This document shows positions 1 through 64,000 of a stretch of 64,000 nt of DNA, in pieces. Each line of letters starts with the position of its first letter. The first letter of the stretch is position 1. The stretch lies in contig JAFLDL010000003.1 in assembly GCA_017302435.1 (NCBI GenBank), positions 62,001-126,000 on the forward strand, given 5' to 3'. A program made the translations under genes and the position numbers. Under the pieces are notes generated by a model. The model saw only the letters and a list, made by a program, of their open reading frames with translations. It was not told where the DNA came from and did no database searches. The stretch comes from Candidatus Accumulibacter necessarius. Its GTDB lineage: Bacteria > Pseudomonadota > Gammaproteobacteria > Burkholderiales > Rhodocyclaceae.

Positions 1-323
1 AGCACCTGGTCCTTGCTCATTCCCGTCTGGATTCGCGCAAAATTCGCCGTGTTGAGCACGTTCTCGATGCGCTGCAGCTTGCCATCCGGCCCCAGATACG
101 CCATGTAGGTCTGCGTGCCCGCGGGGCCGCGTGGGTAGGCCAGTTGTTCACTTCCATCCGGATTCTTCCAGACCATCGCTGGCTCGCCCATCGAGGCAAC
201 GACCTCGGGCAGCGTCGACACGCCCGGCTTGAGATCGCTGCCGCTGTAACCCGCGCACGCAGAAACCAGCAGTGCGCCAAGAGCCACCAGCCCGCGTACC
301 CATAGTGAATGCTTACGGCCCAT
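1..323 (-). CDS. BamE/SmpA-like lipoprotein, 3' end cut by window
   Basis: Reading leftward from the ATG at 321-323 gives about 107 residues with no stop before the window edge. An N-terminal hydrophobic segment ends in a lipobox (LLVSAC), so it is a likely lipoprotein. The mature part has a GVSTLPEVVASMGEP motif and, near the cut end, GMSKDQVL. Both resemble the repeated GMTxxEVxxxLG motif of SmpA/OmlA/BamE-like small lipoproteins. AGGGAGG lies just upstream of the start. The family call rests on the motif and lipobox only; the role (BamE-type outer-membrane assembly or another two-repeat lipoprotein) is not resolved. Confidence 0.7.
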   Translation of the reverse strand, partial: MGRKHSLWVRGLVALGALLVSACAGYSGSDLKPGVSTLPEVVASMGEPAMVWKNPDGSEQLAYPRGPAGTQTYMAYLGPDGKLQRIENVLNTANFARIQTGMSKDQV

Positions 324-969
324 TCGCCCTCCCTGCTCAACAAAGGCCCAGTTCATTTTCATGCGCTCGTGGCACACCTGAAGCATGGGGCATCCAGGCT
401 GCGTGACGACTGTATCTGACGCTGGCTGCCGCAGTCAGTTCGCCGAGGCCTGCCGACAAGCGTCGGGTTTGCCTGAAGGTCTCCCGAAACGCACCCCAAG
501 CGCTACCCGTATCGCGCCAGGAGTTTACCCGCCAAAGCAGTCAGCCCGGGTTCCGGGATCGATGATCGAATGACCGCACCTGGCACAGCATCTGCCCCGC
601 GGGACACCCCCTTCGGCGCCTGGCACTGTTTGGATGATATTACCTTGGGCGTGGCGTGTCACTGACCATCTGCTGTCGGTCGCTGGGCAAAGCTTTAGCT
701 GGCCGGCCGCCTCGACCGGTGGGCCTTGTCAGGATCGGATGACAGGCTCCGCTCGCTCGACGCATACCCGCTGGACAAGCCCGCGATGGTTCCCGGTCCA
801 AGCTCGAAGGGCTGGCGGTGGCCGCCGAGGGAGGATTGCCGATCGGGCTGCCCGGCCCCATCATCCGACCGTAGGCTCGGCCTCTGCGATGCCCTTGCTC
901 CGGCACATGACAGGAGGCGCGTAATGCGGTAATGTCCGCGCTTTTTTCTGGCCTCATAAGGAGACTGAC
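324..969. other. Gene-poor interval of about 650 bases
   Basis: Short reading frames on both strands look like noise: no recognisable protein, no good ribosome-binding site and no tRNA-like cloverleaf. The right end carries the AAGGAGA ribosome-binding site of the next gene. One GG-N10-GC match at 581-596 is discussed under rejected items. Confidence 0.5.
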
Positions 970-1710
970 ATGTCAAAGGAAAGAGCTGCGGTTGGCGTCG
1001 ATGGCCTTGCCCTGCCCGTTCTGCCGCCGGAACGTGATGCACGCGTCTGCGCGCGACTGGTACGCGTGATGTTCTACACGCCCGGTTTTCTGGCGCTGCT
1101 TCTGATCAAGGCAGGAGAACCAACGAGCTTCGGGATTTCGGTGGAGCTGCTGATGCTGTCCAGTGTGGCCGCAATCGTTGCAGGACTGTTCATCAGCGCG
1201 CAATCGACGATCGCTGGGTCTGATCATGCGTCACGAGTCGGCACCTGGAGCGGGACGCTGATCCTCGAGTTGCTGTCGGTCGTCCCGATCCTCTGTGCCA
1301 TTCCCTCGCTATTCCATGAGTTGGCGAACAGCCGGTTGTTGCATGCCCTGGCGCCGGGGGCTACCGATGTCGCGCTCGGAGCGTCGGAGCTGCTGCCCGC
1401 CGTCGCGGTCTTTCCCTTCATCCTGTATCAGCTGGCTGGCTTCGGGATCCTGCACTATATCCTGTCGAGACCGATGAACTGGGTGGTCAACATCGGCATT
1501 CTGAGCCTGATCGTGTTCGCGACCGCTGCCAATCGCCAGGCCAATTACGGCATGGAAAAGACCGCCGTTTCGATCCTGGTGATCACGATGCTGATCACCG
1601 TCTTCTACGGTGTACTCAAACTGCGGCAGATGCAGACGACCTACGACACGCACTGCCCAACCAAGGAGGCCAAGGAAGGTGGGGAAGGCAAGGACAAAGT
1701 CCTGGAGTGA
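970..1710 (+). CDS. Hypothetical polytopic membrane protein
   Basis: A 246-residue protein I do not recognise. It starts at an ATG with AAGGAGA six bases upstream. After a 30-residue polar N-terminus there are about six hydrophobic segments (near 33-50, 57-77, 93-113, 135-157, 168-184, 193-213). The tail is short, charged and lysine/glutamate-rich. No transporter or enzyme motif is visible. The next gene, another small membrane protein, starts about 100 bases downstream on the same strand, so the two may be co-transcribed. Function unknown. Confidence 0.7.
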   Translation: MSKERAAVGVDGLALPVLPPERDARVCARLVRVMFYTPGFLALLLIKAGEPTSFGISVELLMLSSVAAIVAGLFISAQSTIAGSDHASRVGTWSGTLILELLSVVPILCAIPSLFHELANSRLLHALAPGATDVALGASELLPAVAVFPFILYQLAGFGILHYILSRPMNWVVNIGILSLIVFATAANRQANYGMEKTAVSILVITMLITVFYGVLKLRQMQTTYDTHCPTKEAKEGGEGKDKVLE

Positions 1711-1817
1711 AGCCGCCTCGCCGACGGAGTCGCAGCGGCGGGATCGGGCGGCGAAAGCGGGCAGCGCGGAAACGTCCTGATGATCGCTGATGCGATGACC
1801 GCGCCTGCGGGTCGAGA

Positions 1818-2258
1818 GTGAGTGAGTTCGAATACGGGCGGCAGATACTTGCCGCATTGATTCCAATTGCTCTGACGGTCGTCGTTCACGGTCTGGGCAT
1901 GGACTTGGTTCGCCTGAGTTTCGAGCGTTTCGGGAAGCCCATGCTGCGGCGGTCACACAATGCCGGAGCCAGGACGGCTTTCATGATCGGCGTCGTCGGC
2001 ATTATGATCCTGAGTCATTTCTGCGCTATCGTCATCTGGGCGCTGACTCTTCTGTCTCTTGGGCTCCTGTCGGGAATCGAGCAGGCCATGTTCTACTCGA
2101 TGCAGTACTACACCACGCTGGGCGCAAACGTTCATAAGCTGCCGGACCCCTGGGAAGGGTTCGGTGGCTTCGAAGCGATGACGGGAATGCTGATGTTCGG
2201 CTGGTCGACGGCCGTTCTCGCGCTTGTCGGGCAAAAAATGCACTCGATCGACGATTGA
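1818..2258 (+). CDS. Small membrane protein with ion-channel-like pore loop
   Basis: A 146-residue protein with a GTG start and a weak ribosome-binding site. There are two or three hydrophobic helices (about 9-25, 53-82 and 118-138). Between the last two lies SMQYYTTLGAN, which resembles the pore helix and filter of two-transmembrane potassium-channel-like (Ion_trans_2) proteins, where TTVGYG is usual. The canonical GYG is absent. The channel call is inference from topology and this loop. It may form a unit with the preceding membrane protein. Confidence 0.55.
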   Translation: MSEFEYGRQILAALIPIALTVVVHGLGMDLVRLSFERFGKPMLRRSHNAGARTAFMIGVVGIMILSHFCAIVIWALTLLSLGLLSGIEQAMFYSMQYYTTLGANVHKLPDPWEGFGGFEAMTGMLMFGWSTAVLALVGQKMHSIDD

Positions 2259-2545
2259 TTCGGGCGTCGGCCGGGCCCGAGCTTGGCATCATGACCGCAG
2301 CCAACGCCAGGCGGTTCCTCCGACAGCGAGCGCCCGCGGCGGTCAAGGTTCACCGGTTGATCCTGGCCAGCCGGGGGGCAGGTGCCCGCCAACCGCGGAA
2401 TCGTTGCTGGGCATCGGGGCAGCGTGGTCAAACCAGCGGGCAGGCTATCCGCTGACGTACGGCATCCCGAACGCGCCGTCAATCGCGGACGTTCTGGGCA
2501 TGTGGATGCTGTCCATCCTGTCGGGGCCCGGCACCAGTGCAGTCA

Positions 2546-3040
2546 TCACACATGCCGCGCCGCATACTCGCGAGCAGTCGGCAAGGCACGCGGAAGTGCT
2601 CGATCTTGCGGGCGAGTGGCTTCCCACCCCAGGCAGGCCAGCCATATGGAACGTGGGATGGCTTTGTGCGCGGTGCGGTAGTAGCTGACCATGCGCCGAC
2701 TGATTCCCAGCGCCTCGGCAGCCGTGGTGAGCGAGAGATCATTGCGGTGCATCCACTCGCCGAACATCTCGTGGCTGACGTCGCCGGCCTGTTCCTTGGC
2801 CCAGACGTAGACGTTGTCCGACCCGAGTTCCGCGTCGATCCACTCGATGCCGTGTCCCCACTCGCCGAGGTGAGCGCCGGAGAACACCGCTGGATCCAGG
2901 ATCGCGGCCAGGAAAGCATGCTTGCGCAGCACGCTCTCGACATCGACTTCCAGCACCTCGCCGGTACTCCACGTTGTGCGAGGCCGATAAGGAGCCATCG
3001 CCTCGACGGCGTTCAGCTTGGGGAAAAAGTATTCGCTCAT
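2546..3040 (-). CDS. DUF2442 protein with C-terminal helix-turn-helix
   Basis: A 164-residue protein. Residues about 8-90 match the DUF2442 pattern: PKLNAVEAMAPYRPRTTWSTGEVLEVDV, then an FLAAILDPAVF segment and an IEWIDAELGSDNVYVWAKE segment. Residues about 97-125 (MHRNDLSLTTAAEALGISRRMVSYYRTA) form a Cro/XRE-like helix-turn-helix. DUF2442 proteins are often paired with DUF4160 in putative toxin-antitoxin loci, but no such partner is next to this gene. A DNA-binding regulatory role is inferred from the HTH. Confidence 0.75.
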   Translation of the reverse strand: MSEYFFPKLNAVEAMAPYRPRTTWSTGEVLEVDVESVLRKHAFLAAILDPAVFSGAHLGEWGHGIEWIDAELGSDNVYVWAKEQAGDVSHEMFGEWMHRNDLSLTTAAEALGISRRMVSYYRTAHKAIPRSIWLACLGWEATRPQDRALPRALPTAREYAARHV

Positions 3041-3127
3041 GGGTTGTACCTCCGCCGTTCACCGTGCAGAAGCGCCCGGTTTGCTGCAATCCACGCCAGT
3101 TCATACCGGATTCAACATGCGGCCGGG

Positions 3128-3628
3128 TCACGCGTCCTTGCGCGGCGCCTTGCGGAACCGCTTGAGGAACATACCGAGCCACAGCACGGTCGCGAGCAGG
3201 AACACAACCAGGCCGCCGATGAACCACGACGAGTCGAGCCGCGGCGGAGCTGCCTGGTTGGCGCGAAGGATGAGCCAGTGGGTGTAGCAGAGGAACAAGG
3301 TGAGGGCCATCCCGAGACGCGCCGTGTGGCGAACCAGGAAAGCGATGGTCTCCTCCCGGCGCTCGGGGTCGAGCCAGTAATCGCCATGGGGCAGGCTGAT
3401 CCTGACGCCGGGCCGACGAAAGGTGGCGCCGGGAAGGTAGACGAGGATGAGCGGCAGGACGACGACGAACGCCAGCATGAACCAGGTGTAGAACGAGCGG
3501 GTCATGAAAGCGTTGGCGTAACCGTCGCCGCCGAAATGCGAGGCCACGACGGGCGGCAGGGACTGGCTGGTGAATCCGACGAACGCGGCTGCAGCCAGTG
3601 ACCACAGGAAAAATCGCTTCGCCCCCAT
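3128..3628 (-). CDS. DUF1648-type membrane protein
   Basis: A 166-residue membrane protein. I chose the ATG at 3626-3628 because GGGAGG lies just upstream; a longer frame to 3676 would translate a repeat element. The N-terminal SQSLPPVVASHFGGDGYAN segment is the DUF1648 signature (LPxxVAxHFxxxG). Four hydrophobic segments follow or surround it (about 4-20, 45-65, 101-120, 137-156). The family is uncharacterised apart from links to membrane regulators such as SdpI. Confidence 0.7.
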   Translation of the reverse strand: MGAKRFFLWSLAAAAFVGFTSQSLPPVVASHFGGDGYANAFMTRSFYTWFMLAFVVVLPLILVYLPGATFRRPGVRISLPHGDYWLDPERREETIAFLVRHTARLGMALTLFLCYTHWLILRANQAAPPRLDSSWFIGGLVVFLLATVLWLGMFLKRFRKAPRKDA

Positions 3629-3662
3629 CCCCCTCCCAACCTCCCCCTTGAAGGGGAGGAGT
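3626..3662. repeat. C-rich palindromic intergenic repeat
   Basis: A C-rich tract followed by an inverted repeat, CTCCCC (3641-3646) and GGGGAG (3653-3658) with a six-base loop. The same kind of tract is scattered between genes in many proteobacteria and is often mistranslated as KGEVGRG. It lies at the 5' end of the DUF1648 gene and supplies its G-rich ribosome-binding site. Confidence 0.45.
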
Positions 3663-3877
3663 TCCTTTGGCAACAATGTCCAGTGATCAGACTTCTGGAA
3701 CCCTTTTTCGTCAATCCCCTGAATTCGATTATCGGCTCAGCGTCAGGAGGTTGCAAGCGGGTAGCGGTGGAGCCCTTCATCACCGCCGCATGCGCGTCAC
3801 GCGACGGCAAGGAAGTCCGCCAGCACCCCCCCGGGCGGTGCCCGATCCTTCTAGCTGCGCCCGCCTGCGGCTACCCC

Positions 3878-4684
3878 CTAACCGTAACGCCCTTCGATAT
3901 AGTCGGCCGTCTCGCGGTGCTTGGGGGTGACGAACATCTCCTCGGTGAGCGCGTGTTCGACGACCTTGCCCATCAGCATGAACACGCACTCCTCGCTGGC
4001 GCGCCGCGCCTGCGCCATGTTGTGGGTGACGATCAGGATCGTATATTGGCCGCGCAGTTCCCAGAGCAGTTCCTCGACCGCTTCGGTGCCCTTGGGATCG
4101 AGCGCCGAGCACGGTTCGTCCATCAGCAGGACTTTCGGCTTGACCGGCAACAGACGGGCAATGCACAGCTTCTGCTGTTCCTCCAGTGACAGTTCGGTCG
4201 CCTTGCGTTTCAGCTGGTCCTTGACCTTGTCCCAGAGCAGGACCTGGCGCAGCGACTGTTCGACGATCTCGTCCGGCGTTCCCTGCGCGACCTCGCCGCC
4301 ACCCTTGGCGTGCAGCCGGTGACTGAAGAGGATGTTGTCGCGAATCGAGATCGGCAGGGGATTGGGGCGCTGAAAGACCATTCCGACCTGCTTGCGCACC
4401 TGCACCAGTTCGACCTGCGGGTCGTAGATGTTTTCGTTCATGACATGCACGCTGCCCTCGATGCGGACGTAGCCGAGGCGCTCGTTGATGCGGTTCACGC
4501 TGCGCAGGAAGGTGCTCTTGCCGCATCCAGAAGGCCCGATCATCGAGGTGATCAGTCCTTCACGAATGCTCAGATCGACGTCGTAGAGCGCCTGAAAGGT
4601 GCCATACCACAGGTTCAGCTTGCGGCTGTCGATCGCATACCGGGGGATGGGGTGCATGAGCGCAGCGGTCTGTTGGTTGTTCAT
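3878..4684 (-). CDS. pstB: Phosphate ABC transporter ATPase PstB (copy 1, degenerate signature)
   Basis: A 268-residue ATP-binding subunit of the Pst importer, last gene of the operon. Intact: Walker A GPSGCGKST (50-58), Q-loop VFQRP (Gln105), Walker B LLMDEPCSALDP (Asp189, Glu190), H-loop VTHN (His221) and the family ending DYIEGRYG. The ABC signature is not intact: where PstB normally has LSGGQQQRL this protein has LSLEEQQKL (165-173). The start was chosen at MNNQQ, with AAGGA upstream. It lies 82 bases after a second pstB whose lesions are complementary, so the two probably form a heterodimer with one canonical site (inference). Confidence 0.93.
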   Translation of the reverse strand: MNNQQTAALMHPIPRYAIDSRKLNLWYGTFQALYDVDLSIREGLITSMIGPSGCGKSTFLRSVNRINERLGYVRIEGSVHVMNENIYDPQVELVQVRKQVGMVFQRPNPLPISIRDNILFSHRLHAKGGGEVAQGTPDEIVEQSLRQVLLWDKVKDQLKRKATELSLEEQQKLCIARLLPVKPKVLLMDEPCSALDPKGTEAVEELLWELRGQYTILIVTHNMAQARRASEECVFMLMGKVVEHALTEEMFVTPKHRETADYIEGRYG

Positions 4685-4766
4685 CGTATATCGTGTCCTT
4701 GATAGGCAAAGCGGGCATCTCCGGCGAGCCACTGGCGGCTCGCTGCTCCCGGCGGGTGCGGTGGGG

Positions 4767-5582
4767 CTAGCCGAAGCGCCCCTCGACGTAGTCGCGCGTG
4801 CGCTGATCCTTCACCTCGCCGGTGAACAGGTCCTCGGTGACGCCAATTTCGACACACTCGCCGCCGAGGAAGAACGCCGTCCGGTCAGCCAGGCGCCGTG
4901 CCTGCTGCACCAGATTGGTCACCAGGATGATCGTTACCTCCTTGCGCAATTCCTTGAGCACGTCCTCGATGCGCATCGTCGTCACCGGGTCGACGGCGAT
5001 CGAGAACTCGTCGAGCATCAGCAGATCGGGTTCCTGCGACAGCGCCCTGGCAATCGTCAGGCGCTGCTGCTGGCCGCCGGAGAGCAGGCTGCCGAGCGCG
5101 TGGAGGCGGTCCTTGACTTCGTCCCAGAGCGCGGCGCGAGTCAGGCAGCGCTGCACGATGACGTCGAGTTCGGCTTTTTCCTTGATGCCGCGCAGGCGAG
5201 GCGACAGCGCGACATTTTCGTACACCGTCATCGGCAGACCGACCGGCAGTGGAAAGACGACGCCAATGCGGCTGCGCAGGGCATAGACGTTGTTCAGGCG
5301 GCGCGTGTCGCGGCCGTTGAAGCGGATCTCGCCGGCCACCCGCATGCCCGTAGTGAACACGTCCATGCGATTGACCGCCTTGAGGAACGAGGTCTTGCCG
5401 GCGTTGGCCGGACCGATGATGCCGAAGATCTCGTGCTCGCGAATCGACAGATTGACGCCACGCAGGGCCACCGCGTCGCCGTAGCGGATCGTCAGGTCCC
5501 TGACCTCGAGCTTGGGCGGGACAGCGTCGACCGCCGGCGTGGTTGTGCCGGTGGTTGGCGACAGGATTGCGGAATCTACCAT
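4767..5582 (-). CDS. pstB: Phosphate ABC transporter ATPase PstB (copy 2, degenerate ATP site)
   Basis: A 271-residue PstB homologue. Walker A GPANAGKT (57-64) and the signature LSGGQQQRL (167-175) are intact. The Q-loop reads VFPLP, Pro111 for the usual Gln. Walker B is LMLDEFSIAVDP, keeping Asp191 and Glu192 but altering the D-loop. The H-loop reads VTNL, Asn223 for the switch His. The start at 5582 overlaps the pstA stop as ATGGTAG and has AGGGGG upstream; an ATG at 5603 is possible but overlaps more. The losses all fall in the ATP-handling half, the mirror image of the neighbouring pstB. Confidence 0.92.
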   Translation of the reverse strand: MVDSAILSPTTGTTTPAVDAVPPKLEVRDLTIRYGDAVALRGVNLSIREHEIFGIIGPANAGKTSFLKAVNRMDVFTTGMRVAGEIRFNGRDTRRLNNVYALRSRIGVVFPLPVGLPMTVYENVALSPRLRGIKEKAELDVIVQRCLTRAALWDEVKDRLHALGSLLSGGQQQRLTIARALSQEPDLLMLDEFSIAVDPVTTMRIEDVLKELRKEVTIILVTNLVQQARRLADRTAFFLGGECVEIGVTEDLFTGEVKDQRTRDYVEGRFG

Positions 5583-6466
5583 TTCTTTTTCCCCCTGAGC
5601 CACATGCGGAAGGCGATCGAGACGCTGTTCATCGTCAGCACGAGACCGATCAGTACGAGTGCGACGCCAAAGGGGACCTCATCGGCAATCCCCGGCACCT
5701 GCGTCGCCGTGACGAACAGGTGCAGGGAAAGGGCCATGGTTTGGTCGAAGACGCTCTGCGGCAGGAACGGCGTGAAGAAGACGGCGCCGGTGAACATGAT
5801 CGGCGCCGTTTCACCGGCCGTGCGCGATACCTCGAGAATGACACCGGTCAGGATGCCGGTGATCGAGTTCGGGAGAACGACGCGGCGGATCGTCTGCCAG
5901 CGCGTCGCGCCCATGTTCCAGCAGGCCTCGCGAAAGGCCTGTGGCACCGCCTGCAGCGACTCGCGCGTGGCGACGATGACCACCGGCATGGTCATTACCG
6001 CCAGCGTCAGGCTGGCGGCGAGGATGCTGGTGCCGAACTTGAAGAAGAGGACGAAGGCGCCGAGCCCGAACAGGGCGTGGACGATCGACGGAACGCCGGC
6101 GAGATTGATGATCGCCAGGTTGATCGTCCGGGTGAACCAGTTGTCACCGGCGTACTCGCTGAGATAGATCGCGGCGAAGATGCCGATCGGCACCGACAGC
6201 AGCAGCGCGACCGTCACCAGCCAGATGGTCCCGAGCAGCGCCGGGAAGAGGCCGCCGGTGCGCATGCCGTCGGTGGGCGCAGTCAGCAGGAACTCCCAGG
6301 AAATCGCGCCGCCGCCCTTCACCACCAGGGTGCCGAGGATCAGCAGCACCGGTGTGATCAGGAGCAGGGTCATGAGCCCGAAGAGCAGTCGATAGCGTTT
6401 CTGCACGCGTTCGTTGTGGTGGTTCAGGTCGCTGGCCTGAAACATCGTTGGATTGGCGGTGGCCAT
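5576..6466 (-). CDS. pstA: Phosphate ABC transporter permease PstA
   Basis: A 296-residue inner-membrane permease with six hydrophobic segments. The EAA loop lies around EACWNMGATRWQTIRRVVLPNSITGI, the coupling site for PstB. The segment EVSRTAGETAPIMFTG is typical of PstA. It is separated from pstC by three bases and has AAGGGG before the start, so it is translated from the same message. It forms the phosphate channel together with PstC. Confidence 0.95.
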   Translation of the reverse strand: MATANPTMFQASDLNHHNERVQKRYRLLFGLMTLLLITPVLLILGTLVVKGGGAISWEFLLTAPTDGMRTGGLFPALLGTIWLVTVALLLSVPIGIFAAIYLSEYAGDNWFTRTINLAIINLAGVPSIVHALFGLGAFVLFFKFGTSILAASLTLAVMTMPVVIVATRESLQAVPQAFREACWNMGATRWQTIRRVVLPNSITGILTGVILEVSRTAGETAPIMFTGAVFFTPFLPQSVFDQTMALSLHLFVTATQVPGIADEVPFGVALVLIGLVLTMNSVSIAFRMWLRGKKKW

Positions 6467-6469
6467 GGC

Positions 6470-7420
6470 TTACCCCTTGCGTATGCCGCGCACGATCAGA
6501 TCGGCGCTCAGATTGATGATGAAGGTGACGAGGAAGAGGAAGATGCCGATGGTGAACAGCACCTGGTAGTGCTCGCCGCCGACGACCGCCTCACCGAGTT
6601 CGGCGGCGATGGTCGCGGTGAGCGCACGCACCGAGTCGAAGATGCTACCCGGTATGTTGACCGCATGGCCGGTGGCCATCAGCACCGCCATTGTTTCCCC
6701 GAACCCACGACCGACACCAAGCAGCACGCCACCGAGCAGGCCGTTCTTCGCCGCTGGCAGCACCACCTTGTAGATCACCTGCCAGCGGGTCGCGCCCATC
6801 GCTTCGGCTGCCTCGCGATAGCGGTCTGGCACGGCCTTGAGGGCATCCTCGGCGATCGAAGTCATGATCGGCGCCGCCATCAGGCCGAGGATGATGCCGG
6901 CGTTGAGGACGCAGAGGCCCACCGGGATATCGAACCACTTGATGAGTAGCGGATTCATGATCACCAGGCCGATGAAGCCCCAGACCACCGAAGGAATCGC
7001 TGCCAGCAGTTCGACCAGAACCTTCAGCGCTTCGCGCGTCTTTCCGCTGGCAAACTCGGCGATGAAGATGGCGGCGCCGAGCGAGAATGGCACCGCGACC
7101 AGCATCGCCAGCCCGGTGACGCTGGCCGTGCCGGCCATCAGCGCGAGGATGCCGTACTCCGGATCCTCGGCGTCGCTCGGCGACCAGTAAGGGGTGAGGA
7201 AGAACTCGCGGAAGTCCATCTTCTCGAAGACGAAGCCGATTCCTTCCTTGGTGACGAAGAAGAAGATGCCGAGTACGAAGAGGATGGCCGAGATGCCGCA
7301 GACGAAGACGATGACGGCAATCAGCTTGTCGACGTACCAGTCGAGGTTACGGCGGTCGAAATCGGCCGCCGCTTGGGTGTCGGTCGCTCGGCCGCTCAGC
7401 GCCTGCGTACTGGTGCCCAT
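6470..7420 (-). CDS. pstC: Phosphate ABC transporter permease PstC
   Basis: A 316-residue permease. I placed the start at MGTSTQ (7420), which has AGGAGG upstream and follows the phoU stop by one base; a longer frame to 7441 would overlap phoU. The N-terminal domain of about 110 residues (IGFVFEKMDFREFFLTPYWSPS and following) precedes the five core helices. The EAA loop is EAAEAMGATRWQVIYKVVLPAAKNG, and VGRGFGETMAVLMATG is characteristic of PstC. Confidence 0.95.
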   Translation of the reverse strand: MGTSTQALSGRATDTQAAADFDRRNLDWYVDKLIAVIVFVCGISAILFVLGIFFFVTKEGIGFVFEKMDFREFFLTPYWSPSDAEDPEYGILALMAGTASVTGLAMLVAVPFSLGAAIFIAEFASGKTREALKVLVELLAAIPSVVWGFIGLVIMNPLLIKWFDIPVGLCVLNAGIILGLMAAPIMTSIAEDALKAVPDRYREAAEAMGATRWQVIYKVVLPAAKNGLLGGVLLGVGRGFGETMAVLMATGHAVNIPGSIFDSVRALTATIAAELGEAVVGGEHYQVLFTIGIFLFLVTFIINLSADLIVRGIRKG

Positions 7421-7421
7421 C

Positions 7422-8483
7422 TCAGTTGGCCTCCTGGCCACGCAGAACCGTCATCAGATTGCTGACCTGCAGGGCGATCTCCCGACTGAGGATCCGTAGA
7501 TCAGGCTGCGCGCTACCGGGTTGGGTGACTTCCCAGTCGAGCGCCACGGTATGGAAAGGAATCTGTTCGACGTAGGACTTGACCGGCCCCTGCAGGCTGA
7601 CGATGATCTGGAACGTGCCGAGTTCCCGATGATGTGCCGGGATTGCCTGCGGCCGGTGGTTGCCGAGGTCGATTCCCAGATCCTGCAGCAGGGCAATCGA
7701 CTGGGGATCGGTGACGCCGGCAGTCCGGCCGCGACTGTGGTATTCGCCCACCTCCGGGAAATTCTTGCGCGCAATCGCCTCGGCGATCGGGCCGAGCAGG
7801 CTGTTGTCCTCGTCTACAAAGAGGATACGGAAGAACTTTGGCCCCTTGGCCTGGCCGGTGACCGCGAACACCGTGTCTTCACAGATGTTCTTTGCCTGAT
7901 CGGAAACCCTCTCGAGCGAGTTGAACACCGTCAGGTAAGCGAACAGGTCCTTGACGTTGAAGTGCTCGCCCTCGCCGACCAGGTCGCTGAAGGCCATGTC
8001 AAAGGTTCGCTCGACCTGGTCGGCGATGACCATCGTCGCCCTTGCCTTGTCGGCGTTGCCTTCGAGAAATGCATCGACTGCCTGCTTCAGCATCTGCCGC
8101 GATTCGCTGGCCATCAGCTCGATCTCACGTTCCAGCAGCCCCTGCGGAAGAGCGATCTGAACCGCCTCGCGGCAGATCGTGACGGCGTAGTCGCCAATGC
8201 GCTCGAGGGCGACATTGGTATGGACGACGGCCGCCATCAGGCGCAGGTGACTGCCGCTCGGCAGGTGTACGCCGATGAACGCCATGCGCATGCGATCCAG
8301 CTCGTTGCTGACGGCGTTGATCCGGTTGTCGGCCAGGATCGTGGCGTAGGCCAGCCGGTCATCGTCGGCCAGCAGCGCGTGCACGGCATTGTCGAGGGCC
8401 TTCTCGACGAGTCCGGCGAGCAGGGCTACTTGTTGCTTGATCTGGGACAGATCTCTTTCGAGACGTTCTTCGTAATGACTCAT
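7422..8483 (-). CDS. phoU: PhoU fused to an inactive low-molecular-weight phosphatase-like domain
   Basis: A 353-residue protein; PhoU alone is about 235. Residues 1-210 are PhoU: two three-helix bundles with metal motifs ERIGDYA (from Glu94) and ERVSDQAKNI (from Glu191). From about 217 a second domain begins as FRILFVDEDNSLLGPIAEAIARK. This matches the start of low-molecular-weight tyrosine phosphatases and ArsC-type arsenate reductases (ILFVCxGNSxRSxxAEA), but the catalytic Cys and Arg of the CX5R loop are replaced (DEDNSLLG). The start at MSHYEE has AGAGGAAGA upstream. It sits between pstS and pstC, consistent with PhoU's role as Pst-PhoR signalling inhibitor. The added domain may bind phosphate or an oxyanion without catalysis (inference). 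Confidence 0.9.
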   Translation of the reverse strand: MSHYEERLERDLSQIKQQVALLAGLVEKALDNAVHALLADDDRLAYATILADNRINAVSNELDRMRMAFIGVHLPSGSHLRLMAAVVHTNVALERIGDYAVTICREAVQIALPQGLLEREIELMASESRQMLKQAVDAFLEGNADKARATMVIADQVERTFDMAFSDLVGEGEHFNVKDLFAYLTVFNSLERVSDQAKNICEDTVFAVTGQAKGPKFFRILFVDEDNSLLGPIAEAIARKNFPEVGEYHSRGRTAGVTDPQSIALLQDLGIDLGNHRPQAIPAHHRELGTFQIIVSLQGPVKSYVEQIPFHTVALDWEVTQPGSAQPDLRILSREIALQVSNLMTVLRGQEAN

Positions 8484-8524
8484 CGCTGGCTTCTTCCTCT
8501 GGCGCAGGAACATGGGCTTGGGCA

Positions 8525-8549
8525 GGGCGCCGGCGCCGTGCCGGCGCCC
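8525..8549 (-). promoter_or_regulatory. Perfect stem-loop between pstS and phoU
   Basis: GGGCGCCGGC at 8525-8534 is exactly inverted at 8540-8549 with a five-base loop, lying just after the pstS stop codon. There is no T-tract, so it is not a plain terminator. In binding-protein operons such hairpins usually protect the upstream message from 3' decay, so the binding protein is made in excess of the permease. That role is inferred here. Confidence 0.6.
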
Positions 8550-8562
8550 GACCGCTAATGGC

Positions 8563-9438
8563 TTACTTGCACTTCACCTTCTTGACCGGTGCGTAGCCTT
8601 CCTTCTCGATGATGCACTGGCCGACGTCGCTCTTGATCCAGTCCATATATTTCTTCACCTCGCCGGTCGGCTCGCCGTTGGTGTACATGAACAGCGGCCG
8701 GGCGATCGGATAGGTACCGTCGAAGGCCGTCTGTTCGGTCGGCTTGACACAGGGCTTGCCGGCTGCGGGCGCGACGCAGAGTGCCTTCATGTGGTCGGTG
8801 ACGTACGCCAGGCCGCTGTAGCCGATTGCGCAGGGGGTTTTCTCGACCAGGTCGGCAACGTCCTTGGAACCGTGCATGTCGAGCGTGCCCTGACGGAACT
8901 TGCCCTTCTCGCCGAGCACGGCCTCCTTGAAATAGGCGTAGGTACCGGAGTTGTTCTGCCGGCTGACGACCACGATCTCGCCCTTGCAGCCGGGAATCGT
9001 GATGCCGAGGTCGCTCCACTTGCTGGCGCCACCGTCGCGCCCGTAGATTTTCGCCAGGTCGGTGACGGTGATCGAGTCGGCCGGGAATTTCTTGTTGACG
9101 AAGATGGCGAGTGCGTCGTAACCAATGATGTGCTCGATCGGTTGCCGGCCCTTGGCCTGCGCTTCCTTGATCTCCTTCTCCGACATCTTGCGGCTGGAAT
9201 TGGCAATGTCGACGGTACCGTTGATCATCGCGGCAATACCGGTGCCGGAACCACCGCCGGACACCGCCACCGCCACCTTGGGATTGATCTTGCCGTACTG
9301 CTCAGCCAGTGACTGGGCCGCATTGACGAGGGTGTCCGAGCCCTTGTTCTGGATCTCGGTTCTGGCGGATGCGCCGGCGGCGGCCACCGCGCCGAGTGTC
9401 AGGACGGCAAGCTGGCGCAACATTGATCGAGAGGTCAT
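8563..9438 (-). CDS. pstS: Phosphate-binding periplasmic protein PstS
   Basis: A 291-residue exported protein with a signal peptide ending near AGASA. Phosphate-pocket motifs of the PstS family are present: GSDTLVN, AVSGGGSGTGIAAMINGTVDIANSSRKM and SRQNNSGTYAYFKEAVLG. It is the first gene of the operon pstS-phoU-pstC-pstA-pstB2-pstB1, and a divergent sensor kinase gene starts 266 bases away. Several Cys near the C-terminus (CVAPAAGKPC, QCIIEKE, KCK) could form disulphides. I could not find a convincing full Pho box upstream. Confidence 0.95.
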   Translation of the reverse strand: MTSRSMLRQLAVLTLGAVAAAGASARTEIQNKGSDTLVNAAQSLAEQYGKINPKVAVAVSGGGSGTGIAAMINGTVDIANSSRKMSEKEIKEAQAKGRQPIEHIIGYDALAIFVNKKFPADSITVTDLAKIYGRDGGASKWSDLGITIPGCKGEIVVVSRQNNSGTYAYFKEAVLGEKGKFRQGTLDMHGSKDVADLVEKTPCAIGYSGLAYVTDHMKALCVAPAAGKPCVKPTEQTAFDGTYPIARPLFMYTNGEPTGEVKKYMDWIKSDVGQCIIEKEGYAPVKKVKCK

Positions 9439-9704
9439 CTGTATTTCTCCGGGGATTGTTGGGTTGCTGGAATCGTCGCCTGCCGATGACAGGACGAGCC
9501 ATCATGGCAGGCTTCTGCGCGGCTGAAAATTCGGGCGGCAACGTAAGTGATGCTGCCAGTGCGGTGAGCGTCGGGACGTTCCTCGACTGACGCAGCAGCG
9601 GGCATCCGGGGCAGCCGTAAGGGAAACGCGTACGCAATTTGCCAATACCCAAACCGCCGCGGCACGGGCACAATGGGGACTCGATCAACCCGTCAGGGCC
9701 CCCT

Positions 9705-11288
9705 ATGCCGAAAACGGCGATCCGGCGGCTCGGTTGGCGCGACGCCCTGCTGCTCGTTGGCGGCTATCTCGCGCTTGACTGGGCAAGCCACATCCACCGT
9801 CTGCACGGACTCGATGTCACGCCATGGAGCCCGGCACCGGCACTCGGCCTGCTCTTTCTGGTGCGCTACGGCGGCCAGGCTGCGGCACCGCTGGCGCTGG
9901 CCATCCTCACCGCCGACGCGTGGGTGCGCGAGCTGTCGCTGCCCTGGCTGCTGGCCTGCGGCCTGGCGCTGCAACTCACCGCCGGCTACTGGCTGATCGC
10001 CGGGATCCTGAGGCGCCGGCTGGGCAGCAAGGGGATGTTCGTCAACCGGCGTGGCCTCATCGACTGGGTGACGATCACGGTCATCGGTACCCTGCTCAAC
10101 AGTCTGCTGTTCATTGCCGGGCTGACCCTGGCCGGATACCTGCCGCGCGGGGCTGCAGCCGAGGCGCTGCTGCCGTACTGGCTGGGTGACGTGGTCGGCG
10201 TTCTGATCTCGATGCCGCTGCTCGCCATGCTGCTCGACGAACGCGGCCGCGTCCGCCTGCGCCGCCTGCTCCTTGGCCGTGAATCGCTGAGCCTGCTGAC
10301 CACCGGCGGCGTCCTGGTATTCACCTTTGTCGCCGGCAAGATGACCGAGTTCAAGTACTTCCCGGTGCTGTTCCTGCCCATCGCCTGGGCAGCCGCCAGG
10401 CAGGGCCTGGCCGGCGCGGTGTTGACCATCGGTCTGACCCAGGTCGGCGTCATCCTGGCCACGCACCTGCTCGGCCTCTCCCCGCTCATTCTGATCGAAC
10501 TGGAAGTGCTGGTGCTGGTCCTCGCCCTGTCGGGATTCTTCATCGGCGTCGTCGTCGACGAGAAGCAGCGGCTGGGTGCCGAGTTGCAACAAACGCTGCG
10601 GCTCGCCGCGGCCGGCGAGATGGCAGGGGCGCTGTCACACGAACTGCATCAGCCGCTGACCGCACTGCTTGCCTACACGCGGGCGTGTCAGCAGTTGCTC
10701 GCACAAGGAGAGAGCGGCGAACGACTGCGCGACGTGATTGATCGTGTGGTGGCCGAATCGCAGCGCGCGGCCGAAGTGGTCAGTCGCCTGCGCGACTTCT
10801 TTCGCACCGGTACGACCCGGCTCGAGCGGATCTGGCTGCGCGAACTGCTGTCGTCGGCGGCCTCGCGCTTTGCCGCGCAAGCGAAGCAGCAAGGTGTCGA
10901 GCTGCAGCTGCAGCCAGCGCCACCGTGCGCGCTGTGGGCCGACCGACTGCAGCTCGAAGTGGTCTTGCGCAACCTGCTCGCCAACGCCTTCGAGGCGGCT
11001 GCCGAACGACCGGAGGCAAGGCGTCAGGTGCGCGTTTCGGCACAGCAGGACAGCGCTGGAAGTGTCTGCATCACGATCGAGGACAGCGGGGCAGGCGTAT
11101 CGGAGGAAATGGTGGAACATCTGTTCGAAGCGTTTCAATCATCGAAGGCCAGCGGCATGGGGCTTGGCCTGCCGATCAGCCGGGCGATCATCGAGGCGCA
11201 CGGCGGTACGCTGTGGGCCGAGGTGGCCGATCACGGCGTGTTCAAGGTGGTTCTGCCGATCGGGGAGGCAGCCGACCATGCCACATAG
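9705..11288 (+). CDS. MASE1-domain sensor histidine kinase
   Basis: About 527 residues from the chosen start MPKTAIRR. Eight or so hydrophobic segments cover residues 10-300 (MASE1-like: WRDALLLVGGYLALDW, WSPAPALGLLFLVRYG, LPYWLGDVVGVLISMPLLAML). An H-box ALSHELHQPLTALLAYTRAC follows near residue 310. The catalytic ATPase has an N-box (LLANAFEAA), GAGVSE and MGLGLPISRAIIEAHGG. It overlaps the response regulator gene by 11 bases, so the two form a two-component pair. The HQPL type of H-box and FixJ-like partner are as in the DctB/FixL/TodS-related class. The signal sensed is unknown. It is divergent from pstS. Confidence 0.88.
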   Translation: MPKTAIRRLGWRDALLLVGGYLALDWASHIHRLHGLDVTPWSPAPALGLLFLVRYGGQAAAPLALAILTADAWVRELSLPWLLACGLALQLTAGYWLIAGILRRRLGSKGMFVNRRGLIDWVTITVIGTLLNSLLFIAGLTLAGYLPRGAAAEALLPYWLGDVVGVLISMPLLAMLLDERGRVRLRRLLLGRESLSLLTTGGVLVFTFVAGKMTEFKYFPVLFLPIAWAAARQGLAGAVLTIGLTQVGVILATHLLGLSPLILIELEVLVLVLALSGFFIGVVVDEKQRLGAELQQTLRLAAAGEMAGALSHELHQPLTALLAYTRACQQLLAQGESGERLRDVIDRVVAESQRAAEVVSRLRDFFRTGTTRLERIWLRELLSSAASRFAAQAKQQGVELQLQPAPPCALWADRLQLEVVLRNLLANAFEAAAERPEARRQVRVSAQQDSAGSVCITIEDSGAGVSEEMVEHLFEAFQSSKASGMGLGLPISRAIIEAHGGTLWAEVADHGVFKVVLPIGEAADHAT

Positions 11289-11901
11289 AGGAAACACGGT
11301 GTTCATCGTCGAGGATGATCATTCGGTGCGTGATGCGCTGGGACTCCTGCTGGGCCTGCAGGGTCTTTCTGTGGCGCTGTTCGCCGATGCCGAGAGCTTC
11401 CTTGCCGCCCGCCGTCCCGACTGGTACGGCTGCCTGCTGGTCGACATCCGCATGCCGGGTATGGATGGTCTCACCCTGCAGAAGCGTCTCCGGGAAAGTG
11501 GCTGCTGGCTGCCGGTGATCGTGATGACCGGCCACGGCGACGTCGAATCAGCGCGGCAGGCTTTCCGCAGCGATGCGGTCGACTTCCTCGAGAAACCGAT
11601 CGATCATGCCAGGCTCCTGTCGGCGATCGAAGAAGCATTCGCCCGCCAGGATCTGCGCGAGGACGATCAGGAGCGCAACGCCGCTACGGCGACGCTCCTG
11701 GATACCCTGACGCCACGCGAAAGGGAAGTCATGGAACAGGTGGTTGCCGGTCGGCACAATCGTGAGATCGCCCATCTACTGGACATCAGTCCGCGCACGG
11801 TTGAAGTGCACAAGGCGCGGTTGCTGGCCAAGCTGCAGGTCGACAGCATCGCCGATCTGGTTCGGCTGAGCTTGCGAGTCGCGGGCAAGAGCCGTGGCTG
11901 A
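11278..11901 (+). CDS. FixJ/NarL-type response regulator
   Basis: A 207-residue regulator starting at the ATG inside the end of the kinase gene. The receiver domain has acidic residues EDD (12-14), phospho-acceptor Asp56 in LLVDIRMPGMDG, Thr in VIVMTGHGD and Lys in LEKP. The output domain (LTPREREVMEQVVAGRHNREIAHLLDISPRTVEVHKARLLAKL) is a LuxR-type helix-turn-helix of the FixJ branch. Targets are unknown. The unusual genes directly downstream and the divergent pst operon are candidates by position only. Confidence 0.92.
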   Translation: MPHRGNTVFIVEDDHSVRDALGLLLGLQGLSVALFADAESFLAARRPDWYGCLLVDIRMPGMDGLTLQKRLRESGCWLPVIVMTGHGDVESARQAFRSDAVDFLEKPIDHARLLSAIEEAFARQDLREDDQERNAATATLLDTLTPREREVMEQVVAGRHNREIAHLLDISPRTVEVHKARLLAKLQVDSIADLVRLSLRVAGKSRG

Positions 11902-12057
11902 CCGTAGTTCCGTGCCCGCCAGAAGGCATCGGTTTGCCGTAATTCCTCGGCGCCCAGCGCCGGCGAGGGCGATGTCACAGCGCTGAAACCGCAGCGACAC
12001 ACGGATGACACAAGTGCCGCCTATGCTGCGCTGGTTCCCTTGCGAGGTTGTTCAAAC

Positions 12058-13998
12058 ATGACCGAAAAACTGAAGATCGTCGGCGCACTTGGCGAAGAGT
12101 CGCTATTGCTGCCGGCGCTGGTCAACGATGCGCTGACCGCCAACAACCGCGCCAAGTACTACTTTTCGCTGTTGCAGACGGCGCGGCTGCGTGCCGATCA
12201 TCTCGATCGTCCCTTCTCCTCCCTGCGGGAAGAGCGGCTGGCGTCATCGGTCGAGCACTCGGAACTGGACCAGGTGGTCGCCCTGGCGCGGCGCAACCCC
12301 GATGGTCTCTACCTGATTCCGCATGCGGACGAAATCCTGCGCCATCTGCTGGCGGCGCTGCGCGAAATGATCGCACCACTCGAGGCCGTCGCCGACGGCG
12401 TGGTGGCGGGCGGTTATCAGCAACGGCTGCAGGACTTGTCGGTCGCCGCCGCGACCGAGGACGACCTGATGGAAGGTGCCGCCATCGACGCCCTGACACG
12501 CGCCGACCGCCATCGCGGCGACAGCCTGCACCTGCTGGTGATCGATTTGCACAAGGAACTGAACGAGTTGCAGGTGGCGCTGGCCACCGAATCGGTCGAG
12601 GGCGCGATGACCTATGGCCTCGAGGCGGACGATCGTTCGCTGGTGGCCGCCTTTATGCGGGGGGTGCAGCGCACGGAGCCGCTCAAGTTCGATCATCCGG
12701 GGCTGGGAACGACTGCCACCCGCGCCGGCGGCGTGCTGGTGATCCAGAACGACATTGGCACCACCGATGCCCATGTCCTGGTGATTCGTGTCGCCGGGCT
12801 GAGCGTCACGACCCTGTACTCGGACGTGCACCTGCAGCGACTGACCTTTTTCGCGTCGCTTTTCGCGGCGTGGAAAGTACGCTGGGAAGACATCGTCTCA
12901 CGCCAGGACCGGGCGATGGAAGATGGTCTCTACCATCTCGCGGTCGCCCGTTACGTGGCGAGCGACCGCCAGAACCTGCAGTCCTTCCTCGCCTTCCTGG
13001 GCTCCCGGCTGGTCTTTCTGATCGACTGGAACAAGGCCCGCAAGCGTCTGCGCAGCCTGCTCGGCAAAGGCGAAGCGGTGGAACTGCTGAAGTGGGCGGC
13101 TGACGAGGATGTCGGCCACATGGGCTTCCTCAGGTGTGGCGGCGAGGACCTGATCTACCGCGGCCTGGCGCTGGCGGCCAGGGGGGAACTGCGGCCGGGC
13201 GTCTTCCTGCACGACCTCCTGCCTCGAAATCTAGCGCGGGAGTTCATGCAGTTCGTGCTGCGCACCGCGTCGGTCGGCTTGCGCGAGGGTAGGCAGGTAC
13301 TGCTGATCGAGGACGAGGTGGTGGTCGAACTGTCGCGCTTCTTTCGCGGCGCCGAGGAGCGGCTGCTCGACATGGCGGCCGAGCACGCGGCGCTGACCTG
13401 GGAAGTCGCCGCCGGGCTGCGCGACACCTTGCTGCGGGCGCGCCTCGCTGACTGGTCGCAACACTTCAGCGTGAACGCCGAGCGCGCCAAGCGCTGGGAG
13501 TCGCTGGCCGACGAACTCGTGCAGAGCGCCCGCGTGGCGCTGCGCCGCAGCGACTCCGCCGCCTTCGTCGCGCAGCTGATCGAGGCCGCCGACGAAGTGG
13601 TGGATTGCCTGGAGGATGCCGCGTTCCGGCTGACGACGCTGCCTGCCGATGGTCGCGGCGAACTCTGCCGTCAGCTCGAGGCGCTGTCGCGTCTGGTGGT
13701 TTCGGCGGCGCAGGAATACGTCAAGGTGGTGGCCACCGCCCGCATGGGGCGCGAGGCCGCTTCGCGGGAAGACATGCACGACCTGCTGGCAGCCATCCAT
13801 CGCATCGTCGCGCTCGAGCACGAATGCGACCATGCCCAGCGCGCCGCCGAGGCGGTGCTGGTCGCCAGGTCGGCGGACTTCCGCGAGCTCTACGTACTCT
13901 CGGAAACCGGCAAGAATCTCGAGCAGGCGGCCGACGAGCTGATGAGCGTCGCCCTGAAGTTCCGTGACCACGCCCTCAGCGACGTGGCTGCACACTAG
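12058..13998 (+). CDS. Large protein with C-terminal PhoU/DUF47-like helical domain
   Basis: About 646 residues from MTEKLK; an upstream in-frame ATG at 12040 is less likely. It is largely soluble. Residues about 10-430 match no family I know; they include a possible beta-rich core (AGGVLVIQNDIGTTDAHVLVIRVAGLSVTTLYSDVHLQ). Residues about 430-640 are long amphipathic helices with acidic motifs of the PhoU/DUF47 type (EAADEVVDCLEDAAFRL, ALEHECDHAQRAAEAV, LSETGKNLEQAADELMSVA). DUF47 proteins usually accompany Pit-type phosphate transporters; none is present here. The half-PPDK gene begins 11 bases after its stop, so the two are almost certainly co-translated. Role unknown; a phosphate-linked regulator is an inference. 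Confidence 0.7.
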   Translation: MTEKLKIVGALGEESLLLPALVNDALTANNRAKYYFSLLQTARLRADHLDRPFSSLREERLASSVEHSELDQVVALARRNPDGLYLIPHADEILRHLLAALREMIAPLEAVADGVVAGGYQQRLQDLSVAAATEDDLMEGAAIDALTRADRHRGDSLHLLVIDLHKELNELQVALATESVEGAMTYGLEADDRSLVAAFMRGVQRTEPLKFDHPGLGTTATRAGGVLVIQNDIGTTDAHVLVIRVAGLSVTTLYSDVHLQRLTFFASLFAAWKVRWEDIVSRQDRAMEDGLYHLAVARYVASDRQNLQSFLAFLGSRLVFLIDWNKARKRLRSLLGKGEAVELLKWAADEDVGHMGFLRCGGEDLIYRGLALAARGELRPGVFLHDLLPRNLAREFMQFVLRTASVGLREGRQVLLIEDEVVVELSRFFRGAEERLLDMAAEHAALTWEVAAGLRDTLLRARLADWSQHFSVNAERAKRWESLADELVQSARVALRRSDSAAFVAQLIEAADEVVDCLEDAAFRLTTLPADGRGELCRQLEALSRLVVSAAQEYVKVVATARMGREAASREDMHDLLAAIHRIVALEHECDHAQRAAEAVLVARSADFRELYVLSETGKNLEQAADELMSVALKFRDHALSDVAAH

Positions 13999-14009
13999 GA
14001 GAAGAAGCG

Positions 14010-15671
14010 ATGAATGCAACCCCCGCAACGCCGCGTACCCTGTTCTTCATCGGCGGCAGGAACCCGGTCGCCAAGCCCGGCAGCGTCGAGGAGATGGGCT
14101 TCAAGGCCAGCAACCTGGCCGCCATGGCTGCTGCCGGTTTGCCGGTGCCGCAGGCCTTTGTTCTGTCTACCCGCTTTGCCAGCCATTTCCAGGAGGCGAC
14201 CGGCGGTGCGCCGGGCGAGCTGCGCGATGCACTGGCCGAAGGCATCCGCCACATCGAGCGCGAGAGCCGGCTGTGCTTCGGCGGACGCCGCCGGCCGCTG
14301 CTGGTCTCGGTGCGTAGCGGCGCCCCGGTGTCGATGCCCGGAATGATGGAGACCCTGCTCGATGTCGGGGTCAACGACGTCACCGTCGAGGCGATCATCC
14401 GCAGTACCGGCAATCCACGTCTGGCCTGGGACTGCTACCGGCGCCTGGTGCAGGGTTTCGCCGAGGTGGTGCATGAATGTCCGCCGCACCCCTTCGCCGC
14501 GCGGCTTGACGCCTGTCTGGCCGAGTGCGGTGCCGCCAGCACGCGCGAAATCGATTTTCTCAGCCTGGCTGCGCTGACCCGCGATTTCCTCAGCCTGTTC
14601 GAGGAACATACCGGCGCCCCCTTCCCGCAGGATCCGCTGCAGCAACTCGAGGCCGCAGCGCTGGCGGTGATCCGCTCGTGGCAGGGTGCGAAGGCGGTTA
14701 GTTACCGCCGCGCGCGCGGCATCAACGAGGGCCTGGGGACGGCGGTGACGGTGCAGCGCATGGTCTTCGGCAACGCCGGCGGCCTGTCCGGCGCCGGCGT
14801 CGCCTTTTCCCGCGACCCGTCGACCGGCGCGAACGGGCTGTACATGGATTTCCTGTTCAACGCGCAGGGCGAGGACGTGGTCTCGGGGCGGCACGCGCTG
14901 GAGGCCGAGGTGCCGCTGGGCAGGCTCCTGCCGGATACCCTGAGCGAGCTCGAAGGGGTGGCGCGGGCGCTGGAGTTGCAGTTCCGTGACGCGCAGGAGT
15001 TCGAGTTCACCATCGAGGACGCGACGCTGTTCCTGTTGCAGACGCGCAGCGCCAAGCGCACTCCCTGGGCCAGCCTGCGCATCGCCGTCGAGCAGGTCGA
15101 GGCCGGCCTGATCTCGGCGCAGGAAGGTCTTGCCCGGCTCGCCGGCGTCGATCTGGAGGGCGTCGAGGAGCTTGCCATCGCCCGGCCCGAGGAGCTCGAT
15201 TTTCTTGCCGGGGCGGTGACTGCCGGGGTCGGCATCGCGGTCGGGCGCATCGCCCTGGATGTTGAAGCCGCGCAGCGACTGGCCGCCGAGGGTGACGAAG
15301 TGATCCTTCTGCGCCACGAGACGGCGACTTCAGACATCGACGGCATCGTGGCCTGCGCCGGGATACTCACCGCCGTCGGCGGGCGAACCTCGCACGCGGC
15401 GGTGGTCGCGCGGCAGCTCGGCAAGGTGTGCCTGGTCGGCTGCAGCGAGCTGGTGCTGGACCTCCCCGCGCGTTGCTGCCGGATCGCCGGCCGCGTGCTC
15501 GCCGAAGGCGACTGGCTCTGCCTCGACGGCCACAGCGGACGCGTTTTTGCCGGCCAGCCGGCGTTGCTCCGCCGGCGGCCCATCGAGTGGTTGCAGCTGG
15601 TTGCCGGCTGGCAGCGGGCCTGTTCGGCGAGCCCCGGGCAGGAAGCAGCAGGTGTGGCGCAGGCCGCCTGA
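14010..15671 (+). CDS. Half-length pyruvate phosphate dikinase (ATP-grasp plus phosphohistidine domain)
   Basis: A 553-residue protein; PPDK is about 880. The nucleotide domain is clearly PPDK-type: GFKASNLAAMAAAGLPVP, LLVSVRSGAPVSMPGMMETLLDVG (98-121), SGAGVAFSRDPSTGANGLY, LFNAQGEDVVSG and LLQTRSAKRT. The swivelling domain has the catalytic motif GGRTSHAAVVARQLGKVCLVGC with His462. The protein then ends after about 60 residues: the C-terminal PEP/pyruvate TIM barrel is missing. What remains could transfer phosphate from ATP to His462, but the acceptor is unknown. Other members of the superfamily (PEP synthase, glucan dikinase, rifampin phosphotransferase) carry the acceptor domain in the same chain. 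It has GGAGAAG upstream and follows the DUF47-like gene closely. Confidence 0.88.
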   Translation: MNATPATPRTLFFIGGRNPVAKPGSVEEMGFKASNLAAMAAAGLPVPQAFVLSTRFASHFQEATGGAPGELRDALAEGIRHIERESRLCFGGRRRPLLVSVRSGAPVSMPGMMETLLDVGVNDVTVEAIIRSTGNPRLAWDCYRRLVQGFAEVVHECPPHPFAARLDACLAECGAASTREIDFLSLAALTRDFLSLFEEHTGAPFPQDPLQQLEAAALAVIRSWQGAKAVSYRRARGINEGLGTAVTVQRMVFGNAGGLSGAGVAFSRDPSTGANGLYMDFLFNAQGEDVVSGRHALEAEVPLGRLLPDTLSELEGVARALELQFRDAQEFEFTIEDATLFLLQTRSAKRTPWASLRIAVEQVEAGLISAQEGLARLAGVDLEGVEELAIARPEELDFLAGAVTAGVGIAVGRIALDVEAAQRLAAEGDEVILLRHETATSDIDGIVACAGILTAVGGRTSHAAVVARQLGKVCLVGCSELVLDLPARCCRIAGRVLAEGDWLCLDGHSGRVFAGQPALLRRRPIEWLQLVAGWQRACSASPGQEAAGVAQAA

Positions 15672-15724
15672 GCGGCCGCTGTCGATTTGGGCGATTTCCA
15701 GAGATCGAGAGACCGCCAAACGAT

Positions 15725-15757
15725 CGCCGGCATACCCGCGAAAGCGGGGAGCCACCG
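15725..15757. repeat. REP-like palindromic element
   Basis: Contains CCCGC-GAAA-GCGGG (15735-15748) flanked by CATA and GAGCCACCG. It resembles the dispersed CATTCCCGCGAAAGCGGGAATCC elements of proteobacteria. It lies between two convergent genes, where it may also act as a weak transcript end. Confidence 0.5.
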
Positions 15758-15818
15758 TCCGGCCCGATGTAGTCCGGTTAAGGCCAACGTCGCGCCGGCG
15801 ATGGTACGGTTGGATTTC

Positions 15819-16439
15819 CTATCCGTCTGCGTAATGCGAGACGTCATTGAACAAGCTCAAGCGGGCGCGTACCTCGCTCATGAAGTCGAGAATGTTCAGC
15901 GCTGCGGGGCTCTGCTCCAGGCGGTCGCGATAGCCCCGCAGGTCGAAGCCCAGCAGGCTGCTGATCAGCAGTCGGTTGGTTCCCTTGTGGGATACCAGCA
16001 GCACTGTGCCGTGGCGATGCCGCTCGACTATCCCGCGCATCGCTGGCAATGCACGGTTGAGCACATTGATACCGGATTCTCCACCCAGGGGCGAGATGAC
16101 GAACGGATCCTCCTGCCAGACGGCGTACTCGGACGGAAACCTGCTCTCGACCTCGGATCGACGCAGCCCCTCCCAGTGGCCATAATCGATCTCGCGCAGC
16201 GCGGGCTCGGCTATCGGCTCCAGACCGTGGGGAAGCGCCAGGGTGCGCGCGGTTTCCATGGTGCGGCGTAGCGGACTGGCGTAGACGGCATCCAGCTTCG
16301 CTCGTTTCAGCCGCTCTGCCAGGCATGCCGCCTGTCTACGGCCCTCGGCGGAGAGGGGCACATCAGAGGAACCGGCGAATCGGTCTTCGGCGGTGAGACC
16401 GGTGGCGCCGTGGCGCACCAGGTAGATTCTGGTCGGCAT
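15819..16439 (-). CDS. Histidine phosphatase (phosphoglycerate mutase-like)
   Basis: A 206-residue protein of the RHG superfamily. LVRHGATG gives catalytic His9, SPLRRTMETARTL and EIDYGHWEG give the second Arg and Glu, and LLVSHKGTNRLLI gives the second His. The length fits CobC/PhoE/GpmB-type broad phosphatases. The substrate cannot be read from the sequence. It is last in a minus-strand run after carbonic anhydrase, with 32 bases between the two. Confidence 0.9.
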   Translation of the reverse strand: MPTRIYLVRHGATGLTAEDRFAGSSDVPLSAEGRRQAACLAERLKRAKLDAVYASPLRRTMETARTLALPHGLEPIAEPALREIDYGHWEGLRRSEVESRFPSEYAVWQEDPFVISPLGGESGINVLNRALPAMRGIVERHRHGTVLLVSHKGTNRLLISSLLGFDLRGYRDRLEQSPAALNILDFMSEVRARLSLFNDVSHYADG

Positions 16440-16471
16440 GGGAGTTGGCCAGTTGTTCGTTCAGCCTGCGT

Positions 16472-17149
16472 CTATTCGCGGACGGTTGGATTCGTGGTGT
16501 AACGCGAATGGACCGCTGCCACCGCCTGGGCGATGACCGGATCAACTTCCTCTTCCTCGCGGAAAGAACCCTGCAGGTCTTGCAGGCGACCGTCTTCCAG
16601 GCCATAGATCCAGGCATGCAACATCAGGGGCTGGTGACGCTTCCAGGCGTCGCCGACCAGCGTGGTGCGGGCGACATTGCGCACCTGCTCGATCACGTTC
16701 AGTTCGCACAGGGCGCGCCAGCGGGTCGTGTTGTCCGGCAGCGCCGCCAGGAAATCCACGTGCCGATCGCGCGCATCCTGGATGTGGCGCAACCAGTTGT
16801 CGATCAATCCCAGGGAGGGCCCTTCCAGAGCCGCCCGGACACCGCCGCAGCCGTAGTGACCGCAAACGATGATGTGGCGGACCTTGAGCACATCGATGGC
16901 GTACTGCATCACTGACAGGCAGTTGAGGTCCGTATGCACCACGACGTTGGCGATATTCCGATGCACGAACACTTCGCCCGGCTGCAGGCCGGTGATCTGA
17001 TTGGCCGGCACCCGACTGTCCGAACATCCTATCCACAGGTACTCAGGGTCCTGCAAGCCGGCCAGACCGGCAAAAAAATTGGGGTCGGCTGTTCGCATCT
17101 CCTCAGCCCAGCGGGTATTGGCGGTAAACAGTTCAGGCAGATACTTCAT
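16472..17149 (-). CDS. Beta-carbonic anhydrase
   Basis: A 225-residue beta-class enzyme interconverting CO2 and bicarbonate. The zinc ligands are visible: Cys42 in WIGCSDSR (with the Asp44-Arg46 dyad), His98 and Cys101 in CGHYGCGG. The start was chosen at MKYLPELF with GGAG upstream; a frame extending to 17362 has no support. It is of the CynT/Can type. It lies downstream of the PEPCK-like gene, which suggests, but does not prove, a link to carboxylation chemistry. Confidence 0.94.
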   Translation of the reverse strand: MKYLPELFTANTRWAEEMRTADPNFFAGLAGLQDPEYLWIGCSDSRVPANQITGLQPGEVFVHRNIANVVVHTDLNCLSVMQYAIDVLKVRHIIVCGHYGCGGVRAALEGPSLGLIDNWLRHIQDARDRHVDFLAALPDNTTRWRALCELNVIEQVRNVARTTLVGDAWKRHQPLMLHAWIYGLEDGRLQDLQGSFREEEEVDPVIAQAVAAVHSRYTTNPTVRE

Positions 17150-17408
17150 ACCGGAGTCTCTCCATAAGTGGACGCATGCTGGTGGCGACTTGCCGGACAT
17201 CGAACGCCGCGCCACGATACGGCGAACGAATAAGGAGTGCACCTGCCTGCCGGCAATCCGACCGGCTGCTGAACACCGGACGTTGGTCCGGGCAGCCGAT
17301 CGGAATCGGTCAGCCCAGCGCCCAGCGCCCAGCCGGTGCGACCCAAGCCAGTTGGCCGCCATGCGGGCAGGGACGACGTCATGCCTATCAAGGATCTGGA
17401 TTCCTGGC

Positions 17409-19301
17409 TCATTCGTCTTCTTCCAGAACGATGATCGGAAGCAGGGCCACGTAGTCGCCCACCGAACCGCCCGCCAGGCAACACTCGATGATCCTGCGGC
17501 CCAGGGGATGCAGGTCGGCCTCCAGGAACTGCGTCAACTCCTTGTGAAAGAAATCGGTCAGTTGCTGGGCACCCTTGTCGTAGGCGGAGGTGCCGACCTC
17601 TGGTTGCTTTTCGACCTGCAGCAGAATCCCCGGAATGGTCTGCCCTTCGACCACCACGCTCCTCATCGCGAAGCCGAGCAGCGGGCAGCGCGAGGGAGTG
17701 ACCTGCGCCCGCGAAAAACGTGCACCACCACGCCGAGCGAGATACTCACGAGCAATCCACTGCGGCATGAAGCCCGTCTCCCACGAACCGACGTGCTGAT
17801 TGGGACACAGGATGTACTTCATACGCGGCGTGGCGACGATCTGATCGAGCAGCAGGTTGGCCTGGTCGACCATGCGGCCGGTGGCGAAAGGCCAGTACGA
17901 CCCGACGCCTTCCGAACTCATGCCTTCAGTGGTCACGATGCTCGGATTGGCGTGGCCGCGCGGCGCCACCAGCCGCCACAGCCAGGCCAGCGCCGGCGGC
18001 AGGAGATGGAAGAGACCGATGATGCCATAGGTTGGATGCTCGACCGTGTTCGGCGGGCAGCGCACGCCGAAACTGCGGACGTCCACACTCACGGCGCCCT
18101 GATAGACGCCCGGCACTGCCTTGCGCGGTATGACGACGCGCGGGTTCGGGCACCGCTTGCCGGGCTCATCCTCGATGTGCTCCCAGATCAGCGCGGTGCC
18201 GCCGGGGTGGGCATCGATGTTGAGAAACAACATTGGCTCGGTGGGATGGATGGTCATCTTCTCGAGGTTGGGGTCGGTCCCGTAGTGGGTGATGTGGTTG
18301 ACGCGCACGAACCAGCCCTGTTCGGCATCCATCAGCGCCAGACGCCCATCGTTTTTGCCGAGCGAGGGATGGCACAAGGCCATATCGTCGGTCACCGCAC
18401 GCAGTTCGCAGTTATGCGGCAGCACCAGAGTGCGGCGTTCGCCCGACAGTACATTGGTGCCGAGGAGCAGCGCGCCGTCCTTCTGGCGATGGACCTGCTC
18501 GAGGATTTCGCTCTTGCCGCCGCCGCTGGCGCCTTCGTGCATGATGCACAGCTTGTTGCCATACGGGGTGATGACCTGCACCGTCGCGCAGTGCGCGGTC
18601 AGCCAATGCTCCCGCTCGCCGAGGGCGAGCAGGACGCCGTAGATACCTTTCTTGGCGCTGGGGCCGGGATAGAGGTTGTAACTGAACAGTTCGTGCCGGC
18701 CGGGACGGCGGTTGTGCACCACCATCTGCTTGCCTTTGAAGTGGGTATGGCGGAACGGTGGCGCAACGAAGATCACGGCCTTAGGGTCGAAGTCCGGCGA
18801 CAAGGCCTTTTCGTCGAGAATCCCCTGCAGCAAGGCCAGACCGAGTGCGAAAAAGCCGGCGTTGGCCGGGGCAACCACCAGGGCGTCGGCGCCAATGCCG
18901 GGGGCTCCTGCGATGAAGGGGAACAGCGCCAGTTCCTGGGTCTTGAGCCAGGCGAAGGTTTCCTCGCGCAGCGCCTCGAAGGACTCGCCGTACTCGTCCT
19001 CGAAGCGGGGCTTGTCGGTCGGCAGTTCGTCGGCAATGACCATGCAATCGGGATCGCGACGGCGCATGTAGGGTTCGACGTAGTTGGCGGAGATGCCGTT
19101 CTTGACCCGGCACACGTTGGCCTCAAGCACCCGGCCCCGGCCAGGCACTTCGTAGGCTACCTCATGCACGCCATTGACGGCGTCGCGCGTCGCCAGTTCG
19201 TACAACTGTTGCCAGGTACTGGCGACGGTATATTTCGGGCATGCTTCGAGAATATGCTGTACCGACAGTGGGATCTGGAAACCCACGTTCACTTCATTCA
19301 T
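17409..19301 (-). CDS. PEPCK-like P-loop protein (DUF4914 family)
   Basis: A 630-residue protein. The central P-loop HEGASGGGKSE (255-265) lies in a context (LCIMHEGASGGGKSEILEQVHRQ) that I recognise as DUF4914, a family distantly related to phosphoenolpyruvate carboxykinase. It does not match classic ATP-PEPCK (GLSGTGKTT) or GTP-PEPCK (FPSACGKTN). Other conserved-looking stretches are APPFRHTHFKGKQMVVHNRRPGR, SYNLYPGPSAKKG, TDDMALCHPSLG and FLNIDAHPGGTALIWEH. The activity of the family is not established to my knowledge. Placed after universal stress protein and before carbonic anhydrase on the same strand. Confidence 0.78.
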   Translation of the reverse strand: MNEVNVGFQIPLSVQHILEACPKYTVASTWQQLYELATRDAVNGVHEVAYEVPGRGRVLEANVCRVKNGISANYVEPYMRRRDPDCMVIADELPTDKPRFEDEYGESFEALREETFAWLKTQELALFPFIAGAPGIGADALVVAPANAGFFALGLALLQGILDEKALSPDFDPKAVIFVAPPFRHTHFKGKQMVVHNRRPGRHELFSYNLYPGPSAKKGIYGVLLALGEREHWLTAHCATVQVITPYGNKLCIMHEGASGGGKSEILEQVHRQKDGALLLGTNVLSGERRTLVLPHNCELRAVTDDMALCHPSLGKNDGRLALMDAEQGWFVRVNHITHYGTDPNLEKMTIHPTEPMLFLNIDAHPGGTALIWEHIEDEPGKRCPNPRVVIPRKAVPGVYQGAVSVDVRSFGVRCPPNTVEHPTYGIIGLFHLLPPALAWLWRLVAPRGHANPSIVTTEGMSSEGVGSYWPFATGRMVDQANLLLDQIVATPRMKYILCPNQHVGSWETGFMPQWIAREYLARRGGARFSRAQVTPSRCPLLGFAMRSVVVEGQTIPGILLQVEKQPEVGTSAYDKGAQQLTDFFHKELTQFLEADLHPLGRRIIECCLAGGSVGDYVALLPIIVLEEDE

Positions 19302-19390
19302 GACAATTCATCTCCGAAAGATAGTTCAAGAAACTCGGTTCCGTGGCTGAAAAACCGCTGTCAAATGTCGGCGCTTGCAGGACATTGTGG

Positions 19391-19897
19391 TCAGGGCACC
19401 ACCATGACCGGACGCGGACTCAGGTGCATCAGCTTGCTGGTGAGCGAACCAAGCAGCAGGGTCTCGGTGACACTCAACCCACGGCTGCCGATGACGATAC
19501 GGGAACAACCGATTTCCCCGGCCAGCGCAAGGATTTGCTCGGCCGTCTCGCCCATCGTCACATGCAGGCGCCATGGCTGGCCGCGCGCGTCGAGCAGCGT
19601 ACGTGCCCGTGCGGTGGTCTGCCAGGCCCGGCGCGCGAGTTCCGCCTCTGCCGCTTCCAGGCTGAGCCAGGGCTGAACGCTGACCAGATGCAGCGCGCAG
19701 GCCGTCATCGCGCCGGCCTGCGTAGCGGCTTGGGCGACGGCGCGCAACGCATTGTCCGAACTGTCGACAGCGACCAGCCAGGGATTCGTGGCGGGGGCCG
19801 GAAGCGGCGGCGCGCTGTCGAAGATGAGGCCGACGAGACGGCCATCAGCGTCGCGTTGGCAACTCGCGGCGACGGGAAGATCGATCGGATGGCTCAT
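19391..19897 (-). CDS. Universal stress protein family
   Basis: A 168-residue protein starting at an ATG that overlaps the terC stop (ATGA), with AGGAGA upstream. The N-terminal 40 residues are an extension. The Usp core begins NPWLVAVDSSDNALRAVAQA and ends IGCSRIVIGSRGLSVTETLLLGSLTSKLMHLSPRPVMVVP, which carries the ATP-binding G-2x-G-9x-G(S/T) pattern. Translational coupling to terC points to a membrane or oxidative stress context. Confidence 0.88.
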   Translation of the reverse strand: MSHPIDLPVAASCQRDADGRLVGLIFDSAPPLPAPATNPWLVAVDSSDNALRAVAQAATQAGAMTACALHLVSVQPWLSLEAAEAELARRAWQTTARARTLLDARGQPWRLHVTMGETAEQILALAGEIGCSRIVIGSRGLSVTETLLLGSLTSKLMHLSPRPVMVVP

Positions 19898-20877
19898 GCT
19901 GCTTCTCCTGTCGCGACCACTTTGGGTTTCGACAGGGCCAGGCTGGCCCCCACCGAAATCAGGATGGCGCCGGCAACAATCGCCAGGGACCACTGGATCG
20001 GCATGTGGAACCACGGCGCGGCCAGCATCTTGCCGCCGATGAACACCAGCACGAGGGCCAGCCCATACTTGAGCAGGTGGAACCGGTCCGCCATGTCGGC
20101 AAGCAGGAAATACAGCGCGCGCAGGCCCATGATGGCGAAGATGTTCGAAGTAAACACGATGAAGGGATCGGTGGTAACGGCGAAGATCGCCGGGATGCTG
20201 TCGACCGCGAACACCACGTCGCTGGCCTCGATCAGGATCAGGACGAGAAACATGGGCGTCGCCCACAGGATGCCGTTCTGGCGGACGAAGAAGGACTCTC
20301 CGTGGAAGCTCGGCGTGATGCGCAGATGCCGGCGCAGCCAGCGCAGCAGCGGATTCTTCTCGAGGTCCGGTTCGTGCTCGGCGAAGATCAGCATCTTGAC
20401 GCCGGTGATCACCAGGAAGGCGCCGAAGACATACAACACCCAGGCGAACTCCGATACCAGCCAGACGCCGGCGAGGATCATGCCGGCGCGCATGACAATG
20501 GCCCCGAGCACGCCATACAGCAGCGCGCGGCGCTGCAGTTCCGGCGGCACCGCAAAGTAGGTGAAGATCATGACGAAGACGAACATGTTGTCCACCGACA
20601 GCGATTGTTCGATCAGGTAGCCGGCGAGAAATTCGAGCGTCTTGCGTTGCGCCACATCGGCGCCCTGAGTACCGTTCAGATACCACCAGAGCAGGCCGGC
20701 AAAGGCCAGTGCGAGGCAGACCCAGGCGATCACCCAGGCCAGAGCCTCCTTGACCGATACGCGGTGGGCCTTGCGGCCGCCGAAGACGAACAGGTCGAGC
20801 GCCAGCATCCCCAGCACGAAAACGATGAAGCCGGCCCACATCGGGCCTGTGGCGAAACTGTCGATGCCGGTGGTCAT
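19894..20877 (-). CDS. TerC/Alx-family membrane protein
   Basis: A 327-residue integral membrane protein with about nine helices. TerC motifs are present: LEFLAGYLIEQSLSVDNMFVFVMIFTYF (with SVDN) and LILIEASDVVFAVDSIPAIFAVTTDPFIVFTSNIFAIMGLRALYF. The Asp residues of the two repeats are proposed metal-binding sites; the family is linked to manganese export and tellurite resistance. No yybP-ykoY riboswitch fits in the 66 bases separating it from the hibernation-factor gene upstream. Confidence 0.93.
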   Translation of the reverse strand: MTTGIDSFATGPMWAGFIVFVLGMLALDLFVFGGRKAHRVSVKEALAWVIAWVCLALAFAGLLWWYLNGTQGADVAQRKTLEFLAGYLIEQSLSVDNMFVFVMIFTYFAVPPELQRRALLYGVLGAIVMRAGMILAGVWLVSEFAWVLYVFGAFLVITGVKMLIFAEHEPDLEKNPLLRWLRRHLRITPSFHGESFFVRQNGILWATPMFLVLILIEASDVVFAVDSIPAIFAVTTDPFIVFTSNIFAIMGLRALYFLLADMADRFHLLKYGLALVLVFIGGKMLAAPWFHMPIQWSLAIVAGAILISVGASLALSKPKVVATGEAA

Positions 20878-20943
20878 GTCAGGCTCCCGGTGCCCTTGAG
20901 CTATTCTTGACGATGGGTGTCGTCGCCCTGTCGACAGGGCGCT

Positions 20944-21300
20944 TCATGGCGTTTTGTCCGTGACTGGTTGTTGCCGGGTGGCTGAAACCACAGGAAATTC
21001 GTGTCGCCGCGCCAGGTGGCGGTCGAGCGCGCGGCCCATGCGGTCGACGGCGCGATCGATGGCGACGTAAAGATCGGTCTGAGTGTCCTCGACGAACAGG
21101 GCAGGGGAGCCCTTGAGGCGCACCTCGATACCGCAACACTTGTCTTGTCCGCCGCGCGGGCCATTCACATCGGAAAGGCGCACGACAATGCGTGTGACGA
21201 CGTCCCGCCCATGATTCAGGCCGTAGGCGAGGCGCGTGCTGACGTGCTCGCGCAGTCCGTCGGTCAGGGTGAAGCTTTGCGCCTGGATTTGCAGGTTCAT
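20944..21300 (-). CDS. hpf: Ribosome hibernation promoting factor (short form)
   Basis: A 118-residue HPF/RaiA-family protein: MNLQIQAQSFTLTDGLREHVSTRL, RIVVRLSDVNGPRGGQDKCCGIEVRLKGSPALFVEDTQTDLYVAIDRAVDRMGRALDRHLAR. It lacks the C-terminal dimerisation domain of long HPF, so it is a short-type factor that acts with RMF-like partners or alone. First gene of a possible minus-strand run hpf-terC-usp-DUF4914, divergent from a LysR gene. Confidence 0.88.
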   Translation of the reverse strand: MNLQIQAQSFTLTDGLREHVSTRLAYGLNHGRDVVTRIVVRLSDVNGPRGGQDKCCGIEVRLKGSPALFVEDTQTDLYVAIDRAVDRMGRALDRHLARRHEFPVVSATRQQPVTDKTP

Positions 21301-21416
21301 GGCATTCGTCTGTCAGGGTGGCAAGAACACACAAGCATTATGGGCAAGGTGAATGTTCGTCGCAAACAGATAAACACATAAGATATGATCGAAATATACG
21401 AACAACAGGAGGCGCC

Positions 21417-22328
21417 GTGATCAACTACAAGCATCTGCACTACTTCGTCAGTATCGCCCGCTCGGGCGGCGTCATCCGCGCGGCCGAGCGCCTGCATCTG
21501 ACGCCACAGACGCTCTCTGGGCAACTATCCCAGTTCGAGGAACGGCTGGGCGTGGCGCTGTTCCGGCGCGTCGGACGTCGGCTGGAACTGACCGCAACGG
21601 GCAAACTGGCGCTCTCCTACGCCGAGGAAATCTTTCAGACCGGGGCTGAACTCGAAGACCTGCTGAAGAATGGCGCCGAGGAACGCTTCATCACCTTCCG
21701 CGTCGGCATCGCTGACGTCGTGCCGAAATTCATCGCCCATCGCCTGCTTGCGCCGGTGCTGGGACTTCCCGCGGCAGTGCGCCTGATCTGTCAGGAGGAC
21801 CGGCTGGAACGTCTGCTGGCTGATCTGGCGATCCACCGTCTTGACATGGTGCTGGCCGATCGCCCCATGCCGCCGGGCACGGAGATCAGGGGCTACAGTC
21901 ATCCGCTCGGTGAATCGGGGGTGGCTTTCATGGCGGCGCCCGCGTTGGCAGCTCGACTGACGGGCGGCTTCCCGGATTGTCTGGATGGCGCACCCCTGCT
22001 GCTGTCCGGACGCGATAGCGCACTTCACAGTGCCCTGCTGCGCTGGCTGGAACGACAGGGAAAGCGTGTGCAAGTCGTCGGCGAATTCGACGACAGCGCC
22101 TTGATGAAGGCCTTCGGCGCAGCCGGCGCCGGGGTCTTCCCGACGCCGGCGGCCGGCGTGCCGGACGTGACGGCGCACTACCGGGTCGTCAAGCTGGGCG
22201 AAACGGAGGAGATTCGCGAGCAATTTTTCCTCATTTCAGCCGAGCGGCGGCTGACCCATCCCGCTGCGCGGGCGGTCAGCGAAAACGCGCGGGCCGGCGT
22301 GTTCGCCACGCTACCCCGCGCTGGTTGA
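21417..22328 (+). CDS. LysR-family regulator, NhaR-like
   Basis: About 303 residues from a GTG with AGGAGG upstream. The N-terminal winged helix (INYKHLHYFVSIARSGGVIRAAERLHLTPQTLSGQLSQFEERLGVALFRR) closely resembles NhaR, the activator of the sodium/proton antiporter nhaA. The effector domain follows. No nhaA is next to it; the divergent hpf-terC run is the nearest candidate target. Confidence 0.85.
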   Translation: MINYKHLHYFVSIARSGGVIRAAERLHLTPQTLSGQLSQFEERLGVALFRRVGRRLELTATGKLALSYAEEIFQTGAELEDLLKNGAEERFITFRVGIADVVPKFIAHRLLAPVLGLPAAVRLICQEDRLERLLADLAIHRLDMVLADRPMPPGTEIRGYSHPLGESGVAFMAAPALAARLTGGFPDCLDGAPLLLSGRDSALHSALLRWLERQGKRVQVVGEFDDSALMKAFGAAGAGVFPTPAAGVPDVTAHYRVVKLGETEEIREQFFLISAERRLTHPAARAVSENARAGVFATLPRAG

Positions 22329-22877
22329 AGACTGCTAACTTGTGTCCCTCCGGCGGACCTGTATGAATTTGCTTCATGGCACGCAACGCAGCTTTCCCCT
22401 TTTTCAGCCTCATGCTCTTGCCATGGCGGGGTTCCTTCTTGGTCCGCTGGTACGATGGGGTGCACCGAGGGAAGACTGGGATCTCGCGTTTCGGAAGCCG
22501 TCCCGTCGGGCGCGGCTGATGTGTCCGATCATGGAGCCCTTGCTGCCTGGGGTTCTTCCGCAGCTGGCCGGCGGCTGCCGTTGCACTGTACCTCGGCTTC
22601 AGTGGGAATCAGGACGAGGCGCGTTGCGTCGGCGGCAGCCCTTTGCTGGCGGACGTTGCCCGGGTTGCCGTGGGTCGGGTGAATGTAAACGCCTCGCCGG
22701 CACCATCGCCGCTGGGCCCTTCGCCAGCTGTGCGACTTGCAGCTTCAGGCGCTCGGCCCTGAGGGGCGCATAGCGTCCAAAGCCGCCGATGTAGCCTGTC
22801 GGTTTTCTTTACACCCAGCCAGCGACCCATGCACAGGCAGTCCTGCAAGCCACTGTTTTAAAGCACTTTAGCACTCG
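22329..22877. other. Gene-poor interval before the PEP-CTERM gene
   Basis: About 550 bases with only low-quality reading frames and no visible RNA gene. The right end carries an inverted AAAGCACTTT and then a sigma-54 promoter, so part of the interval may hold enhancer sites for an RpoN-dependent activator. Confidence 0.45.
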
Positions 22878-22893
22878 TGGCCCGGATTTTGCA
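22878..22893 (+). promoter_or_regulatory. Sigma-54 promoter for the PEP-CTERM gene
   Basis: TGGCCCGGATTTTGCA has the invariant GG-N10-GC of -24/-12 promoters and agrees well with TGGCACG-N4-TTGCA. It lies about 70 bases before the ATG of the only downstream gene, on the correct strand. PEP-CTERM genes in betaproteobacteria are commonly RpoN-dependent with the PrsK/PrsR system. Confidence 0.7.
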
Positions 22894-22965
22894 TGCGGTC
22901 CCAGCGCGCATTCCGCGAGCCGGCGACCTTGGCGCCGAATTGTTTCCAGCAAGAGGAGAATGATG

Positions 22966-23763
22966 ATGAACGCAATCTACAAGTCTGCTGGGGCGCTCGC
23001 CGCCTTGCTTCTGGCACCAGCGGCAGGGGCCGCGTTGGTGACCTTCGAGGCGGCGGGTGCCACTCCTGCGGCGATTGCCGCCACAAGCGACGCTTTCCGC
23101 GCGGCTGTCGGAGGCGGTCGCCGCGAGATCAACTGGGATGGCGTACCTGGGACGGTGGCCGACCCCAATCTCCTGCCCGGGAACTTCTTCAATTCAACCT
23201 CACCCCGGGGAGCCGTGTTCAGCACGCCGGGGACAGGTTTCCTGGTCAGCGCCAACGCTGGCGGTGCCACCCCGACGCTCTTCGGGTTCCCGAACGATTT
23301 CCAGGCTTTCAGCGCGCAGCGGCTGTTTACGGCCGTCGGCAGCAACATTACCGACGTGACGTTCTTCGTCCCGGGGACGGCGATCGCTGCCACGACGAGC
23401 GCTTTCGCTGCGATCTTCGTTGATGTCGAAGTGGCCGGTCTGACCAAAATGGAGTTCTTCGATCCGAGCAATTCGCTGATTTTTTCGCGAGACGTCCAGG
23501 TTGGGGGCAACCAGGGTTTGAGCTTTTTGGGCGCCGTTGCCAATGCCGGCGAGAAGATCGCCCGGGTCCGGCTGACCTCCGGCGCGAACACGATCACCGC
23601 CAACGGTTCGCTCGGCAACGCGCTCGACGATGTCGTCGTGATGGACGACTTCCTCTATGCCGAACCCAACCAGGTCGTTCCGGAGCCTTCGAGTCTGGCG
23701 CTGGCCGGCCTGGGCCTGCTTTGTGGTCTCGGGTGGATGCGGCGTCGCCGGCCGGAGGCCTGA
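22966..23763 (+). CDS. PEP-CTERM sorting-domain protein
   Basis: About 265 residues. Of three ATGs in a row, the third is best spaced from GAGGAG. A signal peptide ends near GAALVTF. The middle is a Gly/Ala/Thr-rich, low-lysine beta-type domain. The C-terminus VPEPSSLALAGLGLLCGLGWMRRRR has the PEP motif, hydrophobic helix and Arg cluster recognised by exosortase EpsH/XrtA. The protein is therefore exported and probably attached or released into exopolysaccharide or biofilm matrix. The exosortase is not in this window. Confidence 0.9.
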   Translation: MNAIYKSAGALAALLLAPAAGAALVTFEAAGATPAAIAATSDAFRAAVGGGRREINWDGVPGTVADPNLLPGNFFNSTSPRGAVFSTPGTGFLVSANAGGATPTLFGFPNDFQAFSAQRLFTAVGSNITDVTFFVPGTAIAATTSAFAAIFVDVEVAGLTKMEFFDPSNSLIFSRDVQVGGNQGLSFLGAVANAGEKIARVRLTSGANTITANGSLGNALDDVVVMDDFLYAEPNQVVPEPSSLALAGLGLLCGLGWMRRRRPEA

Positions 23764-24084
23764 CTCAGCAACAGGAAGCTGCTTCAACAAGCGGGCAGGG
23801 GCGGCGCTCAGTGAAACCTTGCCCCGCTGACCCGCTAAGGCGAGTGCCCCTCGACGTCTGCTGCGCTCGGCCGTTTCGCGCAGCGCTTGACCTGTGCATG
23901 AATGGTGCGCCCGGCCAGTAGTTTCCAAGGATCTGGTAATGACGAGGGTCAGAAGTTGCCGTCCGGGTTTTCGGGTGGGGGAACCTCGCGCCTGGGTTCC
24001 GATTCCGGGCGTTTGCCACATACCAGCGCCGATCGGGCGAAGCGCAGGAGGTAAAATGAGCGCTCGCCTTGCCAGGAGCCCACG
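23764..24084. other. Interval without a recognisable gene
   Basis: About 320 bases between the PEP-CTERM gene and the ACT-domain gene. No supported open frame, no convincing terminator with a T-tract, no tRNA. Confidence 0.4.
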
Positions 24085-24609
24085 ATGAGCGTTTCCCTTG
24101 TTCTGACCGTTATCGGCGATGATCGTCCCGGCCTCGTCGAGCAGCTTGCCACTGCCATCAGCCAGCATCAGGGCAACTGGCTGGAGTCGTCGATGTCGAA
24201 CCTGTCGGGCAAGTTCGCCGGTATCGTCTGCGTCAGCGTCTCCGAGACCCACCTTGAAGCCCTCACGGCGGCGATGGCTTCGCTGCCCGGTCTGCGCATC
24301 ACGTTCGAGGTTTCCCGGTCACCGGCAGCGCAGGCCGGCAATCGGCGTCTGAAGCTTTCGCTGGTCGGCCACGACCGCATAGGCATCGTGCGCGAGGTCT
24401 CGCAGGTGCTTGCCCGGCATGCACTCAACGTCGAGGATCTCAACACCTACACGGCCAGTGCGCCGATGTCCGCGGGGGTGCTTTTCCATGCGACAGCCGA
24501 GTTGACCGCCTCATCGACGCTCGATGTGAGCGAACTGACGCGCGACCTGGAGAACCTGTCGAACGACCTGATGGTTGATATCACGCTGGACGAAACCATC
24601 CGCTCTTGA
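24085..24609 (+). CDS. GcvR-like double ACT-domain protein
   Basis: A 174-residue protein with two ACT domains: LVLTVIGDDRPGLVEQLATAISQHQGNWLESSMSNLSGKFAGIVCVSV (about 4-55) and LKLSLVGHDRIGIVREVSQVLARHALNVEDLNTYT (about 92-126). This is the architecture of GcvR, the glycine-cleavage repressor accessory protein, which lacks its own DNA-binding domain. The gcv genes are not nearby, so the precise target is open. Confidence 0.85.
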   Translation: MSVSLVLTVIGDDRPGLVEQLATAISQHQGNWLESSMSNLSGKFAGIVCVSVSETHLEALTAAMASLPGLRITFEVSRSPAAQAGNRRLKLSLVGHDRIGIVREVSQVLARHALNVEDLNTYTASAPMSAGVLFHATAELTASSTLDVSELTRDLENLSNDLMVDITLDETIRS

Positions 24610-24685
24610 ACTGGCGGTCGACCGACGGGTCGATCAGGAAGCCTCACAAACTGAAGCGCACTGCCACACCATCAACCAGGCTTGC

Positions 24686-25603
24686 TCAGTGCGCCTTGGT
24701 TTCGCCGCGGCGGCGATTCCTCCAGAAATTGATCGACAGATAGATCATGAAGCCGACAAAGGTCAGGAAGCCGGCGAACTGGAAATAGAGCGAGTAGTTG
24801 GTCCGGTACCTGCCGGTAAGGGGGTCATAGATTGAGCAGAGGATTCGCACACGCTCCATGATCTCCTGCAGCGTGCCGGCCTCGGGCGGGATCGCCGAGC
24901 CGGTGATCAGGAGCTTGAGCGGCTCGGCGAGGTCTTCGGCGGTAAATTTCTCGCCGTAGACCTGGCGGACGATCCTGCCCGTTGAGTCGACCAGTGTCAC
25001 CTGGTTGATGTGGTCAAAACCGGCTGGCGTGGCGACGTAGCTGAAGCCGAAACTGGCGGTCAGATCGCCGACGATGGCCGGGGCAGGGCTCAGGAACTCC
25101 CAGTTGGGCAGGTGGATGCCATACTGCCGGGCAAAATCCCTGAGTGCCGCGGGCGAGTCGAATGGCTGGTTGAAACCGATGCTGACGACGTTGAAGCGAT
25201 CCGCGCCCATCACGCTGACCGTACTGTCGACGGCTTTCTGCAGGTTGCGGGTTATCGTCGGGCAGACCTGGAAACAGGCGGTGTAGATGAAGGTGACGAG
25301 CAGCGGCTTGCCACGGTAGCGCGACAGTTCGACCGGTCGCCCCTGGCGGTCGAGCAGAACGAAGTCGCCTACCTGCTTGCCGATCGCCCCTTGTGACAAG
25401 GCGAAGGCGGCTTTCTCGTCGAGGGTGGTAAGCGCCAGGCCGCTATTGACTCCCTGCGGACGAGCGGTGAGTCTGGGCTTTTCGCTTGCGGCATCGTCCG
25501 CGCGCAGCGGGTTCGCCCCCAGCAGGAAGAACGCGGTCACGAGCGCCGCGAGTCGGACTGAGAAAAAAGCGGCGATGAGTGGGCGGGCGAGGCGAAGAAT
25601 CAC
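24686..25603 (-). CDS. SCO1/SenC-family copper chaperone with C-terminal membrane helix
   Basis: A 305-residue protein. The N-terminal membrane anchor or signal is at about 15-35, followed by a thioredoxin-fold SCO domain with Cys110-Cys114 in TACFQVCP and the copper-ligand His198 in GFDHINQV. After residue 265 there is a transmembrane helix (FQFAGFLTFVGFMIYLSINFW), which ordinary SCO1 lacks. It is the last gene of the heme-copper cluster and presumably metallates the CuA of subunit II. SenC is also part of the norSY-senC cluster of ammonia oxidisers. Confidence 0.9.
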   Translation of the reverse strand: MILRLARPLIAAFFSVRLAALVTAFFLLGANPLRADDAASEKPRLTARPQGVNSGLALTTLDEKAAFALSQGAIGKQVGDFVLLDRQGRPVELSRYRGKPLLVTFIYTACFQVCPTITRNLQKAVDSTVSVMGADRFNVVSIGFNQPFDSPAALRDFARQYGIHLPNWEFLSPAPAIVGDLTASFGFSYVATPAGFDHINQVTLVDSTGRIVRQVYGEKFTAEDLAEPLKLLITGSAIPPEAGTLQEIMERVRILCSIYDPLTGRYRTNYSLYFQFAGFLTFVGFMIYLSINFWRNRRRGETKAH

Positions 25604-25623
25604 CGTGAGCGGTCCGTCGTTTC

Positions 25624-26520
25624 TCAGAAGCGTAGTTGGGTGTCCGCGATAGCTGCCAGCAGGACGAGTGTCAACTGCATCAGCGAGGCATGGAAGCAGA
25701 CCATCGCCGATTTGCGGTTGGGGTCGCGCGTCAGGCGCCAGGCTTTCTGGATAAACAGGAAGCCACCGATGGCGGCGCCAGCGAAGTAGATCGCGCCGAG
25801 GCCGAAGGCCAGTGGCAGCAGACTGGCGGCAACCAGAGCCACGGTGCTGTAGAAGATCGTGTTGGCGGCCCGCTGGTCGCCGACGACGACCGGCAGCATG
25901 GGTACGCCGGCGGCGGCGTAGTCGTCACGGAAAGCAATCGCGAGGCTCCAGAAATGCGGCGGTGTCCAAAGGAAGAGGACGAGCGCCAGTGCCAGTGGCA
26001 CCGCGCCGACTTGCGGGTCCGCCGCGGTGGCGCCGGCAAGCACCGCCCAGCTGCCGGCGAGTCCGCCGAAGACGATGTTGAGCCAGGTGCGCCGCTTCAG
26101 CCACACCGTATAGACGATGGCGTAGAAGAAGGCGCCGAGAAAGACGAACAAGGCCGACCAGGCATTGAGCGCGATCCAGGCGGCGCCCACCGAGAGCGCC
26201 ATCAGGGCGCCGATGACCAGGAGCCAGATCGGCCCATGGCGGATTTCACCGGTGACGAAGGGGCGCTTGCTGGTGCGTGACATCAAGTGGTCGCTGTCGT
26301 GTTCGTAATACTGGTTGAAGGCGCCGGCGCTGGCCGACGAAATCAGCACTGACAGAGCCAGCACGAGGAGCTGCAGTGGGCTGAGGGCGGGTCCCGGGCT
26401 GACGGCCAGTCCGGCGAGGGCGGTGAAGGTGATCACGACGCCGATGCGCAGCTTGAAAACGCCCAGAATCGCACGTATGGGGAAGCCGGGGGTGCTGTTC
26501 GATGGGGGTGTGGATTGCAT
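25624..26520 (-). CDS. ctaB: Protoheme IX farnesyltransferase (heme O synthase)
   Basis: A 298-residue UbiA-type prenyltransferase with about eight helices. The allylic diphosphate-binding motif NQYYEHDSDHLMSRTSKRP is present, and a second conserved region is around WTPPHFWSLAIAFRDDYAAAGVPMLPVV. It converts heme B to heme O. It sits between the SCO gene and subunit I on the same strand, 20 bases from the SCO start. Confidence 0.95.
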   Translation of the reverse strand: MQSTPPSNSTPGFPIRAILGVFKLRIGVVITFTALAGLAVSPGPALSPLQLLVLALSVLISSASAGAFNQYYEHDSDHLMSRTSKRPFVTGEIRHGPIWLLVIGALMALSVGAAWIALNAWSALFVFLGAFFYAIVYTVWLKRRTWLNIVFGGLAGSWAVLAGATAADPQVGAVPLALALVLFLWTPPHFWSLAIAFRDDYAAAGVPMLPVVVGDQRAANTIFYSTVALVAASLLPLAFGLGAIYFAGAAIGGFLFIQKAWRLTRDPNRKSAMVCFHASLMQLTLVLLAAIADTQLRF

Positions 26521-26657
26521 TGGCGTCGATAGCGTGGCGTTCAGTTGGCGGACGATTGGACGATCGGGTCGGGGTCGGACCTGCTTGAATCGAGCCTCTG
26601 CTCGAGGCCCGATTGAGGCAGGCCCCCGCGCCTTGCGGTGCGGGGGAGGTGGGCGAA

Positions 26658-28352
26658 TCAGCTCAGCAACCAGACTTCGGACAGGTACTTCCAGTTGACG
26701 AAGTAGTAGAGGACGAAGCAGACGAAGAGCAGCAGCGCCAGGACGACGGTGCCCGGAACGCCGACGTGGTCGCTGCCGTGCGCCACGGCCGAAGCCGCCT
26801 GCGTGCTGGGCGGGATCGGCGTCGGCCGGTCGGAGACCTTGCCGCCGTCAAGCTTCTTGCCGAACAGCAGCGAGCCGACGACGAGCAGGATCCACAGGCC
26901 GCCGCCAATCACCGCGATGACACCGAAGATGCCGGTCAGACCCATCATCAGGTAGGCGGCACCCGGCCATTCATATTGGAACGGCGCGCCGGAGAAGGCC
27001 ATGTCCCAGTGCCGGCGGGAAACGCCCAGCGTGCCGGCGCCCATCATCACCAGGCCGAGCACCGACATGCTGATGCCGAACAGGTAGGGCTGGATCTGGC
27101 AGAGCTTCGGCAGGATCATCTCGCGCCGGAAGAGCACCGGCACCAGCAGGTAGGTGATCGCCATGAAGGCCAGCGTGGTGCCGGTGACGACCGTCGTGTG
27201 GAAGTGACCAGGAACGTAGAAGGTGTTGTGCATCAGCATGTTGATCTGCTCGGTCCCGAGCACGACGCCTGAGATGCCGCCGAGGAAGCCAAAGCTGACC
27301 AGCGAGATGAACATGCCGGAGAACACCGGGTTGCCCCAGGGCGCCTTGCGCAGCCATTCGAAGAGGCCGTTGGTGTAGCCCTTGCGCCGCTGCGCGGCTT
27401 CGATCGCACCGGGAACCGTGAAGCCGTGGATCATCGACGCCATGACCGCGAAGTACATGAAATAGGAGGTGTTCAGCACCTTCCACTCGGCGCTCATGCC
27501 CGGGTCGGAGAGCAGGTGGTGCGCGCTTGCCAGTTGCAGGAAGAGGATGTAGAGCAGGAAGGCGAAGCGCGACACCTTTTCGGACAGCGGCTTGGCGCCG
27601 AAGATCACGGCGGCGGTCAGGTACCAGACCGAGACGTGCGCCGCGACGTTGATCTGCTGCGACGAATGCCCCAGTCCCCACCAGACCATGCGGTACAACT
27701 GCGCGTCGATTTCCTTGATCAGGCCGACCGACCAGAAGAAGGTCGGGATCAGGATGCCGGCGCCGGCGAGAATGGTGAAGGTGGCGATGATCGCCGCGGT
27801 CAGTGCGCCGAAGCTAACCAGCGGCAGCGAGCCCTGATAGGTCTTGTCCTTCTTGGCGACGACCAGCGTGCCGAAGAAGACAGCGGTGCCGAGCAGTGCA
27901 CCGACGGCGACCAGGATGATGCCAAGGTAGAAGTGCCACGCTGCCTGCATCGGCACATAGGAGGTGAACATCACGCTCGACTCACCCTGGAAGATGGCGA
28001 CATTGGTCATGATGCCGCCGACGACCATCAGCCAGAAGCCGAGCCAGGCGATCTTCGGTGTGGCCAGCCGGCATCTGAGCAGGGTCGATGAGGCGAAGTA
28101 GAGCACGGCCATTTCAAAAAACAGGATCCACAGGATCAGCATGTCGATGCCGTGGGCGGTGAGGATCAGGTAGAACTGGTCTGCCGGCAGCAGCTTGATT
28201 GCCGGCCAGCGGGTGAGGATCACCAGCAGGGCGGTGATGCCGCCGACCAGCAGCCAGAGGACGCCGGCGACGGCGTTCCAGCGCATCAGCTTCTCGGCCT
28301 GATCCTCGAATTGCAGTCCGGAGACGGGACAGGTGCGGTAAGTCGTTGCCAT
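26658..28352 (-). CDS. Heme-copper enzyme subunit I lacking the active-site Tyr, possible sNOR-type NO reductase
   Basis: A 564-residue subunit with about twelve or more helices. Heme ligands: His67 (TAHGIDM), His383 and His385 (VPGHFHTTV). CuB ligands: His229 (WWGLGHSSQQ) and His278-His279 (ASAHHLLSDPG). These resemble B-family (ba3-like) oxidases. In O2-reducing A- and B-family enzymes the residue four after the first CuB His is the cross-linked Tyr; here it is Gln233. The proton-channel residues of A-type enzymes are not evident. The cluster of CuA subunit, subunit I and SenC, with an FNR/DNR box upstream, recalls the norSY-senC nitric oxide reductase genes of nitrifiers. I favour an sNOR-type NO reductase, but an unusual oxidase is not excluded. 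Confidence 0.85.
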   Translation of the reverse strand: MATTYRTCPVSGLQFEDQAEKLMRWNAVAGVLWLLVGGITALLVILTRWPAIKLLPADQFYLILTAHGIDMLILWILFFEMAVLYFASSTLLRCRLATPKIAWLGFWLMVVGGIMTNVAIFQGESSVMFTSYVPMQAAWHFYLGIILVAVGALLGTAVFFGTLVVAKKDKTYQGSLPLVSFGALTAAIIATFTILAGAGILIPTFFWSVGLIKEIDAQLYRMVWWGLGHSSQQINVAAHVSVWYLTAAVIFGAKPLSEKVSRFAFLLYILFLQLASAHHLLSDPGMSAEWKVLNTSYFMYFAVMASMIHGFTVPGAIEAAQRRKGYTNGLFEWLRKAPWGNPVFSGMFISLVSFGFLGGISGVVLGTEQINMLMHNTFYVPGHFHTTVVTGTTLAFMAITYLLVPVLFRREMILPKLCQIQPYLFGISMSVLGLVMMGAGTLGVSRRHWDMAFSGAPFQYEWPGAAYLMMGLTGIFGVIAVIGGGLWILLVVGSLLFGKKLDGGKVSDRPTPIPPSTQAASAVAHGSDHVGVPGTVVLALLLFVCFVLYYFVNWKYLSEVWLLS

Positions 28353-28366
28353 CTATCGATTCCCCC

Positions 28367-28915
28367 TTATTTCACGTAGATACGGCCAAGCATCGAGTGG
28401 TGGCCGATGCCGCAGTATTCGTTGCAGACGATCGCGTAAGTGCCTTTCTTGGTCGGGGTCATCTTGACGACATGCTCATAGCCAGGAATTACCTGGATAT
28501 TTATGTTGACCGGCTGGAGCGAGAATCCGTGGTTGTAATCCATCGACGACAGGTGGATCCTGTAGGTCTGACCCTCCTCGAGTTCGAGGATCGGGTACCA
28601 GTTCCACAGGCGGGCGATCAGGTATCCCGCGCCACCGGCCGGAACCTTGGCAACCGGGATTTCCTCGCCATTGAGGCCGATTTCGGTGCGGATGGTGTTT
28701 TCGGCGATGAATTTCTCCGCCTTGGCAGCGAACATCTCCGGGGTCGTCTTGTAGGCCTCGTTGGAGAGGTTCTGCTTACCGTAGACGTGCCAGTAAATCA
28801 TCATCACGAACATCACCATCCCCCAGACGAAGGCGATCGCGATCCACGCCCATTCGACCTTGTCGATCGGTTGCTTCCACCAGAGCCGATCAGACGGCGG
28901 CAGAATTGCACTCAT
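28367..28915 (-). CDS. CuA-containing subunit II of the heme-copper enzyme
   Basis: A 182-residue protein with one N-terminal membrane helix (about 23-42) and a periplasmic cupredoxin domain. The CuA site is complete: His129 (YNHGF) and CNEYCGIGHHSM with Cys164, Glu166, Cys168, His172 and Met175. It receives electrons from a periplasmic donor such as cytochrome c. It begins 30 bases after the small subunit gene and ends 14 bases before subunit I. The short length and single helix fit B-family or sNOR partners rather than mitochondrial-type CoxB. Confidence 0.93.
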   Translation of the reverse strand: MSAILPPSDRLWWKQPIDKVEWAWIAIAFVWGMVMFVMMIYWHVYGKQNLSNEAYKTTPEMFAAKAEKFIAENTIRTEIGLNGEEIPVAKVPAGGAGYLIARLWNWYPILELEEGQTYRIHLSSMDYNHGFSLQPVNINIQVIPGYEHVVKMTPTKKGTYAIVCNEYCGIGHHSMLGRIYVK

Positions 28916-28945
28916 ATTTGTCTCTCCCTGATGTGGCTGATTGGC

Positions 28946-29095
28946 TTACCTGGCGACCGGCGTATTCATGATGTCGATGATGCCCCACAGGATGTAGAGC
29001 AGCCCCGGTGACGCCACGCCGAGGAAGAGAAGCAGGAAGTGGTTGTCCAGCAGTCGCTGCATGAACGGGATGTCGTCATCGTTGTTGTCGGCCAT
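28946..29095 (-). CDS. Small single-helix subunit upstream of the CuA subunit
   Basis: A 49-residue protein (MADNNDDDIPFMQRLLDNHF...) with GGAGGAAA upstream. One transmembrane helix (about 20-42). It is the first gene of the heme-copper run, 30 bases before subunit II. Small single-helix subunits are common at this position in ba3-like clusters; no motif identifies it further. Confidence 0.75.
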   Translation of the reverse strand: MADNNDDDIPFMQRLLDNHFLLLFLGVASPGLLYILWGIIDIMNTPVAR

Positions 29096-29190
29096 TTGTG
29101 TTTCCTCCAGATCACTGATTGGCGCTCTCGGCGCGTGGCAAGTTGCGGAAAAACCCGAATTCCTTGGCCCGTCGAGGCACAATTGCGGGA

Positions 29191-29196
29191 AGAATA
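29191..29196 (-). promoter_or_regulatory. Candidate -10 element of the heme-copper cluster promoter
   Basis: TATTCT on the minus strand, about 95 bases before the first small gene. If used, transcription would begin near 29184, placing the FNR/DNR-like box at about -42, the class II activator position. Confidence 0.45.
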
Positions 29197-29219
29197 CCGG
29201 CAGGCGGCAGGCAATTGAT

Positions 29220-29233
29220 TTGATTCACGTCAA
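29220..29233. promoter_or_regulatory. FNR/DNR-type binding site
   Basis: TTGATTCACGTCAA matches TTGAT-N4-ATCAA with one mismatch. It lies between the divergent heme-copper cluster and ctaA. Spacing suits the minus-strand promoter; there is no AT-rich -10 at the matching place for ctaA. FNR/ANR senses low oxygen and DNR/NNR senses NO. Confidence 0.6.
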
Positions 29234-29347
29234 GAACGGGGAAACCCGGCAGATGGTGGCAAGGCCAGCAAACATCGGCATTGCAGGCTTGTGGCTGCGG
29301 CCATTGGTCGCACTCAGAGTGGCCTTCGGTGCGCCCGGCAAAGGGCC

Positions 29348-29353
29348 TATAAT
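29348..29353 (+). promoter_or_regulatory. -10 hexamer of the ctaA promoter
   Basis: A perfect TATAAT 39 bases before the ctaA ATG in otherwise GC-rich sequence. No good TTGACA lies 16-18 bases upstream, so activation or a weak -35 is implied. Confidence 0.5.
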
Positions 29354-29391
29354 TCGCGCCTTCTTCCCTTTTCAGCTCCACGGTCCCCATC

Positions 29392-30441
29392 ATGGATAAA
29401 GTCGCTCGCCGACAGGTTGCGCTCTGGCTATTGATCTGCAGTGCCATGGTCTTCGCCATTCTGGTGGTCGGTGGCGTCACTCGCCTGACCCATTCCGGCT
29501 TGTCGATCGTCGAATGGCAGCCGATTGTCGGTGTCATCCCGCCGCTCGATCAGGCGGAATGGGACGAGACCTTCGAGAAATACAAGAAGACACCGGAATA
29601 CCAGCAGGTCAATCACCAGATGACGCTCGACGAGTTCAAGGGGATCTTCTTCTGGGAGTACTGGCACCGACTTCTCGGGCGGCTGATCGGCGTCGTCTTC
29701 CTGCTGCCTTTCCTCTACTTCTGGCTGCGGGGCAAGATCGAACCGTCGCTCGTGCCGAAGCTGCTGGGGATCTTCATCCTCGGCGGGCTGCAGGGAGCGA
29801 TGGGCTGGTACATGGTCAAGAGCGGGCTCGTGGACGATCCGCGGGTCAGTCACTATCGCCTGACCGCGCATTTGTCGCTGGCTTTCCTGATCTTTGTCGC
29901 GATGTTCTGGGTGGCGCTCGGCCTGCTTGCCGAGAGAGCCCGTTCAGCTCACGAGGCGGGGTTGAGACAGTTGCAGCGCATTGGCTTCTGGCTGGCGATC
30001 CTGGTCGGTTACATGGTCGTCACAGGCGGCCTGGTCGCCGGCATTCGCGCCGGCAAGGCCTACAATACCTTTCCGCTGATGAACGGGCACCTGCTGCCGC
30101 CTGAGAGCTTCATCCTCGATCCGTGGTACCTCAATTTCTTCAACAACATGGCGCTGGTCCAGTTTGATCACCGCCTGGGAGCGTGGCTGCTGGCTTTTCT
30201 GTTGCCCTGGTTCTGGTGGAAAATCCGATCCGCCGCGGTGTCCAGTACGGCTCGCCTGGTGGCAACGCTGTTGCTGGTGGTGCTGTTCGTCCAGATTGGG
30301 CTCGGCATCGCCACGCTGCTGCTGGCCGTTCCCGTCGGTCTGGGTGCCGCGCATCAGGGAGGAGCCATGGTCGTGCTTGGTCTGCTGCTGTGGTTGAATC
30401 ATGAACTGCGGCTGGCGCCGGCCGCCGGCCGTACCACCTGA
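29392..30441 (+). CDS. ctaA: Heme A synthase, COX15/type 2 CtaA
   Basis: A 349-residue membrane protein with eight helices that oxidises heme O to heme A. All four heme-ligand His are visible: His92 (EYWHRLLG), His160 (LTAHLSLA), His260 (QFDHRLGA) and His321 (AAHQGG). The long first periplasmic loop with SIVEWQPIVGVIPPL and FKGIFFWEYWHR is the signature of the alphaproteobacterial and mitochondrial COX15 type, unlike the shorter Cys-pair type. Divergent from the heme-copper enzyme cluster and overlapping a second CtaA homologue by one base. Confidence 0.93.
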   Translation: MDKVARRQVALWLLICSAMVFAILVVGGVTRLTHSGLSIVEWQPIVGVIPPLDQAEWDETFEKYKKTPEYQQVNHQMTLDEFKGIFFWEYWHRLLGRLIGVVFLLPFLYFWLRGKIEPSLVPKLLGIFILGGLQGAMGWYMVKSGLVDDPRVSHYRLTAHLSLAFLIFVAMFWVALGLLAERARSAHEAGLRQLQRIGFWLAILVGYMVVTGGLVAGIRAGKAYNTFPLMNGHLLPPESFILDPWYLNFFNNMALVQFDHRLGAWLLAFLLPWFWWKIRSAAVSSTARLVATLLLVVLFVQIGLGIATLLLAVPVGLGAAHQGGAMVVLGLLLWLNHELRLAPAAGRTT

Positions 30442-31364
30442 TGGCAAGCGCCGGCCTGCGCTTGCGAACGATCCGGGCGACGGCGCTCCTGCTGACCGTA
30501 CTCTCGCTGATGGTCGTGTTGCTCAGCGCCTACCTTCGTCTTGACGGCGCCGGCCTCGGCTGTGCCGAGTGGCCCGCCTGTTACGGCAGGCTGCTGGCCA
30601 GCGAACCAGGGGAACTGCACTTCGGAGTTGTTCGCCTGCTGCATCGTGCGGTCGCTTCGATTTCTCTGCTGCTGGCCTGTGCCCTGGTCTGGCAGTGCTG
30701 GCACCGGCCGGCGATCGAGTCGGCAGCCGGTCCGGCGACGCTCCTCCTGTTGCTGATGCTGGCGCTCTCCGCACTCGGCATCTGGAGTTCGGATCCGAGG
30801 CTGACCCTGGTCGGGTTTCTGAACATCATGGGTGGCCTCGGTCTGGTCACCTTCTCCTGGCGAGTGGTGCTGGCCAGTAGTCCTGGGTCGATGCTGCAAA
30901 GTCCGGCCGCGCCGACGCTGGCGCTGCGCCTGGGAGCGGCCGCGCTGTCGGTTACCGTGGTCCTGGGTGCCCTGATTGGCGCCAGCTACTCGGCGCTCGC
31001 CTGCGCTTCGTTTCCCGATTGCGGCGGCAGCTGGTGGCCAGGCGCGGACGACTGGGCAGCGCTAAGGCCCTTCTCGGTCCTCACTGCCACACCAGCCGCA
31101 GGCGACCCGGGCGGCGCCACCCTGCATCTGCTGCACCGTTACAGCGCTCTTGCCACGCTCCTCGTGCTGGGTGCGGCGGGAGTGCAAGCGCTGGCTGACG
31201 AAGAGCGGCAGCGGGCGGCCAGGATGCTGCTGGTCCTGCTGGCAGCCCAAATCGCCCTCGGCAGCCTGACGGTGCTCAGCGGCTTTTCTCTGTGGCTGGC
31301 CATCAGCCATCACCTCGTTGCGGCAGCGCTACTGGCCACCGTTGCAACGCTGCTCAGACGGTAA
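30441..31364 (+). CDS. Second CtaA/COX15-family protein, Cys-pair type, one heme ligand lost
   Basis: A 307-residue membrane protein starting in a TGATG overlap with ctaA. Cys pairs are GLGCAEWPACYG (Cys41, Cys47) and CASFPDC (Cys188, Cys194), typical of the short bacterial type. Three of four heme-ligand His are in place: His68 (LLHRAVA), His232 (HLLHRYS) and one of His290/His291 (ISHH). The fourth position, normally in TAHLLGGL, reads FLNIMGGL with Asn128. It may be an accessory or one-heme variant working with the upstream enzyme. Confidence 0.85.
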   Translation: MASAGLRLRTIRATALLLTVLSLMVVLLSAYLRLDGAGLGCAEWPACYGRLLASEPGELHFGVVRLLHRAVASISLLLACALVWQCWHRPAIESAAGPATLLLLLMLALSALGIWSSDPRLTLVGFLNIMGGLGLVTFSWRVVLASSPGSMLQSPAAPTLALRLGAAALSVTVVLGALIGASYSALACASFPDCGGSWWPGADDWAALRPFSVLTATPAAGDPGGATLHLLHRYSALATLLVLGAAGVQALADEERQRAARMLLVLLAAQIALGSLTVLSGFSLWLAISHHLVAAALLATVATLLRR

Positions 31365-31443
31365 TCGGTCGACCAACAAGCTTCCCGCCGCGGCATGACC
31401 CAGTGCCAGCAGGCCTGACGGTCTCGCCTGTCCGGCTGCCAGC

Positions 31444-31794
31444 CTATACCGAGAACGACGACCCGCAGCCGCAGGTCGAGGACGCGTTCGGGTTCTTGAT
31501 CACGAACTGCGAGCCCTCCAGCCCCTCGGTGTAATCGATTTCGGCACCCACCAGGTACTGATAGCTCATCGGGTCGACCAGCAAGGTCACCCCGTCCTTC
31601 TGCAGGGCGGTGTCGTCGTCGTTGGCCACCTCGTCAAAGGTAAAGCCATACTGGAAACCGGAGCAGCCGCCGCCGGTAACAAACACGCGCAGTTTCAGGT
31701 CCGGGTTCCCTTCTTCCTCGATCAACTCTTTCACCTTGCCGGCGGCACTATCGGTGAAAACAAACGGCATCGGCATTTCGGTTGCTACATTCAT
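31444..31794 (-). CDS. erpA: Iron-sulphur cluster insertion protein ErpA
   Basis: A 116-residue A-type carrier from MNVATE, with GGAG nine bases upstream; the ATG five codons earlier has no such site. The three conserved Cys are in [11 protein letters not shown] and the C-terminal TCGCGSSF. It delivers Fe-S clusters to apo-enzymes. The nearest genes in the same direction are argC, rpsI and rplM upstream, a grouping seen in betaproteobacteria. Confidence 0.93.
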
Positions 31795-32237
31795 TACGCT
31801 ATTCTCCAAAATCTGTGGTTAGAGCCTTTTCCAGGCGGGGCCGGTTATCGGCAGTTGGTCGCAATTCACCGATTTCGGCGCCCGTTGCGTCGACCACTGC
31901 CGTTCACCGCGGACTCTCACTGCTACATCCCAACGGGGCAATATTCAACCAGGATTTCGACACACGTATTCAAGAGGAGTTCCAAAATCCGCTTGCCGCT
32001 ACTCCGAGCAATAACCGCGTGCGTGACGAGCAGATGCTCTTTCGTCTCCAGCAGCGACGGTTGTCGACGACCGATACACTCGATTCCTCATTGATGTTCC
32101 GGCAGCCAGGCAACAAAGATCGGATCTCTCTTTTCAACCGGTGACGAGCGCGTGATGATAGCACCGATGGCAGCCGGCAGTTCCTCGACGCCAAAGCTCC
32201 GGCGCATCGCCAGAGCACGGTCGAGGGCCTGTCAGGG
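31795..32237. other. Gene-poor interval between argC and erpA
   Basis: About 440 bases with lower GC than the flanking genes. A plus-strand open frame of up to 120 residues (31782-32144) has no ribosome-binding site and no recognisable domain, and it overlaps the start of erpA. I do not call it a gene. Confidence 0.4.
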
Positions 32238-33266
32238 TCAGGGAAGGACCGCGAGTTGCCACAGACCTTCGCTCTCGGGCAGGCCAAACATGATGTTGAG
32301 GTTCTGCACCGCCTGGCCAGCAGCGCCTTTCACCAGGTTGTCGATCACCGAAAGCACCACCACCACGTCACTTCCCTGCGGGCGGTGCACTGCGATGCGA
32401 CAGGTATTGGCCGCTCGCACCGAGCGCGTATCGGGATGCGAGCCGGGCGGCAGGACATCGACAAACGGTTCTCTCCGGTAACGCTCCTCGAACAGCGCCT
32501 GGAAATCCGCCGCACGCTTGATGCGCGCGTAGAGCGTTGCATGAATGCCGCGGATCATGGGCGTCAGGTGTGGTACGAAGGTCAAGCCGACGGGGCTGCC
32601 GGCCATTCTCGACAAGCCCTGCCGGATTTCCGGCAGATGTCGGTGTCCGGGGACGGCATAGGCCTTGAAATTGTCGGCTGCTTCCGAGAAAAGCGCCGGG
32701 ATCTCGGCCTTTCGTCCGGCACCGGAGACGCCCGACTTGGCGTCCGCCACGAGATGGTCCAGCTCCACCAGGCCGGCCTCAAGCAGTGGCATGAAGCCCA
32801 GTTGCACTGCCGTCGGGTAACATCCCGGGTTGGCGACCAGATGGGCGTTGCGGATGGCTGCCCGGTCGTATTCCGGTAGTCCATAGACCGCCTTGGCCAC
32901 CCATTCCGGGCTGGCATGCTGCATTCCGTACCACTGGCTCCACTCCGCAACGTCGCTGATGCGGAAATCGGCGGCGAGGTCAATCACGCGAACGCCGGCG
33001 GCAAGCAGGGCCGGCGCCTGCTCCATCGCTATACCGTTGGGTGTGGCGAAGAACACCACATCGCAGGCCCTGAGATTGGCGCTCGCCGGATCCTCGAACT
33101 TCAGCTTCAGCCGCCCACGCAAGCTCGGAAACATGCTCGACACATCCGTGCCAGCATCCCCCCGCGAGGTGATGGCGACGATCTGCACTTCCGGGTGTTG
33201 CGCCAGCAGACGCAACAGTTCGACACCGGTGTAGCCAGTGCCTCCGACGATTCCGACTTTGATCAT
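32238..33266 (-). CDS. argC: N-acetyl-gamma-glutamyl-phosphate reductase
   Basis: A 342-residue enzyme of arginine synthesis, reducing N-acetylglutamyl phosphate to the semialdehyde. The NADP fold begins [21 protein letters not shown], and the catalytic Cys is in [10 protein letters not shown]. Other family motifs: [19 protein letters not shown] and [12 protein letters not shown]. The start has GGAGG upstream; a frame extending to 33494 crosses a terminator and is not used. It follows rpsI on the same strand. Confidence 0.96.
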
Positions 33267-33313
33267 GAGAGCCTCCGCGTTGGCCTGTAATGATAGTCCC
33301 CGCCTCCCGAAAA

Positions 33314-33338
33314 CACAAAAACCGCCCAGGGGGCGGCT
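33314..33338 (-). terminator. Rho-independent terminator after rpsI
   Basis: On the minus strand, a GC stem formed by CCGCCC and GGGCGG (33322-33327 with 33331-33336) is followed by a run of T. It lies 27 bases after the rpsI stop and before argC, so argC must use its own promoter or read-through. Confidence 0.75.
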
Positions 33339-33363
33339 TCGTGCTGTGCGACCGGAGATCCGA

Positions 33364-33756
33364 TTAGCGCTTGGAGAACTGCTTGCGACGGCGTGCCTTG
33401 TGGAAACCCACCTTCTTGCGTTCCACTTCACGCGCATCGCGAGTGACAAAGCCTGCTTTCGAGAGTGTCGGTTTGAGCGCGACGTCGTAGGCAATCAGGG
33501 CTCTTGTGATACCGTGCCGGACAGCGCCAGCCTGCCCGGACTCACCGCCGCCAGCCACATTGACCAGAATGTCGAAGCCGGTCAACTGTTCGATCAGTTG
33601 CAACGGCTGCCGAACGATCATGCGCCCCGTCACGCGCGAAAAAAACTCGTCAACCGGTTTGCCGTTGACGACGAACTTGCCGTCGCCGCGCTTCATGAAG
33701 ACCCGTGCCACGGCGCTTTTCCGCCGACCCGTGCCGTAGAAGTAATTGTCAGCCAT
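33364..33756 (-). CDS. rpsI: 30S ribosomal protein S9
   Basis: A 130-residue S9. [16 protein letters not shown] at the N-terminus, [20 protein letters not shown] in the middle and the basic tail RREVERKK-type sequence ending [11 protein letters not shown], which reaches the ribosomal P site. It follows rplM by nine bases, the usual L13-S9 pair. Confidence 0.99.
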
Positions 33757-33765
33757 TGTGACCCC

Positions 33766-34194
33766 TTAAAGTTCCAGAACCTTCGGCTGCTGGGCAGCGT
33801 GCGGATGGGTTGCGCCGGCGTAGCACTTCATTTTCTTGAGCATGGCGTAACCGAGTGGTCCCTTGGGGAGCATGCCCTTGACCGCCTGTTCAAGGACTCG
33901 CCCCGGAAAACGCTGTTGCATCTTGGTGAAGTTGGTCTCGTAGATGCCCCCAGGATAGCCCGAATGGCGGTAGTACTTCTTGTCCTGAGCCTTGTTGCCG
34001 GTGACGCGCAACTTGTCGACATTGGTGACGATGATGTAGTCGCCGGTATCGACGTGCGGGGTGAACTCGGGCTTGTGTTTACCACGCAGGCGGCGAGCGA
34101 TTTCGGTCGCCAGGCGACCGAGCACCTTGTCGGTGCCATCAACAAGAAGCCATTCGCGCGTCACTTCGTGCGATTTGGCAGAGAAAGTCTTCAT
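33766..34194 (-). CDS. rplM: 50S ribosomal protein L13
   Basis: A 142-residue L13: [56 protein letters not shown] and [37 protein letters not shown] lies 10-12 bases upstream, and a strong promoter is 43 bases before the start. First gene of the rplM-rpsI operon. Confidence 0.99.
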
Positions 34195-34236
34195 TAAAAG
34201 CGCCGTCCTTTTTTGCCTGATAACGGAAAGCCCAGC

Positions 34237-34266
34237 ATGTTATTGCAAGTCTGCAACACCTGTCAA
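34237..34266 (-). promoter_or_regulatory. Sigma-70 promoter for rplM-rpsI
   Basis: On the minus strand, a perfect TTGACA (34261-34266) and TAACAT (34237-34242) are separated by 18 bases. The strength fits a ribosomal protein operon. Confidence 0.75.
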
Positions 34267-34705
34267 TCGCTGTTTCGCCGTTTGCGGGTCAAAGACATCC
34301 TTGCGCGCCGAGCAGAGCCAGGCAAGTGTCCGTGGTCGGCAGCCGATGGTCCAAGTCCGACTGCTTGGCTGGGCTTGGGTCGACACGGGTAGACCAGGCA
34401 CGGTCAACAAGGAACTATCGGGAGCGCCTGGAAACTGAGGGCGAGCAATGATCGAAGAGCGTCGGTGTGAGTGGGGTTGGCCTCACGGAGGCAACTTCGG
34501 CTGGCGTTGGTGACGGAGCGAAAGCCGGGGTGGTGCCTTCGGCTTACCGAAGTGATAGTCTTCCCGCTTTTCGCATCACGAGGCCGGTGATGAACAAATT
34601 CTGGTTCCGGATCCGCACCATGTCAAAGGCGCCGTTGCTGGTTCCTTTGCGCGGCCCCAAAGCCGCGTGCGGCACGGCTGCCGCCCATCCGCAGGATACG
34701 TCATC
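34267..34705. other. Gene-poor interval between rplM promoter and yqhA-like gene
   Basis: About 440 bases. One 80-codon frame (34467-34709) has no domain and no ribosome-binding site. It contains short inverted repeats but no terminator with a T-tract. Confidence 0.4.
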
Positions 34706-35179
34706 GTGAGGCCGCTACTGAACGCCAGTCGTTTCCTGGTCCTTGCCGCGGTGCTCGGTTCCCTCCTGTCAGCGATGGCACTGTATGCCTACGGCCTTGT
34801 CGATACCGTCGTGGTCATCACGCGGACACTTACGGCCGGCGACGTCTCGACCAGGGGCGCGAAGGCCTTGATGCTCTACTTCATCGAGATCTTCGATCTG
34901 TTCCTGCTCGGCACCGTGATGCTGATCCTTGCTCTCGGCCTCTATGAGTTGTTCATCGACGCTGACTTTAAAGTGGCATCCCGCCTGCAGATCAACACCT
35001 TCGAGGATCTCAAGACCAGCCTGGTGACGGTGGTGATTGCCGTGATGGCGGTGACTTTGCTCGGCCAGATCATGTCCTGGAACGGCGAGACCTCGCTGTT
35101 CGACATTGGTGTGCCGGTGGCGCTGGTGATCGCAGCGCTGAACATTTACCTCTGGGTCGCGAAGGCCGCCAAGAAGTAG
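34706..35179 (+). CDS. YqhA/UPF0114-family membrane protein
   Basis: About 157 residues from a GTG with AGGA upstream; an in-frame GTG at 34667 is less likely. Three or four membrane helices. Family features: NASRFLVLAAVLGSLLSAMALYAYG, YFIEIFDLFLLGTVMLILALGLYELFI and a final SLFDIGVPVALVIAALNIYLW. The function of YqhA is not known. Confidence 0.85.
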   Translation: MRPLLNASRFLVLAAVLGSLLSAMALYAYGLVDTVVVITRTLTAGDVSTRGAKALMLYFIEIFDLFLLGTVMLILALGLYELFIDADFKVASRLQINTFEDLKTSLVTVVIAVMAVTLLGQIMSWNGETSLFDIGVPVALVIAALNIYLWVAKAAKK

Positions 35180-35563
35180 CGGTTCGCGGGCCGCTTCCGT
35201 GTCACGCTCGCCATTGGCGCGGCTGCCCTCGCTGCGCGCGGTTGCATGCTGGCCAGCCCTGATCGGCAGGGTGCTGCCATCCTGCCAGCAATGGTCTTCC
35301 CGCTTTCGGCAACACTTGTAATTGGATCCCTGATGGAAACTGACGTTGACCGGTGCCGCAGCGATCAAGGATAATCCCGCTTATGCCCTTGAAATTTCTG
35401 CCCTTTCGCTCGCGACTGCCAGTGATCTGGCCGCTTCATGCCATTCTGGTAAAGGACGACGCTCCATCCGCACCGGGTGGTTGCCTTCCGCGAGTTGGCG
35501 AAGGCGTTACGGGTGGCGGGCAGTTTTGGTGAGAAGATTCAATCAACCATCGACAGGATGCTC
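35180..35563. other. Interval without a recognisable gene
   Basis: About 380 bases between the YqhA-like gene and the SH3 protein gene. Only short, unsupported reading frames. Confidence 0.35.
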
Positions 35564-36037
35564 ATGCGTACGCCTCTAAAATTACTGCTCGCACTCGTCA
35601 TCTTCGGTACTGCATGCCTTCCACATGCGGCGGCAGAAACGGCGACCACTACAACCAGTGTTAACGTCCGCTCCGGTCCCGAGAATGTCTTCCCGACCGT
35701 TACCTGGCTCTTGAGCGGGACACGGGTTACTGTTGTCGGGTGTGTCGCCAACTGGCGGTGGTGCGATGTCATTGCGGGTCGTGATCGGGGCTGGGTGTAT
35801 TCGCGCTTCCTTTCCATTCCGTTCAATGGCAGTGCAGTTACCATTCTCAATGGCGGCCCCAACCTCGGCCTGCCAGAAAGCGAGTTTTCACTCGGTGAAT
35901 ACTGGGACACGCACTACCAGCGCAAGCACTGGTTCGGACGGAAGGCCTATTGGCAGAAACGTTGGGACCGCCGCGCGCCGCAGCGCGAGTGGCGTGACCC
36001 GTCGACAAGGTCACGGCCGGCCATCTCAGAGCAATAG
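35564..36037 (+). CDS. Exported SH3-domain protein
   Basis: About 157 residues with a signal peptide (LLLALVIFGTACLPHAAAE). A bacterial SH3 (SH3_3) domain follows: SVNVRSGPENVFPTVTWLLSGTRVTVVGCVANWRWCDVIAGRDRGWVYSRFL, with two Cys that could pair. The basic tail is rich in Trp, Arg and Tyr (HYQRKHWFGRKAYWQKRWDRR). Probably periplasmic and cell-wall associated. No operon partner. Confidence 0.82.
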   Translation: MRTPLKLLLALVIFGTACLPHAAAETATTTTSVNVRSGPENVFPTVTWLLSGTRVTVVGCVANWRWCDVIAGRDRGWVYSRFLSIPFNGSAVTILNGGPNLGLPESEFSLGEYWDTHYQRKHWFGRKAYWQKRWDRRAPQREWRDPSTRSRPAISEQ

Positions 36038-36300
36038 CACTCACCGCTGACCGGTTGCGCGCTGTTCGGGCATATCGTCAAGCTTTACGCCCGCTGCAGT
36101 TCCAGTCTTGGTGCGGCTGAGCCCAGGCGTTTGCTTGGCAGGACGCCGTCTTGTATCGTCGAGGGTGAGGGTGGTCTGCGGACTGGATTGCGGAAGCCGG
36201 GACTGCGGTGTCTCCGGAACGATCATGCAGCGCGAACCCGTGGCTAGACCGGCACGGGGAAACGACATCGGGATGGCCGGAGAACCGGGTATATTCAGGG

Positions 36301-37344
36301 ATGAATAGACTTCAAGGGCTCGTAAACGGAACCCTCCTGATGCTGATCGCAGGTTGGGTGCTGTACATCGGGAAAGATGTCCTTGTCCCTGTCTTTTTTG
36401 GCCTTGTCGTCGTCTACGTGATCGTCGGTCTGGCGCAGGCCATGCACAGGATTCCGTATCTGGGTTGCGTTCTGCCACTTCAAGTCAGATACGTGCTCTC
36501 CGTACTCCTCATTACGCTTTCATTGCTGGTCGTTGTTTACCTTTTCGTAATCAACAAGGACAGGTTTCTGGCGCTTGCCCCGCAATATCAGCAATCCCTG
36601 CTCGCTGCGATCCAGAGACTTGCTGTTTTTCTGCGAATCGAGACTGAACCCACCTGGACTACGCTGCGTCAGGAACTTTTCGCCCAGATAAACATTCAGC
36701 GGGTGCTCGGGTCAATGCTTGCCTCGGTGTCGTCGATCATCGTCAGTGTTATGGTCGTTTTCCTGTATGCCACCTTCCTGTTGGTCGAGCGGCGCTTTTT
36801 CCCCCAGAAAATGGAAAACATCTCGAGCGATGCAAGTCGCGTCGCCCAGATTCGGGCAATCACCTCTGACATCAACAAGCGAATCGGAGCCTATCTGGCG
36901 CTGAAGACATTCATCAGCCTGTTTCTGGGGGCGATAAGCTGGGCTATCATGGCCTTCGCCGGTCTTGAATTCGCCGCGTTCTGGGCGGTGTTGATCGCAT
37001 TTCTGAATTATGTTCCCTATATTGGATCGTTTCTCGGGGTATTGTTCCCGGTGATCATGGCGATCATTCAGTTCGAGGATCCGAATGTGATCCTCTCTTT
37101 GTTGCTTGGACTGGTGCTCGTCCAGTTCCTGATTGGCAACTTTGTTGACCCCTATATCATGGGCAATTCGCTCAACCTCAGTCCATTTGCCATCCTGGTC
37201 AGTCTGGCGATCTGGTCCGAATTGTGGGGAATCGCCGGCGCATTTCTGGCTGTCCCGATTACCGCCGTCCTGGCCATTGTTTTTTCAGAGTTTATGGGTA
37301 CACGACCGATTGCCGTTCTTCTTTCGCGGAACGGCAGGCTGTGA
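36301..37344 (+). CDS. AI-2E transporter (PerM/TqsA) family protein
   Basis: About 347 residues with eight hydrophobic segments. Typical AI-2E features: a paired N-terminal helix region (MLIAGWVLYIGKDVLVPVFFGLVVVYVIVGL) and a C-terminal half containing FWAVLIAFLNYVPYIGSFLGVLFPVIMAI and NFVDPYIMGNSLNLSPFAILVSLAIWSELWGIAGAFLAVPITAVL. The start is uncertain: CAGGG is too close to this ATG and a longer frame exists. Substrate unknown; members include proposed AI-2 exporters and cation antiporters. Confidence 0.88.
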   Translation: MNRLQGLVNGTLLMLIAGWVLYIGKDVLVPVFFGLVVVYVIVGLAQAMHRIPYLGCVLPLQVRYVLSVLLITLSLLVVVYLFVINKDRFLALAPQYQQSLLAAIQRLAVFLRIETEPTWTTLRQELFAQINIQRVLGSMLASVSSIIVSVMVVFLYATFLLVERRFFPQKMENISSDASRVAQIRAITSDINKRIGAYLALKTFISLFLGAISWAIMAFAGLEFAAFWAVLIAFLNYVPYIGSFLGVLFPVIMAIIQFEDPNVILSLLLGLVLVQFLIGNFVDPYIMGNSLNLSPFAILVSLAIWSELWGIAGAFLAVPITAVLAIVFSEFMGTRPIAVLLSRNGRL

Positions 37345-37474
37345 GACAAGCGACCGGAGGTTCCACCGAAACACGGCGTGTGCCGCAATCGTCATTGGCC
37401 AGCGTGCAACTCTGGCCCTTGTGCGGCCGCCCCACTTCAGTGACAGGTCTCGCGTGCCGGCAGGGAACCAGGCC

Positions 37475-38395
37475 ATGAATTTCAGGGACATCCCGGATCT
37501 GTTCAAGGCGGCTGCCGTGAACTGGGTGGATGACCATGCGCAAAGCATGGGGGCGGCCTTGGCCTTTTACACGATGTTTTCGATTGCTCCCCTGCTGTTG
37601 ATCGTGATTTCAATCGCCGGATTCTTTTTCGGCGAGCAAGCTGCTCGTGGCGAGATCTTTGAACAACTGGAAGGAATGCTTGGAACACCCGGAGCGCTGG
37701 CCGTGCAGGCTCTGCTGGAAAGTGCGGGCAAGCCCGCCGAAAGCGCGATGGCGACAATCTTCGGACTGGTCTTTCTCTTCATTGGCGCGACATCCGTCTT
37801 CGCCGAACTGCAGGACGCGCTCAACCGAATCTGGCGGGCGCCGCAAAAGGTAAAGATCTCCGGCATATGGAGTTTGCTGCGCGCCCGCTTGTTGTCCTTC
37901 GGCATGATTCTCGGAATCGGCTTCCTGCTGACGGTTTCGCTGGCTTTCAGTGCTGGTCTGGCCGCTTTGAGCAAGTGGCTGTATCCGCATGCGACAGGTT
38001 GGGCAACGGTCGAGAACACAAGCGAAGTCACACTCGGCGTCATGCTGGCGACGGCGGTTTTTGCCATGATCTACAAGACCATGCCCCGCGTTCAGATCCA
38101 CTGGAAAGATGTCTGGGTTGGCGCAATAGTTACATCGCTACTGTTTATCACCGGCAAGGCTCTGATCGGTGCCTATATTGGCAGAAGCGGTGTTTCGTCT
38201 CATTTCGGCGTTTCAGCCTCGCTGATCGTTGTGCTGCTGTGGGTTTATTATTCGGCTCAGATCTTCCTGTTCGGTGCGGAATTTACCTGGGTTTACACGC
38301 ACAAGTTCGGTTCGCGCAAAGGGCAGGCGTTGTCAAGCCCCGCTGGCGGACTCCCGGGAACCGAAGGCAGGCCTGGCTGCAAAGTTCCGCAGTAA
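37475..38395 (+). CDS. YihY/UPF0761-family inner-membrane protein
   Basis: About 306 residues. Family hallmarks: DDHAQSMGAALAFYTMFSIAPLLLIVISIAGFFFG, TSVFAELQDALNRIWRAP, ALIGAYIGRSGVSSHFGVSASLIVVLLWVYYSAQIFLFGAEFTWVYTHKFGS. Six helices. Historically mislabelled ribonuclease BN; the true role is not known. It begins 130 bases after the AI-2E gene. Confidence 0.92.
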   Translation: MNFRDIPDLFKAAAVNWVDDHAQSMGAALAFYTMFSIAPLLLIVISIAGFFFGEQAARGEIFEQLEGMLGTPGALAVQALLESAGKPAESAMATIFGLVFLFIGATSVFAELQDALNRIWRAPQKVKISGIWSLLRARLLSFGMILGIGFLLTVSLAFSAGLAALSKWLYPHATGWATVENTSEVTLGVMLATAVFAMIYKTMPRVQIHWKDVWVGAIVTSLLFITGKALIGAYIGRSGVSSHFGVSASLIVVLLWVYYSAQIFLFGAEFTWVYTHKFGSRKGQALSSPAGGLPGTEGRPGCKVPQ

Positions 38396-38658
38396 GGTCA
38401 TTGCCAGCGGCGCCAGCCGGGTGATTAACCAAATTCGCACCAAACTCTGTATGATTGCCGGCCCAGGACTTACGGAAGCCGGCATACAAGGATCCTTCTG
38501 TAAAGATCCATCAGGCGCAGCGAGGGGGCAAGCACGGGTCATGAAGATCAGCGAGCGGACAACTGCGCTTGGCTGCCCGGAAGTGACGAGGAATCAAGGT
38601 TGGGAAGCACAATATCCATCAACGGACCGCTTGGCGCCCTACAGGAAGGAGTCATCAC

Positions 38659-40332
38659 GTGATCTATTTTGCCGCTCTGGTCGTACTCGCAACCCTCGTC
38701 GCCATGGCGTCGGGGCGGGTTCCTGCTGTCCTCGCCCTGGCTACGGCGATCTGCATCGCGGGCGTGACCGGATTGGCCCCGGTACCGGCGCTATTCGCCG
38801 GATTGAGCAACGGCGGGATCATCACCGTGGCGGCGATGCTCGTCATCGCCAAGGGCATCGTTCATACCGGCGCGGTGACGCGAGTCACCTGGGCGCTGCT
38901 GTCGACCGTCACCAGCGCCCAGCACGCCTTGCGTCGCCTCGCGCTGCCCATCGGCGTCGGGTCTGGCCTGATGAACACCACCCCGATCGTTGCCATGCTC
39001 GTCCCGGCCGCCAAGGAACTGGAGCAGAACCGCGGCATCAACGCCCGCGAGTTGCTGCTGCCCATCGCGCACATCACGACTCTTGCCGGCTCCGTAACGC
39101 TGATCGGCACCAGCTCGAACCTGCTCATCGCCGGTATCGCTGCGCCAGCGGGCATCGACATGACGATGCTTTCGTTTGCCCCAGTGGCGTTACCGGTGGC
39201 CATCGTCGGCGCGGTGATCGTGTATATGATCGCGCCGCTGATGCTGAGTGGTCAGGCGGAAACAGTAGCGGCAACTCGCGACTGGCGGGTTGAGATCCCG
39301 GTTTCCGGGAAGGCGCTGGCGATTGGCCGTGTGGCCGCGGATTTCGGGATCGATCAGACGCAGCAGTACGCCCTTGACGCGATCCGGCGTTGGGATGCCG
39401 ACCTTGATCCATCCGCCCCGATCGAGGCCGGCGACACCCTGGTCTTCTCGGCAACCGAGAGCGGCGTGACCGCCTTGTGGGGCAGCCCGCTGTTCGGCCT
39501 GGCGGAACAGCGCCTATACCGGGTTTCCGCAGGCTCGGGCGCCAGTGGGACTGTGCGGGACTTCGAAACCGACGGGGGTATCCACGTCATCGCCGCGCGG
39601 ACCACGGGCCCACTGCGCGACACCGAGGTGTGCCCGGGCGCAACCGCCTTCGTGACCACGCCGAGCAAGTCCCTGCTCGTCGACCAGCCGGATGTGGCGA
39701 TCTTCGAGAAAGCCGCGGGGCTGAGCCCGCAACCGGCCAAGACTGTGTTCGCTCTCGCGATCCTGATCGCTGTCATCGTCTCGGCGTCCTTCGGCCTGCT
39801 TGCGGTCGAGCTGGCTTCCTTGACCGGGGCCGTGCTCATGGTGGTCACCGGCATCCTGACGCCGAAGTCCGCCGTGCGCGCCCTCGACTGGAACGTGTTG
39901 TTCATCCTCGTCGGGTCGGTGGCGCTCGGCGCAATCGTCGTCGAGAGCGGACTGGCCACCGTGCTTGCCGACGCAATCAGGCACCTCGCGGGAGGTAGCG
40001 TACTGCTCGTCGTCATCGTCTTCGCGCTGACGACGGCGATCGTGACCAACCTCGTCACCAATGCCGCAGCAGCATCCATCCTTACCCCGGTGGCGATCGG
40101 AATAGCCAACGAACTCGGCATCAACCCGGTGACGCTCCTGGCGCTGATCGGCACCTGCATCTCGTTCACCTTCATCAACCCGTTCAGCCACCAGTCGAAC
40201 CTGATGGTCATGCAGCCTGGCGGCTACACCTCGGCCTCGTTCGCCAAGTTCGGTATCCCGCTGGTCGCCGGATCGCTGGTGACTGTCGTTATCGTCAGCT
40301 ACCTGCTGCTGCACCTGCAAATGCGGTTTTAG
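38659..40332 (+). CDS. SLC13-type carrier with TrkA-C-like cytosolic domain
   Basis: A 557-residue permease from a GTG with AGGAAGGAG upstream. Two membrane halves (helices to about 195 and from about 365) each end in a re-entrant loop: TTLAGSVTLIGTSSNLLIAGI and NLVTNAAAASILTPVAIGIANELGINPV, with SFTFINPFSHQSNLMVM. This is the DASS/CitM ion-transporter fold. Between them about 165 residues include a TrkA-C/RCK-like regulatory segment (VEIPVSGKALAIGRVAADFGIDQ and ALDAIRR...IEAGDTLVFSA). Substrate could be sulphate, dicarboxylate or another anion. Confidence 0.88.
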   Translation: MIYFAALVVLATLVAMASGRVPAVLALATAICIAGVTGLAPVPALFAGLSNGGIITVAAMLVIAKGIVHTGAVTRVTWALLSTVTSAQHALRRLALPIGVGSGLMNTTPIVAMLVPAAKELEQNRGINARELLLPIAHITTLAGSVTLIGTSSNLLIAGIAAPAGIDMTMLSFAPVALPVAIVGAVIVYMIAPLMLSGQAETVAATRDWRVEIPVSGKALAIGRVAADFGIDQTQQYALDAIRRWDADLDPSAPIEAGDTLVFSATESGVTALWGSPLFGLAEQRLYRVSAGSGASGTVRDFETDGGIHVIAARTTGPLRDTEVCPGATAFVTTPSKSLLVDQPDVAIFEKAAGLSPQPAKTVFALAILIAVIVSASFGLLAVELASLTGAVLMVVTGILTPKSAVRALDWNVLFILVGSVALGAIVVESGLATVLADAIRHLAGGSVLLVVIVFALTTAIVTNLVTNAAAASILTPVAIGIANELGINPVTLLALIGTCISFTFINPFSHQSNLMVMQPGGYTSASFAKFGIPLVAGSLVTVVIVSYLLLHLQMRF

Positions 40333-40457
40333 TCCCGGCCTGACGGTGACCGGCCCCGATGCGTCCGACCGGAGAAATTTCCAGGGTGGCGTCTGCGCAG
40401 CCTCATCCTTGTAGCGCGCCTTGCGAGCGGAGCGGGAAGGCGGCTACGCGACCGAAG

Positions 40458-41717
40458 TCAGGCAGGTTCCGGGTAGCGGGCATCGTTGGGATACGAGGCA
40501 AAGTCCTTGCCGCGTGCCCGCCAGTCCGCCAGCCATTCTTTCGCAACCGCCTGCCCTTCCTCGCGAAGTCTGGCGAAATGGTCAGCGCTGCGGTCGAATT
40601 TGGACGTGTGCTGGAGACCCCAGGCGGTTTCGCGCCTCATCTTGATGGTCCGGACCTCGACGATCTTGCGGCCCCTCAGCGGCGGATGGCTGTCCCCATG
40701 TTCTGCGATCCAACGATTGATCGTCAAAATGTGGTCCAACTCCTGGTTCAGCGAGAGATTACCGGCCAGGTCGTTCTCACGATCCTTGATGTCTTCGAGG
40801 CTGACCTTCTGGGATTGCGGCGAGATTTCTTGCGGATTGATGCGCACGACCCAGATTTCGTCAGGCTTCTCGGCCTTTGTTCCGACGTCGAGGAGATTGC
40901 GAACGGGGGGGTTCTGCGAATACAGGCCATCCCAATAATACGCGTTTCGGGTGACGACTTTGTTGGGTTCACAGGTGGGAAACGTCGTGTTGCCGATGAC
41001 TTGCGCTGGCAGAATCTCGGGCAGCGTTCCCGACGCTGCCACGCCCTCGAGCGAGATCGCACGGCGCATGCGCCAGCGAGTGACGTCGTATTGATCGACT
41101 TTCGGTGGGCTGGCCAGCAAACCAAGTTGCTCCAGTGTCTTGTTGGAATCGAAGATCTCGAAGTTGCCGCTGAGAACCTCAATTGCGCCCACCATGATAC
41201 GCCGGTCGGCCTTTGCCACGGCCGCCCAGTCGATCGTCTTGAAATCCGGGCAGAGCGCGTTGAGCAGATCCGGAAAACCCAGGTAGTCGCTGCGGGCACC
41301 CATCATCGCAAGAGCGGACAGACCGACATTGCCGTGCCCGGCGTAGGGATTGGATCCCGGGAACGGCACGCCCTTCGCTTTCCACTGCAAGAGCGTCCCG
41401 ACCATCTGATTGTGGGCGATTTCGACCGGCGTGGTCGCAGCAAAGTTGGTCCATAGAAAATCCAGGCGATCAATCGCCTTGTCGATCGTGCCGCAGTCTG
41501 CGTCGGCAGTGTTGGGGACCAGTCCGTACCACGTTGCCAAAGCACAAAGCGCTCCGGCAGAAGTGCCGCTGATGGCAATGATGTCGAACTTTTCTCCCTC
41601 GCCAGCGTCTGCGTCCCACGCCTTCTTGGTTTCCAGGATCTGTGTGAGAACGCCCCAGGTAAATGCTGCGTGCGTACCACCACCTTGACAGGCGATTGCG
41701 ACTTTCTTCGTGCTCAT
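40458..41717 (-). CDS. Patatin-like phospholipase family protein
   Basis: About 419 residues from MSTKKVAI. The patatin catalytic parts are present: oxyanion glycines CQGGGTHAAF (10-19), nucleophile Ser53 in ISGTSAGAL (GxSxG) and the dyad Asp263 in YYWDGLYSQNPP. No signal peptide, so probably cytosolic or peripheral. Patatins hydrolyse lipid acyl esters. The C-terminal third holds no second domain I can name. Confidence 0.9.
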   Translation of the reverse strand: MSTKKVAIACQGGGTHAAFTWGVLTQILETKKAWDADAGEGEKFDIIAISGTSAGALCALATWYGLVPNTADADCGTIDKAIDRLDFLWTNFAATTPVEIAHNQMVGTLLQWKAKGVPFPGSNPYAGHGNVGLSALAMMGARSDYLGFPDLLNALCPDFKTIDWAAVAKADRRIMVGAIEVLSGNFEIFDSNKTLEQLGLLASPPKVDQYDVTRWRMRRAISLEGVAASGTLPEILPAQVIGNTTFPTCEPNKVVTRNAYYWDGLYSQNPPVRNLLDVGTKAEKPDEIWVVRINPQEISPQSQKVSLEDIKDRENDLAGNLSLNQELDHILTINRWIAEHGDSHPPLRGRKIVEVRTIKMRRETAWGLQHTSKFDRSADHFARLREEGQAVAKEWLADWRARGKDFASYPNDARYPEPA

Positions 41718-41853
41718 GTCCGGTCTTTCATGTTCATTAAAAGATGGAAAACACAACGGCGTCTTCCTGGATAACCGAGCCCCCTATCGGGGGCCGTCAA
41801 CCTCGCTGCTCACCAGGTGTGAGCAACATGCTCCGAGGTCAGGCCAGCCGCGG

Positions 41854-43305
41854 CTAGAACGAACCGACGGCGGAGCCTAAGGCAATGATCGCAGCGAGCG
41901 CCAGCAAGGCGCCAACAATCGCGACCATGACGATGTCGAAGTAGCTTTCCCGGTGCGTTGCGCCGCAGACGGCGAGCAAGGTCACGACGGCGCCGTTGTG
42001 TGGCAGACTGTCGAGCGTGGCCGCGCCGATCACCGCTACGCGGTGCATCAGCGCCGGGTCGATGCCATGGATTGCGGCGAGCTGCATATAGGTTTCGCCA
42101 AGCGCGCCGAGGGCGATGGTCAGGCCGCCCGAGGCCGAACCAGTGAGCGCCGAGAGCACGTTGGTGGCCAGCGCCAAGCCAACCAGTGGACCGCCTTCGA
42201 TGCCCAGTACCCAGTCGCGGACAGCCTCGAAGGCGGGCAGCGATGCGACTACCGCACCGAAGCCGACCAGGCTGGCGACGCTCAGGACGGGCAGCGCTGA
42301 AGCATTGAGGCCGGCATCCACCGTTTCGCGCAGCGCCAGCAGACGACCCCGGTTGAAGAGGTACAGCACGACGATCGCAAATGCCAGCGCGACGATCACC
42401 GACCAGACACCGCCGACGGTTGCCAGCGAGGTTTCACCCCAGCGCAGTTCCGCCAGGTAACTCGTGTCAAGGCGCGGCAGCACCAGCAGCGACATCGTCA
42501 GGTTGACCACCATGACGACGATGAGGGGCAACAGGGCAATGCCGATTCCCGGTAATTGCGGACTGCGCGTGCCGTGCTCGACCTCCGCCGGATCGAACTC
42601 GTGCGACGCCGTGGCGCGCTCGCGCACGACCGGGTCGTGCGCCGCACGGGAGGCAGAGTCGATCGGGCCGGCGAAGCCTTCGCCGGCGCGGCGCGCGGCG
42701 GACTCGCCGCGCGCCAGCCACCACAGCCCAAAGCCGAGCATGATGGCGGCCGCTATGAAGCCCAGACCGGGCGCGGCGAACGGCGTGGTGCCGAAGAACG
42801 GCATCGGGATCGCGTTCTGGATCGCTGGCGTGCCCGGCAAGGCCGACATCGTGAAGGTCGCGGTGCCCAGCATCACTGCCCCGGGCAGCAAGCGGTTCGG
42901 AACGTCGGCGGCGCGGAACAGGGCCTGGCCCATCGGAGCCAGCACGAACATCGCGACGAACACGCTGACGCCGCCGTAGGTGACCAATGCGCCGGCCAGT
43001 ACCACGGCCAGGATGGCGCGGTGTGGCCCGAGTCGCTCGGTCATGAACTGCGCAATGGCGGTGACCGAGCCACTGTCGTCCATCAGCTTGCCGAACAGCG
43101 CACCAAGCAGGAACAGCGGAAAGAACTGCGCAATGAAGCCTGCGGCCGAACCCATGAAGGTCTGGGTCCAGTTGGCGAGCAGTGGATCGCCCGCGAAAGC
43201 CGCCGCGATCAGTGCCGCGACGGGCGCCAGCCCGAGCACGCTCCAGCCGCGAAAAGCCAGCCAGACGAGCAGTCCGAGGCCGAGCAGGATGCCGAGTAGA
43301 CCCAT
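41854..43305 (-). CDS. GntP-family permease
   Basis: About 483 residues from MGLLGILLG, with about twelve hydrophobic segments. The N-terminal GSAAGFIAQFFPLFLLGALFGKLMDDSGSVTAIAQFM and the C-terminal LATNVLSALTGSASGGLTIALGALGETYM followed by ATLDSLPHNGAVVTLLAVCGATH are typical of GntP/citrate-type symporters. The polar loop in the middle (ARGESAARRAGEG to GTRSPQ) is longer than usual. Substrate (gluconate, a hydroxy acid or a ketone body acid) cannot be read. The start lacks a good ribosome-binding site. Confidence 0.88.
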   Translation of the reverse strand: MGLLGILLGLGLLVWLAFRGWSVLGLAPVAALIAAAFAGDPLLANWTQTFMGSAAGFIAQFFPLFLLGALFGKLMDDSGSVTAIAQFMTERLGPHRAILAVVLAGALVTYGGVSVFVAMFVLAPMGQALFRAADVPNRLLPGAVMLGTATFTMSALPGTPAIQNAIPMPFFGTTPFAAPGLGFIAAAIMLGFGLWWLARGESAARRAGEGFAGPIDSASRAAHDPVVRERATASHEFDPAEVEHGTRSPQLPGIGIALLPLIVVMVVNLTMSLLVLPRLDTSYLAELRWGETSLATVGGVWSVIVALAFAIVVLYLFNRGRLLALRETVDAGLNASALPVLSVASLVGFGAVVASLPAFEAVRDWVLGIEGGPLVGLALATNVLSALTGSASGGLTIALGALGETYMQLAAIHGIDPALMHRVAVIGAATLDSLPHNGAVVTLLAVCGATHRESYFDIVMVAIVGALLALAAIIALGSAVGSF

Positions 43306-43559
43306 GGTCAGAGTGTCTGCAGCAGGGTGTTTACGTTGAGCATGAGCTGTTGGCCACCGCTTTCGCTTTGCGCGTCGACCCACCAGTCAGCTGACAGGCT
43401 CTCTTCGTCGCGCAGCATGGCGATATTCTAGGACAAGTAAGAGGCACTCGTCCATGGCCCGTGTGGTTCCGCCATCACGGCAGGGGTCAAGCGGCAGCAA
43501 CGAGGATCAAGGTCGGTCAGTTCAGCCGGTATCGAGCCAGACCTTCGGCCCTGGTGCCG

Positions 43560-46076
43560 CTACCTGCCCGCAGCTGCCGGCGGCACCACCGCCCCGGACA
43601 CGCTCCGCAGGTGCATCTCGCGTTGTGGCAGCGGCACCTCGATACCGGCCTCCGCTAGGCCGTCGCGAATGGCTACGGACAGCGCACTGTGCACCGCCAC
43701 CCAGTCGGAACCAGGGGTGGTCCAGGCCCGTACGCTGAACTCCAGCGCTCCCGGGGTCAGGCCGGTCAGGACAGCGATCGGGGCGGGTGACAAGGCGATG
43801 CCATCGACGGCGCGCGCGATGTTCACCAGCAGTTCGATGGTCTGCTTGGGGCTCACGCTGTAGCCGCTGCTGACGCCGACGTGGATGCGCCTGCTCGTGC
43901 CGCTGAGCGTCCAGTTCACCAGCTTGTCGGCCAGCAGCATGCCGTTGGGCACCACCACCTCGGCACCGTCGAAGGTGGTGATGATCGTGGCCCGCATACC
44001 GATGTCGCGGACCTTGCCGCTCATCCCCGCCACATCCACCACATCACCAAGCCGGATCGGTCGCTCGAACATCAGGATCAGCCCAGCGACGAAGTTCTTC
44101 ACCACATCCTGCAGGCCGAAACCGATGCCAACGCCGAGCGCACCGAAGACGATGGCCAGTTGCCCCACCTGAAAGCCGGCCATGGCCAGCGCCAGCAGGA
44201 GGCCGATAAAGACGATGCCGTAATAGGTGAGCGTCGAGATGCTGTCACCCACCCCGCGCGGCAGGGCCAGCGCGGGCAGCAGGTCTTCGGCGAGCACCAG
44301 ACGGATGGTCCTGGCCAGCCAGAAGGCCGCCCAGATCGCTACCGAAAACGCTGCGAGGTTCCCCAGGCTGATCGACAACAGGCCAAGCTGGAATTCATGC
44401 GTGAGCACCGTGACCAGCGAGGTGGAAAGTGGGCGATAGACGCGGAAGGACTGCAGCGCGTAGATCAGCCAGGCTAGCACCATCAACGTGCGACCGAGCC
44501 GGGCCGCCAGCGGGATCAGCGAGCCGGAATGGCGCCCGGCGAAGCGCGCCAGCGTCGAACGGGGAACCAGTACCTGGAACAAGGCCACCACTACCGTGCT
44601 GCCGGCGTATAGTGCCAGCGCAGCATAACTGCTGTCGAGCAGCGCGCCGGTGAGCATCGTCGCCAGTGAGATATTGCCGAGGACGTTGGAACCCGCCGAG
44701 ACGAGCAGCACAGCGCAGGCGACCCAGCCAAGGAAAGTCAGCGCCCGGACAGACATCGGCCCGGCCTCGGCGCTAGCACCGCGCCGCGCGCGCAGCATGC
44801 GCCAGGCCAGCGTTAGCAACATTAGCAGGTTCAGGGCCAGCAGGACGCCGCGGTACAGCAACTGATCACCGAGCAGCAACGAGGCCAGGGTGTTCAGCAA
44901 GTAAAACACGGCGCTGAAGTAGGCCCAGGGGCCGACGCTGGTCAGCACGCGGCGCTGGACAAGGGCCAGCACCGGGATCCAGGCGAGGAGCATCACCGCC
45001 TGCTGGCGGAAGATGGGCCCCTGGATGTCGTACAGCACGGCGCCGATCAAGACGAGCAACAACCACGCCGCCCAGGGCCGCGAGAGTGCGCGCATGGACG
45101 GTTCGGTGGCTTGCCCGGTCGCCACCAGCAGGCGAGCGCGATACCTCAGCCAGACCATCGCGGGCAGGAGCAGCACAGCGCCGGCTGCGAGGGCTGGCAG
45201 CCAGCGAACGTTGGCGGCGTCGTAACTGCTGGCAAACGTACGCTCGATATCGAGGCTGCGGGTCAGACCGGCACTCACCGGCTCGCGCGAGGCGGCGTCG
45301 CGCAGTGCCAGCCACAGCGGCGGCGTGTCCATGCTCACCAGTCGCCGGTCCTGGTCCTCGACCATGCTCGACACGGCGGCAGTGCCCTGTTGCACCTGGG
45401 TCGCCAGCGCGCCGCCCGTTCGTCCGAGATCGAGCAGCCTGGCGAGGGGCACCGAGAGTAGCTTTTCTGCGTCGTCGATCCTGGCAATCAACTCCTCGAC
45501 GCGTTCCCGCAGCGCGGGCGGCAGACCCGCGGCATGAGCGGTGGCCTGCCAGGCCGCCCGTCGGTTTGCCAGGTCGGACACGTCCTCGGACTGCGCGTTG
45601 ATCGTGCGCGCCAGTTCCGCACGCGTCTGAGCGACGGATCGCTCGTAGAGCAGCCAGTGGCGCTGCAGGCTCTCGAGCCGGCGCACCGACAGCACGGCCA
45701 GATCACTCTTGCCGGAGCGTTCCGCGAGCTGGTGGATGGCATTGGCATGGCGCGCCAACGCCTCTTCGTAGCGCAGGGCTGCATCCGGCGCCTGCGCGCG
45801 GTGAACGATGGCCTGGACGTCCTGCTCGTCGGCGTCGGCGCGGGCCGGAATATCGGCGGATCTGTGGGCTGGTGTCTGGACCACGACGTCGGCCGGCGCA
45901 GGAGGGGAGTCGGCGCCGGCAGTGACCGCCTGGGCCCGGACGGGGGTGGCTGCGACCGAGAGCCACAGCAGCAGCGTGCCGACGGCAAGCCAGGCAGGGC
46001 GCGCGTGCTGGCGGAACGTCCTGCGGCAGGCAGGTGACCGGCGGCTGAGAGTGAACAGAAGGAACATAAATCCCAT
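43560..46076 (-). CDS. Large MscS-family mechanosensitive channel
   Basis: An 838-residue protein. A signal or anchor helix near 28-48 is followed by a helical periplasmic domain of about 230 residues, then many membrane helices from about 285 to 620. The MscS core is FVGLLLALAMAGFQVGQLAIVFGALGVGIGFGLQDVVKNFVAGLILMFERPIRLGDVVDVAGMSGKVRDIGMRATIITTFDGAEVVVPNGMLLADKLVNWT, containing the pore helix TM3 and the beta domain. The large size is like MscK/YbiO. It gates open under membrane tension to release solutes. Confidence 0.93.
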   Translation of the reverse strand: MGFMFLLFTLSRRSPACRRTFRQHARPAWLAVGTLLLWLSVAATPVRAQAVTAGADSPPAPADVVVQTPAHRSADIPARADADEQDVQAIVHRAQAPDAALRYEEALARHANAIHQLAERSGKSDLAVLSVRRLESLQRHWLLYERSVAQTRAELARTINAQSEDVSDLANRRAAWQATAHAAGLPPALRERVEELIARIDDAEKLLSVPLARLLDLGRTGGALATQVQQGTAAVSSMVEDQDRRLVSMDTPPLWLALRDAASREPVSAGLTRSLDIERTFASSYDAANVRWLPALAAGAVLLLPAMVWLRYRARLLVATGQATEPSMRALSRPWAAWLLLVLIGAVLYDIQGPIFRQQAVMLLAWIPVLALVQRRVLTSVGPWAYFSAVFYLLNTLASLLLGDQLLYRGVLLALNLLMLLTLAWRMLRARRGASAEAGPMSVRALTFLGWVACAVLLVSAGSNVLGNISLATMLTGALLDSSYAALALYAGSTVVVALFQVLVPRSTLARFAGRHSGSLIPLAARLGRTLMVLAWLIYALQSFRVYRPLSTSLVTVLTHEFQLGLLSISLGNLAAFSVAIWAAFWLARTIRLVLAEDLLPALALPRGVGDSISTLTYYGIVFIGLLLALAMAGFQVGQLAIVFGALGVGIGFGLQDVVKNFVAGLILMFERPIRLGDVVDVAGMSGKVRDIGMRATIITTFDGAEVVVPNGMLLADKLVNWTLSGTSRRIHVGVSSGYSVSPKQTIELLVNIARAVDGIALSPAPIAVLTGLTPGALEFSVRAWTTPGSDWVAVHSALSVAIRDGLAEAGIEVPLPQREMHLRSVSGAVVPPAAAGR

Positions 46077-46624
46077 AGGTCTCGTGGTCCTTCATCGCCA
46101 CGTTCGTGGTTATCTCCGGCTGTTCTTGAACCAGGTGCTGGTAGCCAGCCCGGGATGAGGCATTGCTGCTGCCTGCTCCCCGGCGTCCTAGGGAAGGAGT
46201 CTCGCCAAACGCTTCAGCCGACGCGCCCTACTGGAGTGTCGCATCTTTGTGGAAAAAAAATCAATCCGACGCTAATCGGACGTGCCTCCCGTCCATCTGC
46301 ATGCTGGTCGATGCTACCCCGACCACGAGCGATTGAATACCTGGCTGACGAGAGCCGAACGGACGCTGCATTCCGGGGCGTTCCCACCGCGACCGTAATG
46401 GCCTCGCTGGTGGGAGTCACCGCTTCGGGGTACGCGAGCGCAACGCGGATCTGGCCACCGTTCGCTTCGGTCACGCCGGTCTGCCAGGGCAAGGCCAGAG
46501 GCTTCTGCAAGTTGACAACCCACCTCCTCGCGTGCATTCTGCACCGCGGACGCCTCACCAAGGGCATTGTTTCCATTAGATACCTTCCGGCTGCAGGCCG
46601 GAGACGCCTGGAGAACCGACTCTC
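46077..46624. other. Interval between divergent mscS-like and DUF2252 genes
   Basis: About 550 bases including a run of eight A (around 46250) and a small hairpin CCGGC-TGCAG-GCCGG shortly before the DUF2252 gene. No gene recognised. It must hold the promoters of both divergent genes. Confidence 0.4.
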
Positions 46625-48019
46625 ATGACGGCTAGCGACCAAAGCACGACTTCGCCGACGACAGCTCCGGTGCACGACCTCCGGGAGACCGTCGAGGAGC
46701 GAAGCGCGGCCGGCAAGGCGGCGCGCAAGCGGGCTCCGAGGGGCGCGTTTGCGCGCTGGGACGAGACAACGCGCGGGCACGACGCCCTCGACACGATCGT
46801 CGCCCAGAACGCGATCCGGGTTCCCGAATTGCTCCCCGTCCGACACGGCCGCATGGTGGCATCGCCGTGGAACTACTACCGCGGCGCCGCCGCGGTGATG
46901 GCTGCCGATCTTGCGTCCCGGCCTCACAGCGGGCTGCTGGTGCAACTCTGCGGCGACGCTCACGTCCTCAACTTTGGGCTCTGGGCGACGCCCGAGCGGA
47001 ACCTCCTGTTTGACCTTCGCGACTTTGACGAGACGCTGCCCGGGCCCTTCGAGTGGGATGTGCAGCGACTCGCCGCCAGCCTGGTGGTGGCGGCTCGGGA
47101 GGACGGTCTCAAGGCGGCGACGGCGGATGAGGCGGTGGTTACGGCAGTGGAGGCGTACCGGGAGCGCATGGCCCGCTGCGCGAAGATGAGCGAGCTCAGC
47201 CTCTGGTACGACGGCACGCATGTCGACAGCCTGATCAGCTACTTCACACCGGCCGACCGCGGGCCAATCTCGGTGCACATCGAAAAGGAGTCCAGGAGCC
47301 GTACGCACCTCGGCGCGTTCGCCAAGCTCACATCGATGGTCGACGGCCGGCCACGGATCGACGAGGACCCACCCTTCCGCGTCGCCATCGACGACGACGA
47401 GCAGGACGCGTTGACCGACCAGTTCCTCGCTGGCTACCGGATGACCCTGCAGGAGGATCGGCGCTTCCTGTTCGACCGCTTCACGCCGGTGGACGTGGTC
47501 CGCCAGGTGGTCGGTGTGGGCAGCGTCGGCATGCGCGTCTATCTGGCCCTCTTCGAGGGCCGCAGCGGCAGCGACCCGCTGTTCCTGCAGATCAAGCAGG
47601 CCGGTGCGTCGGTATATGAGTCTTACCTCGGCCGCAGCCGGCACGACAACCATGGCGCCCGGGTAATCGCCGGCAAGCGGGCGCTGCAGAGCGCGACCGG
47701 CATCTTCGTCGGCTGGGGCTCGTTCCAGGGCAGGGACTACTACGTACGGCAGTTCCGCGACATGAAGATCATCCTCGATATCAAATTGCTCGCCCCCTGC
47801 CTGGTCGAGTTCGCTGCCGCCTGTGGCGAGACTCTGGCGCGGGCCCATGCCCGCTCGGGAGACGCCGTGGCGATCAGTTCGTACCTCGGCAAGGGCTCGC
47901 AGTTCGCCACTGCCCTTTGCGACTTTGCCCGTGTTTACGCCGACCAGAACGAGCGCGACCACGCGCAACTCGAGCGCGCCATCGCCGCGGGTACGGTGGC
48001 GAGTGCACCGGGTTGGTAG
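46625..48019 (+). CDS. DUF2252 family protein
   Basis: A 464-residue protein. The DUF2252 motifs are present: RMVASPWNYYRGAAAVMAADLA, VQLCGDAHVLNFGLWATPERNLLFDLRDFDETLPGPFEWDVQRLAAS and LQIKQAGASVYE. The GDAHxxNFG and DFDE elements resemble the catalytic loop of aminoglycoside phosphotransferase-like kinases, so a kinase-like fold is likely. Substrate unknown. GGAG lies 11 bases upstream. Its 3' end is 70 bases before the RND adaptor. Confidence 0.9.
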   Translation: MTASDQSTTSPTTAPVHDLRETVEERSAAGKAARKRAPRGAFARWDETTRGHDALDTIVAQNAIRVPELLPVRHGRMVASPWNYYRGAAAVMAADLASRPHSGLLVQLCGDAHVLNFGLWATPERNLLFDLRDFDETLPGPFEWDVQRLAASLVVAAREDGLKAATADEAVVTAVEAYRERMARCAKMSELSLWYDGTHVDSLISYFTPADRGPISVHIEKESRSRTHLGAFAKLTSMVDGRPRIDEDPPFRVAIDDDEQDALTDQFLAGYRMTLQEDRRFLFDRFTPVDVVRQVVGVGSVGMRVYLALFEGRSGSDPLFLQIKQAGASVYESYLGRSRHDNHGARVIAGKRALQSATGIFVGWGSFQGRDYYVRQFRDMKIILDIKLLAPCLVEFAAACGETLARAHARSGDAVAISSYLGKGSQFATALCDFARVYADQNERDHAQLERAIAAGTVASAPGW

Positions 48020-48089
48020 GAACGCACTTAGAATTATCTGCCTCAGGCTCGCCCGCCAATCGACCGAAATTTTGACAAGGAGCCGCGCT

Positions 48090-49202
48090 GTGTTCGTGAA
48101 CTCTGCCACCAAGCGAACCGCTTTTCTCTCCGGAACCAACGCCTTGCTGACGCTCACCACGTTGGTCCTGCTGGCGGCCTGTCAGCGCGCTGACGAAGCG
48201 TCGGTGCCGGAGATTCGCCCGGTGCGTGTGACGACTATCGAAAGCCGTGCCGCGAGTGGTATCGTCTCCCTGACCGGCTCGGTGCAGGCGCAGACCGAGA
48301 TCAACGAGTCATTCCGTATCGACGGCCGGTTGGTCGAGCGGACGGTGGATATCGGCGACAAGGTAAAGCCCGGTCAACTCATAGCGCGGCTGGACCCGCA
48401 GAACGAGGAAAGTGGCCTGCAGTCGGCGCGGGCGCAACTGGCGGCAGCACGGGCACAGTTGGTGGAGGCGCGCAACAATCACGCACGCATGCGCGAGTTG
48501 GTGGCCGAAGACGCCGTGTCGCGCGCCTCGTTCGACCAGGCCGTGGCACTGCTGAAGACCGCCGAGTCGCAGGTCGAGGCAGTCCAGTCGCAGGTCAGCC
48601 TGGCAGAGAACCGTCTGAGCTATACGCGTCTCTCTTCAAACGCGGCCGGCGTCGTGACCGCGCGCGGACCGGAGCCCGGCGAAGTGGTGTCGGCCGGACG
48701 CATGATCATCCAGGTAGCGCGCGAGGGCGCGCGCGACGCGGTGTTCGACGTGCCGGGCCGCATCAAGGACGTCGCGCCGAAGGTTCCAGAGATCACGGTG
48801 GCGCTGACCGACGACCCGCGGGTGACGGTTGCCGGCCGGGTACGGGAAGTCTCGCCGCGCGCGGATCCGGTGACCGGCACCTTCGCCGTGCGCGTACGCC
48901 TGATCGACCCGCCGCCGGCCATGCGCCTGGGCAGCACCGTTACGGGCAAGATGCAACTGCCCGAGGCGCTTGCCATCGAGGTGCCGGCCTCGGCGCTGGT
49001 ACGCGCCGACGGCAAGACCGCGGTATGGGTGGTCGACATGGCTTCGAGCACCGTATCGTTGCGCAACGTCCAGCTGGGCGGGGGCGACGCCAACACCGTG
49101 CAGGTGGCCGCGGGGCTGAACCCGGGCGACGTCGTCGTCATCGCCGGCGTGCAGGCGCTGCGCCCGGGTCAGAAGGTGCGCGTGCCGGAGGCTCGCTCGT
49201 GA
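48090..49202 (+). CDS. RND efflux periplasmic adaptor lipoprotein
   Basis: About 370 residues from a GTG with AAGGAG upstream. The lipoprotein signal ends at LVLLAACQ. The membrane-fusion fold has a lipoyl half-motif (GRLVERTVDIGDKVKPGQLIARLDPQNE), a coiled-coil hairpin (about 110-175), a beta barrel and a membrane-proximal domain. It links the RND pump to the outer-membrane factor. Its TGA overlaps the GTG of the pump gene (GTGA). Confidence 0.93.
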   Translation: MFVNSATKRTAFLSGTNALLTLTTLVLLAACQRADEASVPEIRPVRVTTIESRAASGIVSLTGSVQAQTEINESFRIDGRLVERTVDIGDKVKPGQLIARLDPQNEESGLQSARAQLAAARAQLVEARNNHARMRELVAEDAVSRASFDQAVALLKTAESQVEAVQSQVSLAENRLSYTRLSSNAAGVVTARGPEPGEVVSAGRMIIQVAREGARDAVFDVPGRIKDVAPKVPEITVALTDDPRVTVAGRVREVSPRADPVTGTFAVRVRLIDPPPAMRLGSTVTGKMQLPEALAIEVPASALVRADGKTAVWVVDMASSTVSLRNVQLGGGDANTVQVAAGLNPGDVVVIAGVQALRPGQKVRVPEARS

Positions 49203-52200
49203 TTGGACCGAACCTGTCGGAATGGGCGCTCAAGAAGCGCTCGCTGGTTGTCTTGCTGATGATCCTGGCCGTGGTGGCCGGCGTCATGTCCTTCTTCAAG
49301 CTGGGGCGCGGCGAGGACCCGGCGATCACCACGCGCACGATGGTCGTCGCGGCCGGCTGGCCCGGTGCGATGGTGGACGAGACGATCAAGCAGGTTACCG
49401 AGCGGCTCGAGCGCACGCTGCAGGAGACCGACTACCTCGACCGCTTGCGCAGCTACACCATCGCCGGGCAGACGACGATCTTCGTCGACCTGAAGCAATC
49501 GACGCCGCCGCACAAGATTCCCGACATCTGGTACCAGGTGCGCAAGAACATCGGCGACATGCGCCACACGCTGCCGCAGGGCGTGCTCGGGCCGTTCCTC
49601 AACGACAGCTTCGGCGACACCTTCGGCATCATCTATGGGTTCACCGCCGACGGCTTCAGCTTCCGCGAACTGCGCGACTACGTGGAGGCCGCGCGCTCGC
49701 GCCTGCTGCAGGTGCCCGACATCTCGAAGATCGAGGTCATGGGCGCGCAGGACGAGCAGATCTTCATCGAGTTCTCCACCGAGCGACTGGCCGGCCTGCG
49801 CCTGAACCTGAACCAGATCGTCGCCACGTTGCAGGCGCAGAACCTGGTGCGCCCGGCCGGCACGATCCAGGGCGAGCAGGAGCGGGTGTTCCTGCGCGTG
49901 TCCGGCGCCTTCGACTCCGAGCGCGACATCGAGGCGGTGAACATCGTCGCCGGCGAGCGCATCTTCCGCCTCGGCGACATCGCCACCGTGCGGCGCGGCT
50001 TCACCGACCCGCCGCAGCCGATGTTCCGCGTCAACGGCAAGCCGGCCATCGGCCTGGCGATCGCCATGCGCGACGCCGGCGACATCCTGGCGCTCGGCGA
50101 GAACGTGCGCAAGGAGATGGCCGAGATCAAGGCCAACCTGCCGGTCGGCATCGAGCCGGTGCTGGTGGCCGACCAGGCGGTGACGGTCGATCTGGCGATC
50201 AACGACTTCATGACCAACTTGTGGCAGGCCATCGTCATCATTCTGGCGTGCAGCTTCGTCAGCCTGGGCGTACGGCCCGGCGCGGTGGTGGCGCTGGCCA
50301 TTCCGCTGACGATGGCGATCGTGTTCGCGGTCATGGACGTGGCCAACATCGACCTGCACCGCATCTCGCTGGGCGCGCTGATCATCGCGCTGGGGATGCT
50401 GGTCGACGACGCGATGACCACGGTGGACGCGATGCTGCGCCGGCTGGGTGTCGGCGACACCCCGGACCAGGCCGCGACCTTTGCCTACCGCACGCTGGCG
50501 GCGCCGATGCTGATCGGCACACTGGTGACGATCGCCGCCTTCGTGCCGATCGGCTTCGCCAAGAGCGGGGCCGGCGAGTACACCTTCTCGATCTTCTCGG
50601 TGGTGGCCATCTCACTGATCGTCTCCTGGCTGGTGGCGGTGGTCTTCGGGCCGCTGATCGGCAAGGCGCTGCTCAAGCCACCGAAGAAGCAGGAGGCCGA
50701 ACCCAAGCCGGGCAAGCTGGTAGCGGGCTATAGCACCTTCCTGCAAGGGGCGATCCGCATGAAGTGGCTGACCATCGGCCTCACGCTCGCGGCCTTCGTC
50801 GCCGCGCTCTACCTGTCGAGCCACGTGTCGCGACAGTTCTTCCCGTCCAGCGACCGGCCCGAGCTGACGGTGAACCTGACCCTGCGCCAGAACGCGTCGA
50901 TCTTTGCGACCGAGCAGGAGGTCAAGCGGTTGGAAGAGATCCTGAAGACCGACCCGGACGTCGACCATTTCAGCAGCTACGTCGGTCGCGGCGCGATCCG
51001 CTTCATCCTGACGCTGGACGTGCAGTTGGCCAACCCCTTCTTCGGCCAGTTCGTCGTCGTGACCAAGGACCTCGAGGCGCGCGAGCGGCTGCGGGTCAAG
51101 CTCGAGAAGGTGCTCGCCGAGCAGTTCCCCGGCGTCGTCTCGCGTGTGTCGCCACTCGAGCTGGGGCCGCCGGTGGGGTGGCCTCTGCAGTACCGCGTGT
51201 CGGGCCCGGACAAGGACGAAGTGCGGCGTCTTTCGCTGGAACTGGCCAACGTGGTCGGCACCGACGCGCGCACGCGGCACGTGCACTTCGACTGGATGGA
51301 GCCCGCCCGCCAATTGCGCGTCAAAATCAACCAGGACCAGGCCCGGCAGCTCGGCGTCAGTTCGGCCGCGATCGCCGGTGTGCTCAACGCCGCCATCTCC
51401 GGCACACCGGTGACGCAGGTGCGCGACGACATCTATCTGGTCAACGCCGTGGTACGCGCCGCCGATGGTGAACGCGCCTCGTTCCAGACGCTGGCGTCGC
51501 TGCAGGTGCCCACGCCGAGCGGGCGCATGGTGCCGCTCCAGCAGTTCGCGAGCTTCGTCGAGGAGCAGGAGTTCCCTCTGGTATGGCGCCGCGACCGGGT
51601 GCCGACGCTGACGGTACGCGCCGACGTCAACCCTGGCGTTCTGCCCGACGACGTGGTGTCCGCGCTGGCGCCGAAGATCGCCGAGTTCGGCGCCAGGCTG
51701 AGCAAACCCTACAAGGTCGAGACCGGGGGCCTGTTCGAGGAGAGCCAGATCTCGCAGGCCTCGGTGTTCGCGGTGGTGCCGCTGATGATCGTGCTGATGC
51801 TGCTGGCGATGATGGTCATGCTGGTCAGCTTCCGCCGCCTGGCGATGGTGATGGCGATCCTGCCGCTGGGTCTGATCGGCGTGGTGCTGACGCTGCTGGT
51901 GTTCAACCGGCCGCTGGGCTTCGTCGCCATCCTCGGCATCCTGGCGCTGATCGGCATGATCGCCAAGAACGCGGTGATCCTGATCGTCTCGATCGAGGAG
52001 GAGCGCGCCAGCGGCCTCGCTGTGCGCGATGCCGTGCTGACCTGCGCCACCAATCGGTTTCGGCCGATGATGCTGGCCGCGATGTCCACCGTGCTCGGCC
52101 TGCTCCCGATCGCACCCACGGTGTTCTGGGGCCCGATGGCCTTTGCCATCATGGGCGGCCTGTTGGTGGCGACGCTGCTGACACTGGTCTTCCTGCCGAC

Positions 52201-52273
52201 GCTTTACATGACGGTGTTCGGCAACGAGAAGACGCCGATGGCTGATGCCGTGGCCGTGGAGCAATCGTCATGA
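49199..52273 (+). CDS. RND multidrug-type efflux permease
   Basis: About 1024 residues with the AcrB layout: two halves, each with a large periplasmic loop after helix 1, twelve helices in all. Helix 4 carries the proton-relay pair in LGMLVDDAMTTVDAM, and LGILALIGMIAKNAVILIVSIEE is the helix 10-11 region. The GxxPxxxx-type ends are typical of the HAE group rather than the heavy-metal group. Translationally coupled to the adaptor. Substrate unknown. Confidence 0.94.
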   Translation: MIGPNLSEWALKKRSLVVLLMILAVVAGVMSFFKLGRGEDPAITTRTMVVAAGWPGAMVDETIKQVTERLERTLQETDYLDRLRSYTIAGQTTIFVDLKQSTPPHKIPDIWYQVRKNIGDMRHTLPQGVLGPFLNDSFGDTFGIIYGFTADGFSFRELRDYVEAARSRLLQVPDISKIEVMGAQDEQIFIEFSTERLAGLRLNLNQIVATLQAQNLVRPAGTIQGEQERVFLRVSGAFDSERDIEAVNIVAGERIFRLGDIATVRRGFTDPPQPMFRVNGKPAIGLAIAMRDAGDILALGENVRKEMAEIKANLPVGIEPVLVADQAVTVDLAINDFMTNLWQAIVIILACSFVSLGVRPGAVVALAIPLTMAIVFAVMDVANIDLHRISLGALIIALGMLVDDAMTTVDAMLRRLGVGDTPDQAATFAYRTLAAPMLIGTLVTIAAFVPIGFAKSGAGEYTFSIFSVVAISLIVSWLVAVVFGPLIGKALLKPPKKQEAEPKPGKLVAGYSTFLQGAIRMKWLTIGLTLAAFVAALYLSSHVSRQFFPSSDRPELTVNLTLRQNASIFATEQEVKRLEEILKTDPDVDHFSSYVGRGAIRFILTLDVQLANPFFGQFVVVTKDLEARERLRVKLEKVLAEQFPGVVSRVSPLELGPPVGWPLQYRVSGPDKDEVRRLSLELANVVGTDARTRHVHFDWMEPARQLRVKINQDQARQLGVSSAAIAGVLNAAISGTPVTQVRDDIYLVNAVVRAADGERASFQTLASLQVPTPSGRMVPLQQFASFVEEQEFPLVWRRDRVPTLTVRADVNPGVLPDDVVSALAPKIAEFGARLSKPYKVETGGLFEESQISQASVFAVVPLMIVLMLLAMMVMLVSFRRLAMVMAILPLGLIGVVLTLLVFNRPLGFVAILGILALIGMIAKNAVILIVSIEEERASGLAVRDAVLTCATNRFRPMMLAAMSTVLGLLPIAPTVFWGPMAFAIMGGLLVATLLTLVFLPTLYMTVFGNEKTPMADAVAVEQSS

Positions 52274-52397
52274 CGTCGCCGCCGGCGGCGATGCCGCTCA
52301 GCCGGCACGGCGCCCGGACCGTGGCAGAGCAGCGCGCACGAGCGCGCCGGGCCGTCCCCGCGCTCATCCCGGAGGACGCAGCAAGGAGGGTTGTCCG

Positions 52398-52904
52398 GTG
52401 ACCGGCGCGCCCGAAGGTGGCACGACCCGTATTCTGGCCGTGCGTGCGCTGTTGTACTTTGCCCTGTGGATCGTCGTCGACCAGAGCGCCAAGCCGGCGA
52501 ACCTGGTGTTCGGCCTGCTGACCAGCGCTGTGGCCACCTGGGCCAGCGTCAAGCTGCTGCCGCCGGCCAGCGGCGGCGTGCGCCTCGGCCAACTGCTGCT
52601 GCTCCTGCCGCGCTTCCTGTGGCAGTCGCTGGTGGCCGGCACCGATGTCGCGCGCCGCGCCTTCGCACCGCAGCCACGCTTGCAGCCGGGCTTCGTCGAC
52701 TATCCCGTTGGGCTGCCACGCGGTGCGGGGCGCAACGCCTTCGAGCTGATCGCCAGCCTGATGCCGGGCACGGTGGCCAGCGACGGAACACCGGAGATGA
52801 TCGAGTTCCATTGCCTCGACACGGGGCAAGCGGTGGTCGAGCAACTGGCCGTCGAGGAGCGTGCCTACGCCAGGGCGCTGCAGCCGGAGCCGCGCGATGG
52901 CTGA
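52398..52904 (+). CDS. Mrp-type antiporter subunit E (MbhA-like)
   Basis: About 168 residues from a GTG preceded by AAGGAGGG. Two or three helices (VRALLYFALWIVVDQSAKPANLVFGLLTSAVATWASVKLLP, LGQLLLLLPRFLWQSLVAGTDVARRA) and the conserved LPRGAGRNAFELIASLMPGTVASDG segment identify MrpE/MnhE. First of six tightly packed antiporter genes inserted between the RND pump and its outer-membrane factor. Confidence 0.9.
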   Translation: MTGAPEGGTTRILAVRALLYFALWIVVDQSAKPANLVFGLLTSAVATWASVKLLPPASGGVRLGQLLLLLPRFLWQSLVAGTDVARRAFAPQPRLQPGFVDYPVGLPRGAGRNAFELIASLMPGTVASDGTPEMIEFHCLDTGQAVVEQLAVEERAYARALQPEPRDG

Positions 52905-53193
52905 TTTTCTGCTCTCCGCGGCGGCTTTCGTCGTGCTGATGGTGGCCGTCGGCCTGGTGCGCGTGGCGCGCGGACCGGGCCGCGCCGAGCGCATGATGGC
53001 TGCGCAGCTACTGGGCTCCGGCGCCATCAGCGCGCTGCTGCTGTTCGGAGCGGCCTCCGGCGACCGGGCGATGTTCGACGTGGCACTGACGCTGGCGCTG
53101 CTCTCCGCCTTCGCGTCGATCGCCTTCGTCAAGTTCGCACTGCGCCAGGACCAGAAAGTCGCCGACGACGATGCCACGGAGCGTGCAAGGTGA
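52897..53193 (+). CDS. Mrp-type antiporter subunit F (MbhB-like)
   Basis: A 98-residue protein with three helices; VGLVRVARGPGRAERMMAAQLLGSGAISALLLFGAASGDRAMFDVALTLALLSAFASIAFVKF matches MrpF/MnhF (RGPxxxDRxxA type). The start overlaps the MrpE stop by eight bases. Confidence 0.92.
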   Translation: MADFLLSAAAFVVLMVAVGLVRVARGPGRAERMMAAQLLGSGAISALLLFGAASGDRAMFDVALTLALLSAFASIAFVKFALRQDQKVADDDATERAR

Positions 53194-53483
53194 GCGTTGT
53201 GCTTGACGTCTTCAGCATTGTCGCCATTGTCGCCGGCCTGGTGTTCTTTCTCGCGGGCACGGTCGGGCTGTTGCGCTTTCCCGATGCCTACACGCGGCTG
53301 CATGCGCTGACCAAGGCCGACAACCTGGGCGTCGCGCTGGTGGTCACCGGTCTGCTGCCGCAAATGGATGGCGTGCTCGCAGCGCTGAAGCTGGTGCTGG
53401 TGTGGCTGCTGGTGATGCTGTCCAGCGGGGCGGTGTCGCAGCTCATCGCGCGCTCGGTGCGGCGCCGGGAATGCAGCGAATGA
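53190..53483 (+). CDS. Mrp-type antiporter subunit G (MbhC-like)
   Basis: A 97-residue protein from a GTG overlapping the MrpF stop. Three helices with GTVGLLRFPDAYTRLHALTKADNLGVALVV, the clear MrpG/MnhG signature (GLLRFPDxYxRxHAxTKxxTLG). Confidence 0.94.
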   Translation: MSVVLDVFSIVAIVAGLVFFLAGTVGLLRFPDAYTRLHALTKADNLGVALVVTGLLPQMDGVLAALKLVLVWLLVMLSSGAVSQLIARSVRRRECSE

Positions 53484-53535
53484 GTGGCGCCGGGCCGTTC
53501 CCAGGCACGCATCCCGACGCGCGCAGGGTAGTCGA

Positions 53536-54549
53536 ATGACGGCGATCGTCAGCCTGGTCGTCGCATTGCTGCTGCTGTGGCTGGCGCTGTGGACCGTAGT
53601 CGCGCGCGACGCCTTCGTGGCGGTCGCCGGTTTCGTTGTCTACGGCTTGCTGCTGTCGCTGGTGTGGGTGCGCCTGGCCGGCATCGACGTCGCGCTGACC
53701 GAGGCGGCCATCGGCGGCGGCCTGACCGGCGCGCTGTTGCTCGGTGCCGTGGGGCGGCTACGCGGCACCGAGGCGGCGGCCTGGTCCGAGCGCAGCGGCG
53801 CCTGTACGCGCGCATTCGCAGTGTTGCTGTCGGTGAGCGTCGCCACGGTGCTGGCGCTGTGCGTGCTGACTTTGCCCGAGCCCCCGCCGACGCTGGCGCC
53901 GCAGGCGGCTGAGAACCTGGCGGCCACTGGTGTCGGCAACCCGATCACCGGCGTGCTGCTCGCCTTCCGCGCGCTGGACACGCTGCTCGAGGCGGTCGTG
54001 CTGGTGATCGCGCTGATCGGCGTGTGGTCGCTGGCGCCGGACCGCTTCTGGGGCGGCCGCCCCGGGCCACGCTACGGCGCGGACCCGGACGGCATCCTCA
54101 CCTACCTGGCGCGTGTGCTGCCGCCGATCGGCATCGTCGTCGGCCTCTACCTGTTCTGGGCCGGCGCCGACCACCCGGGCGGCAAGTTCCAGAGCGCCAC
54201 CATCCTGGCGGCGATGTGGATGCTGGTGCAGATGGCCGGCCTCAGCGATGCACCGCGCATCGACAGCCGCTGGCTACGCGCCGGCATCGTCGTCGGGCCA
54301 CTGGTGTTCGTCGCCGTCGGCGTGCTCGGTGCGTGGCAGGCGGGCGCTTTCCTTGGCTATCCGGACGGCTGGGCCAAGCCGATGATCGTGGTTATCGAGC
54401 TGGCGCTGCTGCCGACGCTGGTGCTGGTGCTGGCCTTGCTGTTGAACGGTGCACCGGCGCGGAGCGCCGACTCCCCGCCAGCGCCCGGCGAAACTTCCCT
54501 GTCAGCGCGCAGCACCAGGCCCATGCCAGCCGGGGGTACCAGGCAATGA
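53536..54549 (+). CDS. Fused MbhD-MbhE-MbhF antiporter subunit (MrpA C-terminus plus MrpB)
   Basis: A 337-residue membrane protein joining three pieces. Residues 1-75 are DUF4040/MbhD (VVARDAFVAVAGFVVYGLLLSLVWVRLAGIDVALTEAAIG). Residues about 90-170 are MbhE-like (VGNPITGVLLAFRALDTLLEAVVLVIALIG). Residues about 185-315 are MrpB/MnhB-like (LPPIGIVVGLYLFWAGADHPGGKFQSA). In ordinary Mrp the first two lie at the end of the 800-residue MrpA; here the NuoL-like front of MrpA is absent. Confidence 0.85.
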   Translation: MTAIVSLVVALLLLWLALWTVVARDAFVAVAGFVVYGLLLSLVWVRLAGIDVALTEAAIGGGLTGALLLGAVGRLRGTEAAAWSERSGACTRAFAVLLSVSVATVLALCVLTLPEPPPTLAPQAAENLAATGVGNPITGVLLAFRALDTLLEAVVLVIALIGVWSLAPDRFWGGRPGPRYGADPDGILTYLARVLPPIGIVVGLYLFWAGADHPGGKFQSATILAAMWMLVQMAGLSDAPRIDSRWLRAGIVVGPLVFVAVGVLGAWQAGAFLGYPDGWAKPMIVVIELALLPTLVLVLALLLNGAPARSADSPPAPGETSLSARSTRPMPAGGTRQ

Positions 54550-54866
54550 CCGTCGAGACGCTGTTCGCGCTGTGCGCCTGCGCGCTGGTGGGCATCGGCC
54601 TGTACGGGCTGATCGTGCAGCCGCACCCGCTGCGCAAGCTGGTGGCCTTCAACATCATGGGTTCGGGCGTGTTCGTGCTCTTCGGCGCGCTGGCCATGCG
54701 CGGCGCCGCAGCCGGCATGGCCGCCGACCCGGTGCCGCAGGCGCTGCTGATCACCGCCATCGTCGTCGCCTTCGCCGCCACCGCAGTGACGGTGGCGCTG
54801 CTGCTGCGGCTGATAGAATCCACCGCCACCGCGTCGCTGGCCGACGAGCCGCCGTCCGGCGATTGA
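54546..54866 (+). CDS. Mrp-type antiporter subunit C (NuoK-like)
   Basis: A 106-residue protein with three helices, related to complex I subunit NuoK: LVGIGLYGLIVQPHPLRKLVAFNIMGSGVFVLFGALA and DPVPQALLITAIVVAFAATAVTVALLLRL, the MnhC signature (DPxPQALxLTAIVIxxA). The start overlaps the preceding stop (ATGA). Confidence 0.93.
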   Translation: MTVETLFALCACALVGIGLYGLIVQPHPLRKLVAFNIMGSGVFVLFGALAMRGAAAGMAADPVPQALLITAIVVAFAATAVTVALLLRLIESTATASLADEPPSGD

Positions 54867-54881
54867 GCGGAAGCGCCGGCG

Positions 54882-56639
54882 GTGGAACTCTGGACGAGCA
54901 CCCACGGAGGCGCGCTGCTGGCGCCAGCGGTGCTGTTGCCCTTCGTCGGCATGCTGCTCGGTTTGCTGCTGGGCGGGCGCCAGGTGCAGCGCGTGGCGTT
55001 CGTGTTCATGCCATTGGGGCTGGCGCTGGCGGTGGGCATCACGGTCGCGTGGCTGCGCGAAGGCCAGACGCTGGTCTACCTGCTCGGCGGCTGGGCGCCA
55101 CCGCTGGGCATCGCGCTGCGCGCCGACGGGCCGGCGGTGGCCATGCTGCTGGCGGTGGCCGGGGTTGTCTGCGGTATCGGCATTTACGCGCGCGCCGACT
55201 TCGGCACGCCGCTGGGCGTCAAGGAGTCGCGCGCCGCATTCAGCTACTGGCTGCTGCTGATGGCCGTGTGGGGTGCGCTGAACCTGGTATTCGTCAGTGG
55301 CGACCTGTTTACACTCTATGTCGCGCTGGAGCTGCTGACTTTCGCCGGCGTACCGCTGGTGTGCCTGGCCGGCAGCGGCGAGACTCTGCGCGCCGCGCTG
55401 CGCTACATGCTGTTTGCACTTTGCGGCTCGGTGCTGTATCTGCTCGGCGCGGTGCTGTTGTACGGCGGCTACGGCACGTTGGACATCCCGCTTCTGGCCG
55501 ACGCGGTGCAGCCCGAACCGATCGCCCGGACGGCTCTGGCGTTGATGACCGCCGGCCTGCTGGCCAAGACCGCGCTCTTCCCGCTTCACATCTGGCTGCC
55601 GCCGGCGCATGGCGGCGCGCCCGCGGCAGCCAGTGCGGTGCTGTCGGCGCTGGTGATCAAGGGCTCGTGGTTCCTCGTCGTGCGGCTCTGGTTCGACGTG
55701 ATGCCGGGTGTCGTGACGCTGCCGTCGGCGCAACTGCTCGGGGTTCTGGGCGCGATGGCCATCGTCATCGGCAGCGTCGTCGCGCTGCGTCAGGAGCGCT
55801 TGAAGTTGCTGGTTGCCTATTCGACGATGGCGCAGATCGGCTATCTGTTCCTCATGTTCCCGCTCGCCTTCGACGCCACCGGGAACACGCTGATGCACGG
55901 CGCTGCCCTGACCGGCGGACTCTTGCAGGCGGTGTCGCATGCCACCGCCAAGGCCGCCATGTTCATGGCCGCCGGCCTCATCTATGCGGCGCTCGGGCAC
56001 GACCGCATCGCCGACCTCGCCGGCGTGGCCCGGGCGCTGCCCGTCACCGTGCTGGCGTTCGTGCTGGCCGGCATTGCGCTGATGGGAGTGGTGCCGAGTG
56101 GTGCCTATCTGGCGAAAAAGCTCCTGCTCGATGCCGCCGACGGCTCGGGGCAGTGGTGGTGGACGATCGTGCTGCAAGGCGGTGCCGTGTTCACCGCCGG
56201 CTATGTGGTGCTGGTGCTGGTCAATGTTCTGCGCCGTCGCTCCGCTGCACTGATTCTGGTGAAGCGCGTCTCGCGACGTTCCGAGTTCGCCGCACTGGTG
56301 CTCGCCGTGGGCTCGCTGCTCCTTGCCCTCGCCGCACTGGGACCGCTTCCCGGCCATCTCGTGTCGAACCCGCTGGCGCACAAGGAACTGGCCACGACGG
56401 TGCTGGTGCTGATGGGCGGCGCGCTGCTGGCGCTGGGACTGTCGCGCGCGCCGTTGCTCGCTGTTGCACGGTCTGCTGCGGGGGCAAATGAAGGGCGGCT
56501 GCGCCATGCTGCGGTGGCCATAGGCACGGCCTTCGAGCATGCCGACCGGCTCGTTCGGCGCTGGCCGTTCGCCAGCATCGCCTTGCTCACGCTGGCGGCG
56601 GCGTTCGGCGGGCTGCTGCTCGTCGGCGCACCGAAATGA
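54882..56639 (+). CDS. Mrp-type antiporter subunit D (NuoN-like)
   Basis: A 585-residue protein from a GTG. About fourteen helices of the complex I antiporter family: SGDLFTLYVALELLTFAGVPLVCLAG with the key Glu of helix 5, TALALMTAGLLAKTALFPLHIWLPPAHGGAPAAASAVLSALVIKGSWFLVVR with lysines and the LPxAHxxAPxxxSAxLSxxVxK motif, and RLKLLVAYSTMAQIGYLF. It is the only NuoLMN-type ion pump subunit in this module. Confidence 0.93.
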   Translation: MELWTSTHGGALLAPAVLLPFVGMLLGLLLGGRQVQRVAFVFMPLGLALAVGITVAWLREGQTLVYLLGGWAPPLGIALRADGPAVAMLLAVAGVVCGIGIYARADFGTPLGVKESRAAFSYWLLLMAVWGALNLVFVSGDLFTLYVALELLTFAGVPLVCLAGSGETLRAALRYMLFALCGSVLYLLGAVLLYGGYGTLDIPLLADAVQPEPIARTALALMTAGLLAKTALFPLHIWLPPAHGGAPAAASAVLSALVIKGSWFLVVRLWFDVMPGVVTLPSAQLLGVLGAMAIVIGSVVALRQERLKLLVAYSTMAQIGYLFLMFPLAFDATGNTLMHGAALTGGLLQAVSHATAKAAMFMAAGLIYAALGHDRIADLAGVARALPVTVLAFVLAGIALMGVVPSGAYLAKKLLLDAADGSGQWWWTIVLQGGAVFTAGYVVLVLVNVLRRRSAALILVKRVSRRSEFAALVLAVGSLLLALAALGPLPGHLVSNPLAHKELATTVLVLMGGALLALGLSRAPLLAVARSAAGANEGRLRHAAVAIGTAFEHADRLVRRWPFASIALLTLAAAFGGLLLVGAPK

Positions 56640-56846
56640 GTGAGGCGCATGTTCGCTCACGCAGGAGAGGCGCTGGCTGCGATCGACATTCGGCGAGGAC
56701 CCGCGGCCGATGGCAAGGCCTTGCGAGCGCGCGTTGGCGCGGATGAATATTGTTACAATGCGCGGCGTCAGGGCATCGGGCCCGGCACGGCGGTTGAACG
56801 GCAGTCGACGCCTGCCTCTGCCGCGCATCACAGGAGGGAAACCGAC

Positions 56847-58289
56847 ATGAGGATCAACGTGCTCGTGGCACTGCTGGCCACCGGCCTTGCCGGCTGCATG
56901 GTGGGACCCGACTACGTGCGCCCCACGGTGGAGTCGCCGACCACATGGCGTATCGATTATCCGATGGCGGCCGAAGTGGCCAACACCAGGTGGTGGGAGC
57001 AGTTCGGCGACCCGGTGTTGAACGATCTGGTCGATAGCGCGCTGCGCGATAACCGCGACGTGCGCATCGCAGCAGCGCGAGTCGATCAGTTCATCGGCGC
57101 GCTGACCGCCACCCGCTCGCAGTTCTACCCGCAGATTGGCTATGGCGCCGAAGCCAGCCGGACGCGCGCCAGTCGTGTTGGCCAACCGCCGCTGCCGCCC
57201 GGCGCAGACCCGTATTTTTCACTCTACCAGGCATCGCTCGGCGCGTCCTGGCAACTCGACCTCTTTGGTCGCGTGCGCCGCCTCAGCGAGGCCGCGCAGG
57301 CGCAGGTCTATGCCAGCGAGCAGGCGCAGCGCGGCGTCGTGCTGTCGCTGGTGACGAGCGTCGCCACCAGCTACATCTCGCTGCGCGCACTCGACCGCCA
57401 GCTGGAAATAGCGCAGGCAACCGCCAGGAACTTCGGCGCCACCGCCCGGCTGTTCGACCTGCGCTTCAAAGCCGGCATCGTCGCCAAGACCGAAGTGATG
57501 CAGATCACCTCGCAGTACCAGCAGGCGCTGGCCGCGATTCCGGCCTTCGAGCAGGCGATTGCGGCGCAGGAGAACCTGATCTCCATCCTGCTCGGCCGCA
57601 ACCCGGGGCCGATCGCGCGAGGCAAGACCATCGACCAGCTCGTCGCGCCGCTGATCCCGGCCGACCTGCCCTCGACGCTGCTACAACGCCGGCCCGACAT
57701 CCTGCAGGCGGAGCAGAATCTGGTCGCCACCAACGCCAACGTCGGCGCCACGCGTGCTCTCTACTATCCGACCGTCTCGATCACCGGGCTGCTCGGCAGC
57801 GTCAGCACGGCATTCAGCAGCGTCTTTACCGGCCCGGCAAGCGCCGGCCTGGTCGCTGCCGGCGTCAGCGGCCCGATCTTCACGTTCGGGGGGATCGCGG
57901 GCCAGGTCAGCTCGGCGGAGGCGCAATACGAGCAGGCGCTGCTCTTTTATCAACAGACCATCCTGAGTGCGTTTCGCGAGACCAACGATGCGCTGACCGG
58001 GTCGCAGAAGAAGATCGAGGAAGTCGCAGTGCAGAGCAAGCGAGTGGACGCCCTGCGCGAGTTCGCACGGCTGTCGAAGCTGCGGTTCGACAAGGGGGTA
58101 GCGGCTTATCTCGATGTGCTGGTGGCCGAGAACGAGTTGTTTGCAGCCGAGCTGGCAGGGGTGCGCCTGCTTGCCGACCGCTACACGCAACTGGTCAATG
58201 TGTACCAGGCAATGGGCGGTGGCTGGGTCGATATTGCGGCTGCAATGGCGCCGCCGCCGCCGAGCACGCTGACCGCACAAGCGCAGTAG
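56847..58289 (+). CDS. NodT-type outer-membrane efflux lipoprotein
   Basis: About 480 residues from MRINVLV with CAGGAGGG upstream. The lipobox is LAGCMVGPDYVRP, the standard start of TolC-like outer-membrane factors of the NodT/OprM group. Two TolC repeats follow; LPSTLLQRRPDILQAEQNLVATNANVGATRALYYPTVSITG is the family hallmark. It must complete the RND pump encoded 4.5 kb upstream, beyond the antiporter genes. Confidence 0.93.
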   Translation: MRINVLVALLATGLAGCMVGPDYVRPTVESPTTWRIDYPMAAEVANTRWWEQFGDPVLNDLVDSALRDNRDVRIAAARVDQFIGALTATRSQFYPQIGYGAEASRTRASRVGQPPLPPGADPYFSLYQASLGASWQLDLFGRVRRLSEAAQAQVYASEQAQRGVVLSLVTSVATSYISLRALDRQLEIAQATARNFGATARLFDLRFKAGIVAKTEVMQITSQYQQALAAIPAFEQAIAAQENLISILLGRNPGPIARGKTIDQLVAPLIPADLPSTLLQRRPDILQAEQNLVATNANVGATRALYYPTVSITGLLGSVSTAFSSVFTGPASAGLVAAGVSGPIFTFGGIAGQVSSAEAQYEQALLFYQQTILSAFRETNDALTGSQKKIEEVAVQSKRVDALREFARLSKLRFDKGVAAYLDVLVAENELFAAELAGVRLLADRYTQLVNVYQAMGGGWVDIAAAMAPPPPSTLTAQAQ

Positions 58290-58373
58290 CGTCAAGGCGC
58301 CGTCTGCATGACAGTCCCGCCGACAGCGCGTCGGTCGGGACAAGCCTCAAACCCACACTTGTTCAAAGGAATA

Positions 58374-59654
58374 ATGGTGACCCACAATCTGCGTAGCGCA
58401 CCGAGGCGCTCTCTCCCCATCGCGACGGCTGCCGTGATGTTCAGCCTGGTTCCGGCGCTCGCGCCGACGATGGCGCGGGCCGACATCAACCTCGTGGCTC
58501 CGAGCCGCACCATCGACCCCGCCTCGCCGTTGAGGCTCTCGCTGATGGTGACCGGTGAGGCCGAATCGCGTTCCTATTCCCTGCCCGAGGTACTTCGCGT
58601 CAACCTGACGCCTGACCTGGGTGCCGTCGCTCGAGTGGAATTACGTCGCGAGACGCCGGTGCCCGACCAGATCAGTCTGCGCCAGGGCGAATTCAGGCGC
58701 ATCGACTATGTCGGCGAGGTGCCACCGAACCTGCGTGGCCGGGTTCGCGTTGACGCCATCGACATGGACGCTCCGGCCATGCTGGTGCAGCTGTCTACGC
58801 CAAGGGAACCAGCAGCGGCAGAACCGCTCCTGCCGCCAGCCAGCGGCGGTGAACGCATTGCGCAGGCCGGGGAGGCAGCGACGACCAACCGTGCGCCGGT
58901 CACGATCCTCAGCGTGCGCTCCGACAACGATCCCAACCGACAGGACGAAGGCCGCCTGAGCTTTCACGAACCCATGTTCTTCATTGCCGGCGCCGGCAGC
59001 GATGCCAACGCACAGGCTCAGTTGAGCTTCAAGCTGCGCCTCTACGAGCCGGCCGACAAGAACTCGCGCCGGTTCTTTGACAACCTGTACTTTGCCTACA
59101 CGCAGGCGGCATTCTGGGATCTGACTGCGGATTCGAAGCCCTTCCTCGACACCAACTACATCCCCAGCTTCTTCTACTACGTCCCCAACACCGACTGGCG
59201 CGTCGGCGGCAACGCGGTCGGCATCGCGGCTGGTTACGAGCACGAATCCAACGGCAAGGACGACATCGACTCACGCAGCATCGACACTCTGTTCGTGCGA
59301 CCGTACTTCGCCTTCGGCGACACGCGCGATTTCCACTGGACGTTCTCGCCCAAGATCTATGCCTACATTGAAAAGAGCGAGAACCCCGATATCCAGAAGT
59401 ACCGTGGCTACGGCGACTTCCGCTTTACCTACGGCAAGAACGACGACTGGCAAGCGGCATGGATCCTGCGCAAGGGAACCAAGTCGAGTGCGTTCAGCTC
59501 CGACCTGCAGTTCACCTATCCGCTCAACAGGCTGCTGCCTGGCCTGTCGGGTTACCTGATGGCGCAGTATTTCACGGGCTACGGCGAGACCCTGCTCGAC
59601 TACAATCAGCGCGAGCCGTGGAGCGTGCGTATCGGCTACGCGATCTCGCGCTGA
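58374..59654 (+). CDS. pldA: Outer-membrane phospholipase A with N-terminal extension
   Basis: About 426 residues; E. coli PldA is 289. A signal peptide ends near MARAD. Residues 36-200 are an extra segment without barrel features. The barrel follows and contains the catalytic cluster GYEHESNG (His290, Ser292, Asn293) and SRSIDTLFVRPYFAFGD. The C-terminus ends in an aromatic/Arg-rich strand (WSVRIGYAISR). It hydrolyses phospholipids that reach the outer leaflet. AAAGGA lies three bases before the ATG; a GTG one codon later is a possible start. Confidence 0.9.
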   Translation: MVTHNLRSAPRRSLPIATAAVMFSLVPALAPTMARADINLVAPSRTIDPASPLRLSLMVTGEAESRSYSLPEVLRVNLTPDLGAVARVELRRETPVPDQISLRQGEFRRIDYVGEVPPNLRGRVRVDAIDMDAPAMLVQLSTPREPAAAEPLLPPASGGERIAQAGEAATTNRAPVTILSVRSDNDPNRQDEGRLSFHEPMFFIAGAGSDANAQAQLSFKLRLYEPADKNSRRFFDNLYFAYTQAAFWDLTADSKPFLDTNYIPSFFYYVPNTDWRVGGNAVGIAAGYEHESNGKDDIDSRSIDTLFVRPYFAFGDTRDFHWTFSPKIYAYIEKSENPDIQKYRGYGDFRFTYGKNDDWQAAWILRKGTKSSAFSSDLQFTYPLNRLLPGLSGYLMAQYFTGYGETLLDYNQREPWSVRIGYAISR

Positions 59655-59681
59655 CGGCGCGCGCCACCGAGGCAAAACAAA

Positions 59682-59708
59682 ACCGCCGTGATTGGGCATC
59701 ACGGCGGT
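59682..59708. terminator. Bidirectional terminator between pldA and a convergent gene
   Basis: A perfect 11-base inverted repeat, ACCGCCGTGAT and ATCACGGCGGT, with a five-base loop. An A-rich run on the left and a short T-run on the right suit termination from both sides. Confidence 0.8.
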
Positions 59709-59754
59709 TTGCGCTGGTCGGCGTCAGCACCAACTCAGGGGAGCAGTCCTTCGA

Positions 59755-60162
59755 TCAGGGTTTGGCCGCAGCGCGCTTGGCCTTTGCGGCTGCCATGGCG
59801 TCACGGCGGGTGTCGGTAATGGCCTTCATCTTGGCGTCGAAATCAGGCTTGGTGGCCTGCATGGCCTGCTTCCTGGCAACGCGCCCGGCAATAATCGGGT
59901 CCTTGCCGCTCGCCTTGGCTTCTGCCACGGCCTTGTCCACAGCCTCCTTGACGGTCGCAGCGCGTTCAGCACGGATGGGTTTGGCGGCTTCATTGAACGC
60001 ATTCCGTGCAGCACGCTGCTCGTTGCGCATTACCACGATCGGGTCGCTACTGGCCGTTGCGGCAGCTTTGGCTGGGGCGGGGGTGGCGGGTGAAGTCTGG
60101 GCATGCACAAGCCCACCCATCAGGGCAACCGACAAGGCGGAGGCGACGATCAAATTTTTCAT
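59755..60162 (-). CDS. Small exported Ala/Lys-rich protein of unknown function
   Basis: About 135 residues with a signal peptide ending near LVHAQ. The mature part is a low-complexity, highly helical chain rich in Ala, Lys and Arg (VMRNEQRAARNAFNEAAKPIRAERAATVKEAVDKAVAEAKASGKDP). Probably periplasmic, possibly DNA- or polyanion-binding by charge. The start is at MKNLIVA. No family recognised. Confidence 0.75.
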   Translation of the reverse strand: MKNLIVASALSVALMGGLVHAQTSPATPAPAKAAATASSDPIVVMRNEQRAARNAFNEAAKPIRAERAATVKEAVDKAVAEAKASGKDPIIAGRVARKQAMQATKPDFDAKMKAITDTRRDAMAAAKAKRAAAKP

Positions 60163-60420
60163 GGCAGGTCTTTCAAGGAATGTAAGGGTGGCGGGACAGG
60201 AAATCCGACGGCACCATTTGGAGTCCATGGGCCCGCATCAGGCAGCGTCGTGCCCAAGTCTAGGTTAAGCAGTTTGCCATCGTCAAGCAAGAAGGCGAAT
60301 TGCAGCCATCGCCACCTGTCAATCCGCTGAAATGCAATGAAGTTCGATTACGTTACAATTCAAGACCGGAACATGGGGTTCCGCTTACCGTGTTGAACCA
60401 GAATAAGGGAGAACGTTTTC

Positions 60421-60924
60421 ATGAGCGACCTGATAGTCATAGGCTACGAGGATCAATTCAAGGCCGAAGAAGTGCGCACCCAATTGCTCAAACTGCAGAA
60501 GGAATATCTGATCGATCTGGAGGACGCCGTGGTCGCCGTCAAGGATGATTCCGGCAAGGTCAAGCTGCATCAGATTACCAATCTAACCGCGGCGGGCGCA
60601 GTGAGCGGTGGCTTCTGGGGTACCCTGATCGGCCTGATCTTCCTGAACCCGCTGATCGGTCTGGCGGCAGGCGCCAGCGCCGGCGCGCTCAGCGGCGCGC
60701 TGACCGATGTCGGCATCAACGACGATTTCATGAAGGATCTGGCCGCGACCTTCAAGAACGGCAGCTCGCTGCTCTTCGTGCTGGTGCGCAAATCGACGCC
60801 CGACAAGGTGCTGGCCGAGATTCAGGGCAGCGGCGGCAAGGTGATCAAGACCTCGCTGACGCACGAACAGGAACAGAAACTACAAGCGGCGCTTGATGCC
60901 AGCAAGGCGCCGGCGGCCGACTAA
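60421..60924 (+). CDS. DUF1269 membrane protein
   Basis: A 167-residue protein with AAGGGAG upstream. MSDLIVIGYEDQFKAEEVRTQLLKLQKEYLIDLEDAVVAVKDDSGKVKLHQ and a Gly-rich pair of helices (GGFWGTLIGLIFLNPLIGLAAGASAGALSGALTDVGINDDFMKDL) are the DUF1269 signature. The function of the family is not established; it is often seen as a stress-related envelope protein. Confidence 0.92.
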   Translation: MSDLIVIGYEDQFKAEEVRTQLLKLQKEYLIDLEDAVVAVKDDSGKVKLHQITNLTAAGAVSGGFWGTLIGLIFLNPLIGLAAGASAGALSGALTDVGINDDFMKDLAATFKNGSSLLFVLVRKSTPDKVLAEIQGSGGKVIKTSLTHEQEQKLQAALDASKAPAAD

Positions 60925-61196
60925 GGTAAAGGTCGGGGTGCGTGCGAGCGCACCCTCGGCAAGCGGAGGCAAGAACTCACAGAAGGACGTGTTCTTGAAC
61001 AAAGCGGCAGCAGTGAACGCGTGCAGATCAGAACCGGCGCCGTCGCGACGCTGGCCGCCACGCTGTGGTCTGGTGTCTCGGCGAAGGACGCCAACGTCCA
61101 CACTCGCGACGTGACCCACGGAAAAAGGGTCATCAGGCAACTCGACGGCAACGACCTCCATTCGCGCGAGAAGCATAGCTTCTGCTTCCAGGGCAT
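60925..61196. other. Left part of the interval after the DUF1269 gene
   Basis: About 270 bases with no supported gene. It leads into the decayed M14-like fragment described separately. Confidence 0.35.
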
Positions 61197-61345
61197 GCAG
61201 ATTGGCACTGGCCAGCACCGGTATCGGCCTGTAGTGGTGGCCTGGGGCGCCCCAACCGGCCGCGCATCCTGCTGATCAGCGGCGTACACGGCGACCAGGT
61301 CGGCCGGGTGGGCAGGACAACTGTGGGCCGAGACTTCAGTTTGTG
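61197..61345 (+). pseudogene. Fragment resembling an M14/succinylglutamate-desuccinylase-type hydrolase
   Basis: In one frame RYRPVVVAWGAP precedes a stop, and after a two-base shift NRPRILLISGVHGDQVG follows, then a stop 20 codons later. RxLLISGVHGDE is the zinc-binding start of M14-like amidases and AstE/AspA proteins, so this looks like a frameshifted, truncated remnant. The metal-ligand Glu has become Gln. Short similarity only. Confidence 0.35.
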
Positions 61346-61446
61346 AAGTGGCGAAAGGCTGTAGTAGACTGCACCGCGAATTATCCAGTCAAGGGAACAG
61401 ATCACGCTGTTTCCCCTCCTTACTCTGATACGAAATCGAGGACTCA

Positions 61447-62310
61447 ATGATCAAGACTCTTCTTGCGGCACTAGTCGTCACCACAACGCTGCTGGGCGGT
61501 ACCGCCACTGCGCAAACCGGATCCGGAACGCTGGGCAAGATCAAGTCGGCGAAGGTCATCAATGTCGCTTATTCGCCCGATTCCCTGCCGTTCTCTTTTG
61601 TCGGAGCCAACAAGGAGCCGGCCGGCTATTCGATCGATCTGTGCAAGCGCGTCATTGCGCAGATTGCGCGTGCGGTTGGCGACACGAACCTGAAGGTGAA
61701 CTGGATCGCCGGCTCCGTCAGCGAACGCCTGCAGATGGTCGCCAAGGGGCGCGCCGATCTCGAATGCGCCAATACAACGCAGACGCAGTCGCGCCTGGCC
61801 AATGTCGATTTTTCCAATCTCATCTTCATCGACGGCGGCGGGCTGCTCGTCAAGGCCGGATCGCCGGTCAATCAGTTCACCGACCTGGCTGGAAAGCGGG
61901 TCGCGGTGCTCAAGGGAACGACCACCGAGACTCGGCTCAATGACGTGCTGCGCCTGCTCCAGATCAGCGCCACGGTGGTGACTGTCGCGGATGCCAATGC
62001 CGGCCTGACGATGCTTGAGGCGGGCAACGTTGACGCCTATGCCGGCGACAAGGTCAAACTCGTCGGCCTGGCCGTACAGGCGAAGGAACCCACCAAGCTG
62101 GCGCTGGTGGCGGAAGACCTGTCGATCGAACCCTACGCGATGGCCCTGCCACGCAATGACTCGGCTTTCCGTCTCGAGGTGAACAAGGCGCTGACGCAGG
62201 TCTACATGGGTGGCGAGATCGAGCAGATCTTCGCCGAATGGCTGGGCAAGCTGGGGCGGCCGACCGGCTTGCTGGCGGCGATGTTCCTGCTGAATTCGAT
62301 TCCCAATTGA
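61447..62310 (+). CDS. Family 3 amino-acid-type solute-binding protein
   Basis: A 287-residue protein with a signal peptide ending near GTATAQ. The SBP_bac_3 fold is shown by INVAYSPDSLPFSFVGANKEPAGYSIDLCKRVIAQI, then GSVSERLQMVAKGRADLECANTTQTQSRLANVDFS (GltI-like), and a C-terminal IEQIFAEWLG. The last 15 residues are hydrophobic (PTGLLAAMFLLNSIPN). No transporter subunits are adjacent, so it may feed a distant permease or act as a sensor. Confidence 0.88.
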   Translation: MIKTLLAALVVTTTLLGGTATAQTGSGTLGKIKSAKVINVAYSPDSLPFSFVGANKEPAGYSIDLCKRVIAQIARAVGDTNLKVNWIAGSVSERLQMVAKGRADLECANTTQTQSRLANVDFSNLIFIDGGGLLVKAGSPVNQFTDLAGKRVAVLKGTTTETRLNDVLRLLQISATVVTVADANAGLTMLEAGNVDAYAGDKVKLVGLAVQAKEPTKLALVAEDLSIEPYAMALPRNDSAFRLEVNKALTQVYMGGEIEQIFAEWLGKLGRPTGLLAAMFLLNSIPN

Positions 62311-62337
62311 AAAATCCGTCAATCTGTACTGGAGACA

Positions 62338-62793
62338 ATGAAAATGACCAAGCTTTCGGGATGGCAGCGTTTTGCCGCTGTATTGAGCACAGGCTTTGCT
62401 CTGCTGCTGGCCGGTTGCGAGACAACGCCGGCGTTCCAGGTTTCCCAGCCCTCGTCGCGCGACGGCACGGTCGAGTCGATCGTCCAGGATACGGTGCAGA
62501 GTGGCAACGCCACCGCGGCTACGATCGGCGGCGCGGTGATCGGCGGCTTGCTCGGCAATCAGATCGGTGGCGGCCGGGGCCAGACTGCGGCCACCGTCAT
62601 CGGTGCAGGTGGTGGTGCCTTCGTCGGCAATCAGGCGGCACAGCGCCAGACCCTCGTCTGGCGCATCGGAGTGCGTTACGACGATGGCTCGTTGGCGACG
62701 ATCCAGCAAACGACCGCACCGGCCCTGCGCATCGGCGACCGTGTTCGCGTCACGGGGAACGGCATCGAGTTGCTCAGACAGGGTCCCAACTGA
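62338..62793 (+). CDS. Glycine-zipper (SlyB/Pcp-like) outer-membrane lipoprotein
   Basis: A 151-residue protein. The lipobox is LLLAGCE. A 2TM glycine zipper, ATIGGAVIGGLLGNQIGGGRGQTAATVIGAGGGAFVGNQAAQ, lies in the centre and a basic beta segment follows (WRIGVRYDDGSLATIQQ...IGDRVRVTGNGIELL). This is the SlyB/Pcp architecture. Starts 28 bases after the binding-protein gene. Confidence 0.9.
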   Translation: MKMTKLSGWQRFAAVLSTGFALLLAGCETTPAFQVSQPSSRDGTVESIVQDTVQSGNATAATIGGAVIGGLLGNQIGGGRGQTAATVIGAGGGAFVGNQAAQRQTLVWRIGVRYDDGSLATIQQTTAPALRIGDRVRVTGNGIELLRQGPN

Positions 62794-62823
62794 GGATTCT
62801 TCTCGCGCTGCGACAGGCTTGAC

Positions 62824-64000
62824 GTGACGCCGTTTCGAATCAAGCGACGCCGCCTGCTGCTCGGTGCTGGCGTCGGGGCCTGCGGGCTGCTCACGGGCTG
62901 TGATTTCTCGCTGCGCGACGGGGTGTTCAATGCGTGCCTTGCCGAACTGCCGGCCGACCTGCGTGAGCATCCCCTCCTCACGGCCGCGTGGAACGGGCTC
63001 GACGCTGCCAAAGTCTGGGACACCCATTGCCATGTGTTCGGCAATGGTGATTCGGGCAGCGGCCTGTGGTTCAACCCGCGCATGGAGCAGATCTGGTATC
63101 CGCGTGGCTACGTCCAGCGCGAGTTCTACGTCAATGCCTCCTGCGTCGACGAAACGCCCGGCAAGGTCGACACGAGTTTCGTCGAGCGCCTGCTGGCGCA
63201 ATGCCGGGGCATGGCCCCCGGTTTCCACGTGCTTCTCTTCGGTTTCGACTGGGCGCGCGATGAGGCCGGGGTACCGCTGGCAGATCGCTCTACCCTCTAT
63301 GTGCCGGACGACTACGTGGCCGGTCTGGCTTTTAGCCATCCTACGCATTTCGCTTGGGTGGCGTCGATCCATCCTTACGACCCGCGCGCGCTCGATCGGC
63401 TCGAGGCGGCGGCGGCGCAGGGCGCGCGGGCCATCAAGTGGCTGCCCTCAGCGCAGAACATCGACCCCGCTGACGCGCGTTGCGATCGCTTCTACGCCAA
63501 ACTCGTCGCCTTGCGCATGCCGCTCATCACCCATGCCGGCGACGAGCGTGCGGTGCATGGCTTCGGCGAGCACCTGGGCAACCCGCTGCGCCTGCGGCGA
63601 CCGCTCGACGCCGGGGTGCAGGTGGTGGTCGCGCACTGTGCCTCGCTGGGTAATGGGCACATCGACGATCTACGCTCGGCGAAACTAAGCAACTTCGAGC
63701 TGTTCGCGCAACTGATGGACAATGCGCGCTATCGCACCAACCTGTTCGGCGATATCTCGGCCATTACGCAAGGCAACCGGATGGGCGTGGTCGCCACACT
63801 GCTGGAGCGTCGCGATTGGCACGACCGCCTGTTGAATGGCTCCGACTATCCCTTGCCCGGCGTCGTACCCTTGATTTCCCTGAGGGCGCTGGTTGATTGG
63901 CAGTTGCTCGATCCGAGCACCGTCGAGCCCTTGCGCCGGCTGCGCGAGATCAACATTCTGCTGTACGATTTCGTGCTGAAACGCGCACTGAACAAGGATG
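62824..64000 (+). CDS. Tat-exported amidohydrolase-type metalloenzyme, cut by window end
   Basis: At least 392 residues from a GTG, open to the window edge. The N-terminus RIKRRRLLLGAGVGACGLLTGCDF looks like a Tat signal with a lipobox. The catalytic fold is amidohydrolase: WDTHCHVFG (His68, His70), WVASIHPYDPRALDRLEAAAAQGARAIKWLP, PLITHAGDERAVHGFG, VVVAHCASLG and LLNGSDYPLPGVVP. This points to an amidohydrolase-2-like TIM barrel with one or two metals. The substrate is unknown. Tat export as a lipoprotein is unusual for this group. Confidence 0.8.
   Translation, partial: MTPFRIKRRRLLLGAGVGACGLLTGCDFSLRDGVFNACLAELPADLREHPLLTAAWNGLDAAKVWDTHCHVFGNGDSGSGLWFNPRMEQIWYPRGYVQREFYVNASCVDETPGKVDTSFVERLLAQCRGMAPGFHVLLFGFDWARDEAGVPLADRSTLYVPDDYVAGLAFSHPTHFAWVASIHPYDPRALDRLEAAAAQGARAIKWLPSAQNIDPADARCDRFYAKLVALRMPLITHAGDERAVHGFGEHLGNPLRLRRPLDAGVQVVVAHCASLGNGHIDDLRSAKLSNFELFAQLMDNARYRTNLFGDISAITQGNRMGVVATLLERRDWHDRLLNGSDYPLPGVVPLISLRALVDWQLLDPSTVEPLRRLREINILLYDFVLKRALNKD

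Follow-up and report, generated by a model that had tools for sequence, protein, structure and literature searches.

Why should a single pst operon of Candidatus Accumulibacter necessarius carry two ATPase genes, each of which lacks a different part of the usual motif set? In textbook accounts of the Pst importer, the motor consists of two identical PstB chains. We addressed this question in a window of 64,000 nucleotides (contig JAFLDL010000003.1, positions 62,001 to 126,000), in which the two genes, here called B1 (copy 1) and B2 (copy 2), lie next to each other on the minus strand.

The operon and its two ATPases

The genes run in the order pstS, phoU, pstC, pstA, B2, B1, with a single pstC and a single pstA beside the two ATPase genes (Table 1). 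The open reading frames of B1 (3878-4732) and B2 (4767-5603) both open with GTG; the likelier start of B1 is the ATG at 4684, preceded by AAGGA, and the ATG of B2 at 5582 overlaps the pstA stop. TIGR00972 (PstB) was the best family for both B1 (319.2 bits) and B2 (277.7 bits), and both scored below its curated cut-off of 343.2. Their gene company is that expected of a PstB: PstS, PstC, and PstA from the same operon all exceed their cut-offs. The two permeases match PF00528 and the Pst permease families and are of the importer type, with no exporter-type membrane domain. The phoU product scored 124.2 bits with TIGR02135 (cut-off 130.25) and exceeded the cut-off of PF01895.

Table 1. Coordinates of the pst genes and ATPase motifs in the window
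Feature	Position	Strand	Remark
B1 (copy 1), PstB-like ATPase	3878..4684	-	ORF open from GTG at 4732
B1 H-loop His (CAC), intact	4022..4024	-	codons read
B1 signature LSLEE instead of LSGGQ; Glu at second Gly	4178..4192	-	codons read
B1 Q-loop Gln (CAG), intact	4370..4372	-	codons read
B2 (copy 2), PstB-like ATPase	4767..5582	-	ORF open from GTG at 5603
B2 H-loop position Asn (AAT), not His	4914..4916	-	codons read
B2 signature LSGGQ, intact	5070..5084	-	codons read
B2 Q-loop position Pro (CCA), not Gln	5250..5252	-	codons read
pstA, permease	5576..6466	-	TIGR00974 259 bits, above cut-off; overlaps B2 start
pstC, permease	6470..7441	-	TIGR02138 276.9 bits, above cut-off
phoU fused to low-molecular-weight phosphatase/arsenate-reductase-like domain	7422..8513	-	catalytic-Cys position Asp
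pstS, phosphate-binding protein	8563..9438	-	TIGR02136 236 bits, above cut-off

A sequence-only reading had described B1 as keeping Walker A, the Q-loop, Walker B, and the H-loop His while carrying LSLEE, and B2 as keeping LSGGQ with Pro at the Q-loop, Asn at the H-loop, and an altered D-loop. Both descriptions hold codon by codon. Neither chain combines the intact Q-loop, LSGGQ, and H-loop that are characteristic of PstB. Walker A and Walker B of B1 are intact, with Walker A reading GPSGCGKS; Walker A of B2 reads GPANAGKT and its D-loop SIAVD. Beyond what had been described, the Walker A Lys, the Asp-Glu of Walker B (including the catalytic Glu), and the D-loop Asp are all retained in B2. Both chains are predicted to have the PstB fold: single-chain AlphaFold2 models gave a mean pLDDT of 86.1 for B1 and 84.6 for B2, and the closest solved chains to both were E. 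coli PstB (9k3s/9k3x; TM-score 0.91-0.94 by target length).

Several features of the surrounding genes were also noted. Genes for a MASE1 histidine kinase (9639-11288) and a LuxR-type response regulator (11272-11901) diverge from pstS. The kinase gene also adjoins pstS in locus L084 and was not found in L085, L086, L087, L088, L089, L095, or L108, of which three (L086, L088, and L108) have hardly any sequence or none ahead of the operon. The E. coli-type Pho-box consensus matched 11 times in the window, against 13.5 expected, and not at all in 9400-9720 before pstS. A pattern for the permease EAA loops (coupling helices) missed many of them in asymmetric and canonical systems and matched wrong reading frames.

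PhoU matches occur in 23 of the 28 loci examined (L084-L109, L121, and the window at 7422-8513), and 21 of these proteins carry the phosphatase/arsenate-reductase-like tail. At the position of the catalytic Cys, placed by the P-loop motif, the 21 fused proteins have Asp (18), Gly (2), or Cys (L098 only). Such an inactive phosphatase domain attached to PhoU may serve to sense phosphate. Among the matches listed in the literature searched, judged by title and start of abstract, we found no account of PhoU fused to this domain.

Tandem pairs in other genomes

We tallied PstB-like genes in 176 loci with 342 open reading frames, 316 of them distinct after duplicates were merged; frames below 85 bits were left out, 13 duplicate loci were merged, and 9 partial frames were not classed. 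The paired substitutions co-occur well outside the genome of origin: 142 distinct loci have both types side by side, although similarity to B2 was the criterion by which these loci were retrieved, and the pairs are sequences sharing ancestry, not independent events. In all 142 tandem pairs (distinct in B2; 18 from Accumulibacter), the genes share a strand with B2 upstream of B1, and the median gap between their aligned ends is 32 bases. In these pairs and in the window, B1 and B2 come from separate frames, with no fusion of the RbsA/NupO type.

The motif states are close to invariant. All 151 distinct B2 proteins have Asn at the H-loop position and none has Gln at the Q-loop position (Pro 114, Ala 37); the signature is LSGGQ in 150 and ISGGQ in one. 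None of the 142 distinct B1 proteins has LSGGQ, the second signature Gly being replaced by Glu (128), Asp (13), or Ala (1), while the Q-loop Gln and Walker B Asp-Glu are kept in every one and the H-loop His in 141 (Tyr in L186). Because the Walker A Lys and Walker B Asp-Glu are present in 151 of 151 B2 proteins, the losses are limited to the Q- and H-loops of B2 and the signature of B1. The Walker A Lys is present in 141 of 142 B1 proteins, the exception being L063, where B1 is split over two frames; this split, in an Accumulibacter genome, is an assembly error or a broken copy. The B1 Walker A reads GPSGCGK in 152 of 154 entries. That of B2 begins GPAN in 98 of 164, otherwise mostly GPA followed by G, Q, R, S, K, or H, and GPSG or GPSN in 11. 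This is a milder alteration of the B2 pocket, perhaps matched to the acidic B1 signature.

The scattered, non-complementary losses that the sequence-only reading had named as contrary evidence did not appear: losses were complementary throughout the 142 distinct pairs and left one complete site, as is typical of heterodimeric ABC transporters with one degenerate site. For comparison, we assembled PstB-like frames above 170 bits from outside the pair set (n = 101, not de-duplicated; one truncated and set aside). All 100 full-length controls keep the Q-loop Gln, H-loop His, and GGQ; in 8 of them the first Leu is replaced by Met or Ile, and in 2 the Walker B Glu is followed by Ala. The complementary losses exceed chance, with 142 distinct pairs against 100 intact controls, and are a fixed trait.

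The remaining frames of the tally were 11 canonical, 9 partial, and 3 odd. Ten of the canonical frames lie in pairless loci and one is a remote ABC gene in L097; the 12 loci without a complete B1 or B2 comprise 10 canonical loci and 2 in which B2 is cut. No canonical PstB neighbors a B2-type gene in the 176 loci, the remote gene of L097 lying 3-4 kb upstream. Nine B2 genes have no complete adjacent B1, and in seven the contig ends within or just before B1. The others are L260, whose contig stops 456 bases past B2 and in which no B1 fragment was recognized there or elsewhere in the draft genome, and L232, which we rejected as a lone B2 since another contig of its genome gave a B1-type match of 395.6 bits.

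In two loci, a third, degenerate PstB-like ABC gene (Pfam ABC_tran) adjoins the B2-B1 pair (L099:8480-9277 and L102:7402-8286). The signatures of these genes are LSIGQ and LTTSM, respectively, with Asn at the H-loop; Q, H, and part of the signature are lost. These third genes count against a simple two-state picture.

B2 is present in 19 of 28 Accumulibacter genomes, including its own, at 83-100% identity, and its relatives in named Accumulibacter records are 84-86% identical. In a scan of genome contigs with B2 (the best 80 of 585 confirmed matches listed), 27 loci reached ≥54% identity, including two contig-end fragments; all further matches among those listed were at 49% identity or lower. 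Within these 27 loci, pstC, pstA, B2, and B1 run consecutively wherever the contig is long enough (with longer gaps in L099 and L101), every complete B2 has the Q-loop Pro and H-loop Asn, and every complete B1 lacks LSGGQ and keeps Q and H. The position of phoU varies: it follows pstS in 14 loci, precedes it in L098, L101, L104, L105, and L106, and lies elsewhere in L099 and L102; L088 begins at phoU, and L096, L097, L100, L103, and L107 gave no PhoU match. Complete pairs occur in named records of eight phyla (Pseudomonadota, Planctomycetota, Rhodothermota, Acidobacteriota, Ca. Poribacteria, Verrucomicrobiota, Bdellovibrionota, and Myxococcota), the labels being those of record titles for metagenome-assembled genomes. 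A record from Nitrospirota also carries both genes, its B1 being truncated at the contig end.

We then surveyed individual phyla. In that of the Acidobacteriota record (247 genomes), a core B2 (≥409 bits) was found in 28 genomes and a core B1 (≥426.9 bits) in 27 of the same 28, the last being cut by a contig end; with both profiles searched, there was no core B1 without a core B2 in the same genome. Seventeen of 40 lower-scoring places in this phylum were fetched and yielded 3 canonical genes and 14 looser pairs, in which the upstream gene has Ala at the Q-loop, Asn at the H-loop, and SGLD as D-loop, and the downstream gene has LSLEQ, LSLEE, LTGEQ, or LSGEQ. Bit score did not cleanly separate asymmetric from ordinary PstB. 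Since matches of 287-318 bits to the first B2 profile were of both kinds, a wider profile (A3, both forms) was used afterwards. It placed the asymmetric type in 24 of 349 Pseudomonadota genomes (≥392 bits; 24 of 28 places read, with reading extended down to the next six matches, at 347-349 bits, all canonical) and in 29 of 246 genomes of the phylum of the Planctomycetota record (≥352 bits; 29 of 29 read, and the one match read below threshold, at 346.6 bits, canonical). Among matches listed down to E 1e-104, it was found in at least 14 of 240 Verrucomicrobiota genomes and at least 11 of 247 in the phylum of the Rhodothermales record; all 25 of these places were read within the tally.

To examine descent, we removed the motif columns and built an unrooted tree from 38 of the 142 pairs together with 31 of the 46 canonical sequences. 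One branch set off all 38 B1 sequences and another all 38 B2 sequences (ultrafast bootstrap/SH-aLRT 100/97 and 100/96). The three motif states require two changes on this tree, the minimum possible, so one origin per state is enough. A larger quick tree, which omitted both odd third ABC genes, agreed with the split. Distances among B1 and among B2 sequences correlate (r = 0.879, 38 pairs; 0 of 2000 permutations as high), as would be expected of genes traveling together; joint inheritance within a single operon would also produce such a correlation, which does not prove contact between the chains. Within Accumulibacter, the median pairwise dN/dS was 0.074 for B1 (17 sequences), 0.145 for B2 (19), and 0.085 for PstA (18), counting frames with at least 235 aligned residues. 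Both ATPases are, by this measure, under purifying selection.

Two Gemmatimonadota tandem pairs (L154 and L155), with SGGQ, Q, and H in both genes, weakly join the B2 branch in the quick tree (support 80). They may illustrate how the genes looked before the losses.

A predicted division of labor between the ATP sites

According to the available part of one review (PMC7756269), ABC dimers hold each ATP between the signature of one chain and the Walker A/B motifs and Q- and H-loops of its partner. In a B1:B2 dimer, site I would combine Walker A/B, Q, and H of B1 with LSGGQ of B2; it would be complete and should hydrolyze ATP. Site II would combine Walker A/B of B2, with Pro and Asn at the Q and H positions, with LSLEE of B1, and should hydrolyze poorly or not at all. 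It should still hold nucleotide, because B2 keeps the Lys and the Asp-Glu. One hydrolysis event would drive each transport cycle, and site II would act as a hinge or lock, as has been proposed for heterodimeric exporters. The operon is, in our judgment, likely to encode a phosphate importer of the Pst type that is powered by a heterodimer of B1 and B2, in which one ATP site is competent for hydrolysis and the other is degenerate. From the motifs, we infer the pairing of the two chains, binding without hydrolysis at site II, and one ATP per phosphate. The earlier proposal of one canonical site (B1 Walker, B2 signature) and one degenerate site is supported at the sequence level by the 142 distinct complementary pairs, and the asymmetric pair is supported in this way far beyond its own genome.

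Published mutants bear on how silent site II would be. In the text available from PMC4459825, a change of the second signature Gly, the position of CFTR G551D, lowers hydrolysis in ABCB10, and in TAP, changing a Gly of the C-loop reduces hydrolysis but does not reduce ATP binding. For MRP1, the accessible portion of the review (PMC7756269) reports that changing the H-loop His to Asn or Gln in NBS2 kept wild-type-like transport and that Q-loop Gln changes are not tied directly to hydrolysis or asymmetry. The B2 losses alone are therefore not necessarily enough to silence site II, and retention of the Walker B Glu in B2 is in line with this. Both sites might even hydrolyze, with Asn and Pro/Ala of B2 and the acidic B1 signature forming an alternative active site II, as the invariant Walker A Lys and Walker B Glu of B2 and the MRP1 results would allow; we regard this as quite improbable, because three elements of one site are altered together and because of the effect of the signature Gly in ABCB10. 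Conversely, the acidic B1 signature might repel ATP and leave site II empty.

The sequence-only reading had named a normal pstB elsewhere, pairing with pstA and pstC, as evidence against a heterodimer. Such a gene is indeed present: the same genome encodes a canonical PstB (C56, 384.9 bits) in a second, canonical pstSCAB system. It has its own pstA and pstC, however, and of the 27 other pair-bearing genomes (those behind the loci of the B2 scan, from the best 80 of 585 matches listed), 11 have a canonical PstB above the cut-off and 16, mostly drafts, show none; two of the 16 (G242 and G245) carry the odd third ABC gene. As nearly all pair-bearing genomes are drafts, any one absence may reflect a gap in the assembly. 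Any need for pairing with a canonical PstB is weakened by these 16 genomes, and the pair may be the only Pst system in some species. In principle, the canonical PstB of the same genome might partner B1 or B2. That B1 and B2 each work with it or as homodimers, and not together, is nonetheless very unlikely: a B1 homodimer would lack LSGGQ and a B2 homodimer Q and H at either site, one pstC and one pstA accompany both genes, and the 16 genomes offer no such partner above the cut-off.

The pair could also have a sensing or regulatory role, in place of pumping or in addition to it, with asymmetric nucleotide-binding domains that gate PstCA and signal to PhoU while the canonical Pst transports. SUR1 uses a degenerate site in this way, the canonical system is at hand in the same genome, and the loss of the catalytic Cys in 20 of 21 aligned fused PhoU proteins hints at ligand sensing. 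We consider this reading unlikely, given the complete site I, the family scores of PstS, PstC, and PstA, and the 16 genomes, mostly drafts, that show no canonical PstB above the cut-off. Finally, motif losses in both copies, scores below the PstB cut-off, and the split B1 of L063 could suggest duplicates in decay, one copy becoming a pseudogene. The low dN/dS in Accumulibacter led us to reject a pseudogene, and recurrence of the same losses in distinct pairs across eight named phyla, together with confidently predicted folds for both chains, makes decay exceedingly improbable.

Returning to the heterodimeric importer, we tentatively propose, with a little less than even confidence, a Pst branch in at least eight named phyla that burns one ATP at B1 per cycle and uses the second nucleotide as a clamp in a permanently crippled site. 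Such an arrangement would give each ATPase a set place, one beneath PstC and the other beneath PstA, and would halve the ATP cost of phosphate scavenging.

Comparison with known systems

A fixed natural split of ATP sites in an importer would be a tool for asking how many ATP molecules are used per transported molecule, and the pair bears on whether degenerate sites serve importers as they do TAP, CFTR-like, and multidrug exporters. An acidic change at the signature Gly equivalent to CFTR G551D, as that position is given in the available text of PMC4459825, is here kept by selection and is not a disease allele. Ca. Accumulibacter is the phosphate-accumulating organism of wastewater plants; Accumulibacter papers, in the portions accessible to us, treat the pst genes as one high-affinity system (PMC11131965, PMC8407102, PMC12604563), whereas this genome has two unlike Pst systems. 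Among the matches listed in the literature searched (PstB, tandem pstB, degenerate importers, DppABCD, and Accumulibacter Pst), a scope that leaves most subscription journals and preprints outside, we found no account of asymmetric PstB pairs.

The operon resembles E. coli PstSCAB (9k3s, 9k3x), its best structural match, in encoding PstS, PstC, PstA, PstB-like, and PhoU proteins. E. coli has one PstB sequence, present as two chains per entry, whereas two diverged ATPases below the family cut-off are found here.

The heterodimeric exporters TM287/288, TmrAB, TAP, and BmrCD have one canonical and one degenerate site through complementary motif loss. B1 and B2 are like them in this motif loss, but the permeases beside B1 and B2 are of the importer type (PF00528). 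Degenerate sites can also have a changed Walker B Glu, replaced by Met in BSEP and Ser in ABCC7 according to the part of PMC7756269 available; in contrast, B2 keeps this Glu and loses the Q- and H-loop residues. The sequence-only reading had placed such asymmetry among exporters and outside the textbook Pst. The contrast between exporters and importers was drawn too sharply, since the accessible text of PMC11466899 describes RbsA and NupO as fused importers with one degenerate site. The predicted Pst importer would, like them, have one degenerate site. RbsA and NupO, as far as that text goes, are type II systems with two nucleotide-binding domains per chain and have lost the Walker A Lys in the second, whereas B1 and B2 are separate genes accompanied by Pst permeases, and both keep this Lys.

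Tandem pstB genes within a single pst operon are also known from Firmicutes, as PstB1/PstB2 of Enterococcus faecalis and PstBA/PstBB of B. subtilis, and the B. subtilis transporter has been modeled with PstBA and PstBB together (PMC11466899, text available in part). The available sections of PMC12096839 describe PstB1 and PstB2 as functionally non-equivalent, with tandem pstB paralogs said to have been unstudied before, and report Walker A/B, LSGGQ, and the H-loop in both. Four tandem pairs among the control loci (L120, L154, L155, and L161) likewise have SGGQ, Q, and H in both genes. Unlike E. faecalis PstB1 and PstB2, which keep the canonical motifs, B1 and B2 have complementary losses.
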